Shown here piece by piece: positions 1 to 64,000 of a DNA stretch of 64,000 bases. The stretch's first letter is position 1, and each line of letters starts with the position of its first letter. The position numbers were made by a program, and so were the translations under genes. The notes beneath the pieces were generated by a model. The model saw only the letters and a list, made by a program, of their open reading frames with translations. It was not told the DNA's origin and ran no database searches. Origin of the DNA: an uncultured Alphaproteobacteria bacterium (GTDB lineage Bacteria; Pseudomonadota; Alphaproteobacteria; Rs-D84); contig CALXMY010000001.1 in NCBI GenBank assembly GCA_944389595.1, forward strand, positions 64,179 through 128,178. The letters are read 5' to 3'.

Positions 1-1
1 T

Positions 2-691
2 ATCGCGCTGTTGTCCATGGCGGTTTATAAGCATTTTCCACAATATTGGAAATATTTTTCAATTAATTCATGGACTTATAATGGCAAAACGTATACAAAC
101 GGTAATCGTTTATTACGAACATATCCGGGGTGCGACGGTATGAAGACGGGCTATACCCGCAAATCATTGTATTCATTGGTTGCAACGGCGCAACGAAATA
201 ATCATCATTTAATCGCGGTTGTTTTGGGGGCCCAGAACAAAGATGTACGTGCAAGTGTTGCAACAAATATGTTGGACAAGGGATTTGAAATATTGGCTGG
301 TAATGCGCCGGTTGCAACAAATGTTACATACACCGCGCCACAGCCGGCCCCGCAACCCGTGGTTACATATTCTGCGCCTGTGTCATCCACCGCCACAACC
401 ACAACATTCAGTGCCGCATATAATGCCGCAACGGCACAACCGGCCCCGGTGGCGGATTATTCAAATAATGCGCCGGGTAATGCCGGGGTGCAGTTTGGGG
501 CTTTTTCATCGCGCGCCGCCGCCGAAACCCAGGTTTCAAATGTACGTAATTTGTTGGGTGTTTCCGCGGTTATTGAAACGGCACCAAATGGAATGTTTCG
601 CGTACGTGTAAATAATTTATCGGAAAGCGCGGCGCAAAACATTCGCACACGTGCACAAAATGCCGGTATTGATTGCTATGTTTTTCATTAA
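2..691 (+). CDS. D-alanyl-D-alanine carboxypeptidase, C-terminal part, with SPOR domain (5' truncated by window edge)
   Basis: The reading frame is open to the left edge, so the N-terminal SxxK and SxN motifs lie outside the window. The visible part carries the KTG motif (GMKTGYT, near position 140) of penicillin-binding-protein-type D,D-carboxypeptidases, which trim the stem peptide of peptidoglycan in the periplasm. A Pro/Ala/Thr-rich linker follows, then a C-terminal SPOR domain of about 75 residues starting at GVQFGAFSS. SPOR domains bind denuded glycan strands at division sites, so a septal or cell-wall-remodelling role is inferred. recR follows after 27 bp on the same strand. Confidence 0.88.
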   Translation: MALLSMAVYKHFPQYWKYFSINSWTYNGKTYTNGNRLLRTYPGCDGMKTGYTRKSLYSLVATAQRNNHHLIAVVLGAQNKDVRASVATNMLDKGFEILAGNAPVATNVTYTAPQPAPQPVVTYSAPVSSTATTTTFSAAYNAATAQPAPVADYSNNAPGNAGVQFGAFSSRAAAETQVSNVRNLLGVSAVIETAPNGMFRVRVNNLSESAAQNIRTRAQNAGIDCYVFH

Positions 692-718
692 AGGGTTTTG
701 TTCCGGGGTTAATTTATA

Positions 719-1318
719 ATGAATTCAAAAATAGAACGTTTGATTAAGCAATTTGCACGGTTACCGCGTTTGGGTGCACGTGCGGGCCAGCGTATCGTGT
801 TATCATTGTTACAGGATAAAACCGGTCGTGCGGAAAGTTTGGCAAACGCATTAATGGACGCGGCGGCAACAATTCGTCCTTGTCCCTGTTGTGGGGTTTT
901 GACGGATATTGATTCGGGCGCGTGTGAATTTTGTCGTGATGCATCGCGTGCAAATGGGCAATTATGTATTGTGCGTGATTTGTCCGATGTTTGGGTATTG
1001 GAAAAGACCGCAATATTTCATGGGCGTTATCATATTTTGGGTGGACTGTTGTCGGGTGCGGCGGGAACTATGCCTGATGATTTAAATATCGCAAATTTAT
1101 CAGAACGTGTAAAAAATGAAAATATAACCGAAGTAATATTTGCATTGCCAAATACGGTCGAAGGTAAAACAACACAACATTACGTTATGTCTGTAATCGG
1201 GACGGTGCCAAATGTGCGTTTTTCTGAATTGGCATCGGGCGTACCGTTGGGCGGTGATTTGGATTATTTGGATGATGGAACATTGTCGTTGGCATTTGGT
1301 GCCCGTCGGGAGATATGA
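719..1318 (+). CDS. recR: Recombination protein RecR
   Basis: The 199-residue protein has the usual RecR length and order: an N-terminal helix-hairpin-helix region (RLPRLGARAGQR), a four-cysteine zinc motif (CPCC near residues 55-58 and CEFC near 69-72), then a Toprim domain from about residue 82 with the typical GRYHILGGLLS segment. RecR works with RecO and RecF in loading RecA onto gapped DNA. Its TGA stop overlaps the start of rsmA by 4 bp (ATGA), so the two are probably translationally coupled. Confidence 0.97.
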   Translation: MNSKIERLIKQFARLPRLGARAGQRIVLSLLQDKTGRAESLANALMDAAATIRPCPCCGVLTDIDSGACEFCRDASRANGQLCIVRDLSDVWVLEKTAIFHGRYHILGGLLSGAAGTMPDDLNIANLSERVKNENITEVIFALPNTVEGKTTQHYVMSVIGTVPNVRFSELASGVPLGGDLDYLDDGTLSLAFGARREI

Positions 1319-2142
1319 TGACAAACAAATTACAATCTTTGCCACCGGTATCAGAAATGATGCGTAATGCGGGTTTGGAACCAAAGCGCAGTTTGGGGCA
1401 AAATTTTTTGTTTGATTTGAACTTAACCGGTCGTATTGCACGCAGTGTACCCGATATTGAAAACACCGATGTCATAGAGATTGGCCCCGGCCCCGGCGGA
1501 TTAACCCGTGCATTGCTGTTGGCGGGTGCACGCCGCGTTATTGCCATAGAAAAAGATGCCACAACGGCACCAATACTGGATTCGATTGCCGCCGCAGCAG
1601 ATGGGCGTTTAACCGTTGTATATGATGACGCATTGCGTGTGGATTTTTCTGCATTGGGTGTGCGCGAATATGCAATTTGTTCTAATTTACCATATAATGT
1701 GGGGACTGAATTATATACGCGTTGGTTAATACGTGCCGCACATGGCGAACCAATCAAATCAATGACATTAATGTTTCAGCGCGAGGTAGCGCAACGTATC
1801 ACCGCAAAATGTGGCGATGAACATTATGGTCGTTTGGCGGTGTTGACATCGTTGATTGCGGATGCACGGATTTTGTTTGATGTGCCAAATACTGCATTTG
1901 TTCCGCGGCCACGTGTGCAAAGTGCTGTTGTGGGTATAATTCCAAATCATGATAAAATTCGTATGATTAATGATGTTGAAAAAATCGAAACAATAACCGC
2001 AAAGTTATTTGGGCATCGGCGTAAAATGATTCGTGGCATAATGCCTGGTGTGGATTGGGCACGATATGGTTTGAATGGAACCGAACGTGCCGAAGATTTA
2101 CATCCGGAAATATTTGCACAAATGGCACACGATTTGTTATAA
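1315..2142 (+). CDS. rsmA: 16S rRNA dimethyladenosine transferase RsmA (KsgA)
   Basis: The protein has 275 residues, normal for RsmA. It shows the family N-terminal signature SLGQNF (residues 26-31), the SAM-binding motif EIGPGPGGLT (near 55-64) and the catalytic NLPY (124-127) that positions the target adenine. It dimethylates two adjacent adenosines in the 3' hairpin of 16S rRNA during 30S assembly. Two ATG codons lie at 1315 and 1318; the first overlaps the recR stop. A CPA2 antiporter gene follows 30 bp downstream on the same strand. Confidence 0.97.
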   Translation: MMTNKLQSLPPVSEMMRNAGLEPKRSLGQNFLFDLNLTGRIARSVPDIENTDVIEIGPGPGGLTRALLLAGARRVIAIEKDATTAPILDSIAAAADGRLTVVYDDALRVDFSALGVREYAICSNLPYNVGTELYTRWLIRAAHGEPIKSMTLMFQREVAQRITAKCGDEHYGRLAVLTSLIADARILFDVPNTAFVPRPRVQSAVVGIIPNHDKIRMINDVEKIETITAKLFGHRRKMIRGIMPGVDWARYGLNGTERAEDLHPEIFAQMAHDLL

Positions 2143-2172
2143 TTATAACATACAACCGGGGCGAGAGAGATT

Positions 2173-3879
2173 ATGACATTACCGATATTAATATTTTTTG
2201 CAATATTGTTTGTATTGGTTTGCGTGCTGCGTGTGGCGCGTGTTGGCGCATTGGTTGCATTTTTATTGGCGGGATTGTTGTCGGGACCATATGTGTTGGA
2301 TTTATTTAAACTGACGGACACATGGACGTTTTTGGGTGATTTGGGAATAATGTTTTTGTGGTTCACGTTGGGGTTGGAAATAAACATGCGTCGTTTGTGG
2401 GATATGCGGCGCACTATTTTCGGATTTGGCGCGGCCCAGGTTTTAATGGTTGCTGTTATGATGTTTCCGATATTGGCGGGGCTAACATCATGGTCAATGT
2501 TGGGTTGCATAATGGTTGCATTATTATTGGCAATGTCCAGTACATCCGAAGATATGCAATTATTAACTGACCGGAACCAGTTAAATACAAACATGGGCCG
2601 TCAAACATTTTCAATTTTGTTGTTCCAAGATTTGCTGTCAATTCCATTGTTGGCGATGTTGCCTGTTTTTGCGGGTAAAAGTTTTAATTTGGGTGCAACG
2701 GCAATTGATATTTTGGTTTTATCGGTTGCATTGGTTGTGGGTGTGTGGATTGTTGGTCGATTTATATTAAATCCGTTGATGCGTTTGGTTGCGCGTCTGA
2801 AATCCAAAGAGGCATTTTTATTAACCATAATGCTGAATATTATTTTATGGGCATTGGTTATGGATTGGATTGGGCTGCCGGCCGGGTTGGGTGCGTTTTT
2901 GGCGGGTATGTTATTGTCTGAAACAATATATCGTCATCAAATCAGTGCGGAAATTTCGCCATATTCAATGTTATTTTTGGCATTCTTTTTCATTGCGCTG
3001 GGGATGGGACTGAATCTGCCGATATTGGGTGAAAATTGGTATATCATATTGGCGGGTGTCGTGGGACTGGTTGTAATAAAATTCTGTGCGATATTTATCG
3101 TGGCGCGCGTGCGTCATGTGTCTGTGCCGGATGCATCAATGATTGCATTAATTTTGGCCCAGGGCGGTGAATTCGGGTTATTGATGTTGCAAACAATGAA
3201 AACATCAGGCATAGATGCGTTGCCCGAAATACACCAGGAAATATTAACGGCAATCATAATTGTTTCGATAATGTTAACACCTATTTTGATAGCATTGTTT
3301 GATGTATTGCGAAAACATGGCAAAATATTGTCAAAATATCCGATGCGCACGGTCGAAGATATTGATAACAGTATTAAACCAATTGTTGTTATTTGCGGAT
3401 TTGGCCGTGTTGGGCAAATTATCGCGCAAATGTTGACGTTGGAAAAAATTCCATATGTTGCAATTGATTTGGATGTCAGTGCGGTTATGATGGGGCGTGA
3501 ACGCGGGTTTAATGTTATGTATGGCAATTCGTGCAGCGAAGCGGTGTTGCGTGATTTGGGACTGTCGCCACGTCGCACGCGTGCGGTTGTTGTTGCGCTG
3601 GATAATGTTGCAACCGCGCGGAATACAATATTAACAGTTCGCAATATCGCGCCACGTGCACGCATTTTTGCGCGTGCGCGTAATTTGGCCGATACCCAGG
3701 AATTATTAAAATATGGTGTGACCGAGGCTTTGCCCGAAACAATTGAATCATCATTCTTTTTGGGTTCGGGGGTTTTGTCACATTTGGGTGTGTCCGATGC
3801 CAAAATAGATAATTTATTGGGCAAATTACGGGCTGATAATTATTCCGGGGTGGAACAAACAATTGCCGACCGTACGTAA
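2173..3879 (+). CDS. CPA2-family monovalent cation:proton antiporter with RCK (TrkA-N) domain
   Basis: The 568-residue protein has about 12 hydrophobic segments in its first 380 residues, matching the Na+/H+ exchanger fold of the CPA2 (KefB/KefC/YbaL) family. A cytosolic nucleotide-binding domain follows, starting with the Rossmann motif VVICGFGRVGQ near residue 404. Such proteins exchange K+ or Na+ for protons and are gated by nucleotide or thiol ligands. The exact substrate cannot be read from sequence. The RBS is the purine-rich GAGAGAGA just before the ATG. A TGTCCC/GGGACA hairpin follows the stop. Confidence 0.9.
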   Translation: MTLPILIFFAILFVLVCVLRVARVGALVAFLLAGLLSGPYVLDLFKLTDTWTFLGDLGIMFLWFTLGLEINMRRLWDMRRTIFGFGAAQVLMVAVMMFPILAGLTSWSMLGCIMVALLLAMSSTSEDMQLLTDRNQLNTNMGRQTFSILLFQDLLSIPLLAMLPVFAGKSFNLGATAIDILVLSVALVVGVWIVGRFILNPLMRLVARLKSKEAFLLTIMLNIILWALVMDWIGLPAGLGAFLAGMLLSETIYRHQISAEISPYSMLFLAFFFIALGMGLNLPILGENWYIILAGVVGLVVIKFCAIFIVARVRHVSVPDASMIALILAQGGEFGLLMLQTMKTSGIDALPEIHQEILTAIIIVSIMLTPILIALFDVLRKHGKILSKYPMRTVEDIDNSIKPIVVICGFGRVGQIIAQMLTLEKIPYVAIDLDVSAVMMGRERGFNVMYGNSCSEAVLRDLGLSPRRTRAVVVALDNVATARNTILTVRNIAPRARIFARARNLADTQELLKYGVTEALPETIESSFFLGSGVLSHLGVSDAKIDNLLGKLRADNYSGVEQTIADRT

Positions 3880-3906
3880 AACATTTTTATAACAAATATA
3901 ACTAAG

Positions 3907-3933
3907 TGTCCCATTACGGGACATTTATATTTG
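3907..3933 (+). terminator. Probable rho-independent terminator after the antiporter gene
   Basis: A 6-bp stem TGTCCC/GGGACA with loop ATTAC is followed by TTTATATTTG. The T-tract is interrupted, so termination may be partial and lspA could receive read-through. Confidence 0.55.
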
Positions 3934-3978
3934 ATTTTATGGGCGCGTATTGTTATATTTCGAAAAACAGGAAAAATT

Positions 3979-4527
3979 ATGAAAAATAAATTTTGGAAAT
4001 ATATCGCAATAATTCTGGCGGCAATTGCGGCCGACCAATTAACCAAGGGTATATTACTGTACCTGATAACCGGCACGGTTCCATTATTTGGTGCGGCATG
4101 GGATTTGGTGCCCGTGCCATACTTAATGACCCAGGTTTGTAATTTCTTTAATATTGTATTTACGTGGAATCCGGGCGCGTCTTTTTCAATGTTACGCAAT
4201 TTGGGCGAAGTTGCACCATTGATAATCATAATTGCAACCGGTTTTATAATTGGTTTTATCGCGTATTATTTATTCGCACGTGCCCCAAAATATGAACGTG
4301 CCCCGTTGGCATTAATTGTTGGTGGTGCGTTGGGAAATTTGATTGATCGCGTGCGTTTTGGTGCGGTGGTCGATTTTCTGGATTTTCATGTTGGTGGGTG
4401 GCATTGGCCGGCGTTTAACATTGCCGATATGTGCATAGTAATTGGCGTTGGTTGGTTAATATTAAATTTTGTGTTGGCACGTCGTCGTTGCGTGCGTTCG
4501 GTTGAATCAAATAAAAATGGAAAATAA
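3979..4527 (+). CDS. lspA: Lipoprotein signal peptidase LspA (signal peptidase II)
   Basis: I take the ATG at 3979, preceded by AGGAAA, rather than an upstream ATG at 3931 that lacks a ribosome site. The resulting 182-residue protein has four hydrophobic segments and both aspartate motifs of the A8 peptidase family: NLIDR (Asp near 123) and FNIAD (Asp near 150). DQLTKG near the N terminus is also a family signature. It cleaves signal peptides of diacylated prolipoproteins in the inner membrane. yidC starts 2 bp after its stop. Confidence 0.96.
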   Translation: MKNKFWKYIAIILAAIAADQLTKGILLYLITGTVPLFGAAWDLVPVPYLMTQVCNFFNIVFTWNPGASFSMLRNLGEVAPLIIIIATGFIIGFIAYYLFARAPKYERAPLALIVGGALGNLIDRVRFGAVVDFLDFHVGGWHWPAFNIADMCIVIGVGWLILNFVLARRRCVRSVESNKNGK

Positions 4528-4529
4528 TC

Positions 4530-6110
4530 ATGGTACGATATATGAATAATAATTCTGGGTTTCAGCAATGGAATGCCGCGCGCGAGGCAAATACGAAAAA
4601 ATCGCGCGTTGGTGGTATTTTATGGTGGTTTATTTTATTTCTGGCGGCATGGTGGCTGATGTCGTGGTGGATGGCACCGCAAAATACGCAAACGGATGCG
4701 GGTGAAACAAAATTGGAATTTGTTGATATATCTGATGTGCCGGTATCGGAAATAAAATCTGATAATTTAACCGCCACGGTCCAGGGGCTGCGCATATCTG
4801 ATGTAAAATTGTTAAATTATGCATCCGATGCGTCCGATGATAATTCGGGACCGGTTGTGTTATTAGGGACGGAAAATTCATATGCATTGGTCGGCATGAT
4901 TGCAAATGGCACAGACGCACCAACGCAAACAAGCGTGTGGACACAAAACGGAAATACGTATACATGGCGCAATTCCGATGGTGTTGATTTTTCGCGTACG
5001 ATAACGATTGATGGTTATGTAATTTCTGTTTCAGATACGATAAAGAATGCATCTGATACGGAAATTTCCGTTGTCCCATATGCAGAAATTGTGCGTGCAA
5101 ATGATATGGAATCATCGGCGGGCGTATATACCGGTTCGGTTGCGTTTGTTAATTCTGATTTGGAACACGAAGATTGGCCACGTATTGCGGATAAATCATT
5201 TGCATATTCCACGGCAAGTGGTTTTATCGGATTCGTTGATCAATATTGGGAAACTGTTATGTCAATTAACAGTGCTGATCAAACAATGCGTGTAAAACCG
5301 TTGGGTGATTTATTCCAGGCCGATGTGTCGGCCGCGGCCGTGCAAATTGCACCGGGTGCGGATGCAACAATTACAACAAACCTGTATATGGGGCCACGCG
5401 ATCACCGTATTTTGCAATCTGCGGATGCGTTAATTACCGGAATTGATGAAACGGTTGATTACGGTTGGTTTTGGTTTTTTGTGCAACCAATTTTGTGGCT
5501 GTTAAACATTTTAAATTCAGTGGTTATGAATTATGGTGTGGCAATAATAATCATGACGTTGCTGTTGCGTTTGGCAATGTGGCCATTGACCCGTAAATCA
5601 TATGTATCAATGATGGCCATGCAAAAAATGCAACCAGAAATGGCGCGCATTCAAAAACTGTATGCCAATGACAAGGCGCGCATGCAAATGGAAATGATGC
5701 GTTTGTATCAAACGCATAAAACATCGCCGATGTCTGGATGCCTGCCAATGTTAATTCAAATACCAATTTTCTTTGCTTTGTATAAGGCGTTATTAATATC
5801 GGTTCAAATGCGCAGCGCACATTTTCTGTGGATTTCTGATTTGGCATCAATGGATCCATATTTCATATTGCCAATATTGATGGGATTGACAATGTGGTTG
5901 CAACAACATTTGCAATCTGTATCCAAATCGAATGGTGCGGCGGCAAACGATGTGACGGCGCAAACACAAAAAGTTATGAAATGGATGCCATTGCTGTTTA
6001 CAGTAATGTTTGCATGGATGCCGGCCGGATTGGTTTTGTATTGGACAATGTCAAACATATTCGGTATCGGTCAAATGTATTATATTAAAAAAGTTACTCG
6101 TAACTCGTAA
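4530..6110 (+). CDS. yidC: Membrane protein insertase YidC
   Basis: The 526-residue protein has an N-terminal membrane anchor (about residues 28-46), a periplasmic beta domain of roughly 260 residues, and the conserved five-segment insertase domain in the last 210 residues (PMSGCLPMLIQIPIFFALYK is diagnostic). It inserts inner-membrane proteins alone or with SecYEG. GGAAAA precedes the start. The last five residues (VTRNS) and the stop codon are encoded by the first heptamers of the repeat array at 6094-6149, so the original C terminus may have been rewritten by that repeat. Confidence 0.97.
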   Translation: MVRYMNNNSGFQQWNAAREANTKKSRVGGILWWFILFLAAWWLMSWWMAPQNTQTDAGETKLEFVDISDVPVSEIKSDNLTATVQGLRISDVKLLNYASDASDDNSGPVVLLGTENSYALVGMIANGTDAPTQTSVWTQNGNTYTWRNSDGVDFSRTITIDGYVISVSDTIKNASDTEISVVPYAEIVRANDMESSAGVYTGSVAFVNSDLEHEDWPRIADKSFAYSTASGFIGFVDQYWETVMSINSADQTMRVKPLGDLFQADVSAAAVQIAPGADATITTNLYMGPRDHRILQSADALITGIDETVDYGWFWFFVQPILWLLNILNSVVMNYGVAIIIMTLLLRLAMWPLTRKSYVSMMAMQKMQPEMARIQKLYANDKARMQMEMMRLYQTHKTSPMSGCLPMLIQIPIFFALYKALLISVQMRSAHFLWISDLASMDPYFILPILMGLTMWLQQHLQSVSKSNGAAANDVTAQTQKVMKWMPLLFTVMFAWMPAGLVLYWTMSNIFGIGQMYYIKKVTRNS

Positions 6111-6149
6111 CTCGTAACTTGTAACTTGTAACTCGTTATTCGTAACTTG
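6094..6149 (+). repeat. Heptamer repeat array A (eight tandem 7-mers, CTSGTWA orientation)
   Basis: Eight consecutive 7-bp units run without gaps: TTACTCG, TAACTCG (x2), TAACTTG (x2), TAACTCG, TTATTCG and TAACTTG. The array encodes the yidC C terminus and stop. On the other strand it also gives the last residues and stop of the gene at 6136-6513. The inversely oriented array B lies at 7254-7295. Confidence 0.9.
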
Positions 6150-6513
6150 GGCGCGCCATTGGCGCGCTTTTTTGTGCCAGAAATCGATACAACCCCAACG
6201 GCGTAAATATACATGGTGCATACAGCCCGATGGCCTGTTTACATAACGCGACACATGATTTGCATTTGTATGCATGGCGCATAAAATCCGCAGCAGGTAA
6301 ATTCTGAACGCGTATAAATCGCCATCCAACCCCACGCAGTAAATTGATGGCACGTGGGGTTAAATATATTAATGCAATATGGCCGCGGCGCACAAATTGA
6401 TACATAACATATCGATTGGGCGAAACGTATATAATCGGTGCACAATGTCGCAGGTGTCTGCAAAATATTTGCGGTATAATTCGTGCGGTGTTCGGTGAAA
6501 AAGCAATAATCAT
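6136..6513 (-). CDS. Hypothetical protein with Cys-His motifs
   Basis: I do not recognise this gene. I chose the ATG at 6513 because AGGA lies seven bases upstream; longer forms starting at 6561 or 6612 lack a clear ribosome site. The 125-residue product has a CKSCVALCK segment and ends with an APCIFTPLGLYRFL segment. It is not obviously membrane-bound. Its final residues and TAA stop come from heptamer array A, and the hairpin that terminates yidC lies inside its 3' end. It follows the gene at 6593-6946 in a probable two-gene unit. A papain-like or phage-related role is conceivable but unsupported. Confidence 0.6.
   Translation of the reverse strand: MIIAFSPNTARIIPQIFCRHLRHCAPIIYVSPNRYVMYQFVRRGHIALIYLTPRAINLLRGVGWRFIRVQNLPAADFMRHAYKCKSCVALCKQAIGLYAPCIFTPLGLYRFLAQKSAPMARPSYE
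6151..6173 (+). terminator. Rho-independent terminator of yidC
   Basis: A perfect 7-bp stem GCGCGCC/GGCGCGC with loop ATT is followed by six T residues. An almost identical hairpin with loop AAT terminates ldh at 48063-48087. This one lies within the 3' end of the minus-strand gene at 6136-6513. Confidence 0.85.
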
Positions 6514-6592
6514 GACAGTATCCTGTGTTTTATTAATCGTAACGATATAAAAAATCCGCATGGCGCGCGGACAACAACGCAAAAATATGCGA

Positions 6593-6946
6593 TTATTGTT
6601 CAATCCATCCACGTTTTATGGCGGCGGCACCAATTGTATCCATTGCGCTGCGCCACAACGATGCGGCGCGATTTTCCGCCCAAATATATTGATGTGGTGC
6701 GCGCCGCCGGTCACCGAATTTTTTCATAACATCCAATTCCGCATTTGTTAATTTTCCCGATAAATATAATTTGGTTACCAGTGTTTCCACGTCCAACAGT
6801 TCACAAACACGGCGTGTTTGAATTCCGCGATTTTGTGCAAATCCATTTTGTACGGATTTAGAATATAAAAACCAGAACCATAATTGTTCTGCGTTTTGAA
6901 ATTTTTCCGCATTGGATGTGATGTGTTGTGCATTTTGTTGTGTCAT
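6593..6946 (-). CDS. Conserved-looking hypothetical protein, 117 aa
   Basis: I do not recognise the family. The start at 6946 has a good ribosome site (GGGAGATGAG upstream). The product is soluble, rich in aromatic residues (EQLWFWFLYSKS) and predicted to be mostly helical, with a basic stretch FGDRRRAP and a C-terminal AAIKRGWIEQ. It sits upstream of and is probably co-transcribed with the gene at 6136-6513. Both lie between inverted heptamer arrays A and B, which makes them possible cargo of a repeat-bounded element. Confidence 0.6.
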   Translation of the reverse strand: MTQQNAQHITSNAEKFQNAEQLWFWFLYSKSVQNGFAQNRGIQTRRVCELLDVETLVTKLYLSGKLTNAELDVMKKFGDRRRAPHQYIWAENRAASLWRSAMDTIGAAAIKRGWIEQ

Positions 6947-7253
6947 TTTCTCATCTCCCTTGGTTTAAAAAGTTATGTGAAATATGTATAAACAAATAAT
7001 TGTAACGTGTAAAATGTTACAACTGTCGGTTGAATAACGAATCGAAATTTAGATTCGTTACAGGATTATTTTCTTTGTCATACGAATCGATAAAATGTAA
7101 AAACCTCCATTTTATGACAAATAAAAATGCGCGCCAATGCGCGCATAATTTTAATATCAAATTTATTTATAGTGCATCCCCCATTTATTTCAATCCCCCA
7201 TCGAATACATTAGCATGTCATACCGTGACGCGTGCCCCCCGACGGGGAAAAAA
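6947..7253. other. Hairpin-rich intergenic region
   Basis: I see no convincing gene here. Inverted repeats are at 7000-7022 (TTGTAAC/GTTACAA), 7035-7060 (TAACGAATC/GATTCGTTA), 7090-7115 (ATAAAATG/CATTTTAT) and 7128-7145. GAATCG occurs again at 7084-7089. The last hairpin is a terminator. The first three lie upstream of the gene at 6946 on the minus strand and could be operators or a structured leader. Confidence 0.5.
7121..7150 (-). terminator. Terminator downstream of the type IV secretion genes
   Basis: A 7-bp stem TGCGCGC/GCGCGCA with a 4-nt loop lies at 7128-7145. On the minus strand it is followed by TTTTTATT, as expected for termination of the virB8-virB10 transcript about 150 bp beyond the virB10 stop. 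Confidence 0.7.
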
Positions 7254-7295
7254 TCACGAGTAACGAGTTACGAGTAACCAGCAGCCTGTAACTAA
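7254..7295 (-). repeat. Heptamer repeat array B (TWACSAG orientation)
   Basis: Tandem 7-mers TCACGAG, TAACGAG, TTACGAG and TAACCAG are followed by two degenerate units ending at 7295. The orientation is opposite to array A. The array ends 4 bp from the stop codon of the VirB10-like gene. Confidence 0.85.
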
Positions 7296-7298
7296 CAA

Positions 7299-9800
7299 CT
7301 ACAGTATCGGCGGGAAACAATCGCTACCGTTTTCTGGGCAACAGTTAAAGCCTTGTTCGCCCATGTCGGTATATGTTTCACCCGGACAGCAACCATATTC
7401 ATCGGGCAGGGCACCGCCCTCGCACGTGATGACATTTTCGGTTGGTGCGGTTTCGGTGGTTGATGTGCTGGCAAACGGATTTTGAATCGCGCCGCTTTCA
7501 TCATACGTCATTCCCAAAACTTCCTCGTTATACTTTTGATCACCCTGAATTCCAGACAGGCTGTTATACGATTGGAATGAATTGTTACTCGTCACATTTT
7601 CGTATGAACTTTGGAATTGTTTTTGTTGATCCTGGTACAGCGCATCCTGGCGCGCATTGTTAATTGCCTGATAATTTAACGATTCACAGAATGCCAATAC
7701 CGTTCTGTAATCATAACCAGCTTCATAAACCCTTTGGTTAGTGTTCTTATCATTTGATAATGTCCATTTACCGTTACTATCTTGTGTACAAAACTCAGAC
7801 ATCATGTTAAATGAACGTGCCTGGCCCACCCAAGATCCATCAGCATAGTCTATATTAACCATACTTTCTGCATTCCATCCTTCAAAACGAGAATTTCTGT
7901 CTGTATTATCAGAAGCTTTGCCGGATTGTGAGGTTACATTGTCAACCGAACATTCTTTATCATTACCAGATCCACATGTAATGACCAAATCATTCGGTGA
8001 ATACACGGTAATGCGCGTGCCGGCCGCAATTGAAAATGGCGGAATGGTATTATCCATGGCATCAACCAATAATTTTTGTGCAACCTGGTTCCATGCGGTA
8101 ATAATTTCCTGTTTTGCCAATTCGGACGAACGCACCGTGCCACTTTGTACCACCGTGTTATTATCCAAATCAATTTGATTTACAAATGTATCCGCAATTG
8201 GCGCAATCATATTCACCGCGGCCGGAACAATTGCCGTTATCATTGGCATAACCAATTGTTCAACATAATCGGTACTGCCGTGTCCTGGCACGCCCGCACG
8301 CCCCTGGGAATCACCGGAAAATGGCCTGCTATCGTTATTAAAATTAAATTCCACACCACTGGGTAATATGAATTGATACCAGTTTATTTGCATGCGCCCA
8401 ACAGTTTGATATGGTCCCGGTAAAGTACCGGTAACATACCCCAACATTAATGTACCGGTTGGAATTACGATTGTGCGCCCATCATCCGCATATACATTGC
8501 GATCAACAGTTGCGCGCACAGGCAACAAATTGCGGCCATTTTCGTACAATTTTGGATCGGCGCGAACCTCGGATACGATTGTTGCGGGGATTGGTTTATA
8601 TTGGCGCAATACAAATTTTCTGTCATATGGATCAGATGAAAATACCGCGACACCAGTGGTGCCAACTTTTACATCCGGGGCGGGTGCATCTTTTAAATTT
8701 AATCCAGGGGTTTTGGCCGATGGTAATTCTGATATGGCTAATGCGCCGTTTTCGCCTATTATCCCCAGTTCTGCATCGGTTAATTGCACGGCGCGCCCGG
8801 AACCAGATGATGTTGATATTGGATTTGATAATTGCGGCAAAGCACCGTTCATAATGGTTGTATATCCAATATGTTCAGCATCCGTTCCGATTTTTTGTGC
8901 CGGGTTATTTATATCTGTAATTATACCGTTGTCTGGATTATATACGCCGGTTGGATTGCTGCATGTTGTATCGGAAAAAGGATGAAAATAATACGCACCA
9001 CCACTGGGGCGAATCCATCCACTTTGCACACCCGATAAATTATATGCCGGCATGGCAAAATCATCGCATGCCTCGGGCGGGCGAACATATTCTGGTTCAT
9101 CCATTATTGTTGGTTCATACAATGGTTCATCAAACATAAATGAATCAGACGGCATAATTACATCCAAATCATTTTGAATTTCCTGTTGATATGTTGGTTC
9201 GGGTTCCGGTAATGGCTCGGGTTCGGGAACAATCACGGGCTCGGGTTCTGGCAGTGGTTCGGGTTCCGGTATAACCACTGGTTCCGGTTCCGGAATTTCT
9301 GGTGCCTGGGCCCCCAAAACCAAAACAACCTTGGATGTTTCTGTCATGATATCTGGGGCCTTTTCGCCACGCCAATCAATATGTATTTCGGCCGCATGGG
9401 CATTAATTTCAGATGTCGGATTATATGTTAATTCAATTGTGCACAGATTATCTTGGTCAATCTTGTACATATTTGAACATGTTTGTTGTAACGGATTCAG
9501 ACCGGTTACATCACCATCGGTTCGTATATCAATAATTTTTACGGGTGCACTGGCCGTTACAGTAATTGTTTGTGTCTTTACATCACCAACCATTGTATTG
9601 GCCCAATCAATTGTATCCGGTGAAATATTTAATGTAATTGGAACCTCGTCGGGGTTTTCTAATTTTTCCTTGTCCCGGTTGGTTAATAATAATGTCAACA
9701 ATATTAAAACCACGACAAACGCCGCCGCCAACAACAGCCATTGAATATGTTTAGGCGTGCTTTTGCGCAAATCAGAAAATTGTTTTTTTAATTTGTTCAT
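7299..9800 (-). CDS. virB10: VirB10/TrbI (DotG-like) type IV secretion protein with Ig-like domain, Pro-Glu spacer and Cys-rich tail
   Basis: This 833-residue protein is about twice the length of a usual VirB10. In order it shows a cytosolic tail, a membrane segment (about residues 20-42), an Ig/ASH-like beta domain (about 52-160), a spacer of Pro-Glu repeats (PEPEPLPEPEP type, about 168-208), an unassigned region, a VirB10/TrbI core domain (about 390-640; LLPVRATVDR, VIPTGTLMLGYV) and a Cys-rich C terminus (CCPGETY, NCCPENG). VirB10 spans both membranes and links the energy complex to the outer-membrane pore. No good ribosome site precedes the ATG, because heptamer array C lies directly upstream. 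The Dot/Icm equivalent would be DotG/IcmE. Confidence 0.85.
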   Translation of the reverse strand: MNKLKKQFSDLRKSTPKHIQWLLLAAAFVVVLILLTLLLTNRDKEKLENPDEVPITLNISPDTIDWANTMVGDVKTQTITVTASAPVKIIDIRTDGDVTGLNPLQQTCSNMYKIDQDNLCTIELTYNPTSEINAHAAEIHIDWRGEKAPDIMTETSKVVLVLGAQAPEIPEPEPVVIPEPEPLPEPEPVIVPEPEPLPEPEPTYQQEIQNDLDVIMPSDSFMFDEPLYEPTIMDEPEYVRPPEACDDFAMPAYNLSGVQSGWIRPSGGAYYFHPFSDTTCSNPTGVYNPDNGIITDINNPAQKIGTDAEHIGYTTIMNGALPQLSNPISTSSGSGRAVQLTDAELGIIGENGALAISELPSAKTPGLNLKDAPAPDVKVGTTGVAVFSSDPYDRKFVLRQYKPIPATIVSEVRADPKLYENGRNLLPVRATVDRNVYADDGRTIVIPTGTLMLGYVTGTLPGPYQTVGRMQINWYQFILPSGVEFNFNNDSRPFSGDSQGRAGVPGHGSTDYVEQLVMPMITAIVPAAVNMIAPIADTFVNQIDLDNNTVVQSGTVRSSELAKQEIITAWNQVAQKLLVDAMDNTIPPFSIAAGTRITVYSPNDLVITCGSGNDKECSVDNVTSQSGKASDNTDRNSRFEGWNAESMVNIDYADGSWVGQARSFNMMSEFCTQDSNGKWTLSNDKNTNQRVYEAGYDYRTVLAFCESLNYQAINNARQDALYQDQQKQFQSSYENVTSNNSFQSYNSLSGIQGDQKYNEEVLGMTYDESGAIQNPFASTSTTETAPTENVITCEGGALPDEYGCCPGETYTDMGEQGFNCCPENGSDCFPPIL

Positions 9801-9803
9801 AAC

Positions 9804-9836
9804 AGTTACTCGTTGCTCGTTACTCGTTACTTGTAT
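9804..9836 (+). repeat. Heptamer repeat array C (CTSGTWA orientation)
   Basis: Units CTCGTTG, CTCGTTA (x2) and CTTGTAT occupy 9809-9836, preceded by GTTA. On the minus strand the array supplies the last codons and stop of the four-helix-bundle gene and forms the region just upstream of the virB10 start. It pairs with the inverse array D at 10188-10214. Confidence 0.85.
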
Positions 9837-10176
9837 GTTTTTTTATAATCCCACTTAACATTTGTCCAATTTGTCTTGCGTCGCATATCAAATGTTGCGC
9901 CACTTCTGATTTCAGATATTGTAAATCACGTGCCAACATACATTGATATTCTAATTCCGCCACAGAACCACGGGCCATAATAATAAAATGTATTTTATCT
10001 TTCAAAGAACGCCTAGCACCTCCTTCGGCTAAGTTTGAATTTATTGATACTGCGGCACGTCTCATTTGCGATGTTAAACCATAAACTTCATTTTGTGGGA
10101 AAACGCTTGTTAATCTGTATATATTCAGCGTCAAATTATGCGCTTTTTTATAGACATCCATATCCTGTACAAGCAT
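9820..10176 (-). CDS. Four-helix-bundle protein (S23/bAvd-like family)
   Basis: The 118-residue protein matches the small four-helix-bundle family known from 23S rRNA intervening sequences and related to the Avd accessory protein of diversity-generating retroelements. Family signatures are the N-terminal D-V-Y-K-K-A, then VYGLTSQMRRAAVSINSNLAEG and ARGSVAELEYQ. No reverse transcriptase or rRNA is nearby. GGGGG precedes the start at a proper distance. It lies between the VirB9- and VirB10-like genes, flanked on both sides by inverted heptamer arrays, so I infer that it entered this operon as a mobile cassette. The last residues (TSNE) and the stop come from array C. Confidence 0.9.
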   Translation of the reverse strand: MLVQDMDVYKKAHNLTLNIYRLTSVFPQNEVYGLTSQMRRAAVSINSNLAEGGARRSLKDKIHFIIMARGSVAELEYQCMLARDLQYLKSEVAQHLICDARQIGQMLSGIIKKHTSNE

Positions 10177-10187
10177 TTGTTTTCCCC

Positions 10188-10214
10188 CACGAGTAACGAG
10201 TTACCAGTAACCAG
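10188..10214 (-). repeat. Heptamer repeat array D (TWACSAG orientation)
   Basis: CACGAG, TAACGAG, TTACCAG and TAACCAG run in tandem. The array lies between the VirB9-like stop (10224) and the start of the four-helix-bundle gene (10176), inverted relative to array C. Confidence 0.85.
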
Positions 10215-10223
10215 CCACGGTCC

Positions 10224-11759
10224 TTACTGTACCCGCACAACACTGCAACTGGTTCCGCTGAATTGTAATAATTTATTGCACAATTCCTGGGCGGTGGTGA
10301 CATCTGATAATGGGCCGATACGCAAACGATACAAACGCGCAGCGGATGAATCCGCACCCAAATCGCCAACACCCTGTTCGTCAACCGCAAAGAACACCAT
10401 GTCTTTATACGGGGTTAAAATACCCTGGCCATCTTCGCCACTGAATTTTGCCAACAGATTTGCCCAATAATCATCCAATGCCTTGACCGACGTGTCAGAT
10501 TTTAATTCAACCGCAACGCCGGTTTGATTACTGGTAATCAATGGTATGTTTGATTGTGGTAAAAATGAACCCGCGGTTAACCGTTCGGTTGGAATCATGG
10601 TTAATCCATTGCCATTCCCGCCACCAGATGTGCCGTATACCTGGGTCGGCATTGCATAACCCGCCGGTGCATATACGGCGGATGTTGTACCCATTGGCAT
10701 ATTACCAACCATCATCGGCGTGGTTGCATAACCATTGGCAGATGCGTTTATTGCGTTAACATCCGCCGTATATGCAATGTTATTTAATGATTGCCCGGAC
10801 ATAATGCTTTGTGCGACGTTTGCCTCGGCCAATGCCATAACAGATGCAGTATCAGCGATTAAGAACGGTTTTTCACGTTTTTTAATGCAAACAATACGTT
10901 GGCCACTGCGTAAAACCATGTCACCAACGGCCTCTACTATTAATAAACGACCATCTTCGCCATCGGTGCGGAATCCGACCGGGGATTCACCGCCCTCGAT
11001 TAACAATGAAACAACCGGGCGTTGGGTCATAGAAATAACCTTGTCCCCGAAATCAATGTATGTAAATATTTGGTCACGCCATACGCGTTCAGGTGCAATT
11101 ACATAATCGTCCGGGTTGGGAACGAATATATCCAAATCAAAACGGAATTCGGACGGATCGATTTTCATTGATTTAATCCAACCATAATCCTCGCCATCAA
11201 CACCGATTGTATTTGATGCAGTATTTGTTGCCTTTTTAAATATTGAACCGGATGCGCCACTGCCAACTGTTGCGCCCGATGCACTGGGCAAAGTGGCATT
11301 GCCATCCAATGTGATGTCAACCTGGGAATATGTGATTTCACTGGAATTCGATGGTTCACTGCGCAGATAAAATGTATAAACATTTCCGGATTCGCCCGTC
11401 ACAATCAGGTTTGTATCGGAACCCTGGTTTGTAGCGGCGGGCGTAATGAACATTGTTGCGCCACCCTGGACGGCATCAATTGTAAATAAACCGTCATTAC
11501 CAACAACAGCATCCTTGATTTTTTCGCCATTTGGTAATGTTATCAATGTTGTCATACCGTTGCGCAATTTAACGGGTAAAACACTGCCCTTGGACCATGG
11601 TAATTGCGCGTATCCCGGTTTCAAACTGCCCGCGGCCATATTTGCGTTTGGGTTATCCCATGCATTTTGCACACCATATACAACGGCCGCCGCATTCCCA
11701 CACAACAGCATCAGGCATAATACCGATACATTTAATTTTAACGCCTTTGCAAATGTCAT
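10224..11759 (-). CDS. virB9: VirB9/TrbG (DotH-like) type IV secretion protein with C-terminal SPOR-like domain
   Basis: The 511-residue protein starts with a signal peptide (cleavage near GNAAA, residues 21-25) and has GGAAGG upstream of its ATG. Its middle matches the VirB9 C-terminal fold: RVWRDQIFTYIDFGDKV, then RPVVSLLIEGG and VGDMVLRSGQRIVCIKK (roughly residues 225-300). VirB9 forms the outer-membrane ring with VirB7 and VirB10. The last 60 or so residues (LYRLRIGPLSDVTTAQELCNKL) look like a SPOR domain, which is not usual for VirB9. The Dot/Icm equivalent would be DotH/IcmK. It is preceded by the VirB8-like gene with a 30-bp gap. Confidence 0.85.
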   Translation of the reverse strand: MTFAKALKLNVSVLCLMLLCGNAAAVVYGVQNAWDNPNANMAAGSLKPGYAQLPWSKGSVLPVKLRNGMTTLITLPNGEKIKDAVVGNDGLFTIDAVQGGATMFITPAATNQGSDTNLIVTGESGNVYTFYLRSEPSNSSEITYSQVDITLDGNATLPSASGATVGSGASGSIFKKATNTASNTIGVDGEDYGWIKSMKIDPSEFRFDLDIFVPNPDDYVIAPERVWRDQIFTYIDFGDKVISMTQRPVVSLLIEGGESPVGFRTDGEDGRLLIVEAVGDMVLRSGQRIVCIKKREKPFLIADTASVMALAEANVAQSIMSGQSLNNIAYTADVNAINASANGYATTPMMVGNMPMGTTSAVYAPAGYAMPTQVYGTSGGGNGNGLTMIPTERLTAGSFLPQSNIPLITSNQTGVAVELKSDTSVKALDDYWANLLAKFSGEDGQGILTPYKDMVFFAVDEQGVGDLGADSSAARLYRLRIGPLSDVTTAQELCNKLLQFSGTSCSVVRVQ

Positions 11760-11789
11760 AACTTTTCCTTCCGTTTTTTGTGTTTCGTT

Positions 11790-12482
11790 TTATATTCCGG
11801 CATCATCCATCAGATAGCCCGTATCCAGCGGATCCCCATTCCCGGATTCAATTTTATATTCGGAAACACGGATGCCCAATGGATTATTCATTCTGTCCGA
11901 CCATTTCATTCCCGTGCCGTCCGACATGTCCAATCGTAGTATTATTGTATAATCTTTTTTGTCCATCTGTCTATCATTATCTGAACAAAAATATTTAAAA
12001 TTAACCGCAAATTCCGTTCCGTCACGATTGCGTTGCACAATTGCGCCATTTTCAAATTCAACCGAACATGAAAATTCAAAATCAGGTGCGCCACTCATCC
12101 ACGCGTTCCACATATTTGTTTTGGTGAAATCGCTGTATACCGCGGGGGTTGACCAACTGTTCACAACGCCATCAATGCTGTTGTTCCATTTTGTCAGCAT
12201 TTCGCGTGCATCAGGGACAATTTCATTTCGGGCACGAATATATTCGCGAATAAATGAACGTTTAAAATTGTCCAGGTTTGCATCCTCGTTCGGGATCATT
12301 TCATACAGCATAACACGTAAATCGTTTTTCGGCGCGGTCATTAAAAAGAATACCTGGGGCCGATCCAACGGATACATATTGTATAATGTTACCCCCAGCA
12401 CGCCCAACACAACCAGCATTCCGGCGAATACAAATATCAATAATCTGGACAGCAAAATTGGCGGTTCTATGCGTGTTGCCAC
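11790..12482 (-). CDS. virB8: VirB8-like (DotI/IcmL-like) inner-membrane type IV secretion protein
   Basis: I take a GTG start at 12482, preceded by AAGGAGAGG. Upstream in-frame ATGs at 12605 and 12572 have no ribosome site. The 230-residue protein has one membrane segment (about residues 14-36) and a periplasmic domain with VirB8-like features: FIREYIRARNEI followed by a conserved W and SWSTPAVYSDF. VirB8 nucleates the secretion channel at the inner membrane. The order VirB8, VirB9, VirB10 on one strand supports the call more strongly than sequence similarity alone. DotI/IcmL is the alternative name. ATPases (VirB4, VirB11, VirD4) are not in the window. Confidence 0.72.
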   Translation of the reverse strand: MATRIEPPILLSRLLIFVFAGMLVVLGVLGVTLYNMYPLDRPQVFFLMTAPKNDLRVMLYEMIPNEDANLDNFKRSFIREYIRARNEIVPDAREMLTKWNNSIDGVVNSWSTPAVYSDFTKTNMWNAWMSGAPDFEFSCSVEFENGAIVQRNRDGTEFAVNFKYFCSDNDRQMDKKDYTIILRLDMSDGTGMKWSDRMNNPLGIRVSEYKIESGNGDPLDTGYLMDDAGI

Positions 12483-12553
12483 GGGGTTCCTCTCCTTCTT
12501 ATTAACCAGATTGTAGAAAAAAATCAGACACATACGCAAGCAAAAAATAGTTG

Positions 12554-12581
12554 CTTGTTGCTGGTAATTCATAACTCGATG
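12554..12581 (+). repeat. Heptamer repeat array E1
   Basis: Four degenerate units, CTTGTTG, CTGGTAA, TTCATAA and CTCGATG, lie in CTSGTWA orientation upstream of the secretion operon. The inverse array E2 follows 37 bp downstream. Confidence 0.65.
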
Positions 12582-12618
12582 TTGATGCGTGCCGCATTGA
12601 CACAATCCCGAACAACGG

Positions 12619-12638
12619 TAACCAGTTACCAGTAACCA
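12619..12638 (-). repeat. Heptamer repeat array E2
   Basis: TAACCAG, TTACCAG and TAACCA run in tandem, inverted relative to E1. Only 37 bp separate the two, so this pair has no room for a gene. Confidence 0.75.
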
Positions 12639-12684
12639 TTTTTTGCTTGCAGTGATAAAATTAAAAAAGTATAATAATTTCCGC

Positions 12685-12712
12685 TTGATTTTCTGTTTGG
12701 TTGTGCTATCTT
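12685..12712 (+). promoter_or_regulatory. Promoter of tRNA-Trp
   Basis: TTGATT (12685-12690) and TATCTT (12707-12712) are 16 bp apart. A GC-rich stretch (ACGCGG) follows directly, as is common at growth-rate-controlled stable-RNA promoters. Confidence 0.55.
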
Positions 12713-12753
12713 TACGCGGAATGCGGGGTCAGATGGCGCGGAAACGGATGTAC

Positions 12754-12827
12754 AGGGGCATAGTTCAACGGTAGAATATCGGTCTCCAAAACCGCGGATG
12801 AGGGTTCGATTCCTTCTGCCCCTGCCA
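12754..12827 (+). tRNA. trnW: tRNA-Trp (CCA anticodon)
   Basis: The cloverleaf is complete: acceptor AGGGGCA/TGCCCCT, anticodon stem-loop with CTCCAAA, T-arm GGGTTCGATTCC, discriminator G and an encoded CCA end. tRNA-Trp just before secE-nusG is a known alphaproteobacterial arrangement. An 18-bp copy of its 3' end recurs at 12991-13008. Confidence 0.97.
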
Positions 12828-12828
12828 T

Positions 12829-12869
12829 AAAATTCACCAAAATATGCGTGTCATATTTTGGGGAATTTT
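12829..12869 (+). terminator. Long hairpin after tRNA-Trp, possible terminator
   Basis: A stem of 18 bp with one mismatch runs from AAAATTC (12829) to GAATTTT (12869), loop CGTGT. No separate T-run follows, so it may be a processing or partial-termination signal. Confidence 0.5.
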
Positions 12870-12890
12870 AAGTCATGGTGCGGGTAAAGG

Positions 12891-13008
12891 AAGCGAACCC
12901 GAATACATAAAATGGTGGGTTCGCATACGAGTTGGATTTTGCAAGCAAAGCGCAGCGAAATCCGTATGAGTGGTGAGGCAACGCCGAACTTTCCTTCTGC
13001 CCCTGCCA
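12891..13008 (+). repeat. tRNA-Trp-tail element: inverted T-arm copy, nested hairpins, direct copy of tRNA 3' end
   Basis: GCGAACCC (12893-12900) is an inverted T-arm-like copy and pairs with GGGTTCGC (12917-12924). A nested hairpin follows: CATAC/GTATG enclosing GGATTT (12934-12939)/AAATCC (12958-12963). The element ends with TTCCTTCTGCCCCTGCCA (12991-13008), identical to the last 18 bp of the tRNA gene (12810-12827). The layout parallels that behind tRNA-Arg at 37435-37560. Confidence 0.7.
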
Positions 13009-13104
13009 CGAAATTTCGTTATTGGCACCGCCAATTAAGAAATTTCAGTGTCCACCGAAGCGTTTCGCGAAGGTGGGCAATGCGAGATTTTAGGATATAT
13101 CTAT

Positions 13105-13284
13105 ATGAAAAAAATACTGGACTATATTAAATCTGTGCGCAGCGAATGGTTTAAGATTGTATGGCCGTCGCGCGACAGTGTTATTCGTGCAACTATTATG
13201 ATTCTGGTATTTTCTGGGGTTGCGGCGTTGTTCTTTTTTGTTGTTGACAGTATTTTGAACGCGCTGATGGGCTGGATTTTCTAA
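13105..13284 (+). CDS. secE: Preprotein translocase subunit SecE
   Basis: The 59-residue protein is the short bacterial SecE: an amphipathic N-terminal helix with the conserved EWFKIVWPSRDSV segment and one membrane segment (about residues 27-52). It stabilises SecY in the inner-membrane translocon. I take ATG 13105; an upstream ATG at 13048 would start inside hairpin-forming spacer. The position between tRNA-Trp and nusG confirms it. Confidence 0.95.
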   Translation: MKKILDYIKSVRSEWFKIVWPSRDSVIRATIMILVFSGVAALFFFVVDSILNALMGWIF

Positions 13285-13304
13285 ACGGGCAAAGGATGTA
13301 GATT

Positions 13305-13838
13305 ATGGAAGATAAAATGCAATGGTTCGTTGTGAACGTTCATACCGGGTGCGAGGACAAGGTTGCACGTAACCTGCGCGAACAAATTGACAAGCGTCGT
13401 CTGAATGCATATTTTGGTGAAATTTTGGTGCCAACACGCGAAATTACTGAAATCAAGGCCGGAAAACGTGTCAAAACAGAAAAGAAATTCTTTCCAGGTT
13501 ATATTGTCGTTCAAATGGTTATGAATAACGAAACGTTTTCGCTGGTGAAATTAATGCCCCAGGTCGTAATGTTTTTGGGTGCAAAAAATAAACCAATCGC
13601 CGTCAGCGAAGAAGAGGCCCGCCGTCTGTTAAAACAGGTGGAAGAGGGCAGTGTTGTCACCGAAGATGTCACATACGAAGTTGGCCAAGAAGTGCATGTT
13701 ATCGATGGGCCGTTTTCGGGCTTTAATGGTGTTGTGGCCGAAGTTGACAATATAAAACAAAAAATGACTGCGACAATTTTGGTGTTTGGTCGCGAAACCA
13801 GTGTCGAATTGGATTTCGAACAGGTCGAGAGGGTATAA
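13305..13838 (+). CDS. nusG: Transcription termination/antitermination protein NusG
   Basis: The 177-residue protein has the NGN domain (MQWFVVNVHTGCEDKVARNL at the start, FPGYIVVQM in the middle) and a C-terminal KOW domain (VHVIDGPFSGFNGVVAEVD). NusG binds the RNA polymerase clamp, suppresses pausing and connects to Rho or ribosomal protein S10. It starts 20 bp after secE. A small frame begins one base after its stop. Confidence 0.98.
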   Translation: MEDKMQWFVVNVHTGCEDKVARNLREQIDKRRLNAYFGEILVPTREITEIKAGKRVKTEKKFFPGYIVVQMVMNNETFSLVKLMPQVVMFLGAKNKPIAVSEEEARRLLKQVEEGSVVTEDVTYEVGQEVHVIDGPFSGFNGVVAEVDNIKQKMTATILVFGRETSVELDFEQVERV

Positions 13839-13839
13839 A

Positions 13840-14022
13840 TTGGCATTGTACAGGGATTTAACCGGCAAAATTCGGGTTGTGATATCACGTGATGAATTAA
13901 TGGATTTGTTGCAAAACTGGCGTGAAAAATCCGAAACGAAACAGTTGATTGCCAAATTAAATGCTGAACGGTGTCAATGGATTGACAAGTTAATAACCGA
14001 CATGCGGATGCGACAAAAATAA
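13840..14022 (+). CDS. Small hypothetical protein, TTG start, between nusG and rplK
   Basis: I do not recognise this 60-residue product. It would start at TTG 13840, one base after the nusG stop, with GAGAGGG (part of the nusG coding end) as ribosome site. That tight spacing favours translational coupling. The sequence is charged and probably helical (SRDELMDLLQNWREKSETKQ, then MRMRQK at the end), with no signal peptide or membrane segment. A gene at this spot is unusual, since rplK normally follows nusG directly. It could be a lineage-specific addition or a chance frame. Confidence 0.5.
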   Translation: MALYRDLTGKIRVVISRDELMDLLQNWREKSETKQLIAKLNAERCQWIDKLITDMRMRQK

Positions 14023-14028
14023 GTTTTT

Positions 14029-14090
14029 GGATTTTTGTGGCGTGTGCCAATAAAAATCCGCCCGTGGTAGATGCGCCACATCGTACCACG
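14029..14090 (+). promoter_or_regulatory. Structured leader of rplK-rplA (candidate L1-binding site)
   Basis: Two hairpins precede rplK: GGATTTTT/AAAAATCC (14029-14059) and CGTGGTA-GATG/CATC-TACCACG (14063-14090). In enterobacteria ribosomal protein L1 represses the rplKA mRNA through a leader that mimics its rRNA site. Position suggests the same here, but I did not verify the L1 motif. Confidence 0.45.
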
Positions 14091-14119
14091 AACACTAACC
14101 AAAAAATGGAGTGAATAAA

Positions 14120-14554
14120 ATGGCAGCAAAAAAAGAAGTCAAGGGAGTGGTCAAACTGGTCGTTCCCGCAAAACAGGCGAATCCTGCGCCACCGATTGGG
14201 CCGGCGTTGGGTGCGGCTGGTGTTAATATCGCAGAATTCTGCAAACAATTTAACGACAAAACCGCTGATAAAGAACCGGGTATGCCGATTCCATGTATTA
14301 TCACAGTTTATACAGACCGCAGTTTTGAGTTTATTATGAAACTGCCGCCGGTGTCATATTATATTAAAAAGGCACTGAAACTGAAAATCGGTTCACACAA
14401 ACCGGGTCGCGATTTTGTTGGTACAATAACCCAGGCCCAAATTCGTGAAATTGCTGAAAACAAAATGCCGGATTTGAATTGCTCTACCATAGAGGCTGCA
14501 ATGAATATCGTTGCGGGTCAATGTCGTTCAATGGGCGTAAAGGTGGAGGAATAA
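14120..14554 (+). CDS. rplK: 50S ribosomal protein L11
   Basis: The 144-residue protein starts MAAKKEVKGVVKLVVPAKQA and carries PAPPIGPALGAAGVNI, the L11 signature. L11 forms the GTPase-associated centre with 23S rRNA and takes part in the stringent response. I take ATG 14120 with GGAG nine bases upstream instead of a GTG at 14111. rplA follows after 3 bp, so the two are co-transcribed. Confidence 0.98.
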   Translation: MAAKKEVKGVVKLVVPAKQANPAPPIGPALGAAGVNIAEFCKQFNDKTADKEPGMPIPCIITVYTDRSFEFIMKLPPVSYYIKKALKLKIGSHKPGRDFVGTITQAQIREIAENKMPDLNCSTIEAAMNIVAGQCRSMGVKVEE

Positions 14555-14557
14555 GAC

Positions 14558-15232
14558 ATGAAAGTTACAAAAAGACAGCAAACATGGGCTAAATTAGACC
14601 AGAACAAAGTTTATTCCGTTGCCGATGCAATCGATGCTTTGCGCGAATTTGCGTCCAAAAAATTTGATGAAAGTTTGGAAATTGCGGTTCGTTTGGGCGT
14701 TGATGTGACCAAGGCAGACCAAAATATTCGTGGCATGGTGTCATTACCAAACGGCACAGGCAAAAAAGTTCGCGTTGCGGTATTTACCATAAACAGCGCG
14801 GATGAAGCCCAAAAGGCCGGCGCGGACGTTATCGGTGGCGAAGATTTGATTGAACGTGTTGCCGCCGGTGAAATTAATTTTGATCGTGTTATTGCAACCC
14901 CGGACATGATGCCGAAAATGTCGAAAATCGCACGTGTTTTGGGCCCCAAGGGCTTGATGCCGAATCCAAAACTGGGCACGGTTACAAACAATGTTGCGGA
15001 TGCCGTTGCATCGGCCAAGTCGGGACAAATCGAATATCGTGCGGAAAAGAACGGTATTATTCATGCCGGCGTTGGTAAAATGTCATTTACAACCGATAAA
15101 TTGGTTGAAAACGTAAATGCGTTAATTGACCAATTGAAAAAGGTAAAACCTGCATCCGTCAAGGGTCAATATATATTGGGCGCGGCCATTGCCACAACCC
15201 AGGGCCCCGGATTAAAGGTTGATGTAAAATAA
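14558..15232 (+). CDS. rplA: 50S ribosomal protein L1
   Basis: The 224-residue protein has the L1 two-domain fold signatures, including ATPDMMPKMSKIARVLGPKG and LMPNPKLGTVT. L1 forms the mobile stalk that helps release tRNA from the E site and is the likely autoregulator of rplKA. The spacing to rplK (3 bp) indicates translational coupling. Confidence 0.98.
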   Translation: MKVTKRQQTWAKLDQNKVYSVADAIDALREFASKKFDESLEIAVRLGVDVTKADQNIRGMVSLPNGTGKKVRVAVFTINSADEAQKAGADVIGGEDLIERVAAGEINFDRVIATPDMMPKMSKIARVLGPKGLMPNPKLGTVTNNVADAVASAKSGQIEYRAEKNGIIHAGVGKMSFTTDKLVENVNALIDQLKKVKPASVKGQYILGAAIATTQGPGLKVDVK

Positions 15233-15241
15233 TAAAATCGT

Positions 15242-15385
15242 GGCGTGAAATAATTTTCACGCCGCGTACAGATTTCTGTCCAAGACTGATGGTGCCCGGA
15301 AACGGACTTAATTGCCATCATAGACAAAGAAAAATTCTTTGGGGCAGAATAATGGCCCCACCCAACGGCAACGTTGGATGGAAAG
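15242..15385 (+). promoter_or_regulatory. Structured rplJ leader (candidate L10 translational operator)
   Basis: Four hairpins lie between rplA and rplJ: GGCGTGAAA/TTTCACGCC (15242-15263), GATGG/CCATC with an inner CCCGGAAACGG (15288-15319), TGGGGC/GCCCCA, and CCAACG with a GCAA tetraloop closed by CGTTGG. The L10-L7/L12 complex represses rplJL through such a leader in many bacteria. Order and position fit the L10 leader; confirmation needs a covariance-model search. Confidence 0.6.
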
Positions 15386-15444
15386 TTTAACAAAACAGGG
15401 ATTTCATGGTGTGACTGTGAAATCTTGCAGATAAGGGTAAAGAT

Positions 15445-15921
15445 ATGAGACGCGAAGAAAAATCAGATTTGATTTCAGCGTTGCAATCGTCCTTGAAAGA
15501 AGCAAACGGTGTTTTCGTTATCGAAAATCATGGTTTGACCGTACGTGAAATGGAAGTGTTGCGTAATGAATTACGCCCATTGGTTTCCGTATTCAAAGTT
15601 GTCAAAAACCGTTTGATGAAATTGGCGTTAAAAGACACCGATTTTGAACCTGTATCTGATATGATGAAACGTCCAACGGCGGTTGCGGTTGCAACTGATG
15701 GTTTGGCGGTTACCAAAGTATTGGCCAAATTTGCAGATGAACATCCAAATTTGACAATTATTGGCGGTAAAATGGATGCAGGTGTATTAAGCAAAGACGA
15801 TATTTTGCAATTATCCAAACTGCCGTCCCTGTTGGAAATTCGTGGCAAAATTGCGCGCATTTTGGTCGAACCGGCATCGCGCCTGGCCCGCGTTTCCGCA
15901 GAGTATGGAAAAAAGAATTAA
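15445..15921 (+). CDS. rplJ: 50S ribosomal protein L10
   Basis: The 158-residue protein begins with MRREEKSDLISALQSSLKEA and has the L10 rRNA-binding segment (VKNRLMKLAL) and a C-terminal L7/L12-binding helix. It anchors L7/L12 dimers to the ribosome stalk base. It lies 44 bp upstream of rplL in the usual rplJL order and is preceded by a structured leader. Confidence 0.97.
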   Translation: MRREEKSDLISALQSSLKEANGVFVIENHGLTVREMEVLRNELRPLVSVFKVVKNRLMKLALKDTDFEPVSDMMKRPTAVAVATDGLAVTKVLAKFADEHPNLTIIGGKMDAGVLSKDDILQLSKLPSLLEIRGKIARILVEPASRLARVSAEYGKKN

Positions 15922-15965
15922 AACAAACCAGAATATTAATATTCTGATTATATAGGAGCAAAAAA

Positions 15966-16331
15966 ATGGCAGACATTCAAAAATTAGTTGAAGAATTGTC
16001 AAAATTGACTGTGATGGAAGCAGTCGAATTGTCCAAAGCATTGGAAGAAACATGGGGCGTTAGTGCCGCCGCCGCTGTTGCAGTAGCAGCCGGTCCGGCC
16101 GCCGCCGCAGCCGAAGAAAAATCGGAATTCGATGTTGTTTTGTCCGATGTTGGCGCAAATAAATTGGCCGTTATCAAAGCGGTTAAAGAAATGACCGGTT
16201 TGGGCCTGACCGAAGCCAAGGCATTGGTCGAAGCGGCACCAAAGACAGTCAAAGAAGGCGTTGCCAAAGATGAAGCCGAAAAAATGAAGGCTACATTAGA
16301 AGCCGCCGGTGCCAAGGTTGAATTGAAATAA
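15966..16331 (+). CDS. rplL: 50S ribosomal protein L7/L12
   Basis: The 121-residue protein has the N-terminal dimerisation helices, an Ala-rich hinge (residues about 37-53) and the conserved C-terminal domain ([20 protein letters not shown]). L7/L12 recruits and activates translational GTPases. GGAGCAAAAAA lies before its ATG. A structured intergenic region separates it from rpoB. Confidence 0.98.
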
Positions 16332-16339
16332 TTCAACCC

Positions 16340-16417
16340 GAACCGTTCGGTTCAAATACACCAAGTCGCGGTAATATGCCGCGCGGCCTGTCGCCCATCC
16401 GGGATTTTCCTGGGTGG
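16340..16417 (+). promoter_or_regulatory. Hairpins between rplL and rpoB
   Basis: GAACC/GGTTC near 16340-16353 and GCCCA-CC/GG-TGGGC near 16391-16417 can fold. In enterobacteria an attenuator and an RNase III site lie at this junction and lower rpoBC expression relative to the ribosomal genes. No T-run is present, so mRNA processing is the likelier role here. Confidence 0.4.
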
Positions 16418-16486
16418 GCACCAAGGCGTAAAAATATATAAATACAGTTTTGTTTGCAAAACGCATAAAAAAAAGGATTGATACCA

Positions 16487-19400
16487 ATGGCAGTTATCCA
16501 GAAATTCAGAAAATCTTTTGGAAAAAGTTTTTTGCAAACTCCGCTTCCTGATTTAGTTGAAATTCAATATAATTCTTACAAAGATTTCCTGCAGGCAGAT
16601 GTTGAACCGCAAAACAGAAAAAATATTGGTCTGCAAAATGTTTTTACATCAATGTTTCCAATTCGTGATTATGCGGGCATTGCTGATTTGGAATTTGTTG
16701 AATATACGTTGGACAAACCGGTATATAATGTCAAAGAATGCATGTTGCGCAATTTGACATATTCCAGTAAATTGAAACTGAAGCTGAGATTGATTTTGTG
16801 GGATGTCGCAGAAGACGGCAAAAAAACGCTGCGCGATATCAAAGAACAGGAAATATTCATGGGCGATGTGCCGTTAATGACGGGACGCGGCAGTTTTATT
16901 GCCGCCGGCGTTGAACGTGTAATCGTGTCGCAAATGCATCGCGCCCAGGGTGTCGTGTTTGCCACAACCAAGGAAGCAAAAATTGCCGGCAACCCAATTA
17001 CATATACTGCACGTATCATCCCAGAACACGGATCATGGATTGATTTCGAAGAATCCAAGGGTGTCATTTATGTTCGCATTGACCGTCGCCGTAAAATACC
17101 GGCAACGGTTTTATTACGTTGCTTGCCCGCCGCAGATGATGAAAAGAAATGGCAGGCTGATCCGCGCAAACCGACAATTCGCGGAATGGATGACACGGAA
17201 ATTTTAAGCGTGTTTTATAACCGTATCCCATTAAAATTTGATGGAAATATGTGGATTGGCCAAACCGCGGCATTCGCAGGATTGGATAAATATCGTTTAA
17301 ATTATGATTTAATTAATCCGCGTGATAAAAAGCCATTGGCATCCAAGGGTGACCGTATGAATGCCAAGCGTTTGAAACGCGTTATGGATGCATCCAAAGA
17401 ATTCGGTATTATGCCGGATGCAATGGTTGGTGAATATTTGTTTGATCCGATTTTGGATGCGGATGGCAATATTGTTTATCGTTCTGGTACTGAAATTACA
17501 CCGGATGTTATGGCCGATTTGGAAAAAATGAACGTTGGTGAAATTTCATTAATCGCCATTGATAATACAACAGTTACGGCGCATATGCGCAATACATTGA
17601 TTGCCGATAAAACAGTAAATCGCGAAGAGGCCCTGATTGAAATCTATAACATCATACGTCCGGGCGAACGTCCAACGCTGGAGGCCGCGATAAATCTGTT
17701 TATGCGCCAGGGATTTGACGCGGCATATTATGATTTGTCTGCGGTTGGTCGTTTCAAAATGAACAAACGTTTGAAAATCGATTCCGGTAAAAAGCCCGAA
17801 GATGAACGTTTATTGACCAAATCTGATTTTCTGGCTGTGTTAAAGACTTTGACGAATATCATTGATCACAAGGATACAATTGATGACATTGATAATTTGT
17901 CAAATCGTCGTGTTCGCACGGTTGGTGAATTGTTGGAACAAAATTTCCGCACAGGAATGGTCCGTATCGAACGTTTGGTTCGCGAAAGTTTATCGTCGCC
18001 AAATATTGCAAATATGCAACCCCAGGATGTAATTAACGTTAAACCGTTGATGTCATTGGTAAATGAATTTTTGGGTACTTCGCAATTATCGCAATTTATG
18101 GATGCGTATAATCCGTTATCTGAATTGGAACACAAACGTCGTATTTCTGCATTGGGGCCGGGCGGGTTAAACCGTGAACGTGCGGGTATTGATGTTCGTG
18201 ACGTGCATCCCACGCATTATGGCAGATTATGCCCAATTAACACACCCGAAGGTGCAAATATCGGTCTGATTAACCATTTGGCAACATATGCGCGTGTAAA
18301 TCCATATGGATTTATTGAAACACCATATTATGTTGTCGAAAACAGCAAAATTACCGATAAAATGGTATATCTGACCGCGGATGAAGAATTAGGTCATAAA
18401 ATTGCCCAGGGTAACACACCAACAACGGCATCCGGCGTTTTGGCCGAAGATATGGTCACCGCGCGTGTTGATGGCGAATTTACCATGGTACCAAAGGAAG
18501 AAATTGACCTGATTGACGTAGAACCGCGCCAGGTGGTGTCCATTGCAACCGGGTTGATTCCGTTCGTTGAAAACGACGACGCAAACCGTGCGTTGATGGG
18601 TTCAAACATGCAACGCCAGGCGATTCCATTATTACGGGTTCAATCACCGTTGGTTGGTACCGGTATTGAACGCGAAGTGGCGCGTGATTCACGCACCGGG
18701 GTCGCGGCAAAACACAGCGGTGTTGTGGAATCGGTTGATGCGAACAGAATTGTGGTTAAATGTATGAACAGCCGTAATGTTGTTACCGGTGTTGATATTT
18801 ATAACCTGGAAAAATTCGGCCGCAGCAACAGCGAAACATTGATACATCAAAAACCATTGGTCAAGGTTGGCGACCGTGTATCTGCGGGCGATATTATTGC
18901 CGATGGTTCGTCAATGAATTACGGCGAATTGGCATTGGGGCGCAACGTGTTGGTGGCGTTCGTGCCATGGCGTGGATATAATTACGAGGATTCAATTGTT
19001 ATTTCCGAACGTATTTCGCGTGATGATGTGTTTACATCTGTGAAAATTGTGGAAAAAGAATTCAAAGTAAGAGATACACAACTAGGCCCAGAAAGTTTAA
19101 CACGTGATATTCCAAACGTTGGCGAAGAAGCGTTAAAGAATTTGGACGAATCCGGTATCATTTATGTCGGTGCACGCGTGAAACAGGGCGATATTTTGGT
19201 TGGACGTGTTTCGCCAAAATCTGAAACATTATTAACCCCCGAAGAGGCACTGTTGCGCAACATCTTTGGCGAAAAGGCATTAAATGTCAAAGATACATCG
19301 CTGCGCGTTGGCCCGAACGAAGAGGGTACCGTCATTGGTGTGAACGTTTTAACACGTCATGGTGTTAAAAAAGACGAACGCACCCAAATGATTGAGTTAC

Positions 19401-20626
19401 AGGAAATCGATAAAATAAATCGCGATCGCGACGAAGAAACGTCCATTATGGAACGCGGTTTTGCCGATCAGATTTTCCAAATTGCCGAAGGTCAGATTAT
19501 CGATGCCGGCACGGGCAGTTTGAAACCGTTTATTGGTAAAAAATTGACCCAGGAAGTATTCGAAGGTATTAAACCATCGGATGTGAAAAAATTGGTAATC
19601 CGTAACAAAGAAGCCCAGGCAAAAATTGACGAATTACGCGAACAACATATCGCAAAGTTAAAGGCGTTGAATGAAAAGGCTGATGCCGAAATTGCCAAAA
19701 CAACGGAAACAAATTCATTGGGCGCGGGCGTATTAAAAACTGTCAAGGTTTATATCGCGCATAAAATGAAATTGCAACCGGGCGATAAAATGGCCGGCCG
19801 TCACGGAAACAAAGGTATTGTGTCCAAGGTTGTCCCAATCGAAGACATGCCATATATGGAGGATGGAACCCCGGTCGATTTGGTTCTGAATCCGTTGGGT
19901 GTGCCATCGCGTATGAATTTGGGCCAGATTTTGGAAACTCATCTGGGGATGGCGGCACGCAGTTTGGGGCAACAAATTGGCGCGGTGTTGGACGAAGTGA
20001 AACAAAAACGTGCTGTAACCGATGATTTGCGTACAATCATGGGCAAGATTTACGGCAAAGAAACGGCCGAAAAATTGGAAAAAATGACGGACACAGATGT
20101 TCGTGCCGAAGCTGCATTATTGCGCGATGGTGTTCCAATGGCTACGCCGACATTTGACGGTGCAACATCCGAAGATATCGCGCGCATGTTGAAAATGGCA
20201 AAATTGCCAGAAACCGGCCAGTTCACTTTATACGATGGTATGACCGGTGAAAAATTTGCGCGTCCGGTAACTGTTGGTGTTATGTACATGCTGAAACTGC
20301 ATCATTTGGTTGATGAAAAGATTCACGCACGTTCAATTGGAAATTATTCTTTGGTTACGCAACAACCATTGTCCGGCAAGGCCCACATGGGTGGCCAGCG
20401 TTTGGGCGAAATGGAGGTTTGGGCACTGGAGGCGCATGGTGCCGCACACCTGTTGCGTGAAATGTTAACCGTGAAATCGGATGATATTACCGGACGTACA
20501 AAAATGTACGAATCGATTATTTCCGGCAGTAACGATTTCCAAACCGGCACACCCGAAGCGTTCAATGTGTTTGTTCGCGAACTGCGCGGTTTGGGATTGG
20601 CATTAACACCAAAGAAAATAGATTAA
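16487..20626 (+). CDS. rpoB: DNA-directed RNA polymerase subunit beta
   Basis: The 1379-residue protein starts MAVIQKFRKSFGK; I chose ATG 16487 because AAGGA lies nine bases upstream, instead of the TTG at 16478. It carries the family landmarks: the rifampicin-pocket region (GTSQLSQFMDAYNPLSELEHKRRISALGPGG around residues 527-555), GRLCPINTPEGANIGL, and the C-terminal GGQRLGEMEVWALEAHGAAHLL segment. No rifampicin-resistance substitution stands out. Length is normal for alphaproteobacteria. rpoC follows after a hairpin. Confidence 0.99.
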   Translation: MAVIQKFRKSFGKSFLQTPLPDLVEIQYNSYKDFLQADVEPQNRKNIGLQNVFTSMFPIRDYAGIADLEFVEYTLDKPVYNVKECMLRNLTYSSKLKLKLRLILWDVAEDGKKTLRDIKEQEIFMGDVPLMTGRGSFIAAGVERVIVSQMHRAQGVVFATTKEAKIAGNPITYTARIIPEHGSWIDFEESKGVIYVRIDRRRKIPATVLLRCLPAADDEKKWQADPRKPTIRGMDDTEILSVFYNRIPLKFDGNMWIGQTAAFAGLDKYRLNYDLINPRDKKPLASKGDRMNAKRLKRVMDASKEFGIMPDAMVGEYLFDPILDADGNIVYRSGTEITPDVMADLEKMNVGEISLIAIDNTTVTAHMRNTLIADKTVNREEALIEIYNIIRPGERPTLEAAINLFMRQGFDAAYYDLSAVGRFKMNKRLKIDSGKKPEDERLLTKSDFLAVLKTLTNIIDHKDTIDDIDNLSNRRVRTVGELLEQNFRTGMVRIERLVRESLSSPNIANMQPQDVINVKPLMSLVNEFLGTSQLSQFMDAYNPLSELEHKRRISALGPGGLNRERAGIDVRDVHPTHYGRLCPINTPEGANIGLINHLATYARVNPYGFIETPYYVVENSKITDKMVYLTADEELGHKIAQGNTPTTASGVLAEDMVTARVDGEFTMVPKEEIDLIDVEPRQVVSIATGLIPFVENDDANRALMGSNMQRQAIPLLRVQSPLVGTGIEREVARDSRTGVAAKHSGVVESVDANRIVVKCMNSRNVVTGVDIYNLEKFGRSNSETLIHQKPLVKVGDRVSAGDIIADGSSMNYGELALGRNVLVAFVPWRGYNYEDSIVISERISRDDVFTSVKIVEKEFKVRDTQLGPESLTRDIPNVGEEALKNLDESGIIYVGARVKQGDILVGRVSPKSETLLTPEEALLRNIFGEKALNVKDTSLRVGPNEEGTVIGVNVLTRHGVKKDERTQMIELQEIDKINRDRDEETSIMERGFADQIFQIAEGQIIDAGTGSLKPFIGKKLTQEVFEGIKPSDVKKLVIRNKEAQAKIDELREQHIAKLKALNEKADAEIAKTTETNSLGAGVLKTVKVYIAHKMKLQPGDKMAGRHGNKGIVSKVVPIEDMPYMEDGTPVDLVLNPLGVPSRMNLGQILETHLGMAARSLGQQIGAVLDEVKQKRAVTDDLRTIMGKIYGKETAEKLEKMTDTDVRAEAALLRDGVPMATPTFDGATSEDIARMLKMAKLPETGQFTLYDGMTGEKFARPVTVGVMYMLKLHHLVDEKIHARSIGNYSLVTQQPLSGKAHMGGQRLGEMEVWALEAHGAAHLLREMLTVKSDDITGRTKMYESIISGSNDFQTGTPEAFNVFVRELRGLGLALTPKKID

Positions 20627-20630
20627 AGCA

Positions 20631-20670
20631 TTAATGTTCGCGCGGTGGCGTGCCGCCGCGCATACATTAA
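20631..20670 (+). promoter_or_regulatory. Hairpin in the rpoB-rpoC gap
   Basis: TAATGT and GCGCGG-GGC pair with GCC-GCCGCGC and ACATTA to make a long stem between rpoB and the rpoC ribosome site (AAGGAGCA). No T-run follows. Stabilisation or processing of the rpoBC message is likely. Confidence 0.45.
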
Positions 20671-20695
20671 ACCCTGTTAAAAGGAGCAAAATATA

Positions 20696-23600
20696 ATGAC
20701 CGATATATTGCAAAAAATATTTGGACAAATCGAAACCAAGGAACAGTTTGATGCGCTGCGTATTACCATCGCATCACCCGAAGAAATTCTGTCCTGGTCA
20801 CATGGCGAGGTAAAAAAGCCTGAAACGATTAATTACCATTCGCTGAAACCAGAACCCGAGGGATTGTTCTGCCAGCAAATTTTTGGTCCGGTCAAAGATT
20901 ATGAATGTGCGTGCGGAAAATATAAAAGAATTAAATTCCGTGGTGTTGTTTGCGAACGTTGCGGGGTCGAAGTTGGACCGTCAACTGTTCGTCGTGAACG
21001 TATGGGGCACATTAAATTGGCAATGCCGGTTGCGCATACATGGTTCCTGCGCGAGGGCAAAATTGCAACATTGCTGAATAATTTGCCGCAAAAGAAATTA
21101 GAGCAAGTTATTTCATATGATGCATATATTGTTATTGAACCGGGATTAACCAGTTTGAAACAATATGATGTTATCAGCGAAGACGAATATCAAAAGGCGG
21201 TCGAGGAATTTGGCGCGGATGCATTCCGTGTTGGTATTGGTGCCGAAGGCGTACGCAGCATTATTGCAAATTTGGATATGGGCGATGAACGTACACGCCT
21301 GCGCGCGGAATTGGCGGAAACAAAATCGGATGCAAAACGCAAAGGTTTAATTAAGCAATTAAAATTAGTCGAAGCGTTTTTGGATTCTAAAACAGAACCT
21401 GCATGGATGTTGCCGGATGTTATCCCGGTTATTCCACCAGATATGCGCCCATTGGTAACATTGGATGCGGGACATGTTGCGGCATCTGATTTGAATGATT
21501 TGTATCGTCGGGTCATTATTCGTAACAATCGTTTGAAACGCTTTATTGAAATGCATGCGCCGGAAATCATTGTTCGCAATGAAAAACGTATGTTACAAGA
21601 AGCCGTTGATTCATTGTTTGATAATGGGCACAAGGCACGTCCAATGGTATCACAAAATCGTCGGCCATTGAAATCGTTGTCTGATTCATTACGCGGTAAA
21701 TCCGGACGTTTCCGTATGAATTTGTTGGGTAAACGTGTGGATTATTCGGGCCGCAGTGTGATTGTGTCTGGGCCATCATTAAAGTTACACCAGGTTGGTT
21801 TGCCAAAAACAATGGCGTTGGAATTGTTTAAACCATTTGTGTATTCACGTTTGATGGCGGGTGATTATGCAAACACATTGAAAACTGCGCGTAAAATGGT
21901 TGAAAACGGCGAAGATGTTGTGTGGGAAATTTTGGAAAAAGTTATTCACCAGCATCCGGTTCTGTTAAACCGTCAACCAACGTTGCACCGTTTGTCTATG
22001 TTGGCATTTGAACCAGTATTAATCGAAGGCAAGGCGATACGTCTGCACCCATTGGTGTGCAAGGGATTCAATGCTGACTTTGACGGTGACCAGATGGCCG
22101 TGCACGTTCCAATTTCACTGGAGGCGCAATTAGAGGCACGCACATTAATGTTGTCATCGAACAACGTATTGTCGCCTGCAAACGGTGAACCGATGATTGT
22201 TCCGTCCCAGGACATGGTGTTGGGTGTATATTACATTTCGTTAATTAATGGCGAACACACGGATAAATCACCGCGCTTTGCCAATATGGACGAAGTGAAA
22301 ATGGCGTTGGAAAATAAATCCATCACATTGCATACACCAATTGTCGCACGTGTTAACGGAAAAATTTACAAAACAACGGCCGGTCGTATGATTTTGGGCG
22401 AATTGCTGCCTAAATCTGATAATATGCCGTTCGATTTAGTGAACAAGGTTATGCCGGTTGGTGAAATCAAATCGTTGTTGGCAACAACATATGAACGTTG
22501 CGGGGACAAAGCAATGATTCTGTTGGCCGACGCGTTGAAAGATACCGGTTTTGAACAGGCCGCACGCAGTGGTATTTCCATCGGTTACGAAGATATTGTT
22601 ATTCCAGAAGAGAAAAAACAAATCATCGCGGATACGGAAAAAGCCGCCGAGGAAATTGAACAGCAATATCAAAACGGTTTGCTGTCTGGTGGCGAAAAGC
22701 ATAATAAACTGATTGACCTGTGGCAGAATACAACCGATAAAATTGGTGATTTGGCATATGCCGCATTGGGCAAAACAACGGGTGATGACTGGAATTCTGT
22801 GTTAATGATGGCGTTATCTGGTGCCCGTGGTTCCAAACGCCAGATTCAACAGGTTGCTGGTATGCGTGGTATGATGCAGAAGCCCGACGGTTCGATTATC
22901 GAAGTTCCAATTATTTCGAACTTTAAAGAGGGTCTGACCATGGCGGAATACTTTACGTCCACCCACGGTGCACGCAAGGGTATGTCCGACACGGCGTTAA
23001 AGACCGCAGACGCGGGTTACCTGACACGTCGTTTGGTTGAATTGGCACAAAACACGGTTATTACCGAACACGATTGCGGAACTGATGAATACATCACTGC
23101 AAAACCAGTGTACCAGGGCAGCACACTGTCCGTGCCATTGGGTGATGTTGTTCTGGGGCGTACCGCGGCGCATGATATTGTGCACCCAATTACCAAGGAA
23201 GTTATCGTCCCAGCCGGCGAATTGGTTACCAAGGCTGCCGCACGCAAGATTAATGAATCAGGACTGCCGTCCGTCGATGTGCGCAGTGTTTTGACATGCC
23301 ACAGTGACGGTTTGTGTGCAAAATGCTATGGTATGGATTTGTCGCGCCAGGCATTGGTTCATGTGGGCGAAGCCGTTGGTGTTATCGCGGGTCAATCCAT
23401 TGGTGAACCTGGTACCCAGTTGACGTTGCGTACGTTCCACATTGGTGGTGTTGCATCCGGTGGTGCCGAAAGCCATTATATCGAGGTTCCAGTTGCAGGT
23501 ACCATAAAACTGACCGGCGTAAATACAATTAAAAATTCGGCCGATCGCGTGGTTGTTTTGTCACGTAATGGCGAATTGTCTGTTGTTGATGCCAAAGGTG

Positions 23601-24805
23601 AAAAATTGTTTACAACCAAATTGCCGTATGCATCAATGATGATTGTTAACGACGGTGATACGGTTGAAAAAGGTGCCAAAGTTGCAGAATGGGATCCATA
23701 TTCCAATACAATCATTGCGGAAAAGGACGGTATTGTTCAATTCCAGGATTTGATTGAAAACGTGTCATACCAGGAAGAAGTTGATTCCACAACTGGTATT
23801 ACATCGCGCAAGGTTATTAACTGGAAGGCGAATACCAAAAAAGCATTGAATCCGGCAATTACATTGGTTGATGAACATGGCCAGGTTATTTCGTTGGGCG
23901 GTAAAAAAATTGCCGAATACCTGTTGCCAATGTATTCAATTTTGAATGTTGCAAATGGTGCGACTGTTGCGGCGGGTGATGTTTTGGCGCGTATTCCGGT
24001 GCAAACAAAGCGTACGGGTGATATTACCGGTGGTTTGCCACGTGTGAATGAATTGTTAGAAGTTCGTCGCCCGGCAAATCCTGCATTATTGGCCGAAGTT
24101 GACGGTACAATTGAATTGGAAGATGCGAAATCAAAAATCATTATTCGCATCATGCCAGATGATGGTACCGCGCCGGTTGAATACGCCGTGCCAAAGGGTA
24201 CAAACCTGTTGGTGCGCAGCGGGGATACGGTTAAAAAAGCTGAAAAATTGGTTGATGGTGACCCAGTGCCCCAGGATATATTACGTATATTGGGACAAAA
24301 GGCCCTGGCGACATTTATGGTTGAACAAATTCAACAGGTATATCGTCTGCAGGGTGTGTCAATCAATGACAAGCATATTGAAATTTTGATACGCGAAATG
24401 ACACGTCGTGTTGAAATTACAAATCCGGGTGATACAGGATTCTTGATGGGGGCCGTGGTTGATCGTGTTGATTTCGAAGAAGAAAATCAGCGCGTTATAC
24501 ACGATGGTGGCCGTCCGGCGGAATCATCCCAGGTATTGGTTGGATTAACACGTGCGTCGCTGACATCGCGTTCGTTCATATCAAATGCATCGTTCCAACA
24601 AACAACCAAGGTTTTGGTTGATGCCGCAATCAGTGGTGCAACCGATAAACTGGTTGGTATAAATGAAAATTTGATTGTTGGTCGTTTAATTCCGGTCGGT
24701 ACCGGTGCATATGTTCGTCGTGTGCGTGAAATCGCTCGTGAAGAGGAACGTGCCGAAAAACTGGCCCGCGAAGGTAATGCCCAGCAGCAATTATTGGACA
24801 TTTAA
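20696..24805 (+). CDS. rpoC: DNA-directed RNA polymerase subunit beta'
   Basis: The 1369-residue protein has the N-terminal zinc-binding cysteines (YECACGKYKRIK and CERCGVEV), the catalytic NADFDGDQMAVH motif holding the active-site magnesium, and the second cysteine cluster (CHSDGLCAKCYG). It is full length. RBS AAGGAGCAAAA precedes ATG 20696. With rpoB it forms the polymerase catalytic core. Confidence 0.99.
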   Translation: MTDILQKIFGQIETKEQFDALRITIASPEEILSWSHGEVKKPETINYHSLKPEPEGLFCQQIFGPVKDYECACGKYKRIKFRGVVCERCGVEVGPSTVRRERMGHIKLAMPVAHTWFLREGKIATLLNNLPQKKLEQVISYDAYIVIEPGLTSLKQYDVISEDEYQKAVEEFGADAFRVGIGAEGVRSIIANLDMGDERTRLRAELAETKSDAKRKGLIKQLKLVEAFLDSKTEPAWMLPDVIPVIPPDMRPLVTLDAGHVAASDLNDLYRRVIIRNNRLKRFIEMHAPEIIVRNEKRMLQEAVDSLFDNGHKARPMVSQNRRPLKSLSDSLRGKSGRFRMNLLGKRVDYSGRSVIVSGPSLKLHQVGLPKTMALELFKPFVYSRLMAGDYANTLKTARKMVENGEDVVWEILEKVIHQHPVLLNRQPTLHRLSMLAFEPVLIEGKAIRLHPLVCKGFNADFDGDQMAVHVPISLEAQLEARTLMLSSNNVLSPANGEPMIVPSQDMVLGVYYISLINGEHTDKSPRFANMDEVKMALENKSITLHTPIVARVNGKIYKTTAGRMILGELLPKSDNMPFDLVNKVMPVGEIKSLLATTYERCGDKAMILLADALKDTGFEQAARSGISIGYEDIVIPEEKKQIIADTEKAAEEIEQQYQNGLLSGGEKHNKLIDLWQNTTDKIGDLAYAALGKTTGDDWNSVLMMALSGARGSKRQIQQVAGMRGMMQKPDGSIIEVPIISNFKEGLTMAEYFTSTHGARKGMSDTALKTADAGYLTRRLVELAQNTVITEHDCGTDEYITAKPVYQGSTLSVPLGDVVLGRTAAHDIVHPITKEVIVPAGELVTKAAARKINESGLPSVDVRSVLTCHSDGLCAKCYGMDLSRQALVHVGEAVGVIAGQSIGEPGTQLTLRTFHIGGVASGGAESHYIEVPVAGTIKLTGVNTIKNSADRVVVLSRNGELSVVDAKGEKLFTTKLPYASMMIVNDGDTVEKGAKVAEWDPYSNTIIAEKDGIVQFQDLIENVSYQEEVDSTTGITSRKVINWKANTKKALNPAITLVDEHGQVISLGGKKIAEYLLPMYSILNVANGATVAAGDVLARIPVQTKRTGDITGGLPRVNELLEVRRPANPALLAEVDGTIELEDAKSKIIIRIMPDDGTAPVEYAVPKGTNLLVRSGDTVKKAEKLVDGDPVPQDILRILGQKALATFMVEQIQQVYRLQGVSINDKHIEILIREMTRRVEITNPGDTGFLMGAVVDRVDFEEENQRVIHDGGRPAESSQVLVGLTRASLTSRSFISNASFQQTTKVLVDAAISGATDKLVGINENLIVGRLIPVGTGAYVRRVREIAREEERAEKLAREGNAQQQLLDI

Positions 24806-24861
24806 TGCAAATAAAAACAAACACGCCCGGTGCCTGTTATGGCCCGGGCGCAGGTGTGTAA

Positions 24862-25260
24862 ATGACGGAAATACCCGCGATTTTTTGTGATATTGATGGG
24901 GTTGTGAATAAAAAGTTTGCGGTTGCAAACTATGATCGTTTTGGTGAACCAAATGAAAATATGATACGTGTGTTGGAAACACTGGGACGTGATTTCACAA
25001 TTGTTTTTATCACTGGACGTTGGGCCATCGGTCAGGAAAAAGTTGAACAACATATAACCAATTTGTTGCCGAATATAAAACGGCGCGTATTCTGCAAGCC
25101 GCATGATTACCCCGGTACAACGGCGGAATACAAATTGGCAATGGTCAAGGATTTAGAACGCCAGGGATATAAATTTTATTTTGGATTGGACGATCACAGT
25201 GCTGTAATTGGATTGTTGCACAATCATGGCATGTTTGTTGCGCGTGTTATATCTGAATAA
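24862..25260 (+). CDS. HAD-superfamily phosphatase-like protein
   Basis: The 132-residue protein begins with the HAD motif I CDIDGVV (Asp10 and Asp12), followed by FITGRWA, which fits motif II (Thr). A later LGLDDHSAV-like stretch (FGLDDHSAV) could supply motif IV aspartates. It resembles small HAD or polynucleotide-kinase-type phosphatase domains. The substrate is unknown. It starts 56 bp after rpoC, beyond a GC-rich hairpin (24826-24850), and may be partly co-transcribed. Confidence 0.72.
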   Translation: MTEIPAIFCDIDGVVNKKFAVANYDRFGEPNENMIRVLETLGRDFTIVFITGRWAIGQEKVEQHITNLLPNIKRRVFCKPHDYPGTTAEYKLAMVKDLERQGYKFYFGLDDHSAVIGLLHNHGMFVARVISE

Positions 25261-25268
25261 AGTTTTCC

Positions 25269-25296
25269 TTGCAAATGCGTCAGATTTTAATAAAAT
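25269..25296 (+). promoter_or_regulatory. Promoter of rpmF
   Basis: TTGCAA (25269-25274) and TAAAAT (25291-25296) are separated by 16 bp and lie 30 bp before the rpmF start. Confidence 0.55.
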
Positions 25297-25326
25297 ACAC
25301 TAACTGTAAATAAAAAGGATAATGAA

Positions 25327-25476
25327 ATGGCAACGCCAAAAAGTAAAACAAGTAAAGCTCGTTCCGCACAGCGTCGTTCACACGATGCGCTGTCCGTAAT
25401 GCCATGCACAGTATGCAAGGCATGTGGTGAAAAAAAACGCCCGCATCATGTATGTCCGGCGTGCGGTGCAAAATAA
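25327..25476 (+). CDS. rpmF: 50S ribosomal protein L32
   Basis: This 49-residue gene begins MATPKSKTSKARSAQRRSHD, as L32 does, and carries the zinc-binding pattern CTVCKACG then CPACG. AAGGATAA precedes the ATG. rpmF upstream of plsX is a conserved bacterial arrangement that links ribosome and fatty acid synthesis. A strong terminator separates the two genes here. Confidence 0.95.
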   Translation: MATPKSKTSKARSAQRRSHDALSVMPCTVCKACGEKKRPHHVCPACGAK

Positions 25477-25495
25477 TAACCAAATAAACACATTG

Positions 25496-25536
25496 GGCAG
25501 ATTTATGGCGGAACTATCACGCCATTCTGCCTTTTT
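25496..25536 (+). terminator. Terminator between rpmF and plsX
   Basis: GGCAGA and ATGGCG pair with CGCCAT and TCTGCC, followed by TTTTT. It lies only 15 bp before the plsX start, so plsX must be read through or have its own promoter. Confidence 0.8.
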
Positions 25537-25551
25537 AATATAAAAAAAATT

Positions 25552-26616
25552 ATGTCCGCAGAAAAGAAAATCATAGCTGTTGATGCAATGGGCGGCGACA
25601 AAGGGCCAAACGCCGTATTGGGTGGAATGAATCAATTCCTGTACCAAAATGGCGAAGGGCATGTGTTTTTTCGCCTGTTTGGTCAAACAAAAAAATTAAA
25701 TCCATTGTTGGCAAAATACCCACGTGTTGCCCGTAATTGCGAGGTTATTGATGCGCCCAATGTTATCAAGGGCACGGACAAATTGCGTGATGTTATTCGT
25801 CATTCCCAGGATACATCAATGTATATGGCAATTCGCGATGTGCGCGACGGTAATTCTGCGGCGGTTGTCAGTGCTGGTAATACCGGGATTTTGATGTCTT
25901 TGTCGAAATTGGCATTAAAAACGATTGATGGTATTTCACGCCCGGCAATTACAACAATGTTGCCATCGGGTGGTGGCGATTCACGTGTTGTGGTGTTGGA
26001 TTTGGGTGCAAATGTTCAATGTGATGAACGCGATTTATTCGATTTCGCCATTTTGGGCAGTGTTTATGCCGAGGTTATCGGTCGTATGCCACGGCCCAAG
26101 GTTGGGGTTTTAAACATCGGATCCGAAGAAACCAAGGGCAACGAAACACTGCAAAAATTAAACAAGATTTTAACCGAACATCGCGATGAATTGCCATATG
26201 AATACATCGGTTTTGTCGAGGGTAATGATATCGGTGGCGGCAATGTTCAGGTTGTTGTAACCGATGGTTTTACCGGTAACATCGTGTTAAAAACGGTCGA
26301 AGGCACGGCAAAGTTAATTAAACGCGTTGTGGTTGATAATCTGAAAAAATCAGTTTTGGCGATTATTGGTGCGTTTTTTCTGGTTCATGTATTCAAACGG
26401 TTAAAAAATAAAATCGATCCGCGTTCATATGCCGGCGCAACATTTTTGGGGTTAAAGGGTTTTGCCGTTAAAACCCATGGAAACAGCGATGCATTGGCAT
26501 TTGCAAATTCAATAAAATACGCGGCGGATTTAACGGGTGCGAATTTAAATGATGTCATCGCGGCGCGTGCGGCATCTGTATCAAAAATACGCGATGAAAT
26601 CGTAAACCAGGAATAA
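25552..26616 (+). CDS. plsX: Phosphate acyltransferase PlsX
   Basis: The 354-residue protein has PlsX landmarks: IAVDAMGGDKGP at the N terminus, VSAGNTGILMS and LNIGSEETKGNE. It converts acyl-ACP to acyl-phosphate for phospholipid synthesis by PlsY. Unlike the common rpmF-plsX-fabH-ihfA order, fabH and ihfA are about 10 kb away on the other strand. No canonical ribosome site precedes the ATG (AAAAAAAATT), apart from what the upstream terminator stem provides. Confidence 0.97.
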   Translation: MSAEKKIIAVDAMGGDKGPNAVLGGMNQFLYQNGEGHVFFRLFGQTKKLNPLLAKYPRVARNCEVIDAPNVIKGTDKLRDVIRHSQDTSMYMAIRDVRDGNSAAVVSAGNTGILMSLSKLALKTIDGISRPAITTMLPSGGGDSRVVVLDLGANVQCDERDLFDFAILGSVYAEVIGRMPRPKVGVLNIGSEETKGNETLQKLNKILTEHRDELPYEYIGFVEGNDIGGGNVQVVVTDGFTGNIVLKTVEGTAKLIKRVVVDNLKKSVLAIIGAFFLVHVFKRLKNKIDPRSYAGATFLGLKGFAVKTHGNSDALAFANSIKYAADLTGANLNDVIAARAASVSKIRDEIVNQE

Positions 26617-26620
26617 ATTT

Positions 26621-26641
26621 CCCGCATTCGCGGGATTTTTA
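26621..26641 (+). terminator. Terminator of plsX
   Basis: CCCGC/GCGGG stem with loop ATTC, followed by ATTTTTATT. Confidence 0.85.
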
Positions 26642-26711
26642 TTTGTGAATACATACATATTGATATTATGTGCATTTTTTATGACCCTGATAAAAAAACA
26701 GGGGGGTAAAA

Positions 26712-29429
26712 ATGCGGTATAAAACGTCCATATTTGTAATTATTTGTGTTTGTTGCACATGTGCGGCATTTGCCGATGATGCATCGGATTTTAGTGCTTT
26801 TTATAGTTTATATAAAACAGCCACCGGGCAAAATGATATAAATATTACAAATGATTTAATTGCCACGCGGTTATTAAGTGTCCCAGGCGCAGAAAAAACC
26901 ATTATTAATGGTGGCAATTTTGGTTTTAATGGTGACGCATTTAATGGATTTACAGTATCGCATGATTATATTTTTTCAATATCAAATGCCGGCGCATTCA
27001 GCGTAAACGATGAAAACGCGCAAATTGAAAAATCATACAATAATTTTTCCGCGCCCCAGGGTGGCGTTATTGCAAATTTGGGCGGTGTGGTTGATGTAAC
27101 AGATTCCGTATTTGCAAATAATGTATCATCGTATGGCGGTGGTTTTTTGTATCAAAACAATGGCGGTAACGCAAATATTTCAAATTCTGTGTTTGATTCA
27201 AATAGTGCAACGCGTGGTGATGGTGGGGTTGTATATAATGAATACGAAACAACATCAACATTTAATAATGTAATTTTCCAAAATAATTCTGCGCCGAATG
27301 GTTATGGTGGCGTGGCATTTAATGATGGGGTGTTAAATATTTATGACAGTGTTATTGCATCAAATACTGCATCTGGGGGTGGGGCAGGTTTGTATAATTC
27401 AAATACAATGAATTTGCGCAACGTGCGATTTGTGAATAATAAATCCACCGACAGTGCGGGCGCAATATATTCCACAGGCATGATGAATTTGACCGGCGGG
27501 GTATTTGAAAATAATTATGGTGATACCGGTGGTGCAATTGGTAATTATGGCATTATTGGCGATACTTTATTTGCCCAAATATCAGATTCCCAGTTTTCGG
27601 GCAACAGTGCCACATATGGCGGTGCAATTTATAATTGGGATGATATCTATGTTATTGACAGCACATTTCAAAATAACACAGCCACAGATAACGGAGGTGC
27701 GATTTTCAATTTGGCACAATTGTATTTGATTGCCAATCAATCAGACATTGTTTTTTCCGGCAATACATTAACATCTGGGGAATCAAATGCGGTTCATACA
27801 ACTGATGTGATGAATATAAATGCCGCGGTGGACAGATCTGTTGTTTTTAACGATGCGATTACCGGCACAGGACAAATAATAATAAACCAACCATATATAT
27901 TTAATACACAAAACGTTCCAATTGGTGGACGTATAGTTTTAAATAATGATATGAGTGGTTTTTCCGGTGACATCACAATACATGGTGGTATTGTTGAATT
28001 ATTGGACAATGGTCGATTTTTCACCACGGATAATTTAAGTGTTAATGGTGGAATATTAGATATTGGTTCGGCCAATATTTCTGTGGGGTCGGCAAATTTT
28101 GCAAATGATGCGACATTGCGATTATCTGTTATATCGCCGGATGAATATGGAACATTATCTGCTACATCATTTGATATTGCGTCAACAGCAAATTTGGATG
28201 TGATTTTAAGTCCAACTGTGATGGATGGCACAGATTCAATACGCATTCAATTATTACACAGCGATACCGCAATAAATGACGCATTTAATGCCACAATAAA
28301 TAATAATATTTATGAATTTTTGCAACTAGGTAACGGATGGTATGAAATCAGCCAGGTCGCCACATTTGCCGATGTTATAAACGATAATGGCGGCACACAA
28401 AATAATTTGCATACGGCCACTGCGTGGCAAACAGAACCGCCCGTGTCACATGCGCTGGGATATGCAATATATTCGCGCATGGGTGAATTATTGCAAAACA
28501 ATGCGGGTGAATATATAAATGCATTATCTGCATTGGCACCAACGTCCGCGCCACTAATTCATATTTTATCGTCATCATACATAAATCGTTTTTCAAACTT
28601 GATTGGCGGCACGGATAAAAACGCGTACAGCATTGGTCGCGGAAAATTATGGGCCACCGGGTTTGGTGACGGTGGCCATTTGGGTGGTAATGGCCAATAC
28701 GCAGATTTTGATATGTATGGTTTTGGTGCCGGCATCGGTGCAGAATACGCACATAATGGGTTTACATTCGGCGCATCGTATATATATCAATACGACAGAT
28801 TAAAAAGTTGGGCACGTACAATACACACGCCAACACACGGCGGTGGTTTATATGCGAAATATGCGCGTAATAATTTTATATGGCGCGCATATGGCACAAT
28901 GTTTTATTCAAATATGGATGAAACGAAAAATGTTGCCGGATTCCATGTCAAAAACAGCGCGCCATTATACACATATGGCGCATCATCTGATATAGGATAT
29001 CAATTTGGCAATACAAATTGGGCGTTTAGCCCACGGGGCGGGGTGCGATATGCATTGGCACATCGTGGTGAATCAACCGATGATGCCGGGCAAACATTAA
29101 TGGCCGCCGATTTACATTTTTTAACAACATACGCAGATTTTGCCGTTGCCCGATATAATTTATGGTCAGGCGCGATAAATATTATCCCGGAATTAACAAT
29201 TGGTGCATCATATGATTTGCGTGCAGATGCGGATAACGCCAATATACGCATAAATAATGTATCATATACAATTGACGGCAACACATTACCACGATGGGCA
29301 ACAAATGCCGAATTAAAAATGCGCGCAATATTTGGCCCGATTATGGCGTTAGAATTTGGTGCCGGTGTTGAAATGCGGCGTGATTATAATAATTATAATA
29401 TTCGTTTACGCGGCATGTTGCGTTTTTAA
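26712..29429 (+). CDS. Autotransporter with Pmp-like repeats and C-terminal beta-barrel
   Basis: The 905-residue protein has a signal peptide (residues 1-21, ending CAAFA). A passenger of about 500 residues is rich in short repeats of the GGAIYN and F-x-x-N type seen in chlamydial polymorphic membrane proteins (for example near residues 140-345), which form a right-handed beta-helix. The last 270 or so residues form an autotransporter barrel (GAGIGAEYAHNGFTFGASY, ending in F). It probably displays the passenger on the cell surface as an adhesin. GGGGGG precedes the start. It is flanked by terminators, so it is a single-gene unit. Confidence 0.88.
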   Translation: MRYKTSIFVIICVCCTCAAFADDASDFSAFYSLYKTATGQNDINITNDLIATRLLSVPGAEKTIINGGNFGFNGDAFNGFTVSHDYIFSISNAGAFSVNDENAQIEKSYNNFSAPQGGVIANLGGVVDVTDSVFANNVSSYGGGFLYQNNGGNANISNSVFDSNSATRGDGGVVYNEYETTSTFNNVIFQNNSAPNGYGGVAFNDGVLNIYDSVIASNTASGGGAGLYNSNTMNLRNVRFVNNKSTDSAGAIYSTGMMNLTGGVFENNYGDTGGAIGNYGIIGDTLFAQISDSQFSGNSATYGGAIYNWDDIYVIDSTFQNNTATDNGGAIFNLAQLYLIANQSDIVFSGNTLTSGESNAVHTTDVMNINAAVDRSVVFNDAITGTGQIIINQPYIFNTQNVPIGGRIVLNNDMSGFSGDITIHGGIVELLDNGRFFTTDNLSVNGGILDIGSANISVGSANFANDATLRLSVISPDEYGTLSATSFDIASTANLDVILSPTVMDGTDSIRIQLLHSDTAINDAFNATINNNIYEFLQLGNGWYEISQVATFADVINDNGGTQNNLHTATAWQTEPPVSHALGYAIYSRMGELLQNNAGEYINALSALAPTSAPLIHILSSSYINRFSNLIGGTDKNAYSIGRGKLWATGFGDGGHLGGNGQYADFDMYGFGAGIGAEYAHNGFTFGASYIYQYDRLKSWARTIHTPTHGGGLYAKYARNNFIWRAYGTMFYSNMDETKNVAGFHVKNSAPLYTYGASSDIGYQFGNTNWAFSPRGGVRYALAHRGESTDDAGQTLMAADLHFLTTYADFAVARYNLWSGAINIIPELTIGASYDLRADADNANIRINNVSYTIDGNTLPRWATNAELKMRAIFGPIMALEFGAGVEMRRDYNNYNIRLRGMLRF

Positions 29430-29440
29430 TAAAATAAAAC

Positions 29441-29466
29441 CACCGGCAATTACTTGCCGGTGATTT
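29441..29466 (+). terminator. Terminator-like hairpin after the autotransporter gene
   Basis: A 9-bp stem CACCGGCAA/TTGCCGGTG with loop TTAC is followed by ATTTC. The T-run is short. Confidence 0.55.
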
Positions 29467-29534
29467 CTCCCCTCCTTCTGGGTACCCCAGAAACTGTGGT
29501 TTATATTGCCCTGTGACCGCGCAATATTATAAAT

Positions 29535-29870
29535 TTATGCCGCACGTGCGACCGCATCCGATTGTTTGTTATCGGCGGTGTCCATGATTTTTTTTGCCTC
29601 GGCAAAGACCATTTCTTTGACCCGCAGTGCCAACGCACTGGTTTCCAATGTTTCGGCGGCAACGTCAAAATTATCGGTGCGAATTTGCAATGAAACATAC
29701 GCACCCACCAACGATGGACGGGCCAAATCCTCGATTGAACGGGGGGCGTTATTTTTACCGATTTGTAATTCGTCGGCCAATGAAATAATCTGGCGATCTT
29801 CGTTTACCCAAACGGTGGTTGTTAATACTTGGTTCAGGGCAATCATGATTTCTTTTATTGTTTTTGGCAT
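29535..29870 (-). CDS. Hypothetical protein, 111 aa
   Basis: I do not recognise it. The start has a strong ribosome site (GGAGGG upstream of ATG 29870). The product is soluble, with regular hydrophobic spacing suggesting alternating strands and helices; the N terminus MPKTIKEIMIALNQVLTT and a helical C terminus (AETLETSALALRVKEMVFAEA) are notable. It stands alone on the minus strand, divergent from mraZ. Confidence 0.65.
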   Translation of the reverse strand: MPKTIKEIMIALNQVLTTTVWVNEDRQIISLADELQIGKNNAPRSIEDLARPSLVGAYVSLQIRTDNFDVAAETLETSALALRVKEMVFAEAKKIMDTADNKQSDAVARAA

Positions 29871-30129
29871 TGTGCGGTCCCTCCTTGCGGGTTTTGTGAA
29901 AAATCAACCAGTTTTTTGTATGTACAACGTGTATTTACAAAAATCAGATTTGAATTTTCTGTTAATTTTTTATTTTTGCCAGAAAACCGGATTTTTTGCG
30001 GAATTCTGGGACTTTTTAATCTTTTCTCCTTGTCTATACAAATATCTTAGAACAAAAACGAATCGCAGGTCAAGCATAAAATACAAATATTTTAATTTTA
30101 TTTTAAATTTGTGTAATTTTATTTGTAAA
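29871..30129. other. AT-rich intergenic region between the divergent genes at 29870 and mraZ
   Basis: Apart from the ribosome site for the minus-strand gene next to 29870, I see no gene or clear signal in this stretch. It becomes very AT-rich towards 30130, where the mraZ control region begins. Confidence 0.5.
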
Positions 30130-30130
30130 A

Positions 30131-30193
30131 CCATAAAATCCCATAAAATAATTATAAATTGTCATTGACAACCATAAACAGGCGTGCTAGATT
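30131..30193 (+). promoter_or_regulatory. mraZ promoter with repeated CCATAAAAT boxes
   Basis: The promoter is near-consensus: TTGACA (30165-30170) and TAGATT (30188-30193), 17 bp apart. CCATAAAAT occurs at 30131-30139 and 30141-30149, exactly 10 bp apart, and CCATAAAC at 30172-30179 lies inside the promoter spacer. MraZ is known to bind short direct repeats about one helical turn apart upstream of its own gene, so these could be its operator. The box sequence differs from the known GTGG-type boxes (reverse complement ATGG). Confidence 0.55.
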
Positions 30194-30249
30194 TAACACC
30201 GAAGCCACAGGAAAGTAACCGGGCATATGCCCAAAACAAAGACCGAAAA

Positions 30250-30696
30250 ATGTCATTGTTTCTCTCATCTTATGAAAATCGTTTGGATACCAAGGGGCGC
30301 ATATCTGTTCCGGCATCTTTCCGGGCTTCGGTTGCGTCTGAACAATTTCCGGGTGTTGTGTTATATCGTTCATTTACCCACAATTGTATCGAGGGTCTGT
30401 CCATGTCCCGCATGGAACAATTGGCATCGGCCACCGATAAAATGGGTGTGTTTGACAGTGAATTGGACGATTTGTCCGCCATGTTATTTGCGGATGCCCG
30501 CCCATTGGCATTTGATGTAACGGGGCGCATTATAATCCCGGCCGATTTATTAAAACATGCCGGTATAACGGACACGGCCGTTTTTGTTGGCCGCGGTAAC
30601 AGTTTTCAAATTTGGAATCCCGCCGCATTTCGTGCGGCCCAGACGGACGCATTAAATAATCTGCGCGTGACGCGACCAAATTTGGTAATTTCATAA
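30250..30696 (+). CDS. mraZ: Transcriptional regulator MraZ
   Basis: The 148-residue protein has two SpoVT/AbrB-like domains, each with its signature: RLDTKGRISVPASFR (about residues 11-25) and FDVTGRIIIPADLL (about 93-106). MraZ forms ring oligomers and represses the division and cell-wall cluster in other bacteria. Here it is solitary: the expected rsmH, ftsL and ftsI do not follow, and a strong terminator comes directly after the stop. The ATG at 30250 has only a weak ribosome site. Confidence 0.93.
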   Translation: MSLFLSSYENRLDTKGRISVPASFRASVASEQFPGVVLYRSFTHNCIEGLSMSRMEQLASATDKMGVFDSELDDLSAMLFADARPLAFDVTGRIIIPADLLKHAGITDTAVFVGRGNSFQIWNPAAFRAAQTDALNNLRVTRPNLVIS

Positions 30697-30722
30697 AAAA
30701 AACGCGTTGCGCGTTTTTTTAT
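30696..30722 (+). terminator. Terminator of mraZ
   Basis: AACGCG/CGCGTT stem with loop TTG, flanked by A6 and T7. It could serve both strands. Confidence 0.85.
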
Positions 30723-30752
30723 TTAAAACGCCCCAAAATGGGGCGTTTGTTT

Positions 30753-33011
30753 TTAATGGTTATTCATAATTTCTGATACCCACTCAAATGCATCGTCTAT
30801 TGTTATGTTATCACCAAAATTATCTTTTTCTACGCCGTTTACACTCATACATGTTGTAATGGTGGGCAAACATGCACGGATTGCTATTTTATCAACCATT
30901 TCAACATTTTGTGAGCCCTCGGTATATGTGCCTTGATAATTATTCTGGGACAGACACGATGCAACATCGGTTATGCAATCTTCGGCATAGTCGGCCAAAA
31001 TTGTATCCTGGCGTGCCTTGATTTGCACCAATGTACGACTCAGATAATCTTTGATAACATTGTTTGTCGGATTATATTTAGAATTTTGACCGTTCCCGCT
31101 GTATGTTATATCCTGGCATCTGTTCAGCACGGACATGCACATTCCATAATCGCGACCATCATTGTCATCATGATATCCAATTTTATTTTGCAGGAATTCT
31201 GACATGTTGGTTGATGTGTTTTGTGCCGCACTTGATGTAACGGTGGCATCTATATACCCCGCCAATGTCCCATCTTCATAGGTTGCGTCTACACTGCCAA
31301 CAGGTTTACCCCATGCATAGTATGTACCTTTTTCAATCTCAGTTCCTGTTTCACTCACCGTGTATGTCCATGTTTCATATATTGGTGAATATGAATTTGA
31401 TGTAGAGCCCGGTTCACTGCCCACGACGATTTCACCGTTTACAATATATTTGCCGGTTGGATCCAAACAATTTTCATAATCGTCACCACATACGAAATCA
31501 TCCTGCATACAATTGTCCAATTCCGTTATGCACCCGCGCAGGTCATATTGATTCTTTTGCTGGGCCACCAATAAACGGGCGCGTTGCAGAACGCTTTTTG
31601 CGTTGCGAACGGTTGATGACATTTGGTCATTTGAATCCGTCAGTGCGCGTTCGTATGCAATACATGCCTTGTCAATTTCCAAATCATATGCGTTTGTAAT
31701 AATTTTGGTATCAACACCCTGGGCCGAACAGCTGTCCAGAACGGCGGTCTTGCATCGTGCGGCCGCGGTTTTATATAATGTTTCACCGCGTTGGTTACTG
31801 ATGCTGTCATTATTGCCACCCATTGAACCCAACAATGATGTCAGATCAAATCCGGTGCTGTCGATTGTAAAGTCTAACAACCCGGACAAATCAAATGACA
31901 ATCCCGATGAAGTTGTGGGGCTGCCACTTTTAACATCAATAATCATATCCTTGATTTTGTCCAAATCATTCTTTAATTGACTGTTATCGGTGGTTGATTG
32001 CATTTGTAATTCAGCCTCGGTCTGGGTGAATAATGTTTCAACCTCGTCCGCGCTTAATCCGATGTATTGAATTTGTAATGCAACTTCCTGTAAATCTTCG
32101 GTTGCCTGTTTCAGTGCCGCTTCGGTATCGGCATAGTTCGACAAATTGGCCGAACATGAACAACGACCCTGGTTATCATCCAAAACATTACAGAAATTAT
32201 CCATACATGCGACATATTGCGCCTTGCAATAATCGGTTAATTGTGCCAATTCATCAAGTGATGCCGCCGTTGTGGTCGATACACTTTCCGTTGTGGCCGA
32301 TGTTGATGTTGCCGAAACAGTGCCCGACCCAACGCGAATTGTTGGAATACGACTGGTTACATTTGCGCGCTGATTAACACTGACACGACTGCTGTTGCCG
32401 ATGTACAATGGCGTGTTTACGGTATCCATTTGCACAATTGATGCACGCGCAGTATTTGCCGCGTTATTACGTGTTGTTGATTCACGCGTTGTAACGCCGG
32501 GTTGACTTTTTACCACGCCACCCGTTGTGGCCCCCGTTGACCGCACAGTTGTTGCCGGGCGATTTGTAACCGTGTTTGTTGCGGTTGCGCGCGCCGTGGT
32601 GCCACGTGTCGCGGTTCCGCGTGATGTTGTTGCCGTGCGCGATGATGTGTTAACCGTTCTGGTCGGGACAACGGTACGTGTGCTGACCGTGCGGGCAGTT
32701 GTCGCATTTGATACATTACGTGCCGCGACATTGCGGCCCGATGTTGTTGTTGCTGATGTGATTGCGCGCGATGTTGATGCGCGGCCACTGGCATTACGTG
32801 GACTGACCGCTGTGGGAACAACCGGTGTAACCGGTTCTGTATCTTCGACCTGGTCGGATGCGTCCTGGGAATTTAATTCGTCATCGACGAATTCCATATC
32901 TGTTTCCATGGGATATTGCGCCATTAATTCTTCGTAATAATATGCGGGCGCAATTTCGGCAAACGCCGGCAGAACAAGCAATCCACTAATTACAGCAATC
33001 AATCTTTTCAT
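30753..33011 (-). CDS. Large secreted protein with Thr/Arg/Ala-rich low-complexity region and Cys-rich domains
   Basis: The family is not recognised. The 752-residue product has a signal peptide (residues 1-18, LLVLPAFA). A stretch from about residue 60 to 240 is made almost only of Thr, Arg, Ala, Ser, Asn and Val, with no membrane segment. From about residue 255 there are paired cysteines (DYCKAQYVACMDNFCNV, then CSCSANL), a helical region, and further Cys-containing modules (CITELDNCMQDDFVCGDDYENC). The low-complexity part could be an extended stalk or cell-wall-binding region because of its positive charge. It is transcribed alone, convergent with mraZ. Confidence 0.8.
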   Translation of the reverse strand: MKRLIAVISGLLVLPAFAEIAPAYYYEELMAQYPMETDMEFVDDELNSQDASDQVEDTEPVTPVVPTAVSPRNASGRASTSRAITSATTTSGRNVAARNVSNATTARTVSTRTVVPTRTVNTSSRTATTSRGTATRGTTARATATNTVTNRPATTVRSTGATTGGVVKSQPGVTTRESTTRNNAANTARASIVQMDTVNTPLYIGNSSRVSVNQRANVTSRIPTIRVGSGTVSATSTSATTESVSTTTAASLDELAQLTDYCKAQYVACMDNFCNVLDDNQGRCSCSANLSNYADTEAALKQATEDLQEVALQIQYIGLSADEVETLFTQTEAELQMQSTTDNSQLKNDLDKIKDMIIDVKSGSPTTSSGLSFDLSGLLDFTIDSTGFDLTSLLGSMGGNNDSISNQRGETLYKTAAARCKTAVLDSCSAQGVDTKIITNAYDLEIDKACIAYERALTDSNDQMSSTVRNAKSVLQRARLLVAQQKNQYDLRGCITELDNCMQDDFVCGDDYENCLDPTGKYIVNGEIVVGSEPGSTSNSYSPIYETWTYTVSETGTEIEKGTYYAWGKPVGSVDATYEDGTLAGYIDATVTSSAAQNTSTNMSEFLQNKIGYHDDNDGRDYGMCMSVLNRCQDITYSGNGQNSKYNPTNNVIKDYLSRTLVQIKARQDTILADYAEDCITDVASCLSQNNYQGTYTEGSQNVEMVDKIAIRACLPTITTCMSVNGVEKDNFGDNITIDDAFEWVSEIMNNH

Positions 33012-33138
33012 GCGAAATCTTCCCTTCTATTACATACGATTTTATCATATTGTGCCATGTACTGCAAACAAAAAGTTAATAATAATTAATAACTTAAAAT
33101 GGCAATTTATTCATAAATTATTAAACTTTTTAATGAAT

Positions 33139-33167
33139 TTGACATTTGTGGTATTGGTGTGTATATT
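33139..33167 (+). promoter_or_regulatory. Promoter of the phospholipase-D-family gene
   Basis: TTGACA (33139-33144) and TATATT (33162-33167) with a 17-bp spacer lie 30 bp before the start codon. Confidence 0.7.
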
Positions 33168-33197
33168 ATAATCCTGATAACGATGTAATGGGGGCAT

Positions 33198-34793
33198 ATG
33201 CAATTGTCAATGTTAAAACGGGTTTCGTTGTTTATATTTACGTTGCCATTCATGGGGTGCACGATTATTCCAACGTCGACGAATGATGAACGGTTGGCAA
33301 ACTATACGCCAAAGGTTACCGCCACTGATTTCGATTATGATCCCATGCAAACCCCAATTGCCCAGTGCTATGCATCGGAATTGGCATCTGGCCCGGATAT
33401 CAGTGGTGCCACATTAATCGAAGATGGGCTGTCTGCGTTTGTAATTCGCGCCGCATTTGCGCGCATGGCAACCAAAACAATTGATTTACAAACGTATATT
33501 TACAGTAATGATTTTTCATCCAAGGTATTAATTGGCGAATTAAAAAATGCCGCCGACCGCGGGGTCAAGGTGCGAATTTTATTGGATGATTATGGCACAA
33601 AATCGGATATTGCGGATGTAATGTTGCTGAACCAGCACCCGAATATAGAGGTCAAAGTATTCAATCCCGTGGCAAATCGGTCGCGTCTGTTGTATTACCC
33701 GCAATTTTTGTTGGATTTTAATCGGTTAAATTCGCGTATGCATAACAAATTATTCATTGTTGATAATATTGCATACATAACCGGTGGTCGCAATGTCGGC
33801 AGTAATTATTTTTATCCTGAAACGGCATCTAATTTTTCGGATACAGACGTGTTGTTTATTGGTGATATGACCAAATATGCCACCGCCAGTTTTGATGAAT
33901 ATTGGAATTATCATTTATCAATTCCTGCGTCCGTATTCCCAAAGACTAAATCGGAACGCGCCGTGCGCAAATTGGAAAAAAAGTTTGATGAAATTGAACA
34001 AAAAAGTGCGGTTGCACTGCGCGAGTATAATAAAATAATTTCATTGGCACAGAATGAATATAAAAATAAAAAATTTGATTTCAGTTGGGGACATGGCAAA
34101 TTTTTGGCTGATCCCCCGTCCAAGGTTGAAATGTCCATGGATGAAAAGGAAAAATATCGTGGCGATATAATCCAGGAATTGCAAAAATTATGGACACAAA
34201 CAAATGATTCTGTGTATATGTCGGCGGCTTATTTTGTCCCGGGCCAGGGCGGTTTGGAACATATGCTGAACGAGGAAAAATCCGGCGTTCACATGACAAT
34301 TGTTACAAATTCGTTGGCATCAACAAACGCGCCAACGGTATATGCCAAATGGGAAAAATATCGTAAACAGTTAATTGAATCCGGGGCGGATGTTTATGAG
34401 TTTATGCTGTCTGCGGAAAATCTGCGTGGCCAACAACACGACCGTGAACGCAAACAATCCAGTTTTTCTGTAATGCACAGCAAAACAATTGTTTTTGATG
34501 ATGATATTTCGTGGATAGGCAGTTTTAACCTGGACCCGCGCAGCGCGTATTACAATACGGAAAATGTCGCGATTTTCGAAAGTCGCGATTTTGCCGACAA
34601 ATTACGCGAAATGATAATTCGCGATACAACCACGTCGTGGCGTGTGACATTGGACGATAACGGTGACCCCATTTGGACCGGCAGTCGCCCCGGCGATAAA
34701 CAACCGCGCGTGTATCATCACAGTCCTGATACGTCAATATTCCGCCGCATATGGAAAATGCTGACCAATTTGGTCCCGGAAAAATTCGTATAA
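33198..34793 (+). CDS. Phospholipase D-family lipoprotein (ClsC/YmdC-like cardiolipin synthase)
   Basis: The 531-residue protein has a lipoprotein signal (TLPFMGC, Cys near residue 21) and two HKD motifs: HNKLFIVDN (near residue 181) and HSKTIVFDDD (near 427), both needed for phospholipase D chemistry. ClsC-type enzymes make cardiolipin from phosphatidylglycerol and another phospholipid. A lipid anchor is unusual for ClsC, so an outer-membrane or periplasmic function, or a secreted phospholipase role, is possible. GGGGGC precedes ATG 33198. Its stop codon touches that of guaC on the other strand. Confidence 0.85.
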   Translation: MQLSMLKRVSLFIFTLPFMGCTIIPTSTNDERLANYTPKVTATDFDYDPMQTPIAQCYASELASGPDISGATLIEDGLSAFVIRAAFARMATKTIDLQTYIYSNDFSSKVLIGELKNAADRGVKVRILLDDYGTKSDIADVMLLNQHPNIEVKVFNPVANRSRLLYYPQFLLDFNRLNSRMHNKLFIVDNIAYITGGRNVGSNYFYPETASNFSDTDVLFIGDMTKYATASFDEYWNYHLSIPASVFPKTKSERAVRKLEKKFDEIEQKSAVALREYNKIISLAQNEYKNKKFDFSWGHGKFLADPPSKVEMSMDEKEKYRGDIIQELQKLWTQTNDSVYMSAAYFVPGQGGLEHMLNEEKSGVHMTIVTNSLASTNAPTVYAKWEKYRKQLIESGADVYEFMLSAENLRGQQHDRERKQSSFSVMHSKTIVFDDDISWIGSFNLDPRSAYYNTENVAIFESRDFADKLREMIIRDTTTSWRVTLDDNGDPIWTGSRPGDKQPRVYHHSPDTSIFRRIWKMLTNLVPEKFV

Positions 34794-35879
34794 TTATTCA
34801 CCAAACACAGTGTTTAATTGCGTGTTTACACGATAAAACGTTGTGCATTTTGACACGTCTTTTAATCGGCGTGCGCCAATGTATGTCATGTATGAACGCA
34901 ATCCACCCAAAATATCCTGGTTCATTTTGTCTATTGGGTCGCGCAGTGGTACTTCGACAACACGACCCTCGCTGGCGCGGTATTTCGGCATGCCGTGATA
35001 GTGTTTGTTTTGTGCATATTCAGATGACATGCCGTAAAAGACTTTGAACCGTTTGGTTTCAATAACACGTTCGCCGGTCTTTTCGTCGATTTGGCCGGTG
35101 ATAAATTTCTTTTCAATGATATCGCCCGCGGCTTCGGGACATCCGGCATAAAAACCGCCCATCATAACAAAATCCGCCCCGGCACCAAATGCCTTGCATA
35201 TATCGCCAACATATACAACACCGCCATCACTGCAAATCATGCCGCCAATACCGTGGGCGGTATCCGCGCATTCAAATATGGTTGATAATTGTGGCCGGCC
35301 AACACCGGTTATTCGGCGGGTTATGCATGCGCTGCCACTGCCAATGCCACATTTTACAATGTCGGCACCGGATAAAATTAAATCTTCGACCAATTCGGTC
35401 GTTACCGCATTGCCAACCATCAGCAATATATCAGGAAATTTTTCGCGCATTTTGATAACTAATTCTTTGACGCGTGGAACATATGCGTTCGGAACATCAA
35501 TGCAGATATTGCGACATTTGTCGGGATATTCGGTTAATATGGTTTCAATTTTTTTATAATCTTCGTCGCGCAGTCCCATGGATAAAAATACATAATCGCG
35601 ACAATCATTTTCAGTTATGAATTTTATCAAATCGTCAATTTCATAATGTTTATGCAAACAACAAAACATTTTGTTTTGCATCATATGTTTTGCGACCTGG
35701 AATGTACCAACAGTTGCCATATTTGCAGAAATTATGCCCGTGCCAACGATGCGACGTGGACACCATTTGAATTTGTATTCGCGGGTAACTTCGACTTCGG
35801 ATCGTGAATTAATAAATGAACGTTTTGGCTTTACCAATACATCTTTGAAATCTAATTCGGTTTGATCATATATTTTCAT
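34794..35879 (-). CDS. guaC: GMP reductase
   Basis: The 361-residue protein matches the IMPDH/GMP reductase barrel with the catalytic loop GSACITRRITGVGRPQ (Cys near 186) and the phosphate-binding GVVYVGDICKAFGAGADFVMMGG region. It lacks the CBS domains of IMP dehydrogenase, and its length fits GuaC. It turns GMP into IMP with NADPH. I take ATG 35879 (AAGGAAG upstream) rather than 35903. A CCGG-stem hairpin sits in the leader. Confidence 0.93.
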   Translation of the reverse strand: MKIYDQTELDFKDVLVKPKRSFINSRSEVEVTREYKFKWCPRRIVGTGIISANMATVGTFQVAKHMMQNKMFCCLHKHYEIDDLIKFITENDCRDYVFLSMGLRDEDYKKIETILTEYPDKCRNICIDVPNAYVPRVKELVIKMREKFPDILLMVGNAVTTELVEDLILSGADIVKCGIGSGSACITRRITGVGRPQLSTIFECADTAHGIGGMICSDGGVVYVGDICKAFGAGADFVMMGGFYAGCPEAAGDIIEKKFITGQIDEKTGERVIETKRFKVFYGMSSEYAQNKHYHGMPKYRASEGRVVEVPLRDPIDKMNQDILGGLRSYMTYIGARRLKDVSKCTTFYRVNTQLNTVFGE

Positions 35880-36003
35880 TTTACTTCCTTTTTTGCCCGG
35901 CATTTACCGGCCTTTTTTATAAAAATTATATATAATTTTTTTCCCATTAAACCAAATTTCAATCTAGGCTTTAAATACAATTAAGTCAAGATAATTTGAT
36001 TTG

Positions 36004-36036
36004 TAAAAAAACACCGGCATTTGCCGGTGTTTTTTT
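36004..36036. terminator. Bidirectional terminator after ihfA
   Basis: CACCGGCA/TGCCGGTG stem (36012-36029) with A7 on one side and T7 on the other. It serves the ihfA transcript on the minus strand and overlaps its stop region. Confidence 0.85.
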
Positions 36037-36322
36037 ATTTTTTTGCAACACGTTTTCTGAATTCATTACTGGGGCGAAAAGATACCACCCGCCGTGCCGA
36101 TATAATTGCCGGCGCACCAGTTTTCGGATTTCGGCCCATGCGTTGATTTTTTTCCAAAATCTTGAAACTGCCGAAACCGGCAAATTTAACCTCTTCGCCG
36201 TGAATTAATGATTCACGAATTTCTTCGAATATAATATCGACCAATTTAAACGCGTCGGCGGTTGTCACACCAAAACGTTCACGCAAACGGTTTGCAAAAT
36301 CACTTCTGGTTATCGTAGCCAT
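36035..36322 (-). CDS. ihfA: Integration host factor alpha-like (HU/IHF family)
   Basis: The 95-residue protein has the DNA-bending family signature GFGSFKILEKNQRMGRNPKTGA, with the Pro-containing beta-arm that inserts into the minor groove. Gene order fabH then this gene is the conserved alphaproteobacterial setting of ihfA, which supports IHF-alpha rather than HU. It starts 3 bp after fabH. No IHF-beta gene is in the window. Confidence 0.85.
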   Translation of the reverse strand: MATITRSDFANRLRERFGVTTADAFKLVDIIFEEIRESLIHGEEVKFAGFGSFKILEKNQRMGRNPKTGAPAIISARRVVSFRPSNEFRKRVAKK

Positions 36323-36325
36323 TTT

Positions 36326-37264
36326 TTACACCCTGATTAATGCCGCACCCCATGTCAGGCCACTGCCAAACGCAGGATACAGAACAAGTTGTCCCTTTTT
36401 AATAATATTATTATCAAATGCATATGATAATGCAAGTACCCCCGATGCGCCACTGGTATTTGCGTGTTTATCAACTGTTACCAAAATTTTTTCCAATGGG
36501 AATCCCAATCGCTGGGCCCCACTTTGAATAATACGTAAATTTGCCTGATGCGGAACAATCCAATCAACATTATCGGCCGTAATTCCGGCGTGTTCCATAA
36601 TGTAATTGGCGGCATCGGGCATTAATGTCACCGCTTTTTTATAAGTTTCCGGCCCATTCATAACAATGTGATGATCCGTTGTGCCGTGCAACATATCAAA
36701 TTCGCGCCCGTCGGACATTACAACAGTATCAATAATTCCCGAATAACTGGATGATGAATGCTCAAATATTAATGCGCCCGCGCCATCGCCAAATAAAACG
36801 GCAGTGCTGCGATCGTTCCAATCGATAAAGCGGGTCATTTTTTCGGCACCAATTATCATAACGCGTTTATGTATTCCAGCGGCAAAAAACGCACGCGCAC
36901 AATGCAGTGCATAAATATATCCCGTGCATGCCCCACGCACATCAAATGCCGGTGCATTGGTGGTTGCGCCCATGCGACCCAAAACCTGGACCCCAACGGA
37001 TGGAAAATCCAATTCAGGTGTTGTTGTTGCAACAATCAGCATGTCTATATCATTAATTGTAATGCCCGCGTTGTCCAATGCACGCCCAGCCGCGATAACG
37101 GCCATATCAACCACGGTTTCATTGTCACGTGCGAAATGACGTTCGTGCATTCCTGTGCGTTGGGTAATCCATTCATCAGATGTATCGACCATTTTTTCCA
37201 AATCAAAATTAGTGACGACACGTTCCGGCAAATAAGATCCATAACCAATCAGTCTGCTTCCCAT
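36326..37264 (-). CDS. fabH: 3-oxoacyl-ACP synthase III FabH
   Basis: The 312-residue protein has the condensing-enzyme triad: Cys113 in GACTGYIYAL, His in VPHQANLRI (near 238) and Asn in HANTSGAS (near 268). It starts type II fatty acid synthesis by condensing acetyl-CoA with malonyl-ACP. It forms an operon with ihfA. plsX, often its upstream neighbour, lies about 10 kb away. Confidence 0.97.
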   Translation of the reverse strand: MGSRLIGYGSYLPERVVTNFDLEKMVDTSDEWITQRTGMHERHFARDNETVVDMAVIAAGRALDNAGITINDIDMLIVATTTPELDFPSVGVQVLGRMGATTNAPAFDVRGACTGYIYALHCARAFFAAGIHKRVMIIGAEKMTRFIDWNDRSTAVLFGDGAGALIFEHSSSSYSGIIDTVVMSDGREFDMLHGTTDHHIVMNGPETYKKAVTLMPDAANYIMEHAGITADNVDWIVPHQANLRIIQSGAQRLGFPLEKILVTVDKHANTSGASGVLALSYAFDNNIIKKGQLVLYPAFGSGLTWGAALIRV

Positions 37265-37361
37265 TTATGCCTTTCCTTTTTTTATTTTTTTCGCCCGGAT
37301 ATTATACAAGCCGCGATTACAACTTGCAATATTAAAATATGTGAATAAAATATAGTGCACT

Positions 37362-37437
37362 GTCCCCATAGTTCAACTGGATAGAACGAGGGTTTCCTAA
37401 ACCCTTGATACAGGTTCGATTCCTGTTGGGGATACCA
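37362..37437 (+). tRNA. trnR: tRNA-Arg (CCT anticodon)
   Basis: Acceptor GTCCCCA/TGGGGAT, anticodon stem-loop AGGGT-TTCCTAA-ACCCT, T-arm CAGGTTCGATTCCTG, discriminator A and encoded CCA are all present. The T-arm and 3' end are directly followed by an inverted copy and, 120 bp on, by a direct copy. Confidence 0.96.
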
Positions 37438-37560
37438 ACAGGAATCGAACATGTGGCAAAGGTTCGAACCGCCGGCGAGAGGCGGATGCCAATACGCCGG
37501 TGCAGCGCGTATGCGCCAACGAGCCCAGGTGGCGAAGCATTCCTGTTGGGGATACTAACA
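37435..37560 (+). repeat. tRNA-Arg-tail element: inverted T-arm copy, GC-rich hairpins, direct copy of tRNA 3' end
   Basis: CCAACAGGAATCGAAC (37435-37450) is the exact reverse complement of tRNA bases 37414-37429, giving a 16-bp hairpin with a 5-nt loop. A GC-rich region with GGCG/CGCC-type hairpins follows. The stretch 37539-37560 then repeats tRNA bases 37419-37440 with one mismatch (ATACTA for ATACCA). It has the same plan as the element behind tRNA-Trp. Confidence 0.75.
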
Positions 37561-37574
37561 TAGGTTTTTTATAT

Positions 37575-37910
37575 ATGAAAAATAAAGCAATAAAATTTGG
37601 AATAATCGCCAGCATTTTGCCGCACTTGTTTTGTTGCGTGTTGCCGATTGTTTTATCAATAATCAGCCTGTTTGCACCCGAATTTGCGCATGCCGAAATT
37701 GTGCCACATTGGGTTGAACCGTGGCTGTTTGTGTTTTCGGGATTAATGTTATGTGTATCGTGGTATCTGGTTTTTCGTGATTGCCATTGTGATTGCGAAC
37801 ATTGTCATGATGAACACGGCCACAATCACCGTACACAAAAAATTATCGTCGCCGTTATCACGGTAATATTTATTATCAGCGTTATATTACACTTAATCGC
37901 ACATCATTAA
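37575..37910 (+). CDS. Small membrane protein with CC motif and His/Cys-rich loop, possible metal transport
   Basis: The 111-residue protein (start ATG 37575) has three predicted membrane segments. The first contains a Cys-Cys pair (LPHLFCCVLPIVL), as in MerT/MerC-like mercury transporters. Between segments two and three lies a metal-ligand-rich loop, DCHCDCEHCHDEHGHNHR. This suggests binding or transport of a soft or transition metal; the metal and direction are unknown. The gene begins 14 bp after the tRNA-Arg tail copy and ends at heptamer array F. The ribosome site is weak. Confidence 0.75.
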   Translation: MKNKAIKFGIIASILPHLFCCVLPIVLSIISLFAPEFAHAEIVPHWVEPWLFVFSGLMLCVSWYLVFRDCHCDCEHCHDEHGHNHRTQKIIVAVITVIFIISVILHLIAHH

Positions 37911-37914
37911 GTTA

Positions 37915-37989
37915 TTCGTTGCTGGTTACTCGTAACTTGTGTTTTTGTTACGAGTCACGAGTAACCAGTAACCAGCAACGAGTAACCAT
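37915..37989. repeat. Heptamer inverted array F, cargo-free
   Basis: Four units in CTSGTWA orientation (TTCGTTG, CTGGTTA, CTCGTAA, CTTGTGT; 37915-37942) face six in TWACSAG orientation (TTACGAG, TCACGAG, TAACCAG x2, CAACGAG, TAACCAT; 37948-37989) across about 5 bp. The two halves can form a long hairpin. The element fills the gap between convergent genes and reaches the stop of the M13 peptidase gene. Confidence 0.88.
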
Positions 37990-39984
37990 CTACCACAACT
38001 TCACGCGTTTTTCCGGCACCAGGTATAATTTATCATTTGGGGTTATTCCAAATGCATCATACCATGCATCAATATGCGGCAAAATACCGTTAACGCGCCA
38101 ACGTGCCAACGAATGTTCATCCATTTTTGTTAAACGCAGTGCTTCGGCATCGCGGATGTTTTGTGCCCATACGCCGGCCTGGGCGATAAAGAATCGCATA
38201 TCGGCGGTTAGTCCGGGCATATCATCGCCTGGGGTGCCAAAGTTTTTATATGCCGTGTATGCAACTGTTATGCCGCCATAATCAGCCAAATTTTCGCCCA
38301 ATGTAAATTCGCCGTTTGCATGAACACCGGGTGCAATTTCAATATTGTCAAAAAATTGACGCATTACGTTTGCACGGGCGTTAAAACCATCGGCATCCGC
38401 CGGTGTCCACCAATCGCGCATGTTGCCGTCCGCATCAAATTGACGACCGGAATCATCAAAACCGTGTGTCATTTCGTGCCCAATTATTGTGCCGATTGCA
38501 CCATAGTTAAATGCATCATCGGCCGACATGTCAAAAAAAGGATACTGTAAAATTCCGGCCGGAAAACATATTTCATTTGTTGTTGGGTCGTAGTATGCAT
38601 TAATTTCGTGTGCGTTCATGTACCATATGGTTGGGTCTTTTTTTTGACCTATTTTTTCAATCCAAAAATTATCTTCGAATGCGGCGACACGTATCATGTT
38701 TTCCCACAATGATTCATTTTGGTTAATTTCCAATTTTGAATAATCGCGCCATTTGTCCGGGTAACCGATTTTTGCATGAAAAGTATCCAATTTTTTTAAT
38801 GCGCTGGATTTCGTTTCGTCCGACATCCACGTCAGATTTTCAATTCTGGCCCCCAATGCGCGCTGTAAATTTTTTACCAATTTTTGCATGCGTTCCTTGG
38901 CAGCGGCCGGAAAATATTTGTTTACGTATAAATGTCCAATTTCTTCGCCCAGTGCGCCATCTAATAATGCCATCGCACGTTTCCAGCGTGGTTTTTGTTC
39001 GATTTGTCCCGCCATTGTGCGATTATAAAAATCGAATGCAATATCATATGTTTTATCATCCAATAAACCGGTCGCAGAATTTATGATGCGGTATTTCAAA
39101 TAATCACGTATCAGTTTTATATCGGTGTTATTTATAATTGAAATTGATTCGGCAATTGCCGCGGGTTGATTGACATTTATTTCGCTTGCCGCGGCCGCGC
39201 CACGCGCGGTTAAATATGCATCCCAATCAAAATTGGAAAACAGTTGTTGCATATCTGCACGCGTCATTTTGTGATAATTTGCGGCCGGATCGCGCAGTTT
39301 TTCTTTTGTAAAAAATGCGCGTGCCATGCGTTCTTCGATTTCATATATTTCATCGGCATTTGCATCAACACCAAAATTTTTTAATTGTTGCGCGATATAT
39401 TCACGATATTTTGTTCGGATTTCGACTGATTTTTCATCCGTATCAAAATAATAATCACGCGACAAACCAATGCCACCCTGGCCAATATTATATAAATAAT
39501 ATTCGCTGTTTTTTTCATCTAATGCGACACCGTCACTCCAAAACGCGGATGCGAATTTATGCATACGGCCCAAATATTCTGGTAAATCGGATACAGATTT
39601 TATATTATCAATTTCATTTAAATATGGTTTAACCGGGGCCACACCATCAGAATTCAATTTATCTGAATTCATTGCTATTTTATACAATGTGCCAATTTTT
39701 CCACGGTCGTTTTCGGCAATTTCACGTACGCGGTTCAAATTTTTATCTTGTAAAACCTCGAACACGCCATAGCGTGTGTAATCATCCGGAATCGGATTTT
39801 CGCGTCGCCATCCCAATGTGGCATAGTCATAAAAATCATCGCCCGGGCGTACGGAAAAATCCATATTTTCCATTTGTATACCAATGTTCATATTGTTCCC
39901 CTTTGCTTTTACAAATATATATGCCACGACAATCGCGATTGCAACGGCAATTATTCCAATAATATTTAAAATTTTATGTTGCAT
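37990..39984 (-). CDS. M13-family metallopeptidase (PepO/neprilysin-like)
   Basis: The 664-residue protein has a single N-terminal membrane segment (about residues 5-26) and so is probably a periplasm-facing anchored enzyme. The zinc site is complete: HEMTH near residue 502 with the conserved following FDDSGRQFD, and the third ligand in ENLADYGG. The family signature NAYYDPTTNEICFPAGILQ also occurs. M13 enzymes cleave peptides up to about 40 residues. It starts 3 bp after the hemW stop, so the two are co-transcribed. Array F abuts its stop codon. Confidence 0.94.
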   Translation of the reverse strand: MQHKILNIIGIIAVAIAIVVAYIFVKAKGNNMNIGIQMENMDFSVRPGDDFYDYATLGWRRENPIPDDYTRYGVFEVLQDKNLNRVREIAENDRGKIGTLYKIAMNSDKLNSDGVAPVKPYLNEIDNIKSVSDLPEYLGRMHKFASAFWSDGVALDEKNSEYYLYNIGQGGIGLSRDYYFDTDEKSVEIRTKYREYIAQQLKNFGVDANADEIYEIEERMARAFFTKEKLRDPAANYHKMTRADMQQLFSNFDWDAYLTARGAAAASEINVNQPAAIAESISIINNTDIKLIRDYLKYRIINSATGLLDDKTYDIAFDFYNRTMAGQIEQKPRWKRAMALLDGALGEEIGHLYVNKYFPAAAKERMQKLVKNLQRALGARIENLTWMSDETKSSALKKLDTFHAKIGYPDKWRDYSKLEINQNESLWENMIRVAAFEDNFWIEKIGQKKDPTIWYMNAHEINAYYDPTTNEICFPAGILQYPFFDMSADDAFNYGAIGTIIGHEMTHGFDDSGRQFDADGNMRDWWTPADADGFNARANVMRQFFDNIEIAPGVHANGEFTLGENLADYGGITVAYTAYKNFGTPGDDMPGLTADMRFFIAQAGVWAQNIRDAEALRLTKMDEHSLARWRVNGILPHIDAWYDAFGITPNDKLYLVPEKRVKLW

Positions 39985-39987
39985 TTT

Positions 39988-41046
39988 TTATTTCACCATG
40001 TTTAACAATACTTTATCCAAAACCAACATGCCGGCCCGTGTCACAGCAATCCGCCCATCAGACGTTTGATGCAATAATTCCGGGTGTGCATGCACGTATT
40101 CCATATTTATTATCTTTTTTATGTCTTTGTCAAGACGTATGCCACGCACCATGCGCAGTCCTGTTATTACGCGCTCAATTGCGCGTGCATTGTTTGATAT
40201 TTTTTCAAATCGTGCGCCGCCGCCCATTTGGTCAAACCATTCATTGTTTATAAATATACGCCCGGCCGCACCATGCCCAATGCCAATATATGGTGCGCCA
40301 TCCCAAATGCTTACATTATGTTTGCATTCATTGCCGGGCGCGGCATAGTTTGAAACCTCGTATCGTGGGATGTTCAATATGTCATCAATTGCATTATACA
40401 TATCGGCCATAGTTTCATTGGATGGCATTTTTAAATTCATTTTTCCAAATGGAGTGTTGGGTTCCAGGGTTAATTCATACATGGAACAGTGGGTCAGTCC
40501 CAATGCATTTATGTTATTACACATTTTTATAACGTCATCCACTGTATCGTTTGGCAACCCATAAATAAAATCAGCAGATACACGTAACTTATATTGCAGT
40601 GCCGTATCTAAAAAACTTAAAGCGGTTTTTACATCATGCCGCCGGCCTAAAAATTTTAATTTTTCATTGTCAAATGATTGGATGCCAATTGATAATCTGT
40701 TTACCCCGGCATTAATAAAATCATTTAATTTTTTATCATCAATTGTGCCAGGATTCGACTCCAATGTTATTTCGCATTCCGGGGCAACATCAAACGCATT
40801 ACGTATTTTTGATATTATTTTTTCAAATATATCAATTGGCATTAATGACGGTGTGCCACCACCGAAAAATATTGTTGGCACATGAATTTTTCCCAATAAT
40901 TGCGCCCAGTGTTCAATTTCATTAATAATTTCATTTGAATACGCGTCCCAATCAGGCGACATGCATGCACGCGAAAAAAATGCGCAGTAATTACATTTTG
41001 ATGCGCAAAATGGAACATGAACATATATATTATGCGGTAAAATCAT
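39988..41046 (-). CDS. hemW: Radical SAM heme chaperone HemW
   Basis: The 352-residue protein carries the radical SAM cluster motif CASKCNYC (Cys14, 18, 21) and FFGGGTPSLM, LESNPGT and GIQSFDNEKLKFLGRRH, which mark the HemW/HemN family. The CNYCAF form without HemN's extra residues and the short length favour HemW, a heme-transferring protein, over coproporphyrinogen oxidase. Confidence 0.92.
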   Translation of the reverse strand: MILPHNIYVHVPFCASKCNYCAFFSRACMSPDWDAYSNEIINEIEHWAQLLGKIHVPTIFFGGGTPSLMPIDIFEKIISKIRNAFDVAPECEITLESNPGTIDDKKLNDFINAGVNRLSIGIQSFDNEKLKFLGRRHDVKTALSFLDTALQYKLRVSADFIYGLPNDTVDDVIKMCNNINALGLTHCSMYELTLEPNTPFGKMNLKMPSNETMADMYNAIDDILNIPRYEVSNYAAPGNECKHNVSIWDGAPYIGIGHGAAGRIFINNEWFDQMGGGARFEKISNNARAIERVITGLRMVRGIRLDKDIKKIINMEYVHAHPELLHQTSDGRIAVTRAGMLVLDKVLLNMVK

Positions 41047-41146
41047 ATACCAATATTATATCAAAAATGTCATAAATCCAGTTTTTAAAAAAAGTGCTTT
41101 TCATACAAACATTTTTTATGCTAGAATAAATGTAAACAATGTAGGT

Positions 41147-42622
41147 ATGACGAAAGGAAGATTAACATTTTTGTGCGGAATTCTGGCACCCGCGGTGGCG
41201 TTTGCGTCGAACGAGGGTGTTCCTTCGTATTACCAGGATAACAGCACCACAACCGTAAACCGTGCTGCATATGGTCAATATGCAAATATGGGTTATACGC
41301 AATATGTTGGGCAATCTGGGAATAAACAAATCGTGGGCAGTAAAACCACATCGTACCAGGTGCCACGCCCAACTGTGCCCGAAATTGTTGGCACGATGAC
41401 ACCAAATGGCATTGCGATGCCAACCGAAAATAATACCACGTTGTATGCAACATATACACGCCGTTTTGCGGATTTTGAATTTAAAACCGGTGTAAATTCC
41501 GTTTTGGAATGGGATGATATGGTATACGATGAAATTGGTGTTGGGCTGCAGCACAATTTCAGTCTTCGTAATTTTGATATGTTTGTATATGGCGAATACA
41601 GCATGGGGGTCATGTCGCACGGTGGCATGTCAATGGATTACGATTTGGAACCATATGATGCGTCCAAACCGTACGAGGGTATTTTCACAATTTCTGTTGG
41701 TGGCCAATCTGGGCGGACAAACCATTTCAAATTGGGAATTGGTGCGCGCCACGTATGGGATATCGGTGGATGGAAATTATCACCATCATTCGGGTACGAA
41801 GTATTTAACCACAATTTGGAAATGGATGATCATTATTATCCAAATCCTGGAATCTTTTTGCCATTAATGACCAGCAATGGTGATTATGTATACGGTGATG
41901 TTAACGGGAATTATTATTCTGTGCCAATTAATGTCACTCCCCAGGATGATTGGTACCAGGTTTGTATGTCGCCCGAGGATATTAAATTGGTGCAAACAAA
42001 TAATGCCGGCGGAATATGGGATTTGGGCACCACATTGGTAACCGGTGATTATGATCCAAACATGGGATATATTCCATGGGGTGTTGATGCCGGCGAATGT
42101 GTTGTCATTGGTGGCGATGGCCCTGTTATAGTAGAGGGCACAACGCATATTTACAATACGACATGGTCCGGTTTTTATATTGGTTTGGAAATTGAAAAGC
42201 AAATGACATTGGCCGATAAATTACGTTTCTATTTCCAGGTCGGTATGCCACATTATTCATCCGAAGGTATATGGCCAAATCGTACCGATTGGCAACAAAA
42301 CCCCAGTTTTATTGACGAGGGTAATAACGGGTCATATTCATATGCGGCGGAAATGGAATATAATTATCGTTTGTCTGACCGCATGCAATTGGCGATAAAG
42401 GTTGATACAAATTTATTCCATGTTGGCCGTATTGGTGGCGAATTATATTTGGCGGAATATTCGCAATGGCTGGTGGATGAAAATGGTTACTATATTTTGG
42501 ACGATAATGGATTGCCGATTTTGGAAACTGTTCCGGCCAGCACTGAATACATCAGTGATCAATTGGATCACGCAACGTGGCAATCATTTGGGTTGCATGT
42601 CGGATTAAAATATTCGTTCTGA
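41147..42622 (+). CDS. Outer-membrane beta-barrel protein
   Basis: The family is not recognised. The 491-residue protein has a signal peptide (residues 1-20, APAVAFAS), an N-terminal segment rich in Tyr, Asn and Gln, then alternating amphipathic strands typical of a barrel and a terminal Phe (HVGLKYSF), the usual BAM-recognition end. WSGFYIGLEIEKQM and LGIGARHVWDIGGWKLSPSFGYE are typical barrel strands. It could be a porin or omptin-like enzyme, but no catalytic motif was identified. The lytic transglycosylase gene starts 16 bp downstream. Confidence 0.8.
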   Translation: MTKGRLTFLCGILAPAVAFASNEGVPSYYQDNSTTTVNRAAYGQYANMGYTQYVGQSGNKQIVGSKTTSYQVPRPTVPEIVGTMTPNGIAMPTENNTTLYATYTRRFADFEFKTGVNSVLEWDDMVYDEIGVGLQHNFSLRNFDMFVYGEYSMGVMSHGGMSMDYDLEPYDASKPYEGIFTISVGGQSGRTNHFKLGIGARHVWDIGGWKLSPSFGYEVFNHNLEMDDHYYPNPGIFLPLMTSNGDYVYGDVNGNYYSVPINVTPQDDWYQVCMSPEDIKLVQTNNAGGIWDLGTTLVTGDYDPNMGYIPWGVDAGECVVIGGDGPVIVEGTTHIYNTTWSGFYIGLEIEKQMTLADKLRFYFQVGMPHYSSEGIWPNRTDWQQNPSFIDEGNNGSYSYAAEMEYNYRLSDRMQLAIKVDTNLFHVGRIGGELYLAEYSQWLVDENGYYILDDNGLPILETVPASTEYISDQLDHATWQSFGLHVGLKYSF

Positions 42623-42638
42623 TACAAGGGGTGCAATT

Positions 42639-43736
42639 ATGATATCTCGCGGATTTGTCGCACGCCTGGTTGGCGTTGTGGCAATGTTCTTTTTACCGTA
42701 TGCGGCCAATGCGGAGCGCGGCGTGTTTGATGTTGATCGTTGGTATGATATTTTGGATAATGTTCGCACACGCGCCGCCGCTGCGAATATTTCAAATGAT
42801 ACAATTGATGCAACATTAAAATATACCGCGTTTATACCGTCTATTGTAAAAAGTGACAGAAACCAGGCGGAATTCAAATTAACATTGGATGATTATTTGG
42901 CGCGTACTGTGAATTCGCGCAGAATTGAAAATGGCCGAAAAATGCGGGTTACTTATCCGACAATGTTGTCACGCGTGGAACAAAAATACGGTGTTCAACC
43001 ACATGTTATATTGGCTTTTTGGGGATTGGAATCAAATTATGGTTCGTATCGTGCGGCGCATAAATTAACAGATGCTTTTTTAACATTAATGTACGAGGGC
43101 CGCCGTGAAACATTTTTCGGTAATCAATTATTGGCATTAATGAAAATTGCCGATAATAATGGATTGGATATAAATGATATACATGGCAGTTGGGCGGGTG
43201 CCATGGGGCATTTTCAATTTATTCCAACAACGCTGCAGCAATATGGTGCCGATGGAAATGGCGACGGTAAAATCGATATAATACACAGTGTTGGCGATGC
43301 CATGTTCAGTGCCGGAAATTATTTGCATCAATTGGGGTGGAATCCAAATGAAAAAATTGTGCGTCGTGTTATGTTGCCGGCGGATTTTGATATATCGTTA
43401 TTGGATGGAAAAACCAAAAAGTCGCTGTATGATTGGGCCGTAATGGGTGTTACCAATCCGGATGGAACCCCAATTCCGATAACTGATATGACCGCCGGGT
43501 TGGTGGCCGATATAAATGCCATTCAACAACAACGCGCCGCGGCAATTGCCGCCGCTGCGGCCGCCACATCAAATGCATATGGCCCGCATGATCCCAATGC
43601 CATTGATACAGATATTGCGCCACAACCGGCAATATATGCGTATTTAACATATCCGAATTTTTACAGAATAAAAAAATGGAACAGTTCAAATTGGTATGCA
43701 ATCGCTGTTGCAACATTGGCGGATGAATTAAAGTAA
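42639..43736 (+). CDS. mltB: Lytic murein transglycosylase (MltB family)
   Basis: The 365-residue protein has a signal peptide (ending AANAE), and the MltB catalytic region with FWGLESNYGSYR (catalytic Glu near residue 131), GSWAGAMGHFQFIP and DGKIDIIHSVGDAMFSAGNYL. It cleaves glycan strands to 1,6-anhydro ends in the periplasm. No lipobox is seen, so it is a soluble form. An Ala-rich linker (residues about 295-315) interrupts the C-terminal region. Confidence 0.93.
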   Translation: MISRGFVARLVGVVAMFFLPYAANAERGVFDVDRWYDILDNVRTRAAAANISNDTIDATLKYTAFIPSIVKSDRNQAEFKLTLDDYLARTVNSRRIENGRKMRVTYPTMLSRVEQKYGVQPHVILAFWGLESNYGSYRAAHKLTDAFLTLMYEGRRETFFGNQLLALMKIADNNGLDINDIHGSWAGAMGHFQFIPTTLQQYGADGNGDGKIDIIHSVGDAMFSAGNYLHQLGWNPNEKIVRRVMLPADFDISLLDGKTKKSLYDWAVMGVTNPDGTPIPITDMTAGLVADINAIQQQRAAAIAAAAAATSNAYGPHDPNAIDTDIAPQPAIYAYLTYPNFYRIKKWNSSNWYAIAVATLADELK

Positions 43737-43745
43737 TAAAAATAA

Positions 43746-43774
43746 TTGAAAACGGCGGGTTTCTTTGGTAATCT
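43746..43774 (+). promoter_or_regulatory. Promoter of olsBA
   Basis: TTGAAA (43746-43751) and TAATCT (43769-43774) with a 17-bp spacer lie 34 bp before olsB. Confidence 0.55.
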
Positions 43775-43808
43775 AGATGTGGTGAAATTGTTATAAAAGG
43801 AAATTTAT

Positions 43809-44768
43809 ATGGCTATTAAGGTACGTGATTACGAAGTGCGCTTGACCCGGAACAAGGATGAACGCCGCCAGGTACGACAATTGCGTTATGATGTTTTTGT
43901 CGAAGAAGAGGGCGCATCTGCCACCGATGAACAAAAAAATTTACGCGAAGAATACGATGATTATGACCGCTATGCGGAATATATGGCGGTTTTTCATAAT
44001 GGAAAAATTGTTGGTACATATCGCATTATTGACAGAAATAATGCCGAAAAAATGGGTGGCTTTTATACGGAATCTGAATTTAATATAACAAAAATAAAAA
44101 ATGCCAAGGGTAATATTGCGGAAATGTCGCGTGCATGTGTTTCACGCGAATATCGCGATAATGCGTTGGTAATGCGTATGTTGTGGGCCGGATTGGGCGA
44201 ATATGTTGTGCGCCGTAAAATTGCTATTTTGTTTGGTGTTGCGTCATGGGTGGGCAGTAAACCTGCGGATGCGGCCCAGGCAATATCGTATTTATATTAT
44301 AATTATTTATCACCATTGGGATTGCGCGCAACGGTATTAAGTGAAAAATTTGCACCGGGTGTAAATCCGAAATTATCACGCATGAATATTTTACCACGCG
44401 ATTTTGTTGATGAATCTGATGCCCGCCGTCAAATGACCCCATTGATAAAGGGGTATTTGCGATTGGGTGCCACATTTGGCAAGGGTGTATTTATTGACAA
44501 ACCATTTAACACATACGATGTGTTTGTAATGGTGCAAACGAAAAAAATTAATTCCGCATATCAAAAACACTTTTTGGGACGTGAAAATGCATTGGCTGAT
44601 TTGGATGTGCGTGATAATGCATTAAAGACGGTTGGGAAAATAATGTTATTACCGGTGACGGGGTCATTTAAAATGTTGCGCGCATTTTTTGAATTCTTGC
44701 TGCGCGAGGATGCCGCCGATGTTGAATATATCGACGATGACCGTGATAGCAACAGGGATGAAAAATAA
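43809..44768 (+). CDS. olsB: Ornithine N-acyltransferase OlsB (GNAT-like)
   Basis: The 319-residue protein has the autoinducer-synthase/hemolysin-like GNAT fold: RQLRYDVFVEEEGA, YRIIDRNNAEKMGGFYTESEF, EMSRACVSREYRDN and SYLYYNYLSP. OlsB attaches a 3-hydroxyacyl chain from ACP to ornithine. The next gene encodes an O-acyltransferase of the OlsA type, and its ATG overlaps this stop codon by one base. The pair makes ornithine lipids, phosphorus-free membrane lipids common in alphaproteobacteria. The C-terminal 60 residues extend beyond the GNAT domain. Confidence 0.88.
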   Translation: MAIKVRDYEVRLTRNKDERRQVRQLRYDVFVEEEGASATDEQKNLREEYDDYDRYAEYMAVFHNGKIVGTYRIIDRNNAEKMGGFYTESEFNITKIKNAKGNIAEMSRACVSREYRDNALVMRMLWAGLGEYVVRRKIAILFGVASWVGSKPADAAQAISYLYYNYLSPLGLRATVLSEKFAPGVNPKLSRMNILPRDFVDESDARRQMTPLIKGYLRLGATFGKGVFIDKPFNTYDVFVMVQTKKINSAYQKHFLGRENALADLDVRDNALKTVGKIMLLPVTGSFKMLRAFFEFLLREDAADVEYIDDDRDSNRDEK

Positions 44769-45595
44769 TGGCACGCGTCAGGAAGCAAAACTTTTTCAAC
44801 ACATTTGGTGCGGCAGTTAAATTTATAACATTTTGGATTATGGTTGTAATCCAATTGCCAATCATTTTGTTGTTACCGCGTGGACGATGGTCTGTTAAAT
44901 ACATGGCCGTGTTTATGCGCATACTATTAATATTGGCGGGAATAAAAATTCGTCTGCACGGAAAAATATCATCCAAACGTCCGTTATTGGTGATATCAAA
45001 TCATATATCGATTTTTGAAATTGCAACTTTCCCGGTGGCACTGGGGGGCAGTTTTATCGCCAAAAAGGAAATGGAATCATGGCCGTTGGTTGGATGGGTG
45101 GCGCGTAAATTTGGTGTTGTTTTTATCGACCGTCGTCCGTCACACGCGCTGGATGCGTTGGCCCAGGTTCGCGATACGTTGAATTCGGTGTCGTATCCGG
45201 TGTTTTTATTCCCCGAAGGTACAACAACAAACGGCGCATATGTAAAACCATTTAAAAGCACATTATTTAATTTTGTTGAAAATTCCGATGTAACGGTTCA
45301 GCCGTTGGTAATGAATTATCGTTTGCGTGACGGCACACCAATAAGTGATGCTGATATGGCGGAACATTTCGCATACTTTAATAATTCAAACCAGGATACC
45401 GGCCCCAAATGTTCGCGTGAACGCAGTGCATTCGGCCAGGTGTTTCACATAATGATGCTGGGTGGATTTATGGTGGAATTAACCGTGTTGCCACCACCGC
45501 CCCTGGCGGGTATGGACAGAAAGCAGATTGCGGAAACGCTGCATAAAATTGTTTCCGATAAATATATGGAATTAAAAGATAAACATGCAAAGTAA
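44768..45595 (+). CDS. olsA: Lyso-ornithine lipid acyltransferase OlsA (PlsC family)
   Basis: The 275-residue protein has an N-terminal membrane segment (about 15-37) and PlsC motifs: NHISIFE (His79), GVVFIDRR and FPEGTTTNG (near 148). In the first motif the usual HxxxxD is HxxxxE (Glu84), a conservative but uncommon change at the catalytic dyad. It would acylate the hydroxyl of lyso-ornithine lipid. Plain lysophosphatidate acyltransferase activity is the alternative. Gene overlap with olsB supports the OlsA assignment. Confidence 0.85.
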   Translation: MARVRKQNFFNTFGAAVKFITFWIMVVIQLPIILLLPRGRWSVKYMAVFMRILLILAGIKIRLHGKISSKRPLLVISNHISIFEIATFPVALGGSFIAKKEMESWPLVGWVARKFGVVFIDRRPSHALDALAQVRDTLNSVSYPVFLFPEGTTTNGAYVKPFKSTLFNFVENSDVTVQPLVMNYRLRDGTPISDADMAEHFAYFNNSNQDTGPKCSRERSAFGQVFHIMMLGGFMVELTVLPPPPLAGMDRKQIAETLHKIVSDKYMELKDKHAK

Positions 45596-45607
45596 AGAGA
45601 TTTGAAA

Positions 45608-47044
45608 ATGAAAACAGCAATCACACCGACCCGTTCGGAAAATTTCAGTGAATGGTATCAAAATCTGATAGCCGCGGCGGATTTGGCGGAAAATGCACCT
45701 GTACGTGGGTGTATGACGATAAAACCGTATGGTTGGGCAATTTGGGAACTGATGCGCGACGCGTTGGATAAACGCATAAAAAAATGCGGCGTGCAAAATG
45801 CACAATTTCCATTATTGATACCAATCAACTTTTTTAATCGCGAGGCTGAACATGTCGCCGGTTTCGCCAAAGAGGCCGCCGTTGTCACGCATTACAGATT
45901 GAAAATGATTGACGGCACGTTACAACCCGACCCGGACGCAAAATTAACCGAACCGTATGTTATTCGCCCGACATCTGAAACTATTATCGGCGAAGCAATG
46001 TCCCGTTGGGTACAATCGTATCGCGATTTGCCGCTGAAATTGAATCAGTGGGTAAATGTTATGCGCTGGGAAATGCGGCCACGTTTGTTCCTGCGCACGT
46101 CTGAATTTTATTGGCAGGAAGGCCACAATGTATTCGCCACACACGAAGAGGCAAACGCAGACGCGCGCAAAATGCACCGCGTGTATGGTGACTATATGCG
46201 CGAAATTTTGGCCATACCGTCAATCATGGGCGAAAAAACGCCCGAGGAACGATTTGCCGGTGCGGACCATACATATACACTGGAACATATTATGCAGGAC
46301 GGTCGCGCTTTACAGGCCGGAACTTCGCATGACCTGGGCCAGCATTTTGCAAAATCATTTGGTATTCAATTTTTGGATACGGACGGTGTGTTAAAACATG
46401 CATGGACAACATCGTGGGGTGTTTCCACCCGCATGATGGGCAGTTTATTTATGACGCATTCCGACGACGATGGTTTGGTTTTGCCGCCCGCCATTGCCCC
46501 GTACCAGGTTGTGATTATCCCAATCACACGCGAAGACACGGCCGATGCATTAAACGCATTCGCACAAAAATTGGGCGAACAATTGGAAAATATCGACGTG
46601 CGTGTATTGGTTGATGCGTCTGATATGCGTGCACCGGATAAAATGTGGAAATGGATAAAACGTGGTGTTCCATTACGCGCAGAAATTGGCGCGCGTGAAA
46701 TGGATGAAAACAATGTAACCGTCACACGTCGTGATTTGGGCAAATCGTCGCGGCAAACAATGACGATTGACGCATTTGTGGCGGACGTTAAAAATATGTT
46801 GGAACAAATTCAGCACGATATGTATGACGCAGTCGTTCGTCGTAATGAAACAATGATTCACAATGTCGCGGATTTAAGCGCACTGGAATCAGCATTGGCG
46901 GCCGGTAAAATTGGATTTTTCCGTATTAAATATGATTTGACAACAAATGAAAAATTTGACGAATTGATGGAAAAATACAAAATATCGCGCCGTTGTTTGG
47001 ATGATAACGACCCAACATACGTATATGTTGCAAAATCATATTAA
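45608..47044 (+). CDS. proS: Prolyl-tRNA synthetase, archaeal/eukaryotic type
   Basis: The 478-residue protein is a class II synthetase with the motif 2 segment VMRWEMRPRLFLRTSEFYWQEGH, HTYTLEHIMQDGRALQAGTSHDLGQ and an anticodon-binding domain. Its architecture, length and the terminal Tyr (AKSY) match the archaeal/eukaryotic-type ProRS (also in Thermus and mycoplasmas), not the short bacterial-type ProRS usual in alphaproteobacteria. I take ATG 45608 instead of TTG 45602. Confidence 0.95.
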   Translation: MKTAITPTRSENFSEWYQNLIAAADLAENAPVRGCMTIKPYGWAIWELMRDALDKRIKKCGVQNAQFPLLIPINFFNREAEHVAGFAKEAAVVTHYRLKMIDGTLQPDPDAKLTEPYVIRPTSETIIGEAMSRWVQSYRDLPLKLNQWVNVMRWEMRPRLFLRTSEFYWQEGHNVFATHEEANADARKMHRVYGDYMREILAIPSIMGEKTPEERFAGADHTYTLEHIMQDGRALQAGTSHDLGQHFAKSFGIQFLDTDGVLKHAWTTSWGVSTRMMGSLFMTHSDDDGLVLPPAIAPYQVVIIPITREDTADALNAFAQKLGEQLENIDVRVLVDASDMRAPDKMWKWIKRGVPLRAEIGAREMDENNVTVTRRDLGKSSRQTMTIDAFVADVKNMLEQIQHDMYDAVVRRNETMIHNVADLSALESALAAGKIGFFRIKYDLTTNEKFDELMEKYKISRRCLDDNDPTYVYVAKSY

Positions 47045-47048
47045 AAAA

Positions 47049-47072
47049 ATCCCGCATAAAGCGGGATTTTTT
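47049..47072 (+). terminator. Terminator of proS
   Basis: ATCCCGC/GCGGGAT stem with loop ATAAA followed by T6, right after the stop codon. Confidence 0.88.
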
Positions 47073-47073
47073 A

Positions 47074-47082
47074 TGCTATAAT
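47074..47082 (+). promoter_or_regulatory. Extended -10 promoter of ldh
   Basis: TGC-TATAAT (TG at 47074-47075, TATAAT at 47077-47082) lies 29 bp before the ldh start, directly after the proS terminator. No good -35 is seen. Confidence 0.45.
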
Positions 47083-47111
47083 ATAAACAGTGATATAAAG
47101 GACTAAATAAT

Positions 47112-48041
47112 ATGAAGATAGCAATTATTGGGGTTGGTACGGTTGGATCTGCGGTGGCAACAGCGGTAAAAAATACCGGCTTTGTTCACGAAATTGTTTT
47201 ATATGATCGTGATGCCGTGCGCGCCACTGCGGCGGCCGATGATTTGGGACACGCGGCCAGTTTTGGTTTTGATGTCAAAATAACCGCGGTCAGCAATTAT
47301 CGCGGTATTCGTGGCAGTGATATTGTTATCATTGCCGCCGGCGCAAATCAAAAGCCAGGTGAAACACGTATGGATTTGCTGAATAAAAATACGGCTGTTA
47401 TTTCCGATATTATTCCGCGTGTAATGTCAAATGTTGATGCCAAGCATGTAAAAATAATAATTTTAACAAATCCGTTGGATGTAATGGTTATGTTGGCGCA
47501 AAAATTATCACGTTTGCCGGCCACGCGTGTAATTGGCACGGGGACAATGTTGGATTCTGCGCGCCTGCGTACGATATTATCGCGTCAATTGGGGGTATCA
47601 ACGCAATCCATAAATGCGTATGTTTTGGGCGAACACGGTGACAGCAGTGTTGTTAATTGGTCGTCTGTAACAATTGGCGCAATTGGTTTGGATGATTTTT
47701 GCCGTCAAACAAAAATATCTTTGCCCATGACAACCCGGAATACAATTGCGCATCGTGTGCATAATGCGGCATATGAAATAATCCGTGGTCGTGGTGCCAC
47801 ATGGGATGGAATTGGTGCGGCGGCGGCGGATTTGTTGCGTTGTATAATTAACGACGAACACAGAATTTTAACCGTCAGTACGGTTTCCGGTACGGGCACA
47901 GATATGGTGGCAATGTCTTTGCCGCGTATTGTTGGGGCAAATGGTATTACGGCAACATTACGACCAAAAATGTCCGCGGCGGAATCGACCGCACTGCGAC
48001 GCAGCGGAAAAATAATACGCAAAAATTATGATGCAATATAG
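47112..48041 (+). CDS. ldh: L-lactate dehydrogenase
   Basis: The 309-residue protein has the NAD-binding GVGTVG (residues 7-12), the substrate-specificity loop with NQKPGETR (Gln80), GTGTMLDSARLR and catalytic His175 in VLGEHGDSS. Gln at the specificity position marks lactate dehydrogenase, where malate dehydrogenases have Arg. It would regenerate NAD+ by reducing pyruvate, which points to fermentation. The family name lactate/malate dehydrogenase is the safe fallback. Confidence 0.9.
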   Translation: MKIAIIGVGTVGSAVATAVKNTGFVHEIVLYDRDAVRATAAADDLGHAASFGFDVKITAVSNYRGIRGSDIVIIAAGANQKPGETRMDLLNKNTAVISDIIPRVMSNVDAKHVKIIILTNPLDVMVMLAQKLSRLPATRVIGTGTMLDSARLRTILSRQLGVSTQSINAYVLGEHGDSSVVNWSSVTIGAIGLDDFCRQTKISLPMTTRNTIAHRVHNAAYEIIRGRGATWDGIGAAAADLLRCIINDEHRILTVSTVSGTGTDMVAMSLPRIVGANGITATLRPKMSAAESTALRRSGKIIRKNYDAI

Positions 48042-48062
48042 TTTTTGTAAATTGTTAACGGG

Positions 48063-48087
48063 GCGCGCCAATGGCGCGCTGTTTTTA
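48063..48087 (+). terminator. Terminator of ldh
   Basis: GCGCGCC/GGCGCGC stem with loop AAT, followed by TGTTTTT. It is nearly identical to the yidC terminator. Confidence 0.85.
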
Positions 48088-48171
48088 TTGCCGTTGCAAA
48101 CATCGTCCGATTACAATCCGATTAAAACGTGATATTTATGGTGGTATAATATAATCACAGGGGCCTTTAAT

Positions 48172-48474
48172 ATGACGGATAAAAAAATTACTTATGATAT
48201 TTTTCCAAATGGCGCGGGTTTTTATGCGAACTGCGATGGCCACCATATCGGGGAAATAACATTTGTGCGCGTTGGTTCGGACAAAATGATAATTGATTAT
48301 ACCGCGGTTGTTGAAAAATATCAAAAAGCCCAGGTCGGTTTAAACCTGGTACGGTGCGCCGCCGATTTGGCGCGGCAACAAAATCGCAAGGTTATTCCAA
48401 TGTGTCCATTTGCCACCGCAATGTTCAGTAAATATTCTGAATTTGACGATGTGCGATTTTTGCATACGCGATAA
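48172..48474 (+). CDS. Small GNAT-like N-acetyltransferase (COG2388 type)
   Basis: The 100-residue protein has the compact form of this GNAT subfamily: an N-terminal strand pair (ITYDIFPNGAGFYA), an IDYTAV strand, an acetyl-CoA-binding helix region (KAQVGLNLVRCAADLARQQNRK) and the signature VIPMCPFA. Substrates of this subfamily are poorly known. GGGGCC precedes the start. Confidence 0.8.
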   Translation: MTDKKITYDIFPNGAGFYANCDGHHIGEITFVRVGSDKMIIDYTAVVEKYQKAQVGLNLVRCAADLARQQNRKVIPMCPFATAMFSKYSEFDDVRFLHTR

Positions 48475-48548
48475 ATATAAAATTTCCCGCTTGAACACTG
48501 TTTTATTTTTGATTAGTATTGCCACAACGTTCAAAGGGGGAATTTTTC

Positions 48549-49940
48549 ATGTCGAAAAAATTGCGCGTATGGTTGGTGTTTTTAATTTTTTTAAACGGAT
48601 ATATCAGTTTATCATTTGAATTAATCGTGTTGCGGCAATTGTCATTTTGGGTTGGTTCCAGTGCCGTGATAACCAGTATTATTATGGGGACATTTTTGGG
48701 ATTTATGTCATTGGGGTATTTCCTGGGGGAATCCGAACGCATAAAAAATAAACGTATTAAAACGATTTTGGCCACCAGTTTTATTGTTATTTCCCTGTTT
48801 GCGTTTTTGGCATCCAGTTTCCCATTAGTTATGGAATATTTTTCGCGTATGTACATGTGGGGCATTCGGTCCAGTGTTGCGCAAACGTTTATCTTTTCAT
48901 TTTTGTTGTTATCAATTGGGCCGTTCTTGTTCGGGTTTAACACAACGTTATTGTCACGGTGTTTGCATCGGTATAATACAAATTATACCGGTAATATTAT
49001 GGCATGGGACACCATTGGATCGGTGCTGGGGTCTTTATTGACAACGTTGATTTTAATGCCGTTTATCGGGGTTAATTATACCGTAATGCTGATAGTTTTA
49101 TTGGCGGTTTTCGCAGCAATTGTTACACGCCCACGTTGGTGGATTGTGACATTGGGGGTGATTATATTAATACCGACGATGTTGGTTAACAGCGATTATG
49201 TTCAACGTCATCGTTTTGGAATTTTGGTAAATAATGCAAATTCAACAATAACTGTAATGCGCGATGATGCGGGCACACGCTATCTATACATGAACGGATT
49301 GCCGATGTCTGTATATAATTCCGACACCGGTTCAACGACACAATACATGGATTATTTGAACGAACATTTTATATACAATATGCCAAATGATTACCCGCGC
49401 CAGATTTTAATTTTGGGTGCCGGTGGTTTTACCGCGGGCATAGATGACACGTACAATAATTATACATTTGTTGATATTGAACATACGTTACAGGACATAT
49501 CAGAAAAATATTTTCTGGGGGAATCATTGGGGGAAAATAAAAAATTTGTTGTCCAGGATGCCAGTCAGTATTTAAAAAATACAACCCAGCAATATGATTT
49601 AATTTTGTTGGATGTGTATTCCAATTCATATCAAATTCCCGAAGGGTTTATTACCGCCGAATTTATGCAGCGTGTAAAATCCCGCGTTGCCCCGAATGGA
49701 ATATTGGTTATGAATATAATTGCCAGTCAATCATTTCGCGATAAATATTCCCAGGTGTTTGATAACACTTTTCACACAGTTTTTAAAAGTAATACGCAAC
49801 GTCAGGTCATTGGTTACGCCAATCCATATGCGGAAAATGATGTGGTAAATGTGCTGTATGTTTGGTATAACCGCGGTGACAATGATAATATTTATACAAT
49901 AAACAAAACGCCGGTTATATATGACAGATATTTGAAATAA
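48549..49940 (+). CDS. Membrane protein with fused spermidine-synthase-like domain
   Basis: I take ATG 48549, with AAGGGGG seven bases before it. The 463-residue product has about seven membrane segments in the first 215 residues and a Rossmann-like spermidine synthase domain after about residue 230: ILGAGGFTAG, FVDIE and YDLILLDVYSN. Such fusions are annotated as polyamine aminopropyltransferase-like, but their reaction is often unproven. The Asp of the usual DGG/GGGDG loop is not conserved (GAGGFT), so loss of the standard activity is possible. Confidence 0.82.
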   Translation: MSKKLRVWLVFLIFLNGYISLSFELIVLRQLSFWVGSSAVITSIIMGTFLGFMSLGYFLGESERIKNKRIKTILATSFIVISLFAFLASSFPLVMEYFSRMYMWGIRSSVAQTFIFSFLLLSIGPFLFGFNTTLLSRCLHRYNTNYTGNIMAWDTIGSVLGSLLTTLILMPFIGVNYTVMLIVLLAVFAAIVTRPRWWIVTLGVIILIPTMLVNSDYVQRHRFGILVNNANSTITVMRDDAGTRYLYMNGLPMSVYNSDTGSTTQYMDYLNEHFIYNMPNDYPRQILILGAGGFTAGIDDTYNNYTFVDIEHTLQDISEKYFLGESLGENKKFVVQDASQYLKNTTQQYDLILLDVYSNSYQIPEGFITAEFMQRVKSRVAPNGILVMNIIASQSFRDKYSQVFDNTFHTVFKSNTQRQVIGYANPYAENDVVNVLYVWYNRGDNDNIYTINKTPVIYDRYLK

Positions 49941-49949
49941 AAAAATGGC

Positions 49950-49978
49950 TTGCGCCATGACGACAGTATTTCTATAAT
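49950..49978 (+). promoter_or_regulatory. Promoter of the thioredoxin-fold gene
   Basis: TTGCGC (49950-49955) and TATAAT (49973-49978) with a 17-bp spacer lie 24 bp before the start codon. Confidence 0.68.
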
Positions 49979-50002
49979 TCACACCAAGACAAAGGAGAAC
50001 GT

Positions 50003-50587
50003 ATGAAAAAACTATCATTTTTATTTGCAATATTTGGATTTTTGACATTTGGTGCGGCATCTGCGGCCGATATAACATTATATTATTCGCCATTTTGCCC
50101 GCATTGTCATCATGCGCGCGATTTTTTTGTGAATCGTATTGTATATGAATATCCGAAATTGCGTGTTGTTCAGGTAAATGTCACAGACCAGGCAAATTTA
50201 CCAAAATTCCAGGATGTATTGGAAAAATGCGGATATGAAAGTGGCGGTGTGCCGGTAATTGTGGTCGGCGATAAATGTTTCCAGGGCTATGCCGATTTTA
50301 TGCAACAGGATTTGCGTGATGCCGTAGAGGTTGATTTATCCGATTCCGATAAACAAACCGCCGCAGAAAATAAAAAGGCAATGGACGAAAATGCCGAAGA
50401 ATTCAAGAAAAAACATTCGGACCGCCAGGAAGCCATAACTGAATACAGTGCCGCTGCTGATCGTGCACAGCAGGACGAAAAAAAAAATAGCGTTGCATCA
50501 CCAGCATATTTTTATGCACTGTTAATTGTATTAATTGCGGCATTGGCATTTGTGTTGGTACGCAAGGATAAAAACAAGAAAAAATAA
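50003..50587 (+). CDS. Envelope thioredoxin-fold protein with C-terminal membrane anchor
   Basis: The 194-residue protein has a signal peptide (ending SAA, residue 22), a glutaredoxin/thioredoxin domain with the redox motif CPHC (Cys32 and Cys35) and the cis-proline loop GGVPVIVVGD, then a charged Glu/Lys-rich coil (about 105-160) and a membrane segment near the C terminus with a basic tail. The redox domain probably faces the periplasm. A role in disulfide handling of the many Cys-rich secreted proteins encoded here is plausible but inferred. cvpA follows after 18 bp. Confidence 0.82.
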   Translation: MKKLSFLFAIFGFLTFGAASAADITLYYSPFCPHCHHARDFFVNRIVYEYPKLRVVQVNVTDQANLPKFQDVLEKCGYESGGVPVIVVGDKCFQGYADFMQQDLRDAVEVDLSDSDKQTAAENKKAMDENAEEFKKKHSDRQEAITEYSAAADRAQQDEKKNSVASPAYFYALLIVLIAALAFVLVRKDKNKKK

Positions 50588-50605
50588 TAAATTCCGGATT
50601 ATACC

Positions 50606-51484
50606 ATGTTTGATTTAACGCTTTTGGATTACATATATGTGGGTGTCATTGTGGCATCCACGGTGTGGGCCAGTGTTCGTGGCGGAATATTTGAAACTGT
50701 CGCAACTTTGTCGTGGGTTATCGCGGCGTTTGCGGCACGTTTTATTTCACCGTTGTTGGACAAACTGTTACAAAATTGGTTTGATTTGTCGGCATCAACC
50801 GTTGGAACATTGGTTGCATCGTATTTTATTGTATTTTTCATGATATTAATGCTGATTGGATTTTTTAACCAGCGTTTGCGCGAAAAAATTCAAAACAGTG
50901 TTATGAAGGTTACCGACAGAACACTGGGAATCATTTTTGGTATAATCCGTGGTATTGTTGTGATGGGCATCGTGTATTGGGTGGCGTTGTGGTATTATTC
51001 TGATGCGCCGCGTCCCGCGCCATGGGTTGAAAATGCCCGCACACGCCCAATTATGCAATTAACCGCGGTAAAACTGGATGAATGGTTTTTCCCCGGCCCG
51101 GGCAGTAAATTGCTGGCGCGTGATATGACGGGAACCCGCGCATCCCAGGAAATATTTAATAATCTGATAAATCCGGCTGTTTCTGATGGGGCGGATGCAT
51201 CCGATGCGTCGGGTGAAACGCAAACAGAAACAGGCTATAAATCATCGGAACGTTCGGCATTGGAAAAACAATTATTGCAAATTGAAAATGCCGCCCGTGC
51301 CGAAGAGGAACGTGCCGCCAACAATACTGCCGCTGAAACGGAATCTGATGTGTCGCAACCGGAATCAGAAACTGATACAGATGCCGCCGCAACCGCGGCA
51401 ATGGAAAATGCGGCCGATGATTTTGAACCCGTTGATTCAGACCCGCAATATGGCAGTGCCGATGCACCGGTAACATCGGACTGA
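50606..51484 (+). CDS. cvpA: CvpA family protein
   Basis: The 292-residue protein has the four membrane segments of CvpA in the first 150 residues (LDYIYVGVIVASTVWASVRGGIFE at the start) and a long acidic, Ala/Glu-rich C-terminal tail that is probably disordered. CvpA is needed for colicin V production in E. coli and for envelope stress resistance elsewhere. It is probably co-transcribed with the thioredoxin-fold gene. Confidence 0.9.
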   Translation: MFDLTLLDYIYVGVIVASTVWASVRGGIFETVATLSWVIAAFAARFISPLLDKLLQNWFDLSASTVGTLVASYFIVFFMILMLIGFFNQRLREKIQNSVMKVTDRTLGIIFGIIRGIVVMGIVYWVALWYYSDAPRPAPWVENARTRPIMQLTAVKLDEWFFPGPGSKLLARDMTGTRASQEIFNNLINPAVSDGADASDASGETQTETGYKSSERSALEKQLLQIENAARAEEERAANNTAAETESDVSQPESETDTDAAATAAMENAADDFEPVDSDPQYGSADAPVTSD

Positions 51485-51517
51485 TAGTTAAAATTTTTTA
51501 AATTAAATGTTATATTT

Positions 51518-51544
51518 GCCCGCCATTGTTGTGGTGGGCTTTTG
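51518..51544 (+). terminator. Terminator of cvpA
   Basis: GCCCGCCA/TGGTGGGC stem with loop TTGTTG, followed by TTTTG. Confidence 0.75.
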
Positions 51545-51600
51545 TTCCTGATGATTTTTTTATTTGTCCCTGTCACAATATTTTCATACAGGGGGAATAA

Positions 51601-52344
51601 ATGAAAAAAACAATATTTACAATTTTAACGATTGCGTTGGTCACACCAAATGTATGGGCCGCCGATGCAGGGGATACAGCGCGTGGTATTAATCCGGCCG
51701 ATAATTTGACCAAAATAGAATTATTGCCGCAACTGCGTGCGTTTGGTGATTCGTCAATTACATCGTTAACATTAAAATACGATCATGCAATAAAACGTGT
51801 GTTCGGCATTAACGCAGAATTACCAATTTTGCGTTACAGTGGCCGTGGCACATCGGACAATGGCATTGGCGATATGACTGTGCGCGGGCGCGCCCAACAT
51901 ACATGGGGCCGGCATACGTTGATTGGCGCGGCGGAATTTTTATTACCGACCGCAACCGAAGATACCCTGGGGGCCCAACAGTATACATTTGATCCAATTT
52001 TGGGGTATGTTTATTCATTTGGACACAATGTGTTCGGCGCATTGGTGGCAAAGCAATTTATTTCATTGCATAACACCGATCCCGACATCGCACCAGATAT
52101 AAACCAGGGCCAATACAGAATATTATTAGGCTATGCGTCAAACAAAGGATGGTGGATTTTGGCCGATCCCCAGGTTTGGGTAAACTATGAAACCGGTCAC
52201 CAGGAATTTTCCACAGAATTTGAATTGGGCACCATGTTAAATAAAACAACCGGTGCGTGGATTCGTGCGGGTCATCGCCTGGGTGGAAATTGGCATCGTA
52301 ATGATTGGATGGTGATGATGGGCATCCGGTTTATAAACTTTTAA
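51601..52344 (+). CDS. Outer-membrane beta-barrel protein, 247 aa
   Basis: The family is not identified. There is a signal peptide (residues 1-20, ending VWAA), then alternating amphipathic strands such as IKRVFGINAELPILRYSG and HTLIGAAEFLLPT, and a terminal Phe (GIRFINF). This fits a small barrel of about ten or twelve strands. GGGGG precedes the ATG. Confidence 0.75.
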   Translation: MKKTIFTILTIALVTPNVWAADAGDTARGINPADNLTKIELLPQLRAFGDSSITSLTLKYDHAIKRVFGINAELPILRYSGRGTSDNGIGDMTVRGRAQHTWGRHTLIGAAEFLLPTATEDTLGAQQYTFDPILGYVYSFGHNVFGALVAKQFISLHNTDPDIAPDINQGQYRILLGYASNKGWWILADPQVWVNYETGHQEFSTEFELGTMLNKTTGAWIRAGHRLGGNWHRNDWMVMMGIRFINF

Positions 52345-52377
52345 TAACCGTTTAATATAAAAATATGGAGAGAGAAA

Positions 52378-52896
52378 ATGTTTTTAAAATCTAAAATAGG
52401 TTTAACTGTTTTATCATTATATGAAATAATCGCAATATTGTTATTGCATTGTCCGAATACATGTAATGCAATGTTTGGATTATCTTTTTGCACAGATCAT
52501 ATATTTAAATATTTCATATGGTGCGTCGCGGTACCGTTATTGGTATTTTTAATCGTTATGTGGATTATGGATATAATTCATCGTGTGCGTCGTCGACATT
52601 CATTGTTGTTCAAGGCGAAACATGCCGTACGTCACATGGCAGAAAACATCCGCGATCGTGTGTCGGAACATGTATCCAGTGGCGATATGGAAAAATTGAT
52701 ATCAGGCGCATTGATTATCGGATTAAGACGCTATTCCAATCGTAACCCGCGTGCACGTCAGATATTAAATGATATGATGAATGGTAATTATGGTGATATT
52801 GATGTGGAATATGATGAATATACAGATGCAGATTCAGATTACGATGACACACCAAAACACACCAAAAAATCCAAAACCCAAAAACGGAAAAAATAA
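52378..52896 (+). CDS. Hypothetical membrane protein with acidic/basic tail
   Basis: The family is not recognised. The 172-residue product has two membrane segments (about residues 8-25 and 43-65), a basic helix-rich cytosolic region (HRVRRRHSLLFKAKHAVRH), an Asp/Tyr-rich acidic stretch and a Lys-rich C terminus. GGAGAGAG precedes its start. It follows the barrel gene by 33 bp and is likely in the same transcript. Confidence 0.68.
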   Translation: MFLKSKIGLTVLSLYEIIAILLLHCPNTCNAMFGLSFCTDHIFKYFIWCVAVPLLVFLIVMWIMDIIHRVRRRHSLLFKAKHAVRHMAENIRDRVSEHVSSGDMEKLISGALIIGLRRYSNRNPRARQILNDMMNGNYGDIDVEYDEYTDADSDYDDTPKHTKKSKTQKRKK

Positions 52897-52978
52897 AAAA
52901 TTATCGTTAAATGCCACGTAATCCCAACCAATTTTTACCAATTGGTTGGGAAAAATTTATAAATATTTTATCGGCGGT

Positions 52979-53007
52979 TTGTTTTGCACCTAAAAAAGTG
53001 ATATAAT
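52979..53007 (+). promoter_or_regulatory. Promoter of the structured RNA
   Basis: TTGTTT (52979-52984) and a consensus TATAAT (53002-53007) with a 17-bp spacer. Transcription would start near 53014. Confidence 0.65.
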
Positions 53008-53013
53008 TGTACT

Positions 53014-53238
53014 GAACCCAACGGGGGACCTGCGGGCTCGGGCTGTGGTAAGCCCAATATATTCGGTGCAAAAGCATCGTTAAATCTGATGTTTTCGGTG
53101 TCTTTTTTGCACCGTTATCATCCCTGGCACTAATGTCGGGGGGCTGTTGTCATATAACAGGGGTAACCCGAAAGCAACAGAATCACTAATATATTGATTT
53201 ACCAACTCCCCGACCGTCAATTCCCTTTGACGGTTTTT
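53014..53238 (+). ncRNA. Unclassified structured RNA or leader, about 225 nt, upstream of a methyltransferase gene
   Basis: There is no coding frame of note. It contains successive foldable parts: GGGCT/AGCCC (loop GTGGTA, 53040-53055); CGGTGCAAAA/TTTTGCACCG enclosing GCATC/GATGT (53064-53114); and GTCGGGG (53135-53141) pairing with CCCCGAC (53208-53214) around an inner CTGTTG/CAACAG stem. It ends in an intrinsic terminator at 53214-53238. The final stem of the large domain overlaps the terminator by one base, so switching is possible. I could not match it to tmRNA, SRP RNA, RNase P RNA or 6S RNA by eye. It could be an independent small RNA or an attenuating leader of the gene at 53260. Confidence 0.65.
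53214..53238 (+). terminator. Terminator at the end of the structured RNA
   Basis: CCGTCAA/TTGACGG stem with a 6-nt loop, followed by T5. It lies only 21 bp before the methyltransferase start codon. Confidence 0.8.
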
Positions 53239-53259
53239 GTGTTATGGGAGAAGGGGAGA

Positions 53260-55632
53260 ATGGCAATCACATTGGTTCAGCAAATGCGTGCCGCACGGCG
53301 CGAAGAAGAAGTCAAAGATATTTTCCAAAACTATTTTAATTTGGGAAATGTCGGTTTGGGTGCTATTGATTTATCACTGCCGTATATTTATTTCGAGGCC
53401 AAACATGAAGAAACCGATATTTATCGTATGTTGGCGCAATTAATATTAACGATTCACCGCGATTCTGACAAAATAGATTTCCCGGAATACATCGGCGGAT
53501 TTGATAATGTTAAATGCGGTTTTACAGAATTTGATCCATTGTACCAAGCGTTAAGTACAGCCAGTGATATGAATTGGTTACAAACGCCCAGTGCCGTAGA
53601 TACAAGAACTGTCGATTTGGTACGTAAATTTGCCGAAGGCAAAGTATCTTTATATCAATATGAAACGGATGCGCGTGAATTAAAATCTGCATTGTCTAAA
53701 ATTATTGCTGGGCGCGGTTTACGGGGACAAATTTTACAAAAAAAGATAAACGCCAATAATTTTGTGTCTGTGTTTATGAAATGGCAAAAAGAACTGGGGG
53801 GAAACATTCGCGACATAAACAGCGATTATAATAAAAAAGTCGGCATAACACCGGGTGATTTTTATTTGGCGGATTTATTATCAGAAGATAACGAATCCAT
53901 CCCAGAACTGGATAAATTAAAAATTTTGCGCAGTGGCAACGGGTATAAATCAAATGTCAAAATTAACGGAGAATTATTTACAAAAGATTATGCAATTATC
54001 AATCCAGATAAACATAATTTATTTTGGAATAAATATCGTCGCCCACCCAAACGGGAATATTGGCGTATAATCCAGGAACGGCGCGATTTATTGGTGCCAC
54101 AGAAAGTTCGTGAAACAACAGGTGCATTTTTTACACCACAAATTTGGGTAGAAAAATCCCAAGAATACATGGCGGCCGCATTTGGTGATAATTTTAAAGA
54201 TATGTATATTTGGGATTGTGCGGCGGGTACGGGGAATATGTTGGTTGGTCTGCCCCAGGAAAGACGTAATATATTTGCCAGCACCCTGATGGAACCAGAT
54301 GTTGAAATAATGCGGCAAAACAGCAATTTGTTTGAAAATCAGATTTTTCAGTTTGATTTCTTGAATGATGATTTTAAACCCGTACGTGATGGCGGTAAAA
54401 TGCCGGATCGTTTGTATGATATTATTCAGAATCCGGAAGAACAACAGAAATTGATAATTTATATCAATCCACCGTACGCAGAAGGAGATACTCATACTAA
54501 AAATAGAAATATTCGTAGCGGTGTAGCGGCAACAAAATTTCATAATCAAAGTATGGAGTTGATTGGAAAGGCTGCCATGGAGGTTTTTGCACAGTTTATT
54601 ACTCGCATTTATTTGCAAATTCCGCATTCGGTGCTGACACTATTTTCAAAGTTGAAAATAGTGTCAGCACCGAATTTTACGGTATTTCGCGAGTTTTTTC
54701 GTGCGGAATACATTGGTGGATTTGTTGTTCGTGCAAATACATTTGATAATGTAAAGGGCAATTTTCCAATCGCCTTTACAATGTGGAATCTAGACAATAA
54801 ACAACCGATTACAAACATATCGTGCAATGTATTGGAAAATGACGGCGAAATGAATGGCCGTAAAAAGTTCTTTGCTTATAATACAGGAACACGTTTTTTG
54901 AATGATTGGCAAAATGAATGGCGAAATTCACAGAATAAAATTGCGGTCATGGGTTATGTTGGAAACGATTTTCAAAACCAAAATTATGTGTTCTTATCAA
55001 CAAATGGTCGGGGACATCATGAAACAACCGTATCAGAATCAAATGTTATAAATGCGGCGATATATTTTGCTGTTCGTCATGCTATTCCGGCAACTTGGTT
55101 AAATGACCGTGATCAGTTTTTGTATCCTGTATCACGTCCCGTAAATGATACCGATAATTTATTGGAAGCGCGCCAGGAATTTTTATACGAATCCGATGAC
55201 GAATTTAAGAATAATTGTTTGATTTATACACTGTTCCATACCCAAAATCGTATCAGCAGTAATGATGGTGTAAATCACTGGATTCCATTTACCGAGGATA
55301 TGGTTGGTTGCGCGTCTTCGTTCGACAGTAATTTTATGTCACAATTTTTGGCTGGTCGCCATATACCGGAATCATTATCACCTGCTGCGCTGGGGGTGTA
55401 TAATGCAGGGTTGGAAATATGGCGGTATTATCATACCCGTGGTGCGAACCCAAATGCATCGCTGTATGATATCAAGGAATTTTTCAAAGGCCGTAAAGAT
55501 AACGGCAAAATGAATAACAAATCTGATGATGCCGAATTCAATCGTCTGGAATCTGAATTAACCGCTGCGATGCGCGAACTGGCGACCGAAATCGAACCTA
55601 AAATATATGAATACGGATTTTTACGGAAATAG
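53260..55632 (+). CDS. Fused nuclease-methyltransferase (type IIG-like restriction-modification protein)
   Basis: I take ATG 53260, with GGGAGAAGGGGAG upstream; an earlier in-frame ATG (53194) lies inside the RNA. The 790-residue protein has an N-terminal PD-(D/E)xK-like site (Asp37, then Glu46-Ala-Lys48 in FEAKH), a helical region, and an N6-adenine methyltransferase domain with motif I DCAAGTGNM (near 319) and motif IV NPPY (403-406). A target-recognition region should follow, with FDNVKGNFPIAFTMW. The layout is that of type IIG enzymes, which both cleave and methylate. No separate specificity or restriction gene is nearby. A perfect 24-bp-arm palindrome lies at 54626-54675. Confidence 0.85.
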   Translation: MAITLVQQMRAARREEEVKDIFQNYFNLGNVGLGAIDLSLPYIYFEAKHEETDIYRMLAQLILTIHRDSDKIDFPEYIGGFDNVKCGFTEFDPLYQALSTASDMNWLQTPSAVDTRTVDLVRKFAEGKVSLYQYETDARELKSALSKIIAGRGLRGQILQKKINANNFVSVFMKWQKELGGNIRDINSDYNKKVGITPGDFYLADLLSEDNESIPELDKLKILRSGNGYKSNVKINGELFTKDYAIINPDKHNLFWNKYRRPPKREYWRIIQERRDLLVPQKVRETTGAFFTPQIWVEKSQEYMAAAFGDNFKDMYIWDCAAGTGNMLVGLPQERRNIFASTLMEPDVEIMRQNSNLFENQIFQFDFLNDDFKPVRDGGKMPDRLYDIIQNPEEQQKLIIYINPPYAEGDTHTKNRNIRSGVAATKFHNQSMELIGKAAMEVFAQFITRIYLQIPHSVLTLFSKLKIVSAPNFTVFREFFRAEYIGGFVVRANTFDNVKGNFPIAFTMWNLDNKQPITNISCNVLENDGEMNGRKKFFAYNTGTRFLNDWQNEWRNSQNKIAVMGYVGNDFQNQNYVFLSTNGRGHHETTVSESNVINAAIYFAVRHAIPATWLNDRDQFLYPVSRPVNDTDNLLEARQEFLYESDDEFKNNCLIYTLFHTQNRISSNDGVNHWIPFTEDMVGCASSFDSNFMSQFLAGRHIPESLSPAALGVYNAGLEIWRYYHTRGANPNASLYDIKEFFKGRKDNGKMNNKSDDAEFNRLESELTAAMRELATEIEPKIYEYGFLRK
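54626..54675. repeat. Perfect 24-bp-arm inverted repeat inside the methyltransferase gene
   Basis: ATTCGGTGCTGACACT at the left end and AGTGTCAGCACCGAAT at the right end belong to fully complementary 24-nt arms (54626-54649 and 54652-54675) separated by AG. The arms encode residues 456-472 (HSVLTLFSKLKIVSAPN) in frame. Leu CTA and Ile ATA, uncommon in neighbouring genes, are used in the arms. Confidence 0.95.
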
Positions 55633-55642
55633 AATCTTAAAA

Positions 55643-55667
55643 CAAAAAATCCCGCGGGATGCGCGGG
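55643..55667 (-). terminator. Terminator of tRNA-Thr
   Basis: CCCGCG/CGCGGG stem followed on the minus strand by ATTTTTTG. It lies 7 bp beyond the tRNA 3' end. Confidence 0.8.
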
Positions 55668-55673
55668 TTAATC

Positions 55674-55749
55674 TGGTGCCGGATGTCGGACTTGAACCAA
55701 CGACCTACTGATTACAAATCAGCCGCTCTACCAGCTGAGCTAATCCGGC
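55674..55749 (-). tRNA. trnT: tRNA-Thr (TGT anticodon)
   Basis: On the minus strand: acceptor GCCGGAT/ATCCGGC, D-arm GCTCAGCTGGTAGAGC, anticodon loop TTTGTAA, T-arm TTGGTTCAAGTCCGA, discriminator A and encoded CCA. No tail copy follows this tRNA, unlike tRNA-Trp and tRNA-Arg. Confidence 0.96.
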
Positions 55750-55846
55750 AATGTGCTTTACTATACATTGTATGCGCATATATTTCAAGTTAAAAAATAA
55801 ATAATTTGCTTGCAAAGTACAAAATTGTGCGGAAAATATAAATACT

Positions 55847-57088
55847 ATGATTAAATTACCTGAATTATTGGCACCGGCGGGTACGCTGGACGCGTTTAAA
55901 ACAGCCATTTTATACGGCGCAGATGCAATTTATGCGGGGCTGCCGGGTTTTTCCATGCGGGCACGTGCAAAAATCACGGTTGACCAGGTGCGTACCGGAA
56001 TCGACCTGGCGCATGCGGCGGGGCGCAGGGTATATTTGGCGTTTAATTTATTTGCACATGAACGCGATTTTGAAAATATGCCACGCGTGGCGGACACAAT
56101 TAAATATCTGAACCCCGATGCACTGATTGTATCCGACCCCGGTGTATTAATGTGGGTGCGTGAAAATTTCCCGGATATGCCAATACACATATCGACCCAG
56201 GCGAACATTTGTTCGGCCGCGTCCGTTAAATTTTGGCAATCCGCCGGCGCGCGTTTGTGTGTTTTGGCGCGCGAGGTTTCACACCCCGAATTCCGGGTAA
56301 TTCGTGAAAAATGCCCCGATATAGGGTTGGAAATCTTTGTCCATGGTGCGATGTGCATGTCTTATTCGGGCCGTTGTTTGTTATCAAATTTTATCACGGG
56401 TCGTCCCGCCAATCGCGGGGCGTGTGCGCAATTATGCCGGTGGAAATACGATGTGATTTTGCGCGAACATGAATCGGGCATCGAAATGCCAATTGACGAA
56501 GATGACCATGGCGCATACATTATGAACGCGCGCGATTTGTGCTTGATGCCGCGCCTGCGCGAGGTTATTGAATCCCGCCCTGATTCATTAAAGATAGAAG
56601 GCCGCAACCGCAGTGAATACTACGTCGGCGCGGTTGTGCATGCATATCGTGCGGCATTGGATGCATATGCGCGCAATCCGGCGGAATTTGACCCCGCGCC
56701 ATACATGGCGGAATTGGAACGTTTGGAAACACGCGGATATACCACGGCGTTTTTTGATGGGCCGGTCGGGCCGGATGCGCATAATTATGAAACGGGGCGT
56801 TCGGTATCGCAATATCACGCGGCGGGTGTTGTAACCGCGACGGATGCGGAAAAAATCACACTGGAATTGCGTAATGAAATAAAGCAGGGCGATACAATAA
56901 ACTTTATCGTTCCGCACAGCGACGCGAATATATCGGTAAAACTGGAACGTATTATAAACGCGGCAAATGGTGAACATTTACCAAAAATGTCCGCAGGCCA
57001 GCGTAACAGTTTAATCATTCCGCGCGCATGGTTTAATGGTGCGCCGGATGCACTGGTGCCGTATGTTTTGGCGTATAAACGAAAATAA
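55847..57088 (+). CDS. trhP: U32-family protein, TrhP/YegQ-like
   Basis: The 413-residue protein has the U32 signature: MSYSGRCLLSNF with conserved cysteines (MCMSYSGRC, ACAQLCRW), LLAPAGTLDAFKTAILYGADAIYAG at the N terminus and KIEGRNRSEYYV. Formerly called peptidases, such proteins in E. coli (TrhP, RlhA) hydroxylate RNA bases. Length (about 410) is nearer TrhP (tRNA uridine-34 hydroxylation) than RlhA. The symbol is tentative; collagenase-like PrtC is the older name. Confidence 0.82.
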   Translation: MIKLPELLAPAGTLDAFKTAILYGADAIYAGLPGFSMRARAKITVDQVRTGIDLAHAAGRRVYLAFNLFAHERDFENMPRVADTIKYLNPDALIVSDPGVLMWVRENFPDMPIHISTQANICSAASVKFWQSAGARLCVLAREVSHPEFRVIREKCPDIGLEIFVHGAMCMSYSGRCLLSNFITGRPANRGACAQLCRWKYDVILREHESGIEMPIDEDDHGAYIMNARDLCLMPRLREVIESRPDSLKIEGRNRSEYYVGAVVHAYRAALDAYARNPAEFDPAPYMAELERLETRGYTTAFFDGPVGPDAHNYETGRSVSQYHAAGVVTATDAEKITLELRNEIKQGDTINFIVPHSDANISVKLERIINAANGEHLPKMSAGQRNSLIIPRAWFNGAPDALVPYVLAYKRK

Positions 57089-57092
57089 AAAT

Positions 57093-57116
57093 ACCGCCAT
57101 TTGGCGGTTGTTTTTT
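57093..57116. terminator. Bidirectional terminator
   Basis: ACCGCC/GGCGGT stem with loop ATTT; T-runs flank it on both strands. It separates the U32 gene from the convergent gene at 57115. Confidence 0.82.
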
Positions 57117-58857
57117 ATTCGGTGTCTGACACGGTTTCTGGTACTGTTAATGCAGGTATAGATATAATATCATTATACGCCCCCAAATATCTGGAACCCG
57201 TTGCGCAATATACTTTTGATAATGAATCCTCGTATTCACGTACGGCGGTAACCCAGCGGTTTTGTACATCTGCTTGTGCGCCCTGGTATCCGGCAAAACC
57301 GCCCAATGCGCCGCCAAGACCGGCCCCAATCATGGTTGATTTCAATCGCGCTTTGTTACTGAAATCAATCATGCTGCCGTCGGTGGCATCTATTTTCATT
57401 GGATAGAAATTCTTCAGACTGACATCGGTTCCATTTGGTAAAACATACCCAACACCATCGCCGGAACGTCCGTATATCGTAATGCCACTGTTACTTTGTT
57501 TCCATTCATTCCAATCATCAGTGGTCATACCAAATGCTTTATCGCGTATTGGAAGCATCGCGGGGATTTGTCGGTCAATTGTTCCGGCACTTTGAATTCG
57601 TGCAAATATACCCTGATTTACATCGCCCGCATTGTTATTTGTATCATCGCCATCTTTCCTTACCGCGCCAGTTGATGAAACGAAACTTGTCACACCATTA
57701 TTAACAGATATAAAAAACATCTTTGATGGATCGGACTGTACACTTGTTTCGATTTCAACGGCATCCAATTCATCAACGGTTTTGTCTGGGAATGCCTCTA
57801 GCACAATTGAAACAAGTTGTTCGCGTTCACAATTTGTGTCATATTCATTACTGCACAAATAAGTTTCACCCGTTTGAATATTATAAAACGCCGATCCCGT
57901 AATTGGTTGTGATACGACCAATGCACCCCACAGACATGTTTCCTTGCCCGTGGGTAATTCGCAATCTTCGATACGCAGCACGGATCCATTTGTTGCGGCC
58001 ATGTTTCCGGCAACACTGCCAACCGCGGCATTAACGCCGGTATGTAAAATGGTATCACCGGCAACCTTGCCGGCATAACTGCTGCCCGCCATTAATGCGG
58101 CCCCGGACAGCGCACCGATAACAGTTCCCTGAATTTTCCCCTTGTCCGTACCCAACAGAGCTTCGCTGCCACTGTCGTTTTTACCCATGATATTGCCACT
58201 TAATCCGCCGATTAATGCACCCGCGGCAATTTTCATTCCGGCATTTTGTTTTTGTTCCTGGTTCATTTGGGCAATAACGTCATCCATTGTTGGGGATTTG
58301 TCCGCCGGAAAAACAAAATTTTCCACCGCAGACGGAATCATCGTAGCCTCTGGGAAACTGGAAATATTGCATTGTACCGAATCGCCCGCCGCCAAATTGG
58401 CACGCGCCAATACCAAATCCTGGCCATTTTCGCCGGCCTGGAATCCGCGCAGTTCAATAACCGCAACACATGTATCGGCACCGCCCGCACCAACACCCAA
58501 CATTGGCACATCCCATAAAAATTCGCCATTTGGGTATATCATGGCGCATTGTTCCATTTTTGCGGCATGTTCCGCATTATTTGTATCAACATCGTCATTT
58601 GTGTTGGTGGCTGTTGGTACATTTTGGGTGTTTGCCATATTTGTTGCGCCAGATACAGTGCCCATCATCGGTTCTGATTGCGGCATGCGTGCGGTGGTTG
58701 TGTCCTGGTCCCGCATGGCATTTATCTGTTGATATGCCGCGGCATAATTATTACGTGAACTGTTATTAACACGAACCGCGGCATCAGATGTTAATGTAAC
58801 CATGCCGATTAATGCCGTAAACAAAGAATAATGAATAATCGAACGTTGTATTTTCAT
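57115..58857 (-). CDS. Secreted protein with two glycine-zipper segments
   Basis: The family is not recognised. The 580-residue product has a signal peptide (residues 1-27), an Asn/Thr-rich linker, a domain with Cys pairs, and two glycine-rich hydrophobic stretches: AAGALIGGLSGNIMGKND with IGALSGAALMAG (about 215-265) and TMIGAGLGGALGGFAGYQG near 520. Such glycine zippers often insert into or tether to the outer membrane. It lies upstream of the terminator at 57093 and downstream of the barrel gene at 58911 on the same strand. Confidence 0.75.
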   Translation of the reverse strand: MKIQRSIIHYSLFTALIGMVTLTSDAAVRVNNSSRNNYAAAYQQINAMRDQDTTTARMPQSEPMMGTVSGATNMANTQNVPTATNTNDDVDTNNAEHAAKMEQCAMIYPNGEFLWDVPMLGVGAGGADTCVAVIELRGFQAGENGQDLVLARANLAAGDSVQCNISSFPEATMIPSAVENFVFPADKSPTMDDVIAQMNQEQKQNAGMKIAAGALIGGLSGNIMGKNDSGSEALLGTDKGKIQGTVIGALSGAALMAGSSYAGKVAGDTILHTGVNAAVGSVAGNMAATNGSVLRIEDCELPTGKETCLWGALVVSQPITGSAFYNIQTGETYLCSNEYDTNCEREQLVSIVLEAFPDKTVDELDAVEIETSVQSDPSKMFFISVNNGVTSFVSSTGAVRKDGDDTNNNAGDVNQGIFARIQSAGTIDRQIPAMLPIRDKAFGMTTDDWNEWKQSNSGITIYGRSGDGVGYVLPNGTDVSLKNFYPMKIDATDGSMIDFSNKARLKSTMIGAGLGGALGGFAGYQGAQADVQNRWVTAVREYEDSLSKVYCATGSRYLGAYNDIISIPALTVPETVSDTE

Positions 58858-58910
58858 TAAATTTGGCCCCGTTTATGCGTCAAACATGATACGCAATGCA
58901 AAAATGTTTA

Positions 58911-59990
58911 TCAGAATTGCAATCTTAATCTGATACCCATATCAATGGTGCTTAACCGACCGCTTTCGTACCAATTGGTATAATGGTAAACACTGTCATA
59001 CGATGCGGGGTATTCACCGCCGGCACCATCGCCCAACCATTCTGTTTGTGACACGATAATACTGCCCGATGTTTTTACCCTGCCCAGATTGGTGTATCTG
59101 ACAAAGAAATCGATTTTTATGCCACCATCCATTTCAGTGGTTAATCCACCCTCGACCATAAAGGCCAATTGTTCGGATGTGCCGCCATTATGATATGCAT
59201 AAACGTCGGAAATACCGGTTAAATCACCGGGGCCCGCAACGCTGGGTTCCATTTCGGAATAAAACGTTTTGTCGTATACAACATAGTCAGCAATTGTATT
59301 TAATGAAATTCCAAAACCGACACCGACATATGGACGCAACATTCCGCCCGCCAAATAGCCCGTATATGAATCAATATTATAATATAAATTCAGCATTGTT
59401 GCATTGGCGGTAATTGCACCACCATCAACGGTGGCCTCTACATAACCGCCGACACCATCGGCCGATTGTACAATACTGGGGTATGCAATTCCGGAATAGC
59501 GCAAATAACCAAAATCAATGCGCAAATCGTTATTAATTGATGCGCCAACCGATAATTGCAGTGGAATTACTGTATCAGTTTTAAAATCAGCCTCTTGGAA
59601 AGCACCGGGTACGAATTGACCGTATTCCTCGTTCATGTATTCTGATAAAACAGAACCCCTTACACTGGCGGAATAACCGATACCCAAACCGACATACAGC
59701 CCGCTGTCCGCCAATCTGTCAAAATCATCGGGTTGATAATATTGACGACCCGCCACCGTGGTATTTGAACCCACACGCGGCAAAGTCCCGGTAACCCGCG
59801 TCATATTTGATTGTGTCTGTTGCGTGTTTTGCGTAACAACAGTATTAGTGGATGTTGGCAGCATTACAACCTGGCCCGCGGCATTTGTGCCCTGGTAACC
59901 GTTATATACCGGATAAATCGCAGCGTCCGCATCATACGATGCGCCAAATAAAACCCCCGCCAATGCCGCCAGAAAGCCGACTTTTTTCAT
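58911..59990 (-). CDS. Outer-membrane beta-barrel protein
   Basis: I take ATG 59990 (GGAAAGG upstream). The 359-residue product has a signal peptide ending ADA (residue 24), a Thr/Gln-rich N-terminal stretch, and a barrel with GLYVGLGIGYSASVRGSV, PLQLSVGASINNDLRIDFGYLRY and the terminal IRLRLQF. It resembles opacity/OmpA-like small surface barrels of alphaproteobacteria, but no named family was confirmed. The gene for the glycine-zipper protein lies 53 bp downstream. Confidence 0.8.
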   Translation of the reverse strand: MKKVGFLAALAGVLFGASYDADAAIYPVYNGYQGTNAAGQVVMLPTSTNTVVTQNTQQTQSNMTRVTGTLPRVGSNTTVAGRQYYQPDDFDRLADSGLYVGLGIGYSASVRGSVLSEYMNEEYGQFVPGAFQEADFKTDTVIPLQLSVGASINNDLRIDFGYLRYSGIAYPSIVQSADGVGGYVEATVDGGAITANATMLNLYYNIDSYTGYLAGGMLRPYVGVGFGISLNTIADYVVYDKTFYSEMEPSVAGPGDLTGISDVYAYHNGGTSEQLAFMVEGGLTTEMDGGIKIDFFVRYTNLGRVKTSGSIIVSQTEWLGDGAGGEYPASYDSVYHYTNWYESGRLSTIDMGIRLRLQF

Positions 59991-60083
59991 TGCCTTTCCA
60001 TTTTCCTTTTGAAACATTATATCATAAAAAAAGTCATGATAAAAGCATTTAGTTAATTGTTTGTGTTCTTGTAATCGTGTTGT

Positions 60084-60111
60084 AAAAAAAGCCCCGCAAT
60101 ATTGCGGGGCA
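60084..60111 (-). terminator. Terminator of the barrel gene at 60144-61142
   Basis: A perfect palindrome GCCCCGCAAT/ATTGCGGGGC is followed on the minus strand by T7. Confidence 0.88.
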
Positions 60112-60143
60112 ATTGTCCAATATATGTTAATTTTATTTTTAGT

Positions 60144-61142
60144 TTAGAATGCCAGGTTCAAACGAACGCCAACTTCGGCCTTGACATCTGTACCATTTTG
60201 TGATTTGGCATGTGCGTCATCAAAAGTATATTCACCATACAGTGCAATTTGAACCGTATCGGTAAATTGATGTGCAACCGACAAAGATACAATGTATTCG
60301 TCAAAACCATCGTTCATGTTGGACAGGCTGTTTATCAACTGGTTTATACCAGCCGCAACCTCCGGGATAACATTCAGTTCTGTGGCCAGGCTTTTTACGC
60401 CATTGTCCGCGTGATGGTTATATTTGAACCCTGCGCCCATTGACCAACGGTCATCAATTTGATAAAACGCATTTAATCCAAAGTTTACTTCGGTTGTAGA
60501 TTTCAAATCTACGGAAATTTCATCCGGCACGCCAGCCAGTGTAACCGGTACACCCAACAAAGATAAACCTGTTACGTCGATAACATTATTGCTGCTGCCG
60601 AATGTTTGCAGAACTTCGACAAATGCGGATGTGGTTAATTTGCTCCATGTTTTACCGAAACGAACCCCGGCATCAAAACCCCAACGTCCGTTGGAATAAT
60701 TGTCATACTGGAATCCTGTTTCAGTATATGCGCCGCGCATTTTATTAATACCGCCCAGATGAGCATCGGCATAGATATCCAACACAATATTGTCAGATGT
60801 TTCAATTGCGCGCCAAATCATGCCCAAACGACCGTGATTTAATCCCTTGCGATTAATATCGTCATCGTGTGTGTATTGGAACGCACCGCGAATCGCGATA
60901 CGATCGGTGATACCAATACCTAAATCTTCCTGGATGCGCCAAATTGGAAATTCGGTTGCGCCATCGTGACCCTTGAGTACGTGTGCATCCGAACTGTCGG
61001 CGACCTTTAACATTAATCCCGCCGCTGTTTTTGAATAAAATTCGCCGGATGTCGGCATATACAGCGGATTTTCCAAATTAGCAGCCATTGCAGGCGTTGC
61101 CAAAACAGACGCTGCGACCGCCAATTTTAAACTTTTTTTCAT
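60144..61142 (-). CDS. Outer-membrane beta-barrel protein, probable porin or channel
   Basis: Two adjacent ATGs lie at 61145 and 61142. The second is six bases from GGAG and is taken as start. The 332-residue protein has a signal peptide ending PAMA (near residue 20), repeated amphipathic strands (IAIRGAFQYTHDD, WGFDAGVRFGKTW, INFGLNAFY-type) and a C-terminal VGVRLNLAF. A direct 14-bp repeat in its leader may control it. Confidence 0.8.
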   Translation of the reverse strand: MKKSLKLAVAASVLATPAMAANLENPLYMPTSGEFYSKTAAGLMLKVADSSDAHVLKGHDGATEFPIWRIQEDLGIGITDRIAIRGAFQYTHDDDINRKGLNHGRLGMIWRAIETSDNIVLDIYADAHLGGINKMRGAYTETGFQYDNYSNGRWGFDAGVRFGKTWSKLTTSAFVEVLQTFGSSNNVIDVTGLSLLGVPVTLAGVPDEISVDLKSTTEVNFGLNAFYQIDDRWSMGAGFKYNHHADNGVKSLATELNVIPEVAAGINQLINSLSNMNDGFDEYIVSLSVAHQFTDTVQIALYGEYTFDDAHAKSQNGTDVKAEVGVRLNLAF

Positions 61143-61185
61143 CATTAACTCCTTCACGTTTTTCGATGAAATGAAACGCACAGCC

Positions 61186-61236
61186 CCCATTATTGGCAAG
61201 ACTGCGGGTCATATCCGCCCCGCCCATTATTGGCAA
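61186..61236 (-). promoter_or_regulatory. Direct 14-bp repeat upstream of the barrel gene
   Basis: CCCATTATTGGCAA occurs at 61186-61199 and 61223-61236, 37 bp apart, 44-94 bp upstream of the start codon. It could be a double operator or a small duplication. Confidence 0.5.
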
Positions 61237-61385
61237 CAGTGCGTTTTGATGATATAACCGGTATACAGGATGCTATATTATGGGAATAAAGTCAAAGTAA
61301 AATTATTGATGGACAAAAAACTTGAAAAGTACATTGTGTGCACTATATTTTTAATCACGGGGTTGTAACAAAGGGAAGTAATATT

Positions 61386-61910
61386 ATGAACAATTTTGAA
61401 AAACACATGCAGATTATTGCGGGAATGGATGTGTCAAATGATAATAAAATGCAATTATCTGATACGGATAAAAAACGTATCGGGGACGCGTATTTTAAGT
61501 TATTTTATAATCTGACATATGCAAATTGGCTGCGTGGCGGTAATTTGGGGACTGCGTGGTTTCGTGCATTAAAACAATTAAATGAATTTATAATGAAAAA
61601 GAACGCAAATAATCCGGCGATTATGTATTTGCAACAGTTGTTCAGTTCACATAATACCCGTTGGTCCAAAGAAATGATGACCAATAAAAATCGTGATATG
61701 GAATTGGATTTGTCGTCCGCGGAAAAACAGGATTTTACCCAAAAATCTGCCCGTGGGGTTAACCAGGCTTTGTCCGCATTACGTGAAATTATATCCGTGT
61801 ATGAAATGTCGGATGTTGATAAAAAACATGCGCCAACCGCACAAAAAATGTCAATCGCAACAAATATTATTTTAACAGGCGTTCGCAAATTTCAAACAGC
61901 CACGCGTTAA
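61386..61910 (+). CDS. Hypothetical protein, 174 aa
   Basis: The family is not recognised. The start at 61386 follows GGGAAG. The product is soluble, basic-leaning and predicted mostly helical (KKRIGDAYFKLFYNLTYANWL, then QALSALREIISVYEMS), with no signal peptide or cysteines. It lies divergent to the barrel gene and convergent with the glycyl-tRNA synthetase gene, sharing a terminator with it. Confidence 0.68.
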   Translation: MNNFEKHMQIIAGMDVSNDNKMQLSDTDKKRIGDAYFKLFYNLTYANWLRGGNLGTAWFRALKQLNEFIMKKNANNPAIMYLQQLFSSHNTRWSKEMMTNKNRDMELDLSSAEKQDFTQKSARGVNQALSALREIISVYEMSDVDKKHAPTAQKMSIATNIILTGVRKFQTATR

Positions 61911-61929
61911 TTACATTTGTTTGTAAGAA

Positions 61930-61955
61930 ATACCGCCGTGGTGGCGGTATTTTTT
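61930..61955. terminator. Bidirectional terminator between the 174-aa gene and glyQS
   Basis: TACCGCC/GGCGGTA stem with loop GTGGT, T6 on the plus strand and a run of A on the left. Confidence 0.82.
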
Positions 61956-63315
61956 ATGAATTTATAATTTCCATAATACGCCGCGGCACATCAGAAATTG
62001 CCACGCGTTCCTGTTGCATGGAATCACGATGGCGCATGGTTACGGTGTTATCTTCCATTGTTTGATGATCCACGGTTATGCATACAGGCGTACCAATTTC
62101 ATCATGTCGACGATAATTTTTACCGATGTTTCCCGAATTTTCCAACTCAATGCGCCCAATATTTAATTTGCGCAAATCATTTTCAATATTATTTGCAATT
62201 GTAACCAATTCAGGCACATTGCGCGCCAATGGGATAACCGCGGCCTTAACCGGGGCCAATTTTGGTTTTAATTTTAACACCACGCGCGATTTTCCATCTG
62301 GTAATTGTTCTTCGGTATATGCGTCCAACATTACCGCAAACATGGCGCGATTTACACCCATTGCAGTTTCAATAACATATGGAATAAAACTGTTCCCGGT
62401 TTGTGGGTCGCTGTACGCCAGTTTTACCGTGCTGTCACGATTTTCCAAAACATTTGCATGAATTTTAAATTCATTTTGTCCCTTGGTATGTGAACCTAAA
62501 TCGAAATCCTGGCGATTATGAATTCCTTCGACTTCGTCAAATCCATCGGGGAATTCGTATTCAATGTCACCCGCGGCCTTGGCATAATGGGCCAATTTTT
62601 CATGCGGGGTAAAGCGTAATTTTTCCGCCGGTATTCCCAACACATCAATCCACCAGGCCATACGGATTTGTTTCCACATTTCAAAATATTTTTCATCATC
62701 CCCCGGATTTACAAAATATTGCATTTCGGCCTGTTCAAATTCGCGCATACGAAAAACAAACCCACGGGGCGAAATTTCGTTCCGGAATGATTTACCAATT
62801 TGCACAATGCCGAATGGCAATTTATGCGGACACGCATCCAAAACATTTTTGAAATTCGTATAGGTTGTGGTTGCGGTTTCCGGCCGCAGATATGCGTTAA
62901 TTTCACCGTCGGCCGTTGCACCAATGGACAAACCCATCATTAATTGATATGCACGTGGTGGGGTTAAATCAGTACTGCCACAATTATCGCATTTTGTTTG
63001 GTCGCGCATTTTATCCTGGCGCATACGGGTGCCGCATTTTTTGCATTCAACCAATGGGTCGGAAAAACTGGCCTCGTGCCCGGAATATTTCCACATTAAG
63101 CGGTTTGTAATAATGGCGGCATCCAAACCCTCGATATCATTACGGGAATACACCATGGCATTCCACCATGCGTCACGGATGTTTTTCATCAGTTCCACAC
63201 CATATGGACCATAATCGTATGTTCCCCCCATACCACCGTAAATTTCAGAACCTGTGAAAATAAAACCACGTCGTTTGCATAATGCAACTATGTCATTAAC
63301 TGTTTTTGCTGACAT
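61954..63315 (-). CDS. glyQS: Glycyl-tRNA synthetase, homodimeric (alpha2) type
   Basis: The 453-residue protein is a class II synthetase with GGMGGTYDYGPYGVELMKN at the N terminus, a zinc-type CKKCGTRMR and CDNCGST pair, motif 2 FRNEISPRGFVFRMREFEQAEMQYF and VIETAMGVNRAMFA (motif 3). This is the single-chain alpha2 form found in Gram-positives, archaea and eukaryotes. Most proteobacteria instead have the alpha2beta2 GlyQ plus GlyS enzyme. It stands alone. Confidence 0.95.
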   Translation of the reverse strand: MSAKTVNDIVALCKRRGFIFTGSEIYGGMGGTYDYGPYGVELMKNIRDAWWNAMVYSRNDIEGLDAAIITNRLMWKYSGHEASFSDPLVECKKCGTRMRQDKMRDQTKCDNCGSTDLTPPRAYQLMMGLSIGATADGEINAYLRPETATTTYTNFKNVLDACPHKLPFGIVQIGKSFRNEISPRGFVFRMREFEQAEMQYFVNPGDDEKYFEMWKQIRMAWWIDVLGIPAEKLRFTPHEKLAHYAKAAGDIEYEFPDGFDEVEGIHNRQDFDLGSHTKGQNEFKIHANVLENRDSTVKLAYSDPQTGNSFIPYVIETAMGVNRAMFAVMLDAYTEEQLPDGKSRVVLKLKPKLAPVKAAVIPLARNVPELVTIANNIENDLRKLNIGRIELENSGNIGKNYRRHDEIGTPVCITVDHQTMEDNTVTMRHRDSMQQERVAISDVPRRIMEIINS

Positions 63316-63428
63316 TTTAAACCCCTAAATTTTACCGATTTATTGTTATACAGAATTTGTTTGTTTGCAACTGTTTATTAAAATAAAAACAGGGGCACGC
63401 GCCCCCATTTTATATATATATGTTTTTT

Positions 63429-63611
63429 TTATTTTGCATCTGGCGCGATTGCAGATACCGGACATACCGCCGCGCATGTGCCACACGATACGCATTTTGC
63501 CGGGTCAATAACACATTTGCCATCTGCGCCGACCGAAATTGCACCAACCGGACATGCACCCATGCACGTGTGACATCCAATACATTTTTGAGGGTCTATT
63601 TTATAAGCCAT
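63429..63611 (-). CDS. 2[4Fe-4S] ferredoxin
   Basis: The 60-residue protein has two CxxCxxCxxxCP clusters (Cys10, 13, 16, 20 and Cys40, 43, 46, 50), the pattern of clostridial-type ferredoxins. It carries low-potential electrons, typical of anaerobic metabolism. An extra Cys33 lies between the clusters. A purine-rich GGAGTAG precedes the start. The next gene on the strand is the BI-1 family gene. Confidence 0.95.
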   Translation of the reverse strand: MAYKIDPQKCIGCHTCMGACPVGAISVGADGKCVIDPAKCVSCGTCAAVCPVSAIAPDAK

Positions 63612-63639
63612 TTTTTACTACTCCATTTTTGGTTTATAT

Positions 63640-64000
63640 TTAATTTCTGTTTAACAAACTTAACAGATATTGGAACATTGCTACAAAAGATATATATAAA
63701 TGCAACGCACCCAACACAGCCAATTGATTTTTTTGTGTGCCATCGCCCAACACGGCATATGCGCGTTTTAAGTTTTGCATATCGTACGCCGTGAACAGTG
63801 CGAATATTAATATTCCAATAAAGCACACAATTGTGCCAAATGTGCCGCCCAACATTTCAGGCCATATAAACGATGCCAATCCGACCAAAATCAGACCAAT
63901 CATTCCCATAAACAGGAATATGCCCATAAATGACAAATCTTTGACCGTTTTATACCCGAATAATGCCATGCAGGCAAACATAACCGCGGCAATTCCAAAC
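63640..64000 (-). CDS. Bax inhibitor-1 (BI-1/YccA) family membrane protein, C-terminal part (5' end beyond window)
   Basis: The reading frame is open to the right edge. The visible 120 or so residues have three to four membrane segments and the family features FALFTAYDMQNLKRAY and LGALHLYISFVAMFQYLLSLL. BI-1 proteins act as calcium-leak channels or modulators of FtsH. The ferredoxin gene lies 28 bp downstream on the same strand. Confidence 0.9.
   Translation of the reverse strand, partial: FGIAAVMFACMALFGYKTVKDLSFMGIFLFMGMIGLILVGLASFIWPEMLGGTFGTIVCFIGILIFALFTAYDMQNLKRAYAVLGDGTQKNQLAVLGALHLYISFVAMFQYLLSLLNRN

Follow-up and report, generated by a model that had tools for sequence, protein, structure and literature searches.

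A Putative Attenuator Leader, Distantly Related to sRNA-Xcc1, Precedes Unrelated Accessory Genes in Alphaproteobacteria

Bacterial leader RNAs that recur before surface genes are known from several systems. The class I c-di-GMP riboswitch (GEMM) is present many times in a genome, with a different and often surface-related gene behind each copy, and uses alternative pairing with a terminator. EAR and RfaH-type processive antitermination likewise depends on a leader element before surface-related genes and acts on termination. For sRNA-Xcc1, an integron-encoded small RNA of Xanthomonas campestris, a different mode of action is on record: the title of a 2011 article by Chen et al., cited in PMC12444791, reportedly calls it trans-acting. 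Northern blots showed it with a length of 88 nt (PMC2996969); it sits upstream of symE in integron cassettes (PMC12444791), and seven homologues of its family, RF02221, have been reported in Xylella (PMC12189769).

Here we describe, from computational analysis alone, a structured RNA in a window of 64,000 nucleotides (the whole stretch of DNA that was analyzed) from an uncultured alphaproteobacterium; its features are listed in Table 1. It belongs to an uncatalogued RNA family that is absent from Rfam and distantly related to sRNA-Xcc1, and we found no description in the literature of such an RNA in these organisms. The RNA probably acts in cis as a transcription attenuator and represents a leader-type branch of an sRNA-Xcc1-like superfamily that has become attached to accessory genes.

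The original prediction, made from the sequence of the window, described a structured RNA with a consensus −10 box of its own and an intrinsic terminator ending 21 bp before the start of a methyltransferase-like gene, and all of this is borne out. The TATAAT box is present, and a −10-like hexamer lies 6–9 nt ahead of the element start in 26 of 27 relatives. The best TATAAT-like hexamer located 4–10 nt before helix P1 has at least five of six matches in 20 of 27 full-length copies, compared with two of 27 in a control interval; because of this excess, each copy appears to carry its own sigma-70 type promoter. From 53014 to approximately 53239 the RNA folds with −83.2 kcal/mol, against −63.1 ± 4.7 kcal/mol for dinucleotide shuffles (z = −4.25; 0 of 200 as low), and since homologous copies occur across the order, we take the structure to be well above chance. 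The terminator stands 21 nt upstream of the ATG of the 790 amino acid open reading frame (ORF). With Rfam 15, the window RNA reaches the gathering threshold of no family and gives nothing credible at permissive E-values. A scan of the whole window against all Rfam models returned three tRNAs only, with no match to 6S RNA, the competing identity named in advance, or to another housekeeping RNA. The earlier statement that no known class could be recognized holds as far as Rfam matches in the window are concerned, but it missed the distant kinship to sRNA-Xcc1. A long inverted repeat (CCCAACCAATTTTTACCAATTGGTTGGG) at window positions 52925–52951 probably terminates the upstream ORF and is the source of a sub-threshold SpF22_sRNA match.

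Table 1. Features of the RNA and of the gene behind it (window positions; alignments A2 and A3 as described in the text)
Feature	Position	Strand	Evidence or remark
−10 box TATAAT	53002–53007	+	Read from sequence; 6 nt ahead of G53014
P1, 5′ hairpin	53014–53039	+	Helix 1 of A2, with covariation; divergent in the window copy; 5′ end probably near 53014
P2, hairpin GGGCU-GUGGUA-AGCCC, conserved loop	53040–53055	+	A2 helix 3, 96% paired, two pairs with double changes
P3, 5′ strand (partner 53188–53195 inside P8 loop)	53056–53063	+	A2: 8 of 8 pairs changed on both sides
P4 (CGGUGCAAAA × UUUUGCACCG) and inner P5 (GCAUC × GAUGU)	53064–53114	+	A2 helices 5 and 6
P6, local hairpin CCCUGGC × GUCGGGG	53122–53141	+	A3: 96.6% paired, double changes in 5 of 7 pairs; rival of LR for 53135–53141
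LR, 5′ strand (switch strand UGUCGGGGGG)	53134–53143	+	Three-strand coevolution; LR covariation
P7 (CUGUUG × CAACAG) with inner P7a (GGG-GUAA-CCC); conserved AUAUAACA / GAAAG	53144–53180	+	A3 helices 2 and 3, double changes in all pairs
P8, hairpin AAUCA × UGAUU; loop bears P3 3′ strand (53188–53195)	53181–53199	+	Present in almost every copy
LR, 3′ strand CUCCCCGACC	53206–53215	+	53212–53215 double as terminator 5′ arm
Intrinsic terminator GACCGUCAA × UUGACGGUU with U-tract	53212–53239 (hairpin 53212–53235)	+	Helix 4 of A3
Shine-Dalgarno region GAAGGGGAG	53250–53258	+	Read from sequence
ORF, 790 amino acids, putative adenine-type DNA methyltransferase	53260–55632	+	DCAAGTGN and NPPY motifs read from sequence

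The secondary structure was derived from three alignments. A1 contains 28 cores and is the basis of the covariance model R1, which describes the 3′ core; A2 is a full-length alignment of 27 copies; A3 holds 64 distinct sequences aligned to the structure with P6 and the terminator. Covariation in homologous loci had been suggested as a check, and in A2 it supports ten helices, with 92.8% of the cells paired and changes on both sides in 31 of 57 pairs. None of 500 shuffles, which do not model phylogeny, did as well on any measure, and the values fall sharply when partners are slid by one column. The complementarity of P3 is retained in most remote copies. In a short subtype the P8 stem reads ACAAU × AUUGU, and its loop is still complementary to the strand after P2; P8 and P3 jointly would form a pseudoknot. 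The fourth pair of P6 is U-G in 22 of the 27 sequences of A2. Conserved G-U pairs bear on the idea that the element works as DNA, as a recombination or insertion site that puts genes behind a promoter in the manner of integron cassettes, with the hairpins as recognition structures. Dispersed copies before unrelated genes, the presence of sRNA-Xcc1 in integron cassettes (PMC12444791) and relatives on plasmids would all suit such a site, but it accounts neither for these G-U pairs nor for a −10 box and a terminator that are correctly oriented, with a start codon always downstream, and we regard it as very improbable.

The strand GUCGGGG (53135–53141) has two mutually exclusive partners, either the upstream strand CCCUGGC, in P6, or, within the longer UGUCGGGGGG, the downstream strand CUCCCCGACC, in LR. 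The closing strand of the large domain was thought earlier to share one base with the terminator stem; it shares four (CUCCCCGACC, 53206–53215), and this same strand competes with a second hairpin for its partner. Double changes occur in A3 in 20 of the 22 pairs of P6, P7, P7a and the terminator, the last of these being 98.7% paired with double changes in 6 of 6 pairs. Across the 64 distinct sequences, 94% of the LR cells are paired and six of ten pairs show double changes, with a covariation score reached by 0 of 500 shuffles. The LR count is not favored by the alignment, because A3 was aligned to the P6/terminator structure. Moreover, the three strands change together: U-A-U stands for C-G-C at several positions and A-U-A for G-C-G. 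Triple changes are visible in locus L076 (AUCCAAC / GGUUGGAGG / CCUCCAACC) and in locus L081 (GCCCGGC / GUCGGGCGU / ACGCCCGACC). A terminator and an alternative helix that competes with it, both conserved, are what is looked for in an attenuator, and both are found here.

How the two folds are balanced depends on what is counted. The LR duplex alone is stronger than P6 in 65 of 65 sequences, and the 3′ module is near-bistable (on minus off, mean +1.5 kcal/mol); before the 3′ arm of the terminator is made, LR is favored in 24 of 27. Nested folding of the full-length RNA puts the terminated state ahead by a mean of 12 kcal/mol, a value that overstates the bias because a nested calculation has no way to include both P3 and LR. 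This preference speaks against an attenuator, and with the terminated fold so far ahead, the pseudoknot, or a ligand or factor, must therefore pay for the switch. A further point against it is that LR takes four of about nine terminator pairs, by which termination may be weakened rather than abolished in the model. The favored terminated fold would suit a constitutive damper, in which a portable promoter, a leaky terminator and a stable 5′ structure keep acquired genes low with no sensing, and the client genes are indeed accessory and often costly. However, a damper leaves unexplained both the compensatory upkeep of P6, LR, P3, P7 and P8 across such distances and the invariant loop residues, and we consider it unlikely.

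The first part of the LR 3′ strand, CUCCCC (53206–53211), is also complementary to GGGGAG (53253–53258) of the Shine-Dalgarno region. Over 103 copies the match is 4.37 bp, compared with 4.05 bp for swapped partners (0 of 200), a small excess; possible pairing of this strand to the Shine-Dalgarno region is a lead only.

Are the genes behind the RNA related to one another? In 107 of 119 distinct copies the start codon lies 16–40 nt past the end of the core or terminator, the fixed short distance that is expected of an attenuator, and nearly all have a Shine-Dalgarno-like motif. The downstream proteins are mutually unrelated, with a mean column identity of 4%. By a simple hydrophobicity rule, used as a heuristic for signal peptides, 63 of 106 clients (59%) have a signal-peptide-like N-terminus, compared with 76 of 379 (20%; p-value = 3e-14) among the remaining ORFs of these loci. 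Several Pfam families recur among the clients: outer-membrane beta-barrels, autotransporters, OmpA and opacity-type porins, GT2 and GT8 glycosyltransferases, EcoRI-type and cytosine DNA methylases, ankyrin repeats, and surface antigens. Secreted proteins and lipoproteins are also among the clients, as are GmrSD-type and other restriction-related genes. At the level of sequence comparison, the helices, the P6/LR competition, the fixed place before start codons and the type of client gene are established, and the attenuator-like reading in the original prediction gains from the distance to the start codons and from the covariation of two competing helices.

The same spacing helps to judge whether the RNA is instead an independent trans-acting small RNA that acts on other mRNAs and lies upstream of genes by chance. 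It has its own promoter and terminator; sRNA-Xcc1 is reportedly called trans-acting in the title of Chen et al., and RNAs related to ours match RF02221. Publication of sRNA-Xcc1 as a stable, trans-acting RNA of 88 nt (a size seen in PMC2996969) also weighs against an attenuator. Yet the tight distance to start codons (107/119) and the bases shared by LR and the terminator arm would have no reason in a trans-acting RNA, which is hard to reconcile also with dozens of divergent copies per genome, and a short stable RNA is equally expected from an attenuated leader. An independent small RNA therefore seems improbable to us.

The gene behind the window RNA has no match in Pfam, NCBIfam or PADLOC. 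A small RNA tied to this restriction-modification gene had been proposed, and the RNA might specifically control such a gene, holding back its expression once a new host has been entered. A methyltransferase-like gene does follow here, and other copies lie before EcoRI-type and cytosine methylases, but most copies precede surface and other genes. Homologues of the ORF are found in four of 200 genomes in the order, the window's own and three others. One of these (G138) is identical over 360 nt, RNA included. In another genus, G192 has a full-length homologue (54% identical over 789 residues) behind an ordinary intergenic region with no RNA copy, so the RNA is not conserved upstream of homologous methyltransferases, a point singled out beforehand for checking. 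Because the same RNA precedes dozens of unrelated genes, the window methyltransferase is one of many clients. The link to restriction-modification is incidental; a specific role is largely refuted by the gene distribution, and we give it almost no credence.

The family is widespread in the order. A blastn-type search of 59 related genomes located it at over 100 sites, spread over 28 of the genus's 35 genomes. R1 matches 144 of 156 genus genomes, 182 of 201 order genomes and 19 of 23 genera. At an E-value of 0.001 there are over 1,100 R1 matches in the genus genomes (copy numbers per genome are lower bounds), and a deep search of six genomes at an E-value of 0.01 gave 7 (the window's own genome), 10, 21, 23, 30 and 38 copies. 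These counts depend on the E-value cut-off, and the 21–25 bit range mixes true short-subtype copies (L076) with a false positive. The latter, a match of 21.6 bits at window positions 60018–60118 on the minus strand, before an outer-membrane-type ORF, was rejected as the plain terminator hairpin of the preceding gene, which has no LR strand. In an even sample of the class Alphaproteobacteria, R1 is present in 23 of 385 genomes at an E-value of 1e-5, and the R1-matched genomes in a sample of the phylum are all Alphaproteobacteria. Named records with the element are metagenome-assembled Alphaproteobacteria from rumen, reticulum, horse faeces and similar sources. The window-type RNA has no match in phages, plasmids or IMG/VR, and a phage or plasmid origin for it was rejected, although remote cousins occur on Rhizobiales plasmids.

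Two loci show unusual arrangements. In L159 (G501:C6:519000-524500, reverse strand), at approximately 524000, a second P7 part (GGGGAGAUCGUAGCGUAUGUUCAGAGG...) comes right after the first element and ahead of the next start codon; the leader is tandem or partly duplicated, and the genome has 2.6 Mb. In L112 (G010:C2:263400-267900), at approximately 1400 and 1560, a degenerate copy lies between direct repeats (TTAGTAGATTGGCTTAGAATACCAAGATATTAC), as if moved or duplicated.

The kinship to sRNA-Xcc1 emerges from comparison in both directions. The RF02221 model gives sub-threshold matches in 12 of the 14 genomes searched; they often coincide with R1 matches and reach at most 50.4 bits (E-value 2e-8); its cutoff of 53 bits is reached in none of the 14, and none of 14 control genomes has an RF02221 match. 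The window RNA itself does not match at E-values up to 10. Locus L152 scores 32.5 bits (E-value 7e-4), and L089 aligns with positions 1–87 of the 87 in the model (E-value 4.6e-8). The architecture of RF02221, an outer helix closing P7 with its inner hairpin, plus P8, is present in our family, where the same helices covary in A1 and A3, and its consensus fold, LR-P7(P7a)-P8, is exactly the terminator-disrupting conformer. R1 in turn finds relatives picked with the RF02221 consensus in Aeromonas (E-value 2e-5) and Nitratidesulfovibrio (E-value 3e-4). In the Aeromonas copy the outer helix and terminator overlap alike (GGCCACCAU...AUGGUGGUC), and a start codon is close behind. Leaders like sRNA-Xcc1 also lie before BRO/antirepressor-like genes in Aeromonas caviae (L170, 1609 onward) and Pseudomonas aeruginosa (L172, 1618 onward), the latter gene adjoining mercury-resistance genes. 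In the window's own genome, G000:C1:26259-26333 (minus strand) matches RF02221 with 37.2 bits at a place not among the R1 matches and is probably a short-subtype copy.

Remote cousins (query L152) are carried by 239 plasmids, mostly of Rhizobiales and mostly conjugative. In cultured bacteria, the annotated coding sequence usually starts about 20–40 nt behind the plasmid copy; an exception is Agrobacterium tumefaciens, with an annotated start 165 nt behind. This subtype, from plasmids of Rhizobiales and Rhodobacterales, has no obvious terminator, which counts against an attenuator. At their end, the plasmid and large-genome copies (L149-L152, L162-L164, L174, L176) carry a conserved GCGGGGGCGNACCGC hairpin, which directly precedes the start codon and may be a translational platform. 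Because another conserved hairpin stands in place of an obvious terminator, the expression platform of the plasmid subtype differs.

For the attenuator that we favor, we infer from these data how termination would occur and be regulated, which fold would be on and what kind of signal would act. Polymerase would start near 53014 at the element's own promoter and produce a multi-helix RNA. In the default fold, GUCGGGG would be held in P6, the terminator hairpin would form, and transcription would end approximately 20 nt short of the gene. Alternatively, the switch strand would pair with CUCCCCGACC and close a three-way junction, LR-P7-P8, while the P8 loop could also pair with the strand after P2 (P3). 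Stabilization of this junction would permit read-through, because LR takes four bases of the terminator 5′ arm. Something shared by all copies may set the balance, for instance an ion, an RNA-binding factor or a small molecule, so that accessory genes at scattered places, those for surface and defence among them, would respond to a single signal.

Two kinds of signal were considered and set aside. Seven RNA-bearing genus genomes (G000, G060, G171, G010, G003, G071, G143) contain no GGDEF domains, so c-di-GMP is unlikely as the signal, and a c-di-GMP riboswitch, for which there is also no model match, was discarded. NusG-family genes number one per genome in 14 of 14 genomes, with no RfaH or LoaP-like paralogue; given this single NusG, an RfaH-like antiterminator is unlikely as well.

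It is tempting to go further, and we do so tentatively, with more doubt than we attach to the attenuator itself. The RNA may be an orphan riboswitch-like class of host-associated Alphaproteobacteria in which one signal, through tens of copies per genome, jointly gates accessory genes, including those for surface and defence. For its part, sRNA-Xcc1 may be a fragment of such a leader, one that accompanies mobile genes in Proteobacteria and outside this group. Rfam lacks a regulatory RNA that almost all species of a large, uncultured group from gut and rumen possess, with up to 38 copies per genome. If one signal is sensed, genomes of approximately 0.9 Mb would co-ordinate their cell surface and accessory genes by RNA. 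For sRNA-Xcc1, which is integron-borne and often discussed as a virulence sRNA, the choice between a trans-acting sRNA and an attenuated leader is now directly testable, and plasmid copies in the cultured Rhizobium etli (p42d of strain CFN 42) and Ketogulonicigenium make bench work possible.

How, then, does the RNA compare with known systems? It resembles the class I c-di-GMP riboswitch in its many copies per genome before differing, often surface-related genes and in the alternative pairing with a terminator, but it has no Rfam match. With EAR and RfaH it shares a place as leader before surface-related genes and a possible effect on termination, whereas the element here ends in its own terminator. 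Like attenuators and riboswitches generally, it is a 5′ leader with a folded domain, exclusive helices and an intrinsic terminator before the ribosome-binding site; unlike them, it has unrelated clients with no metabolic theme. In sRNA-Xcc1, the published role is that of a trans-acting sRNA, and the window copy itself has no RF02221 match; here, moreover, the core is the 3′ half of a leader of approximately 225 nt with P1–P6, a promoter of its own and a terminator overlapping the outer helix. Yet the two have in common an outer helix around two hairpins, of which the first has an inner GGG-loop-CCC stem and AAUA / GAAA motifs, and a place upstream of an accessory gene, which for sRNA-Xcc1 is symE.
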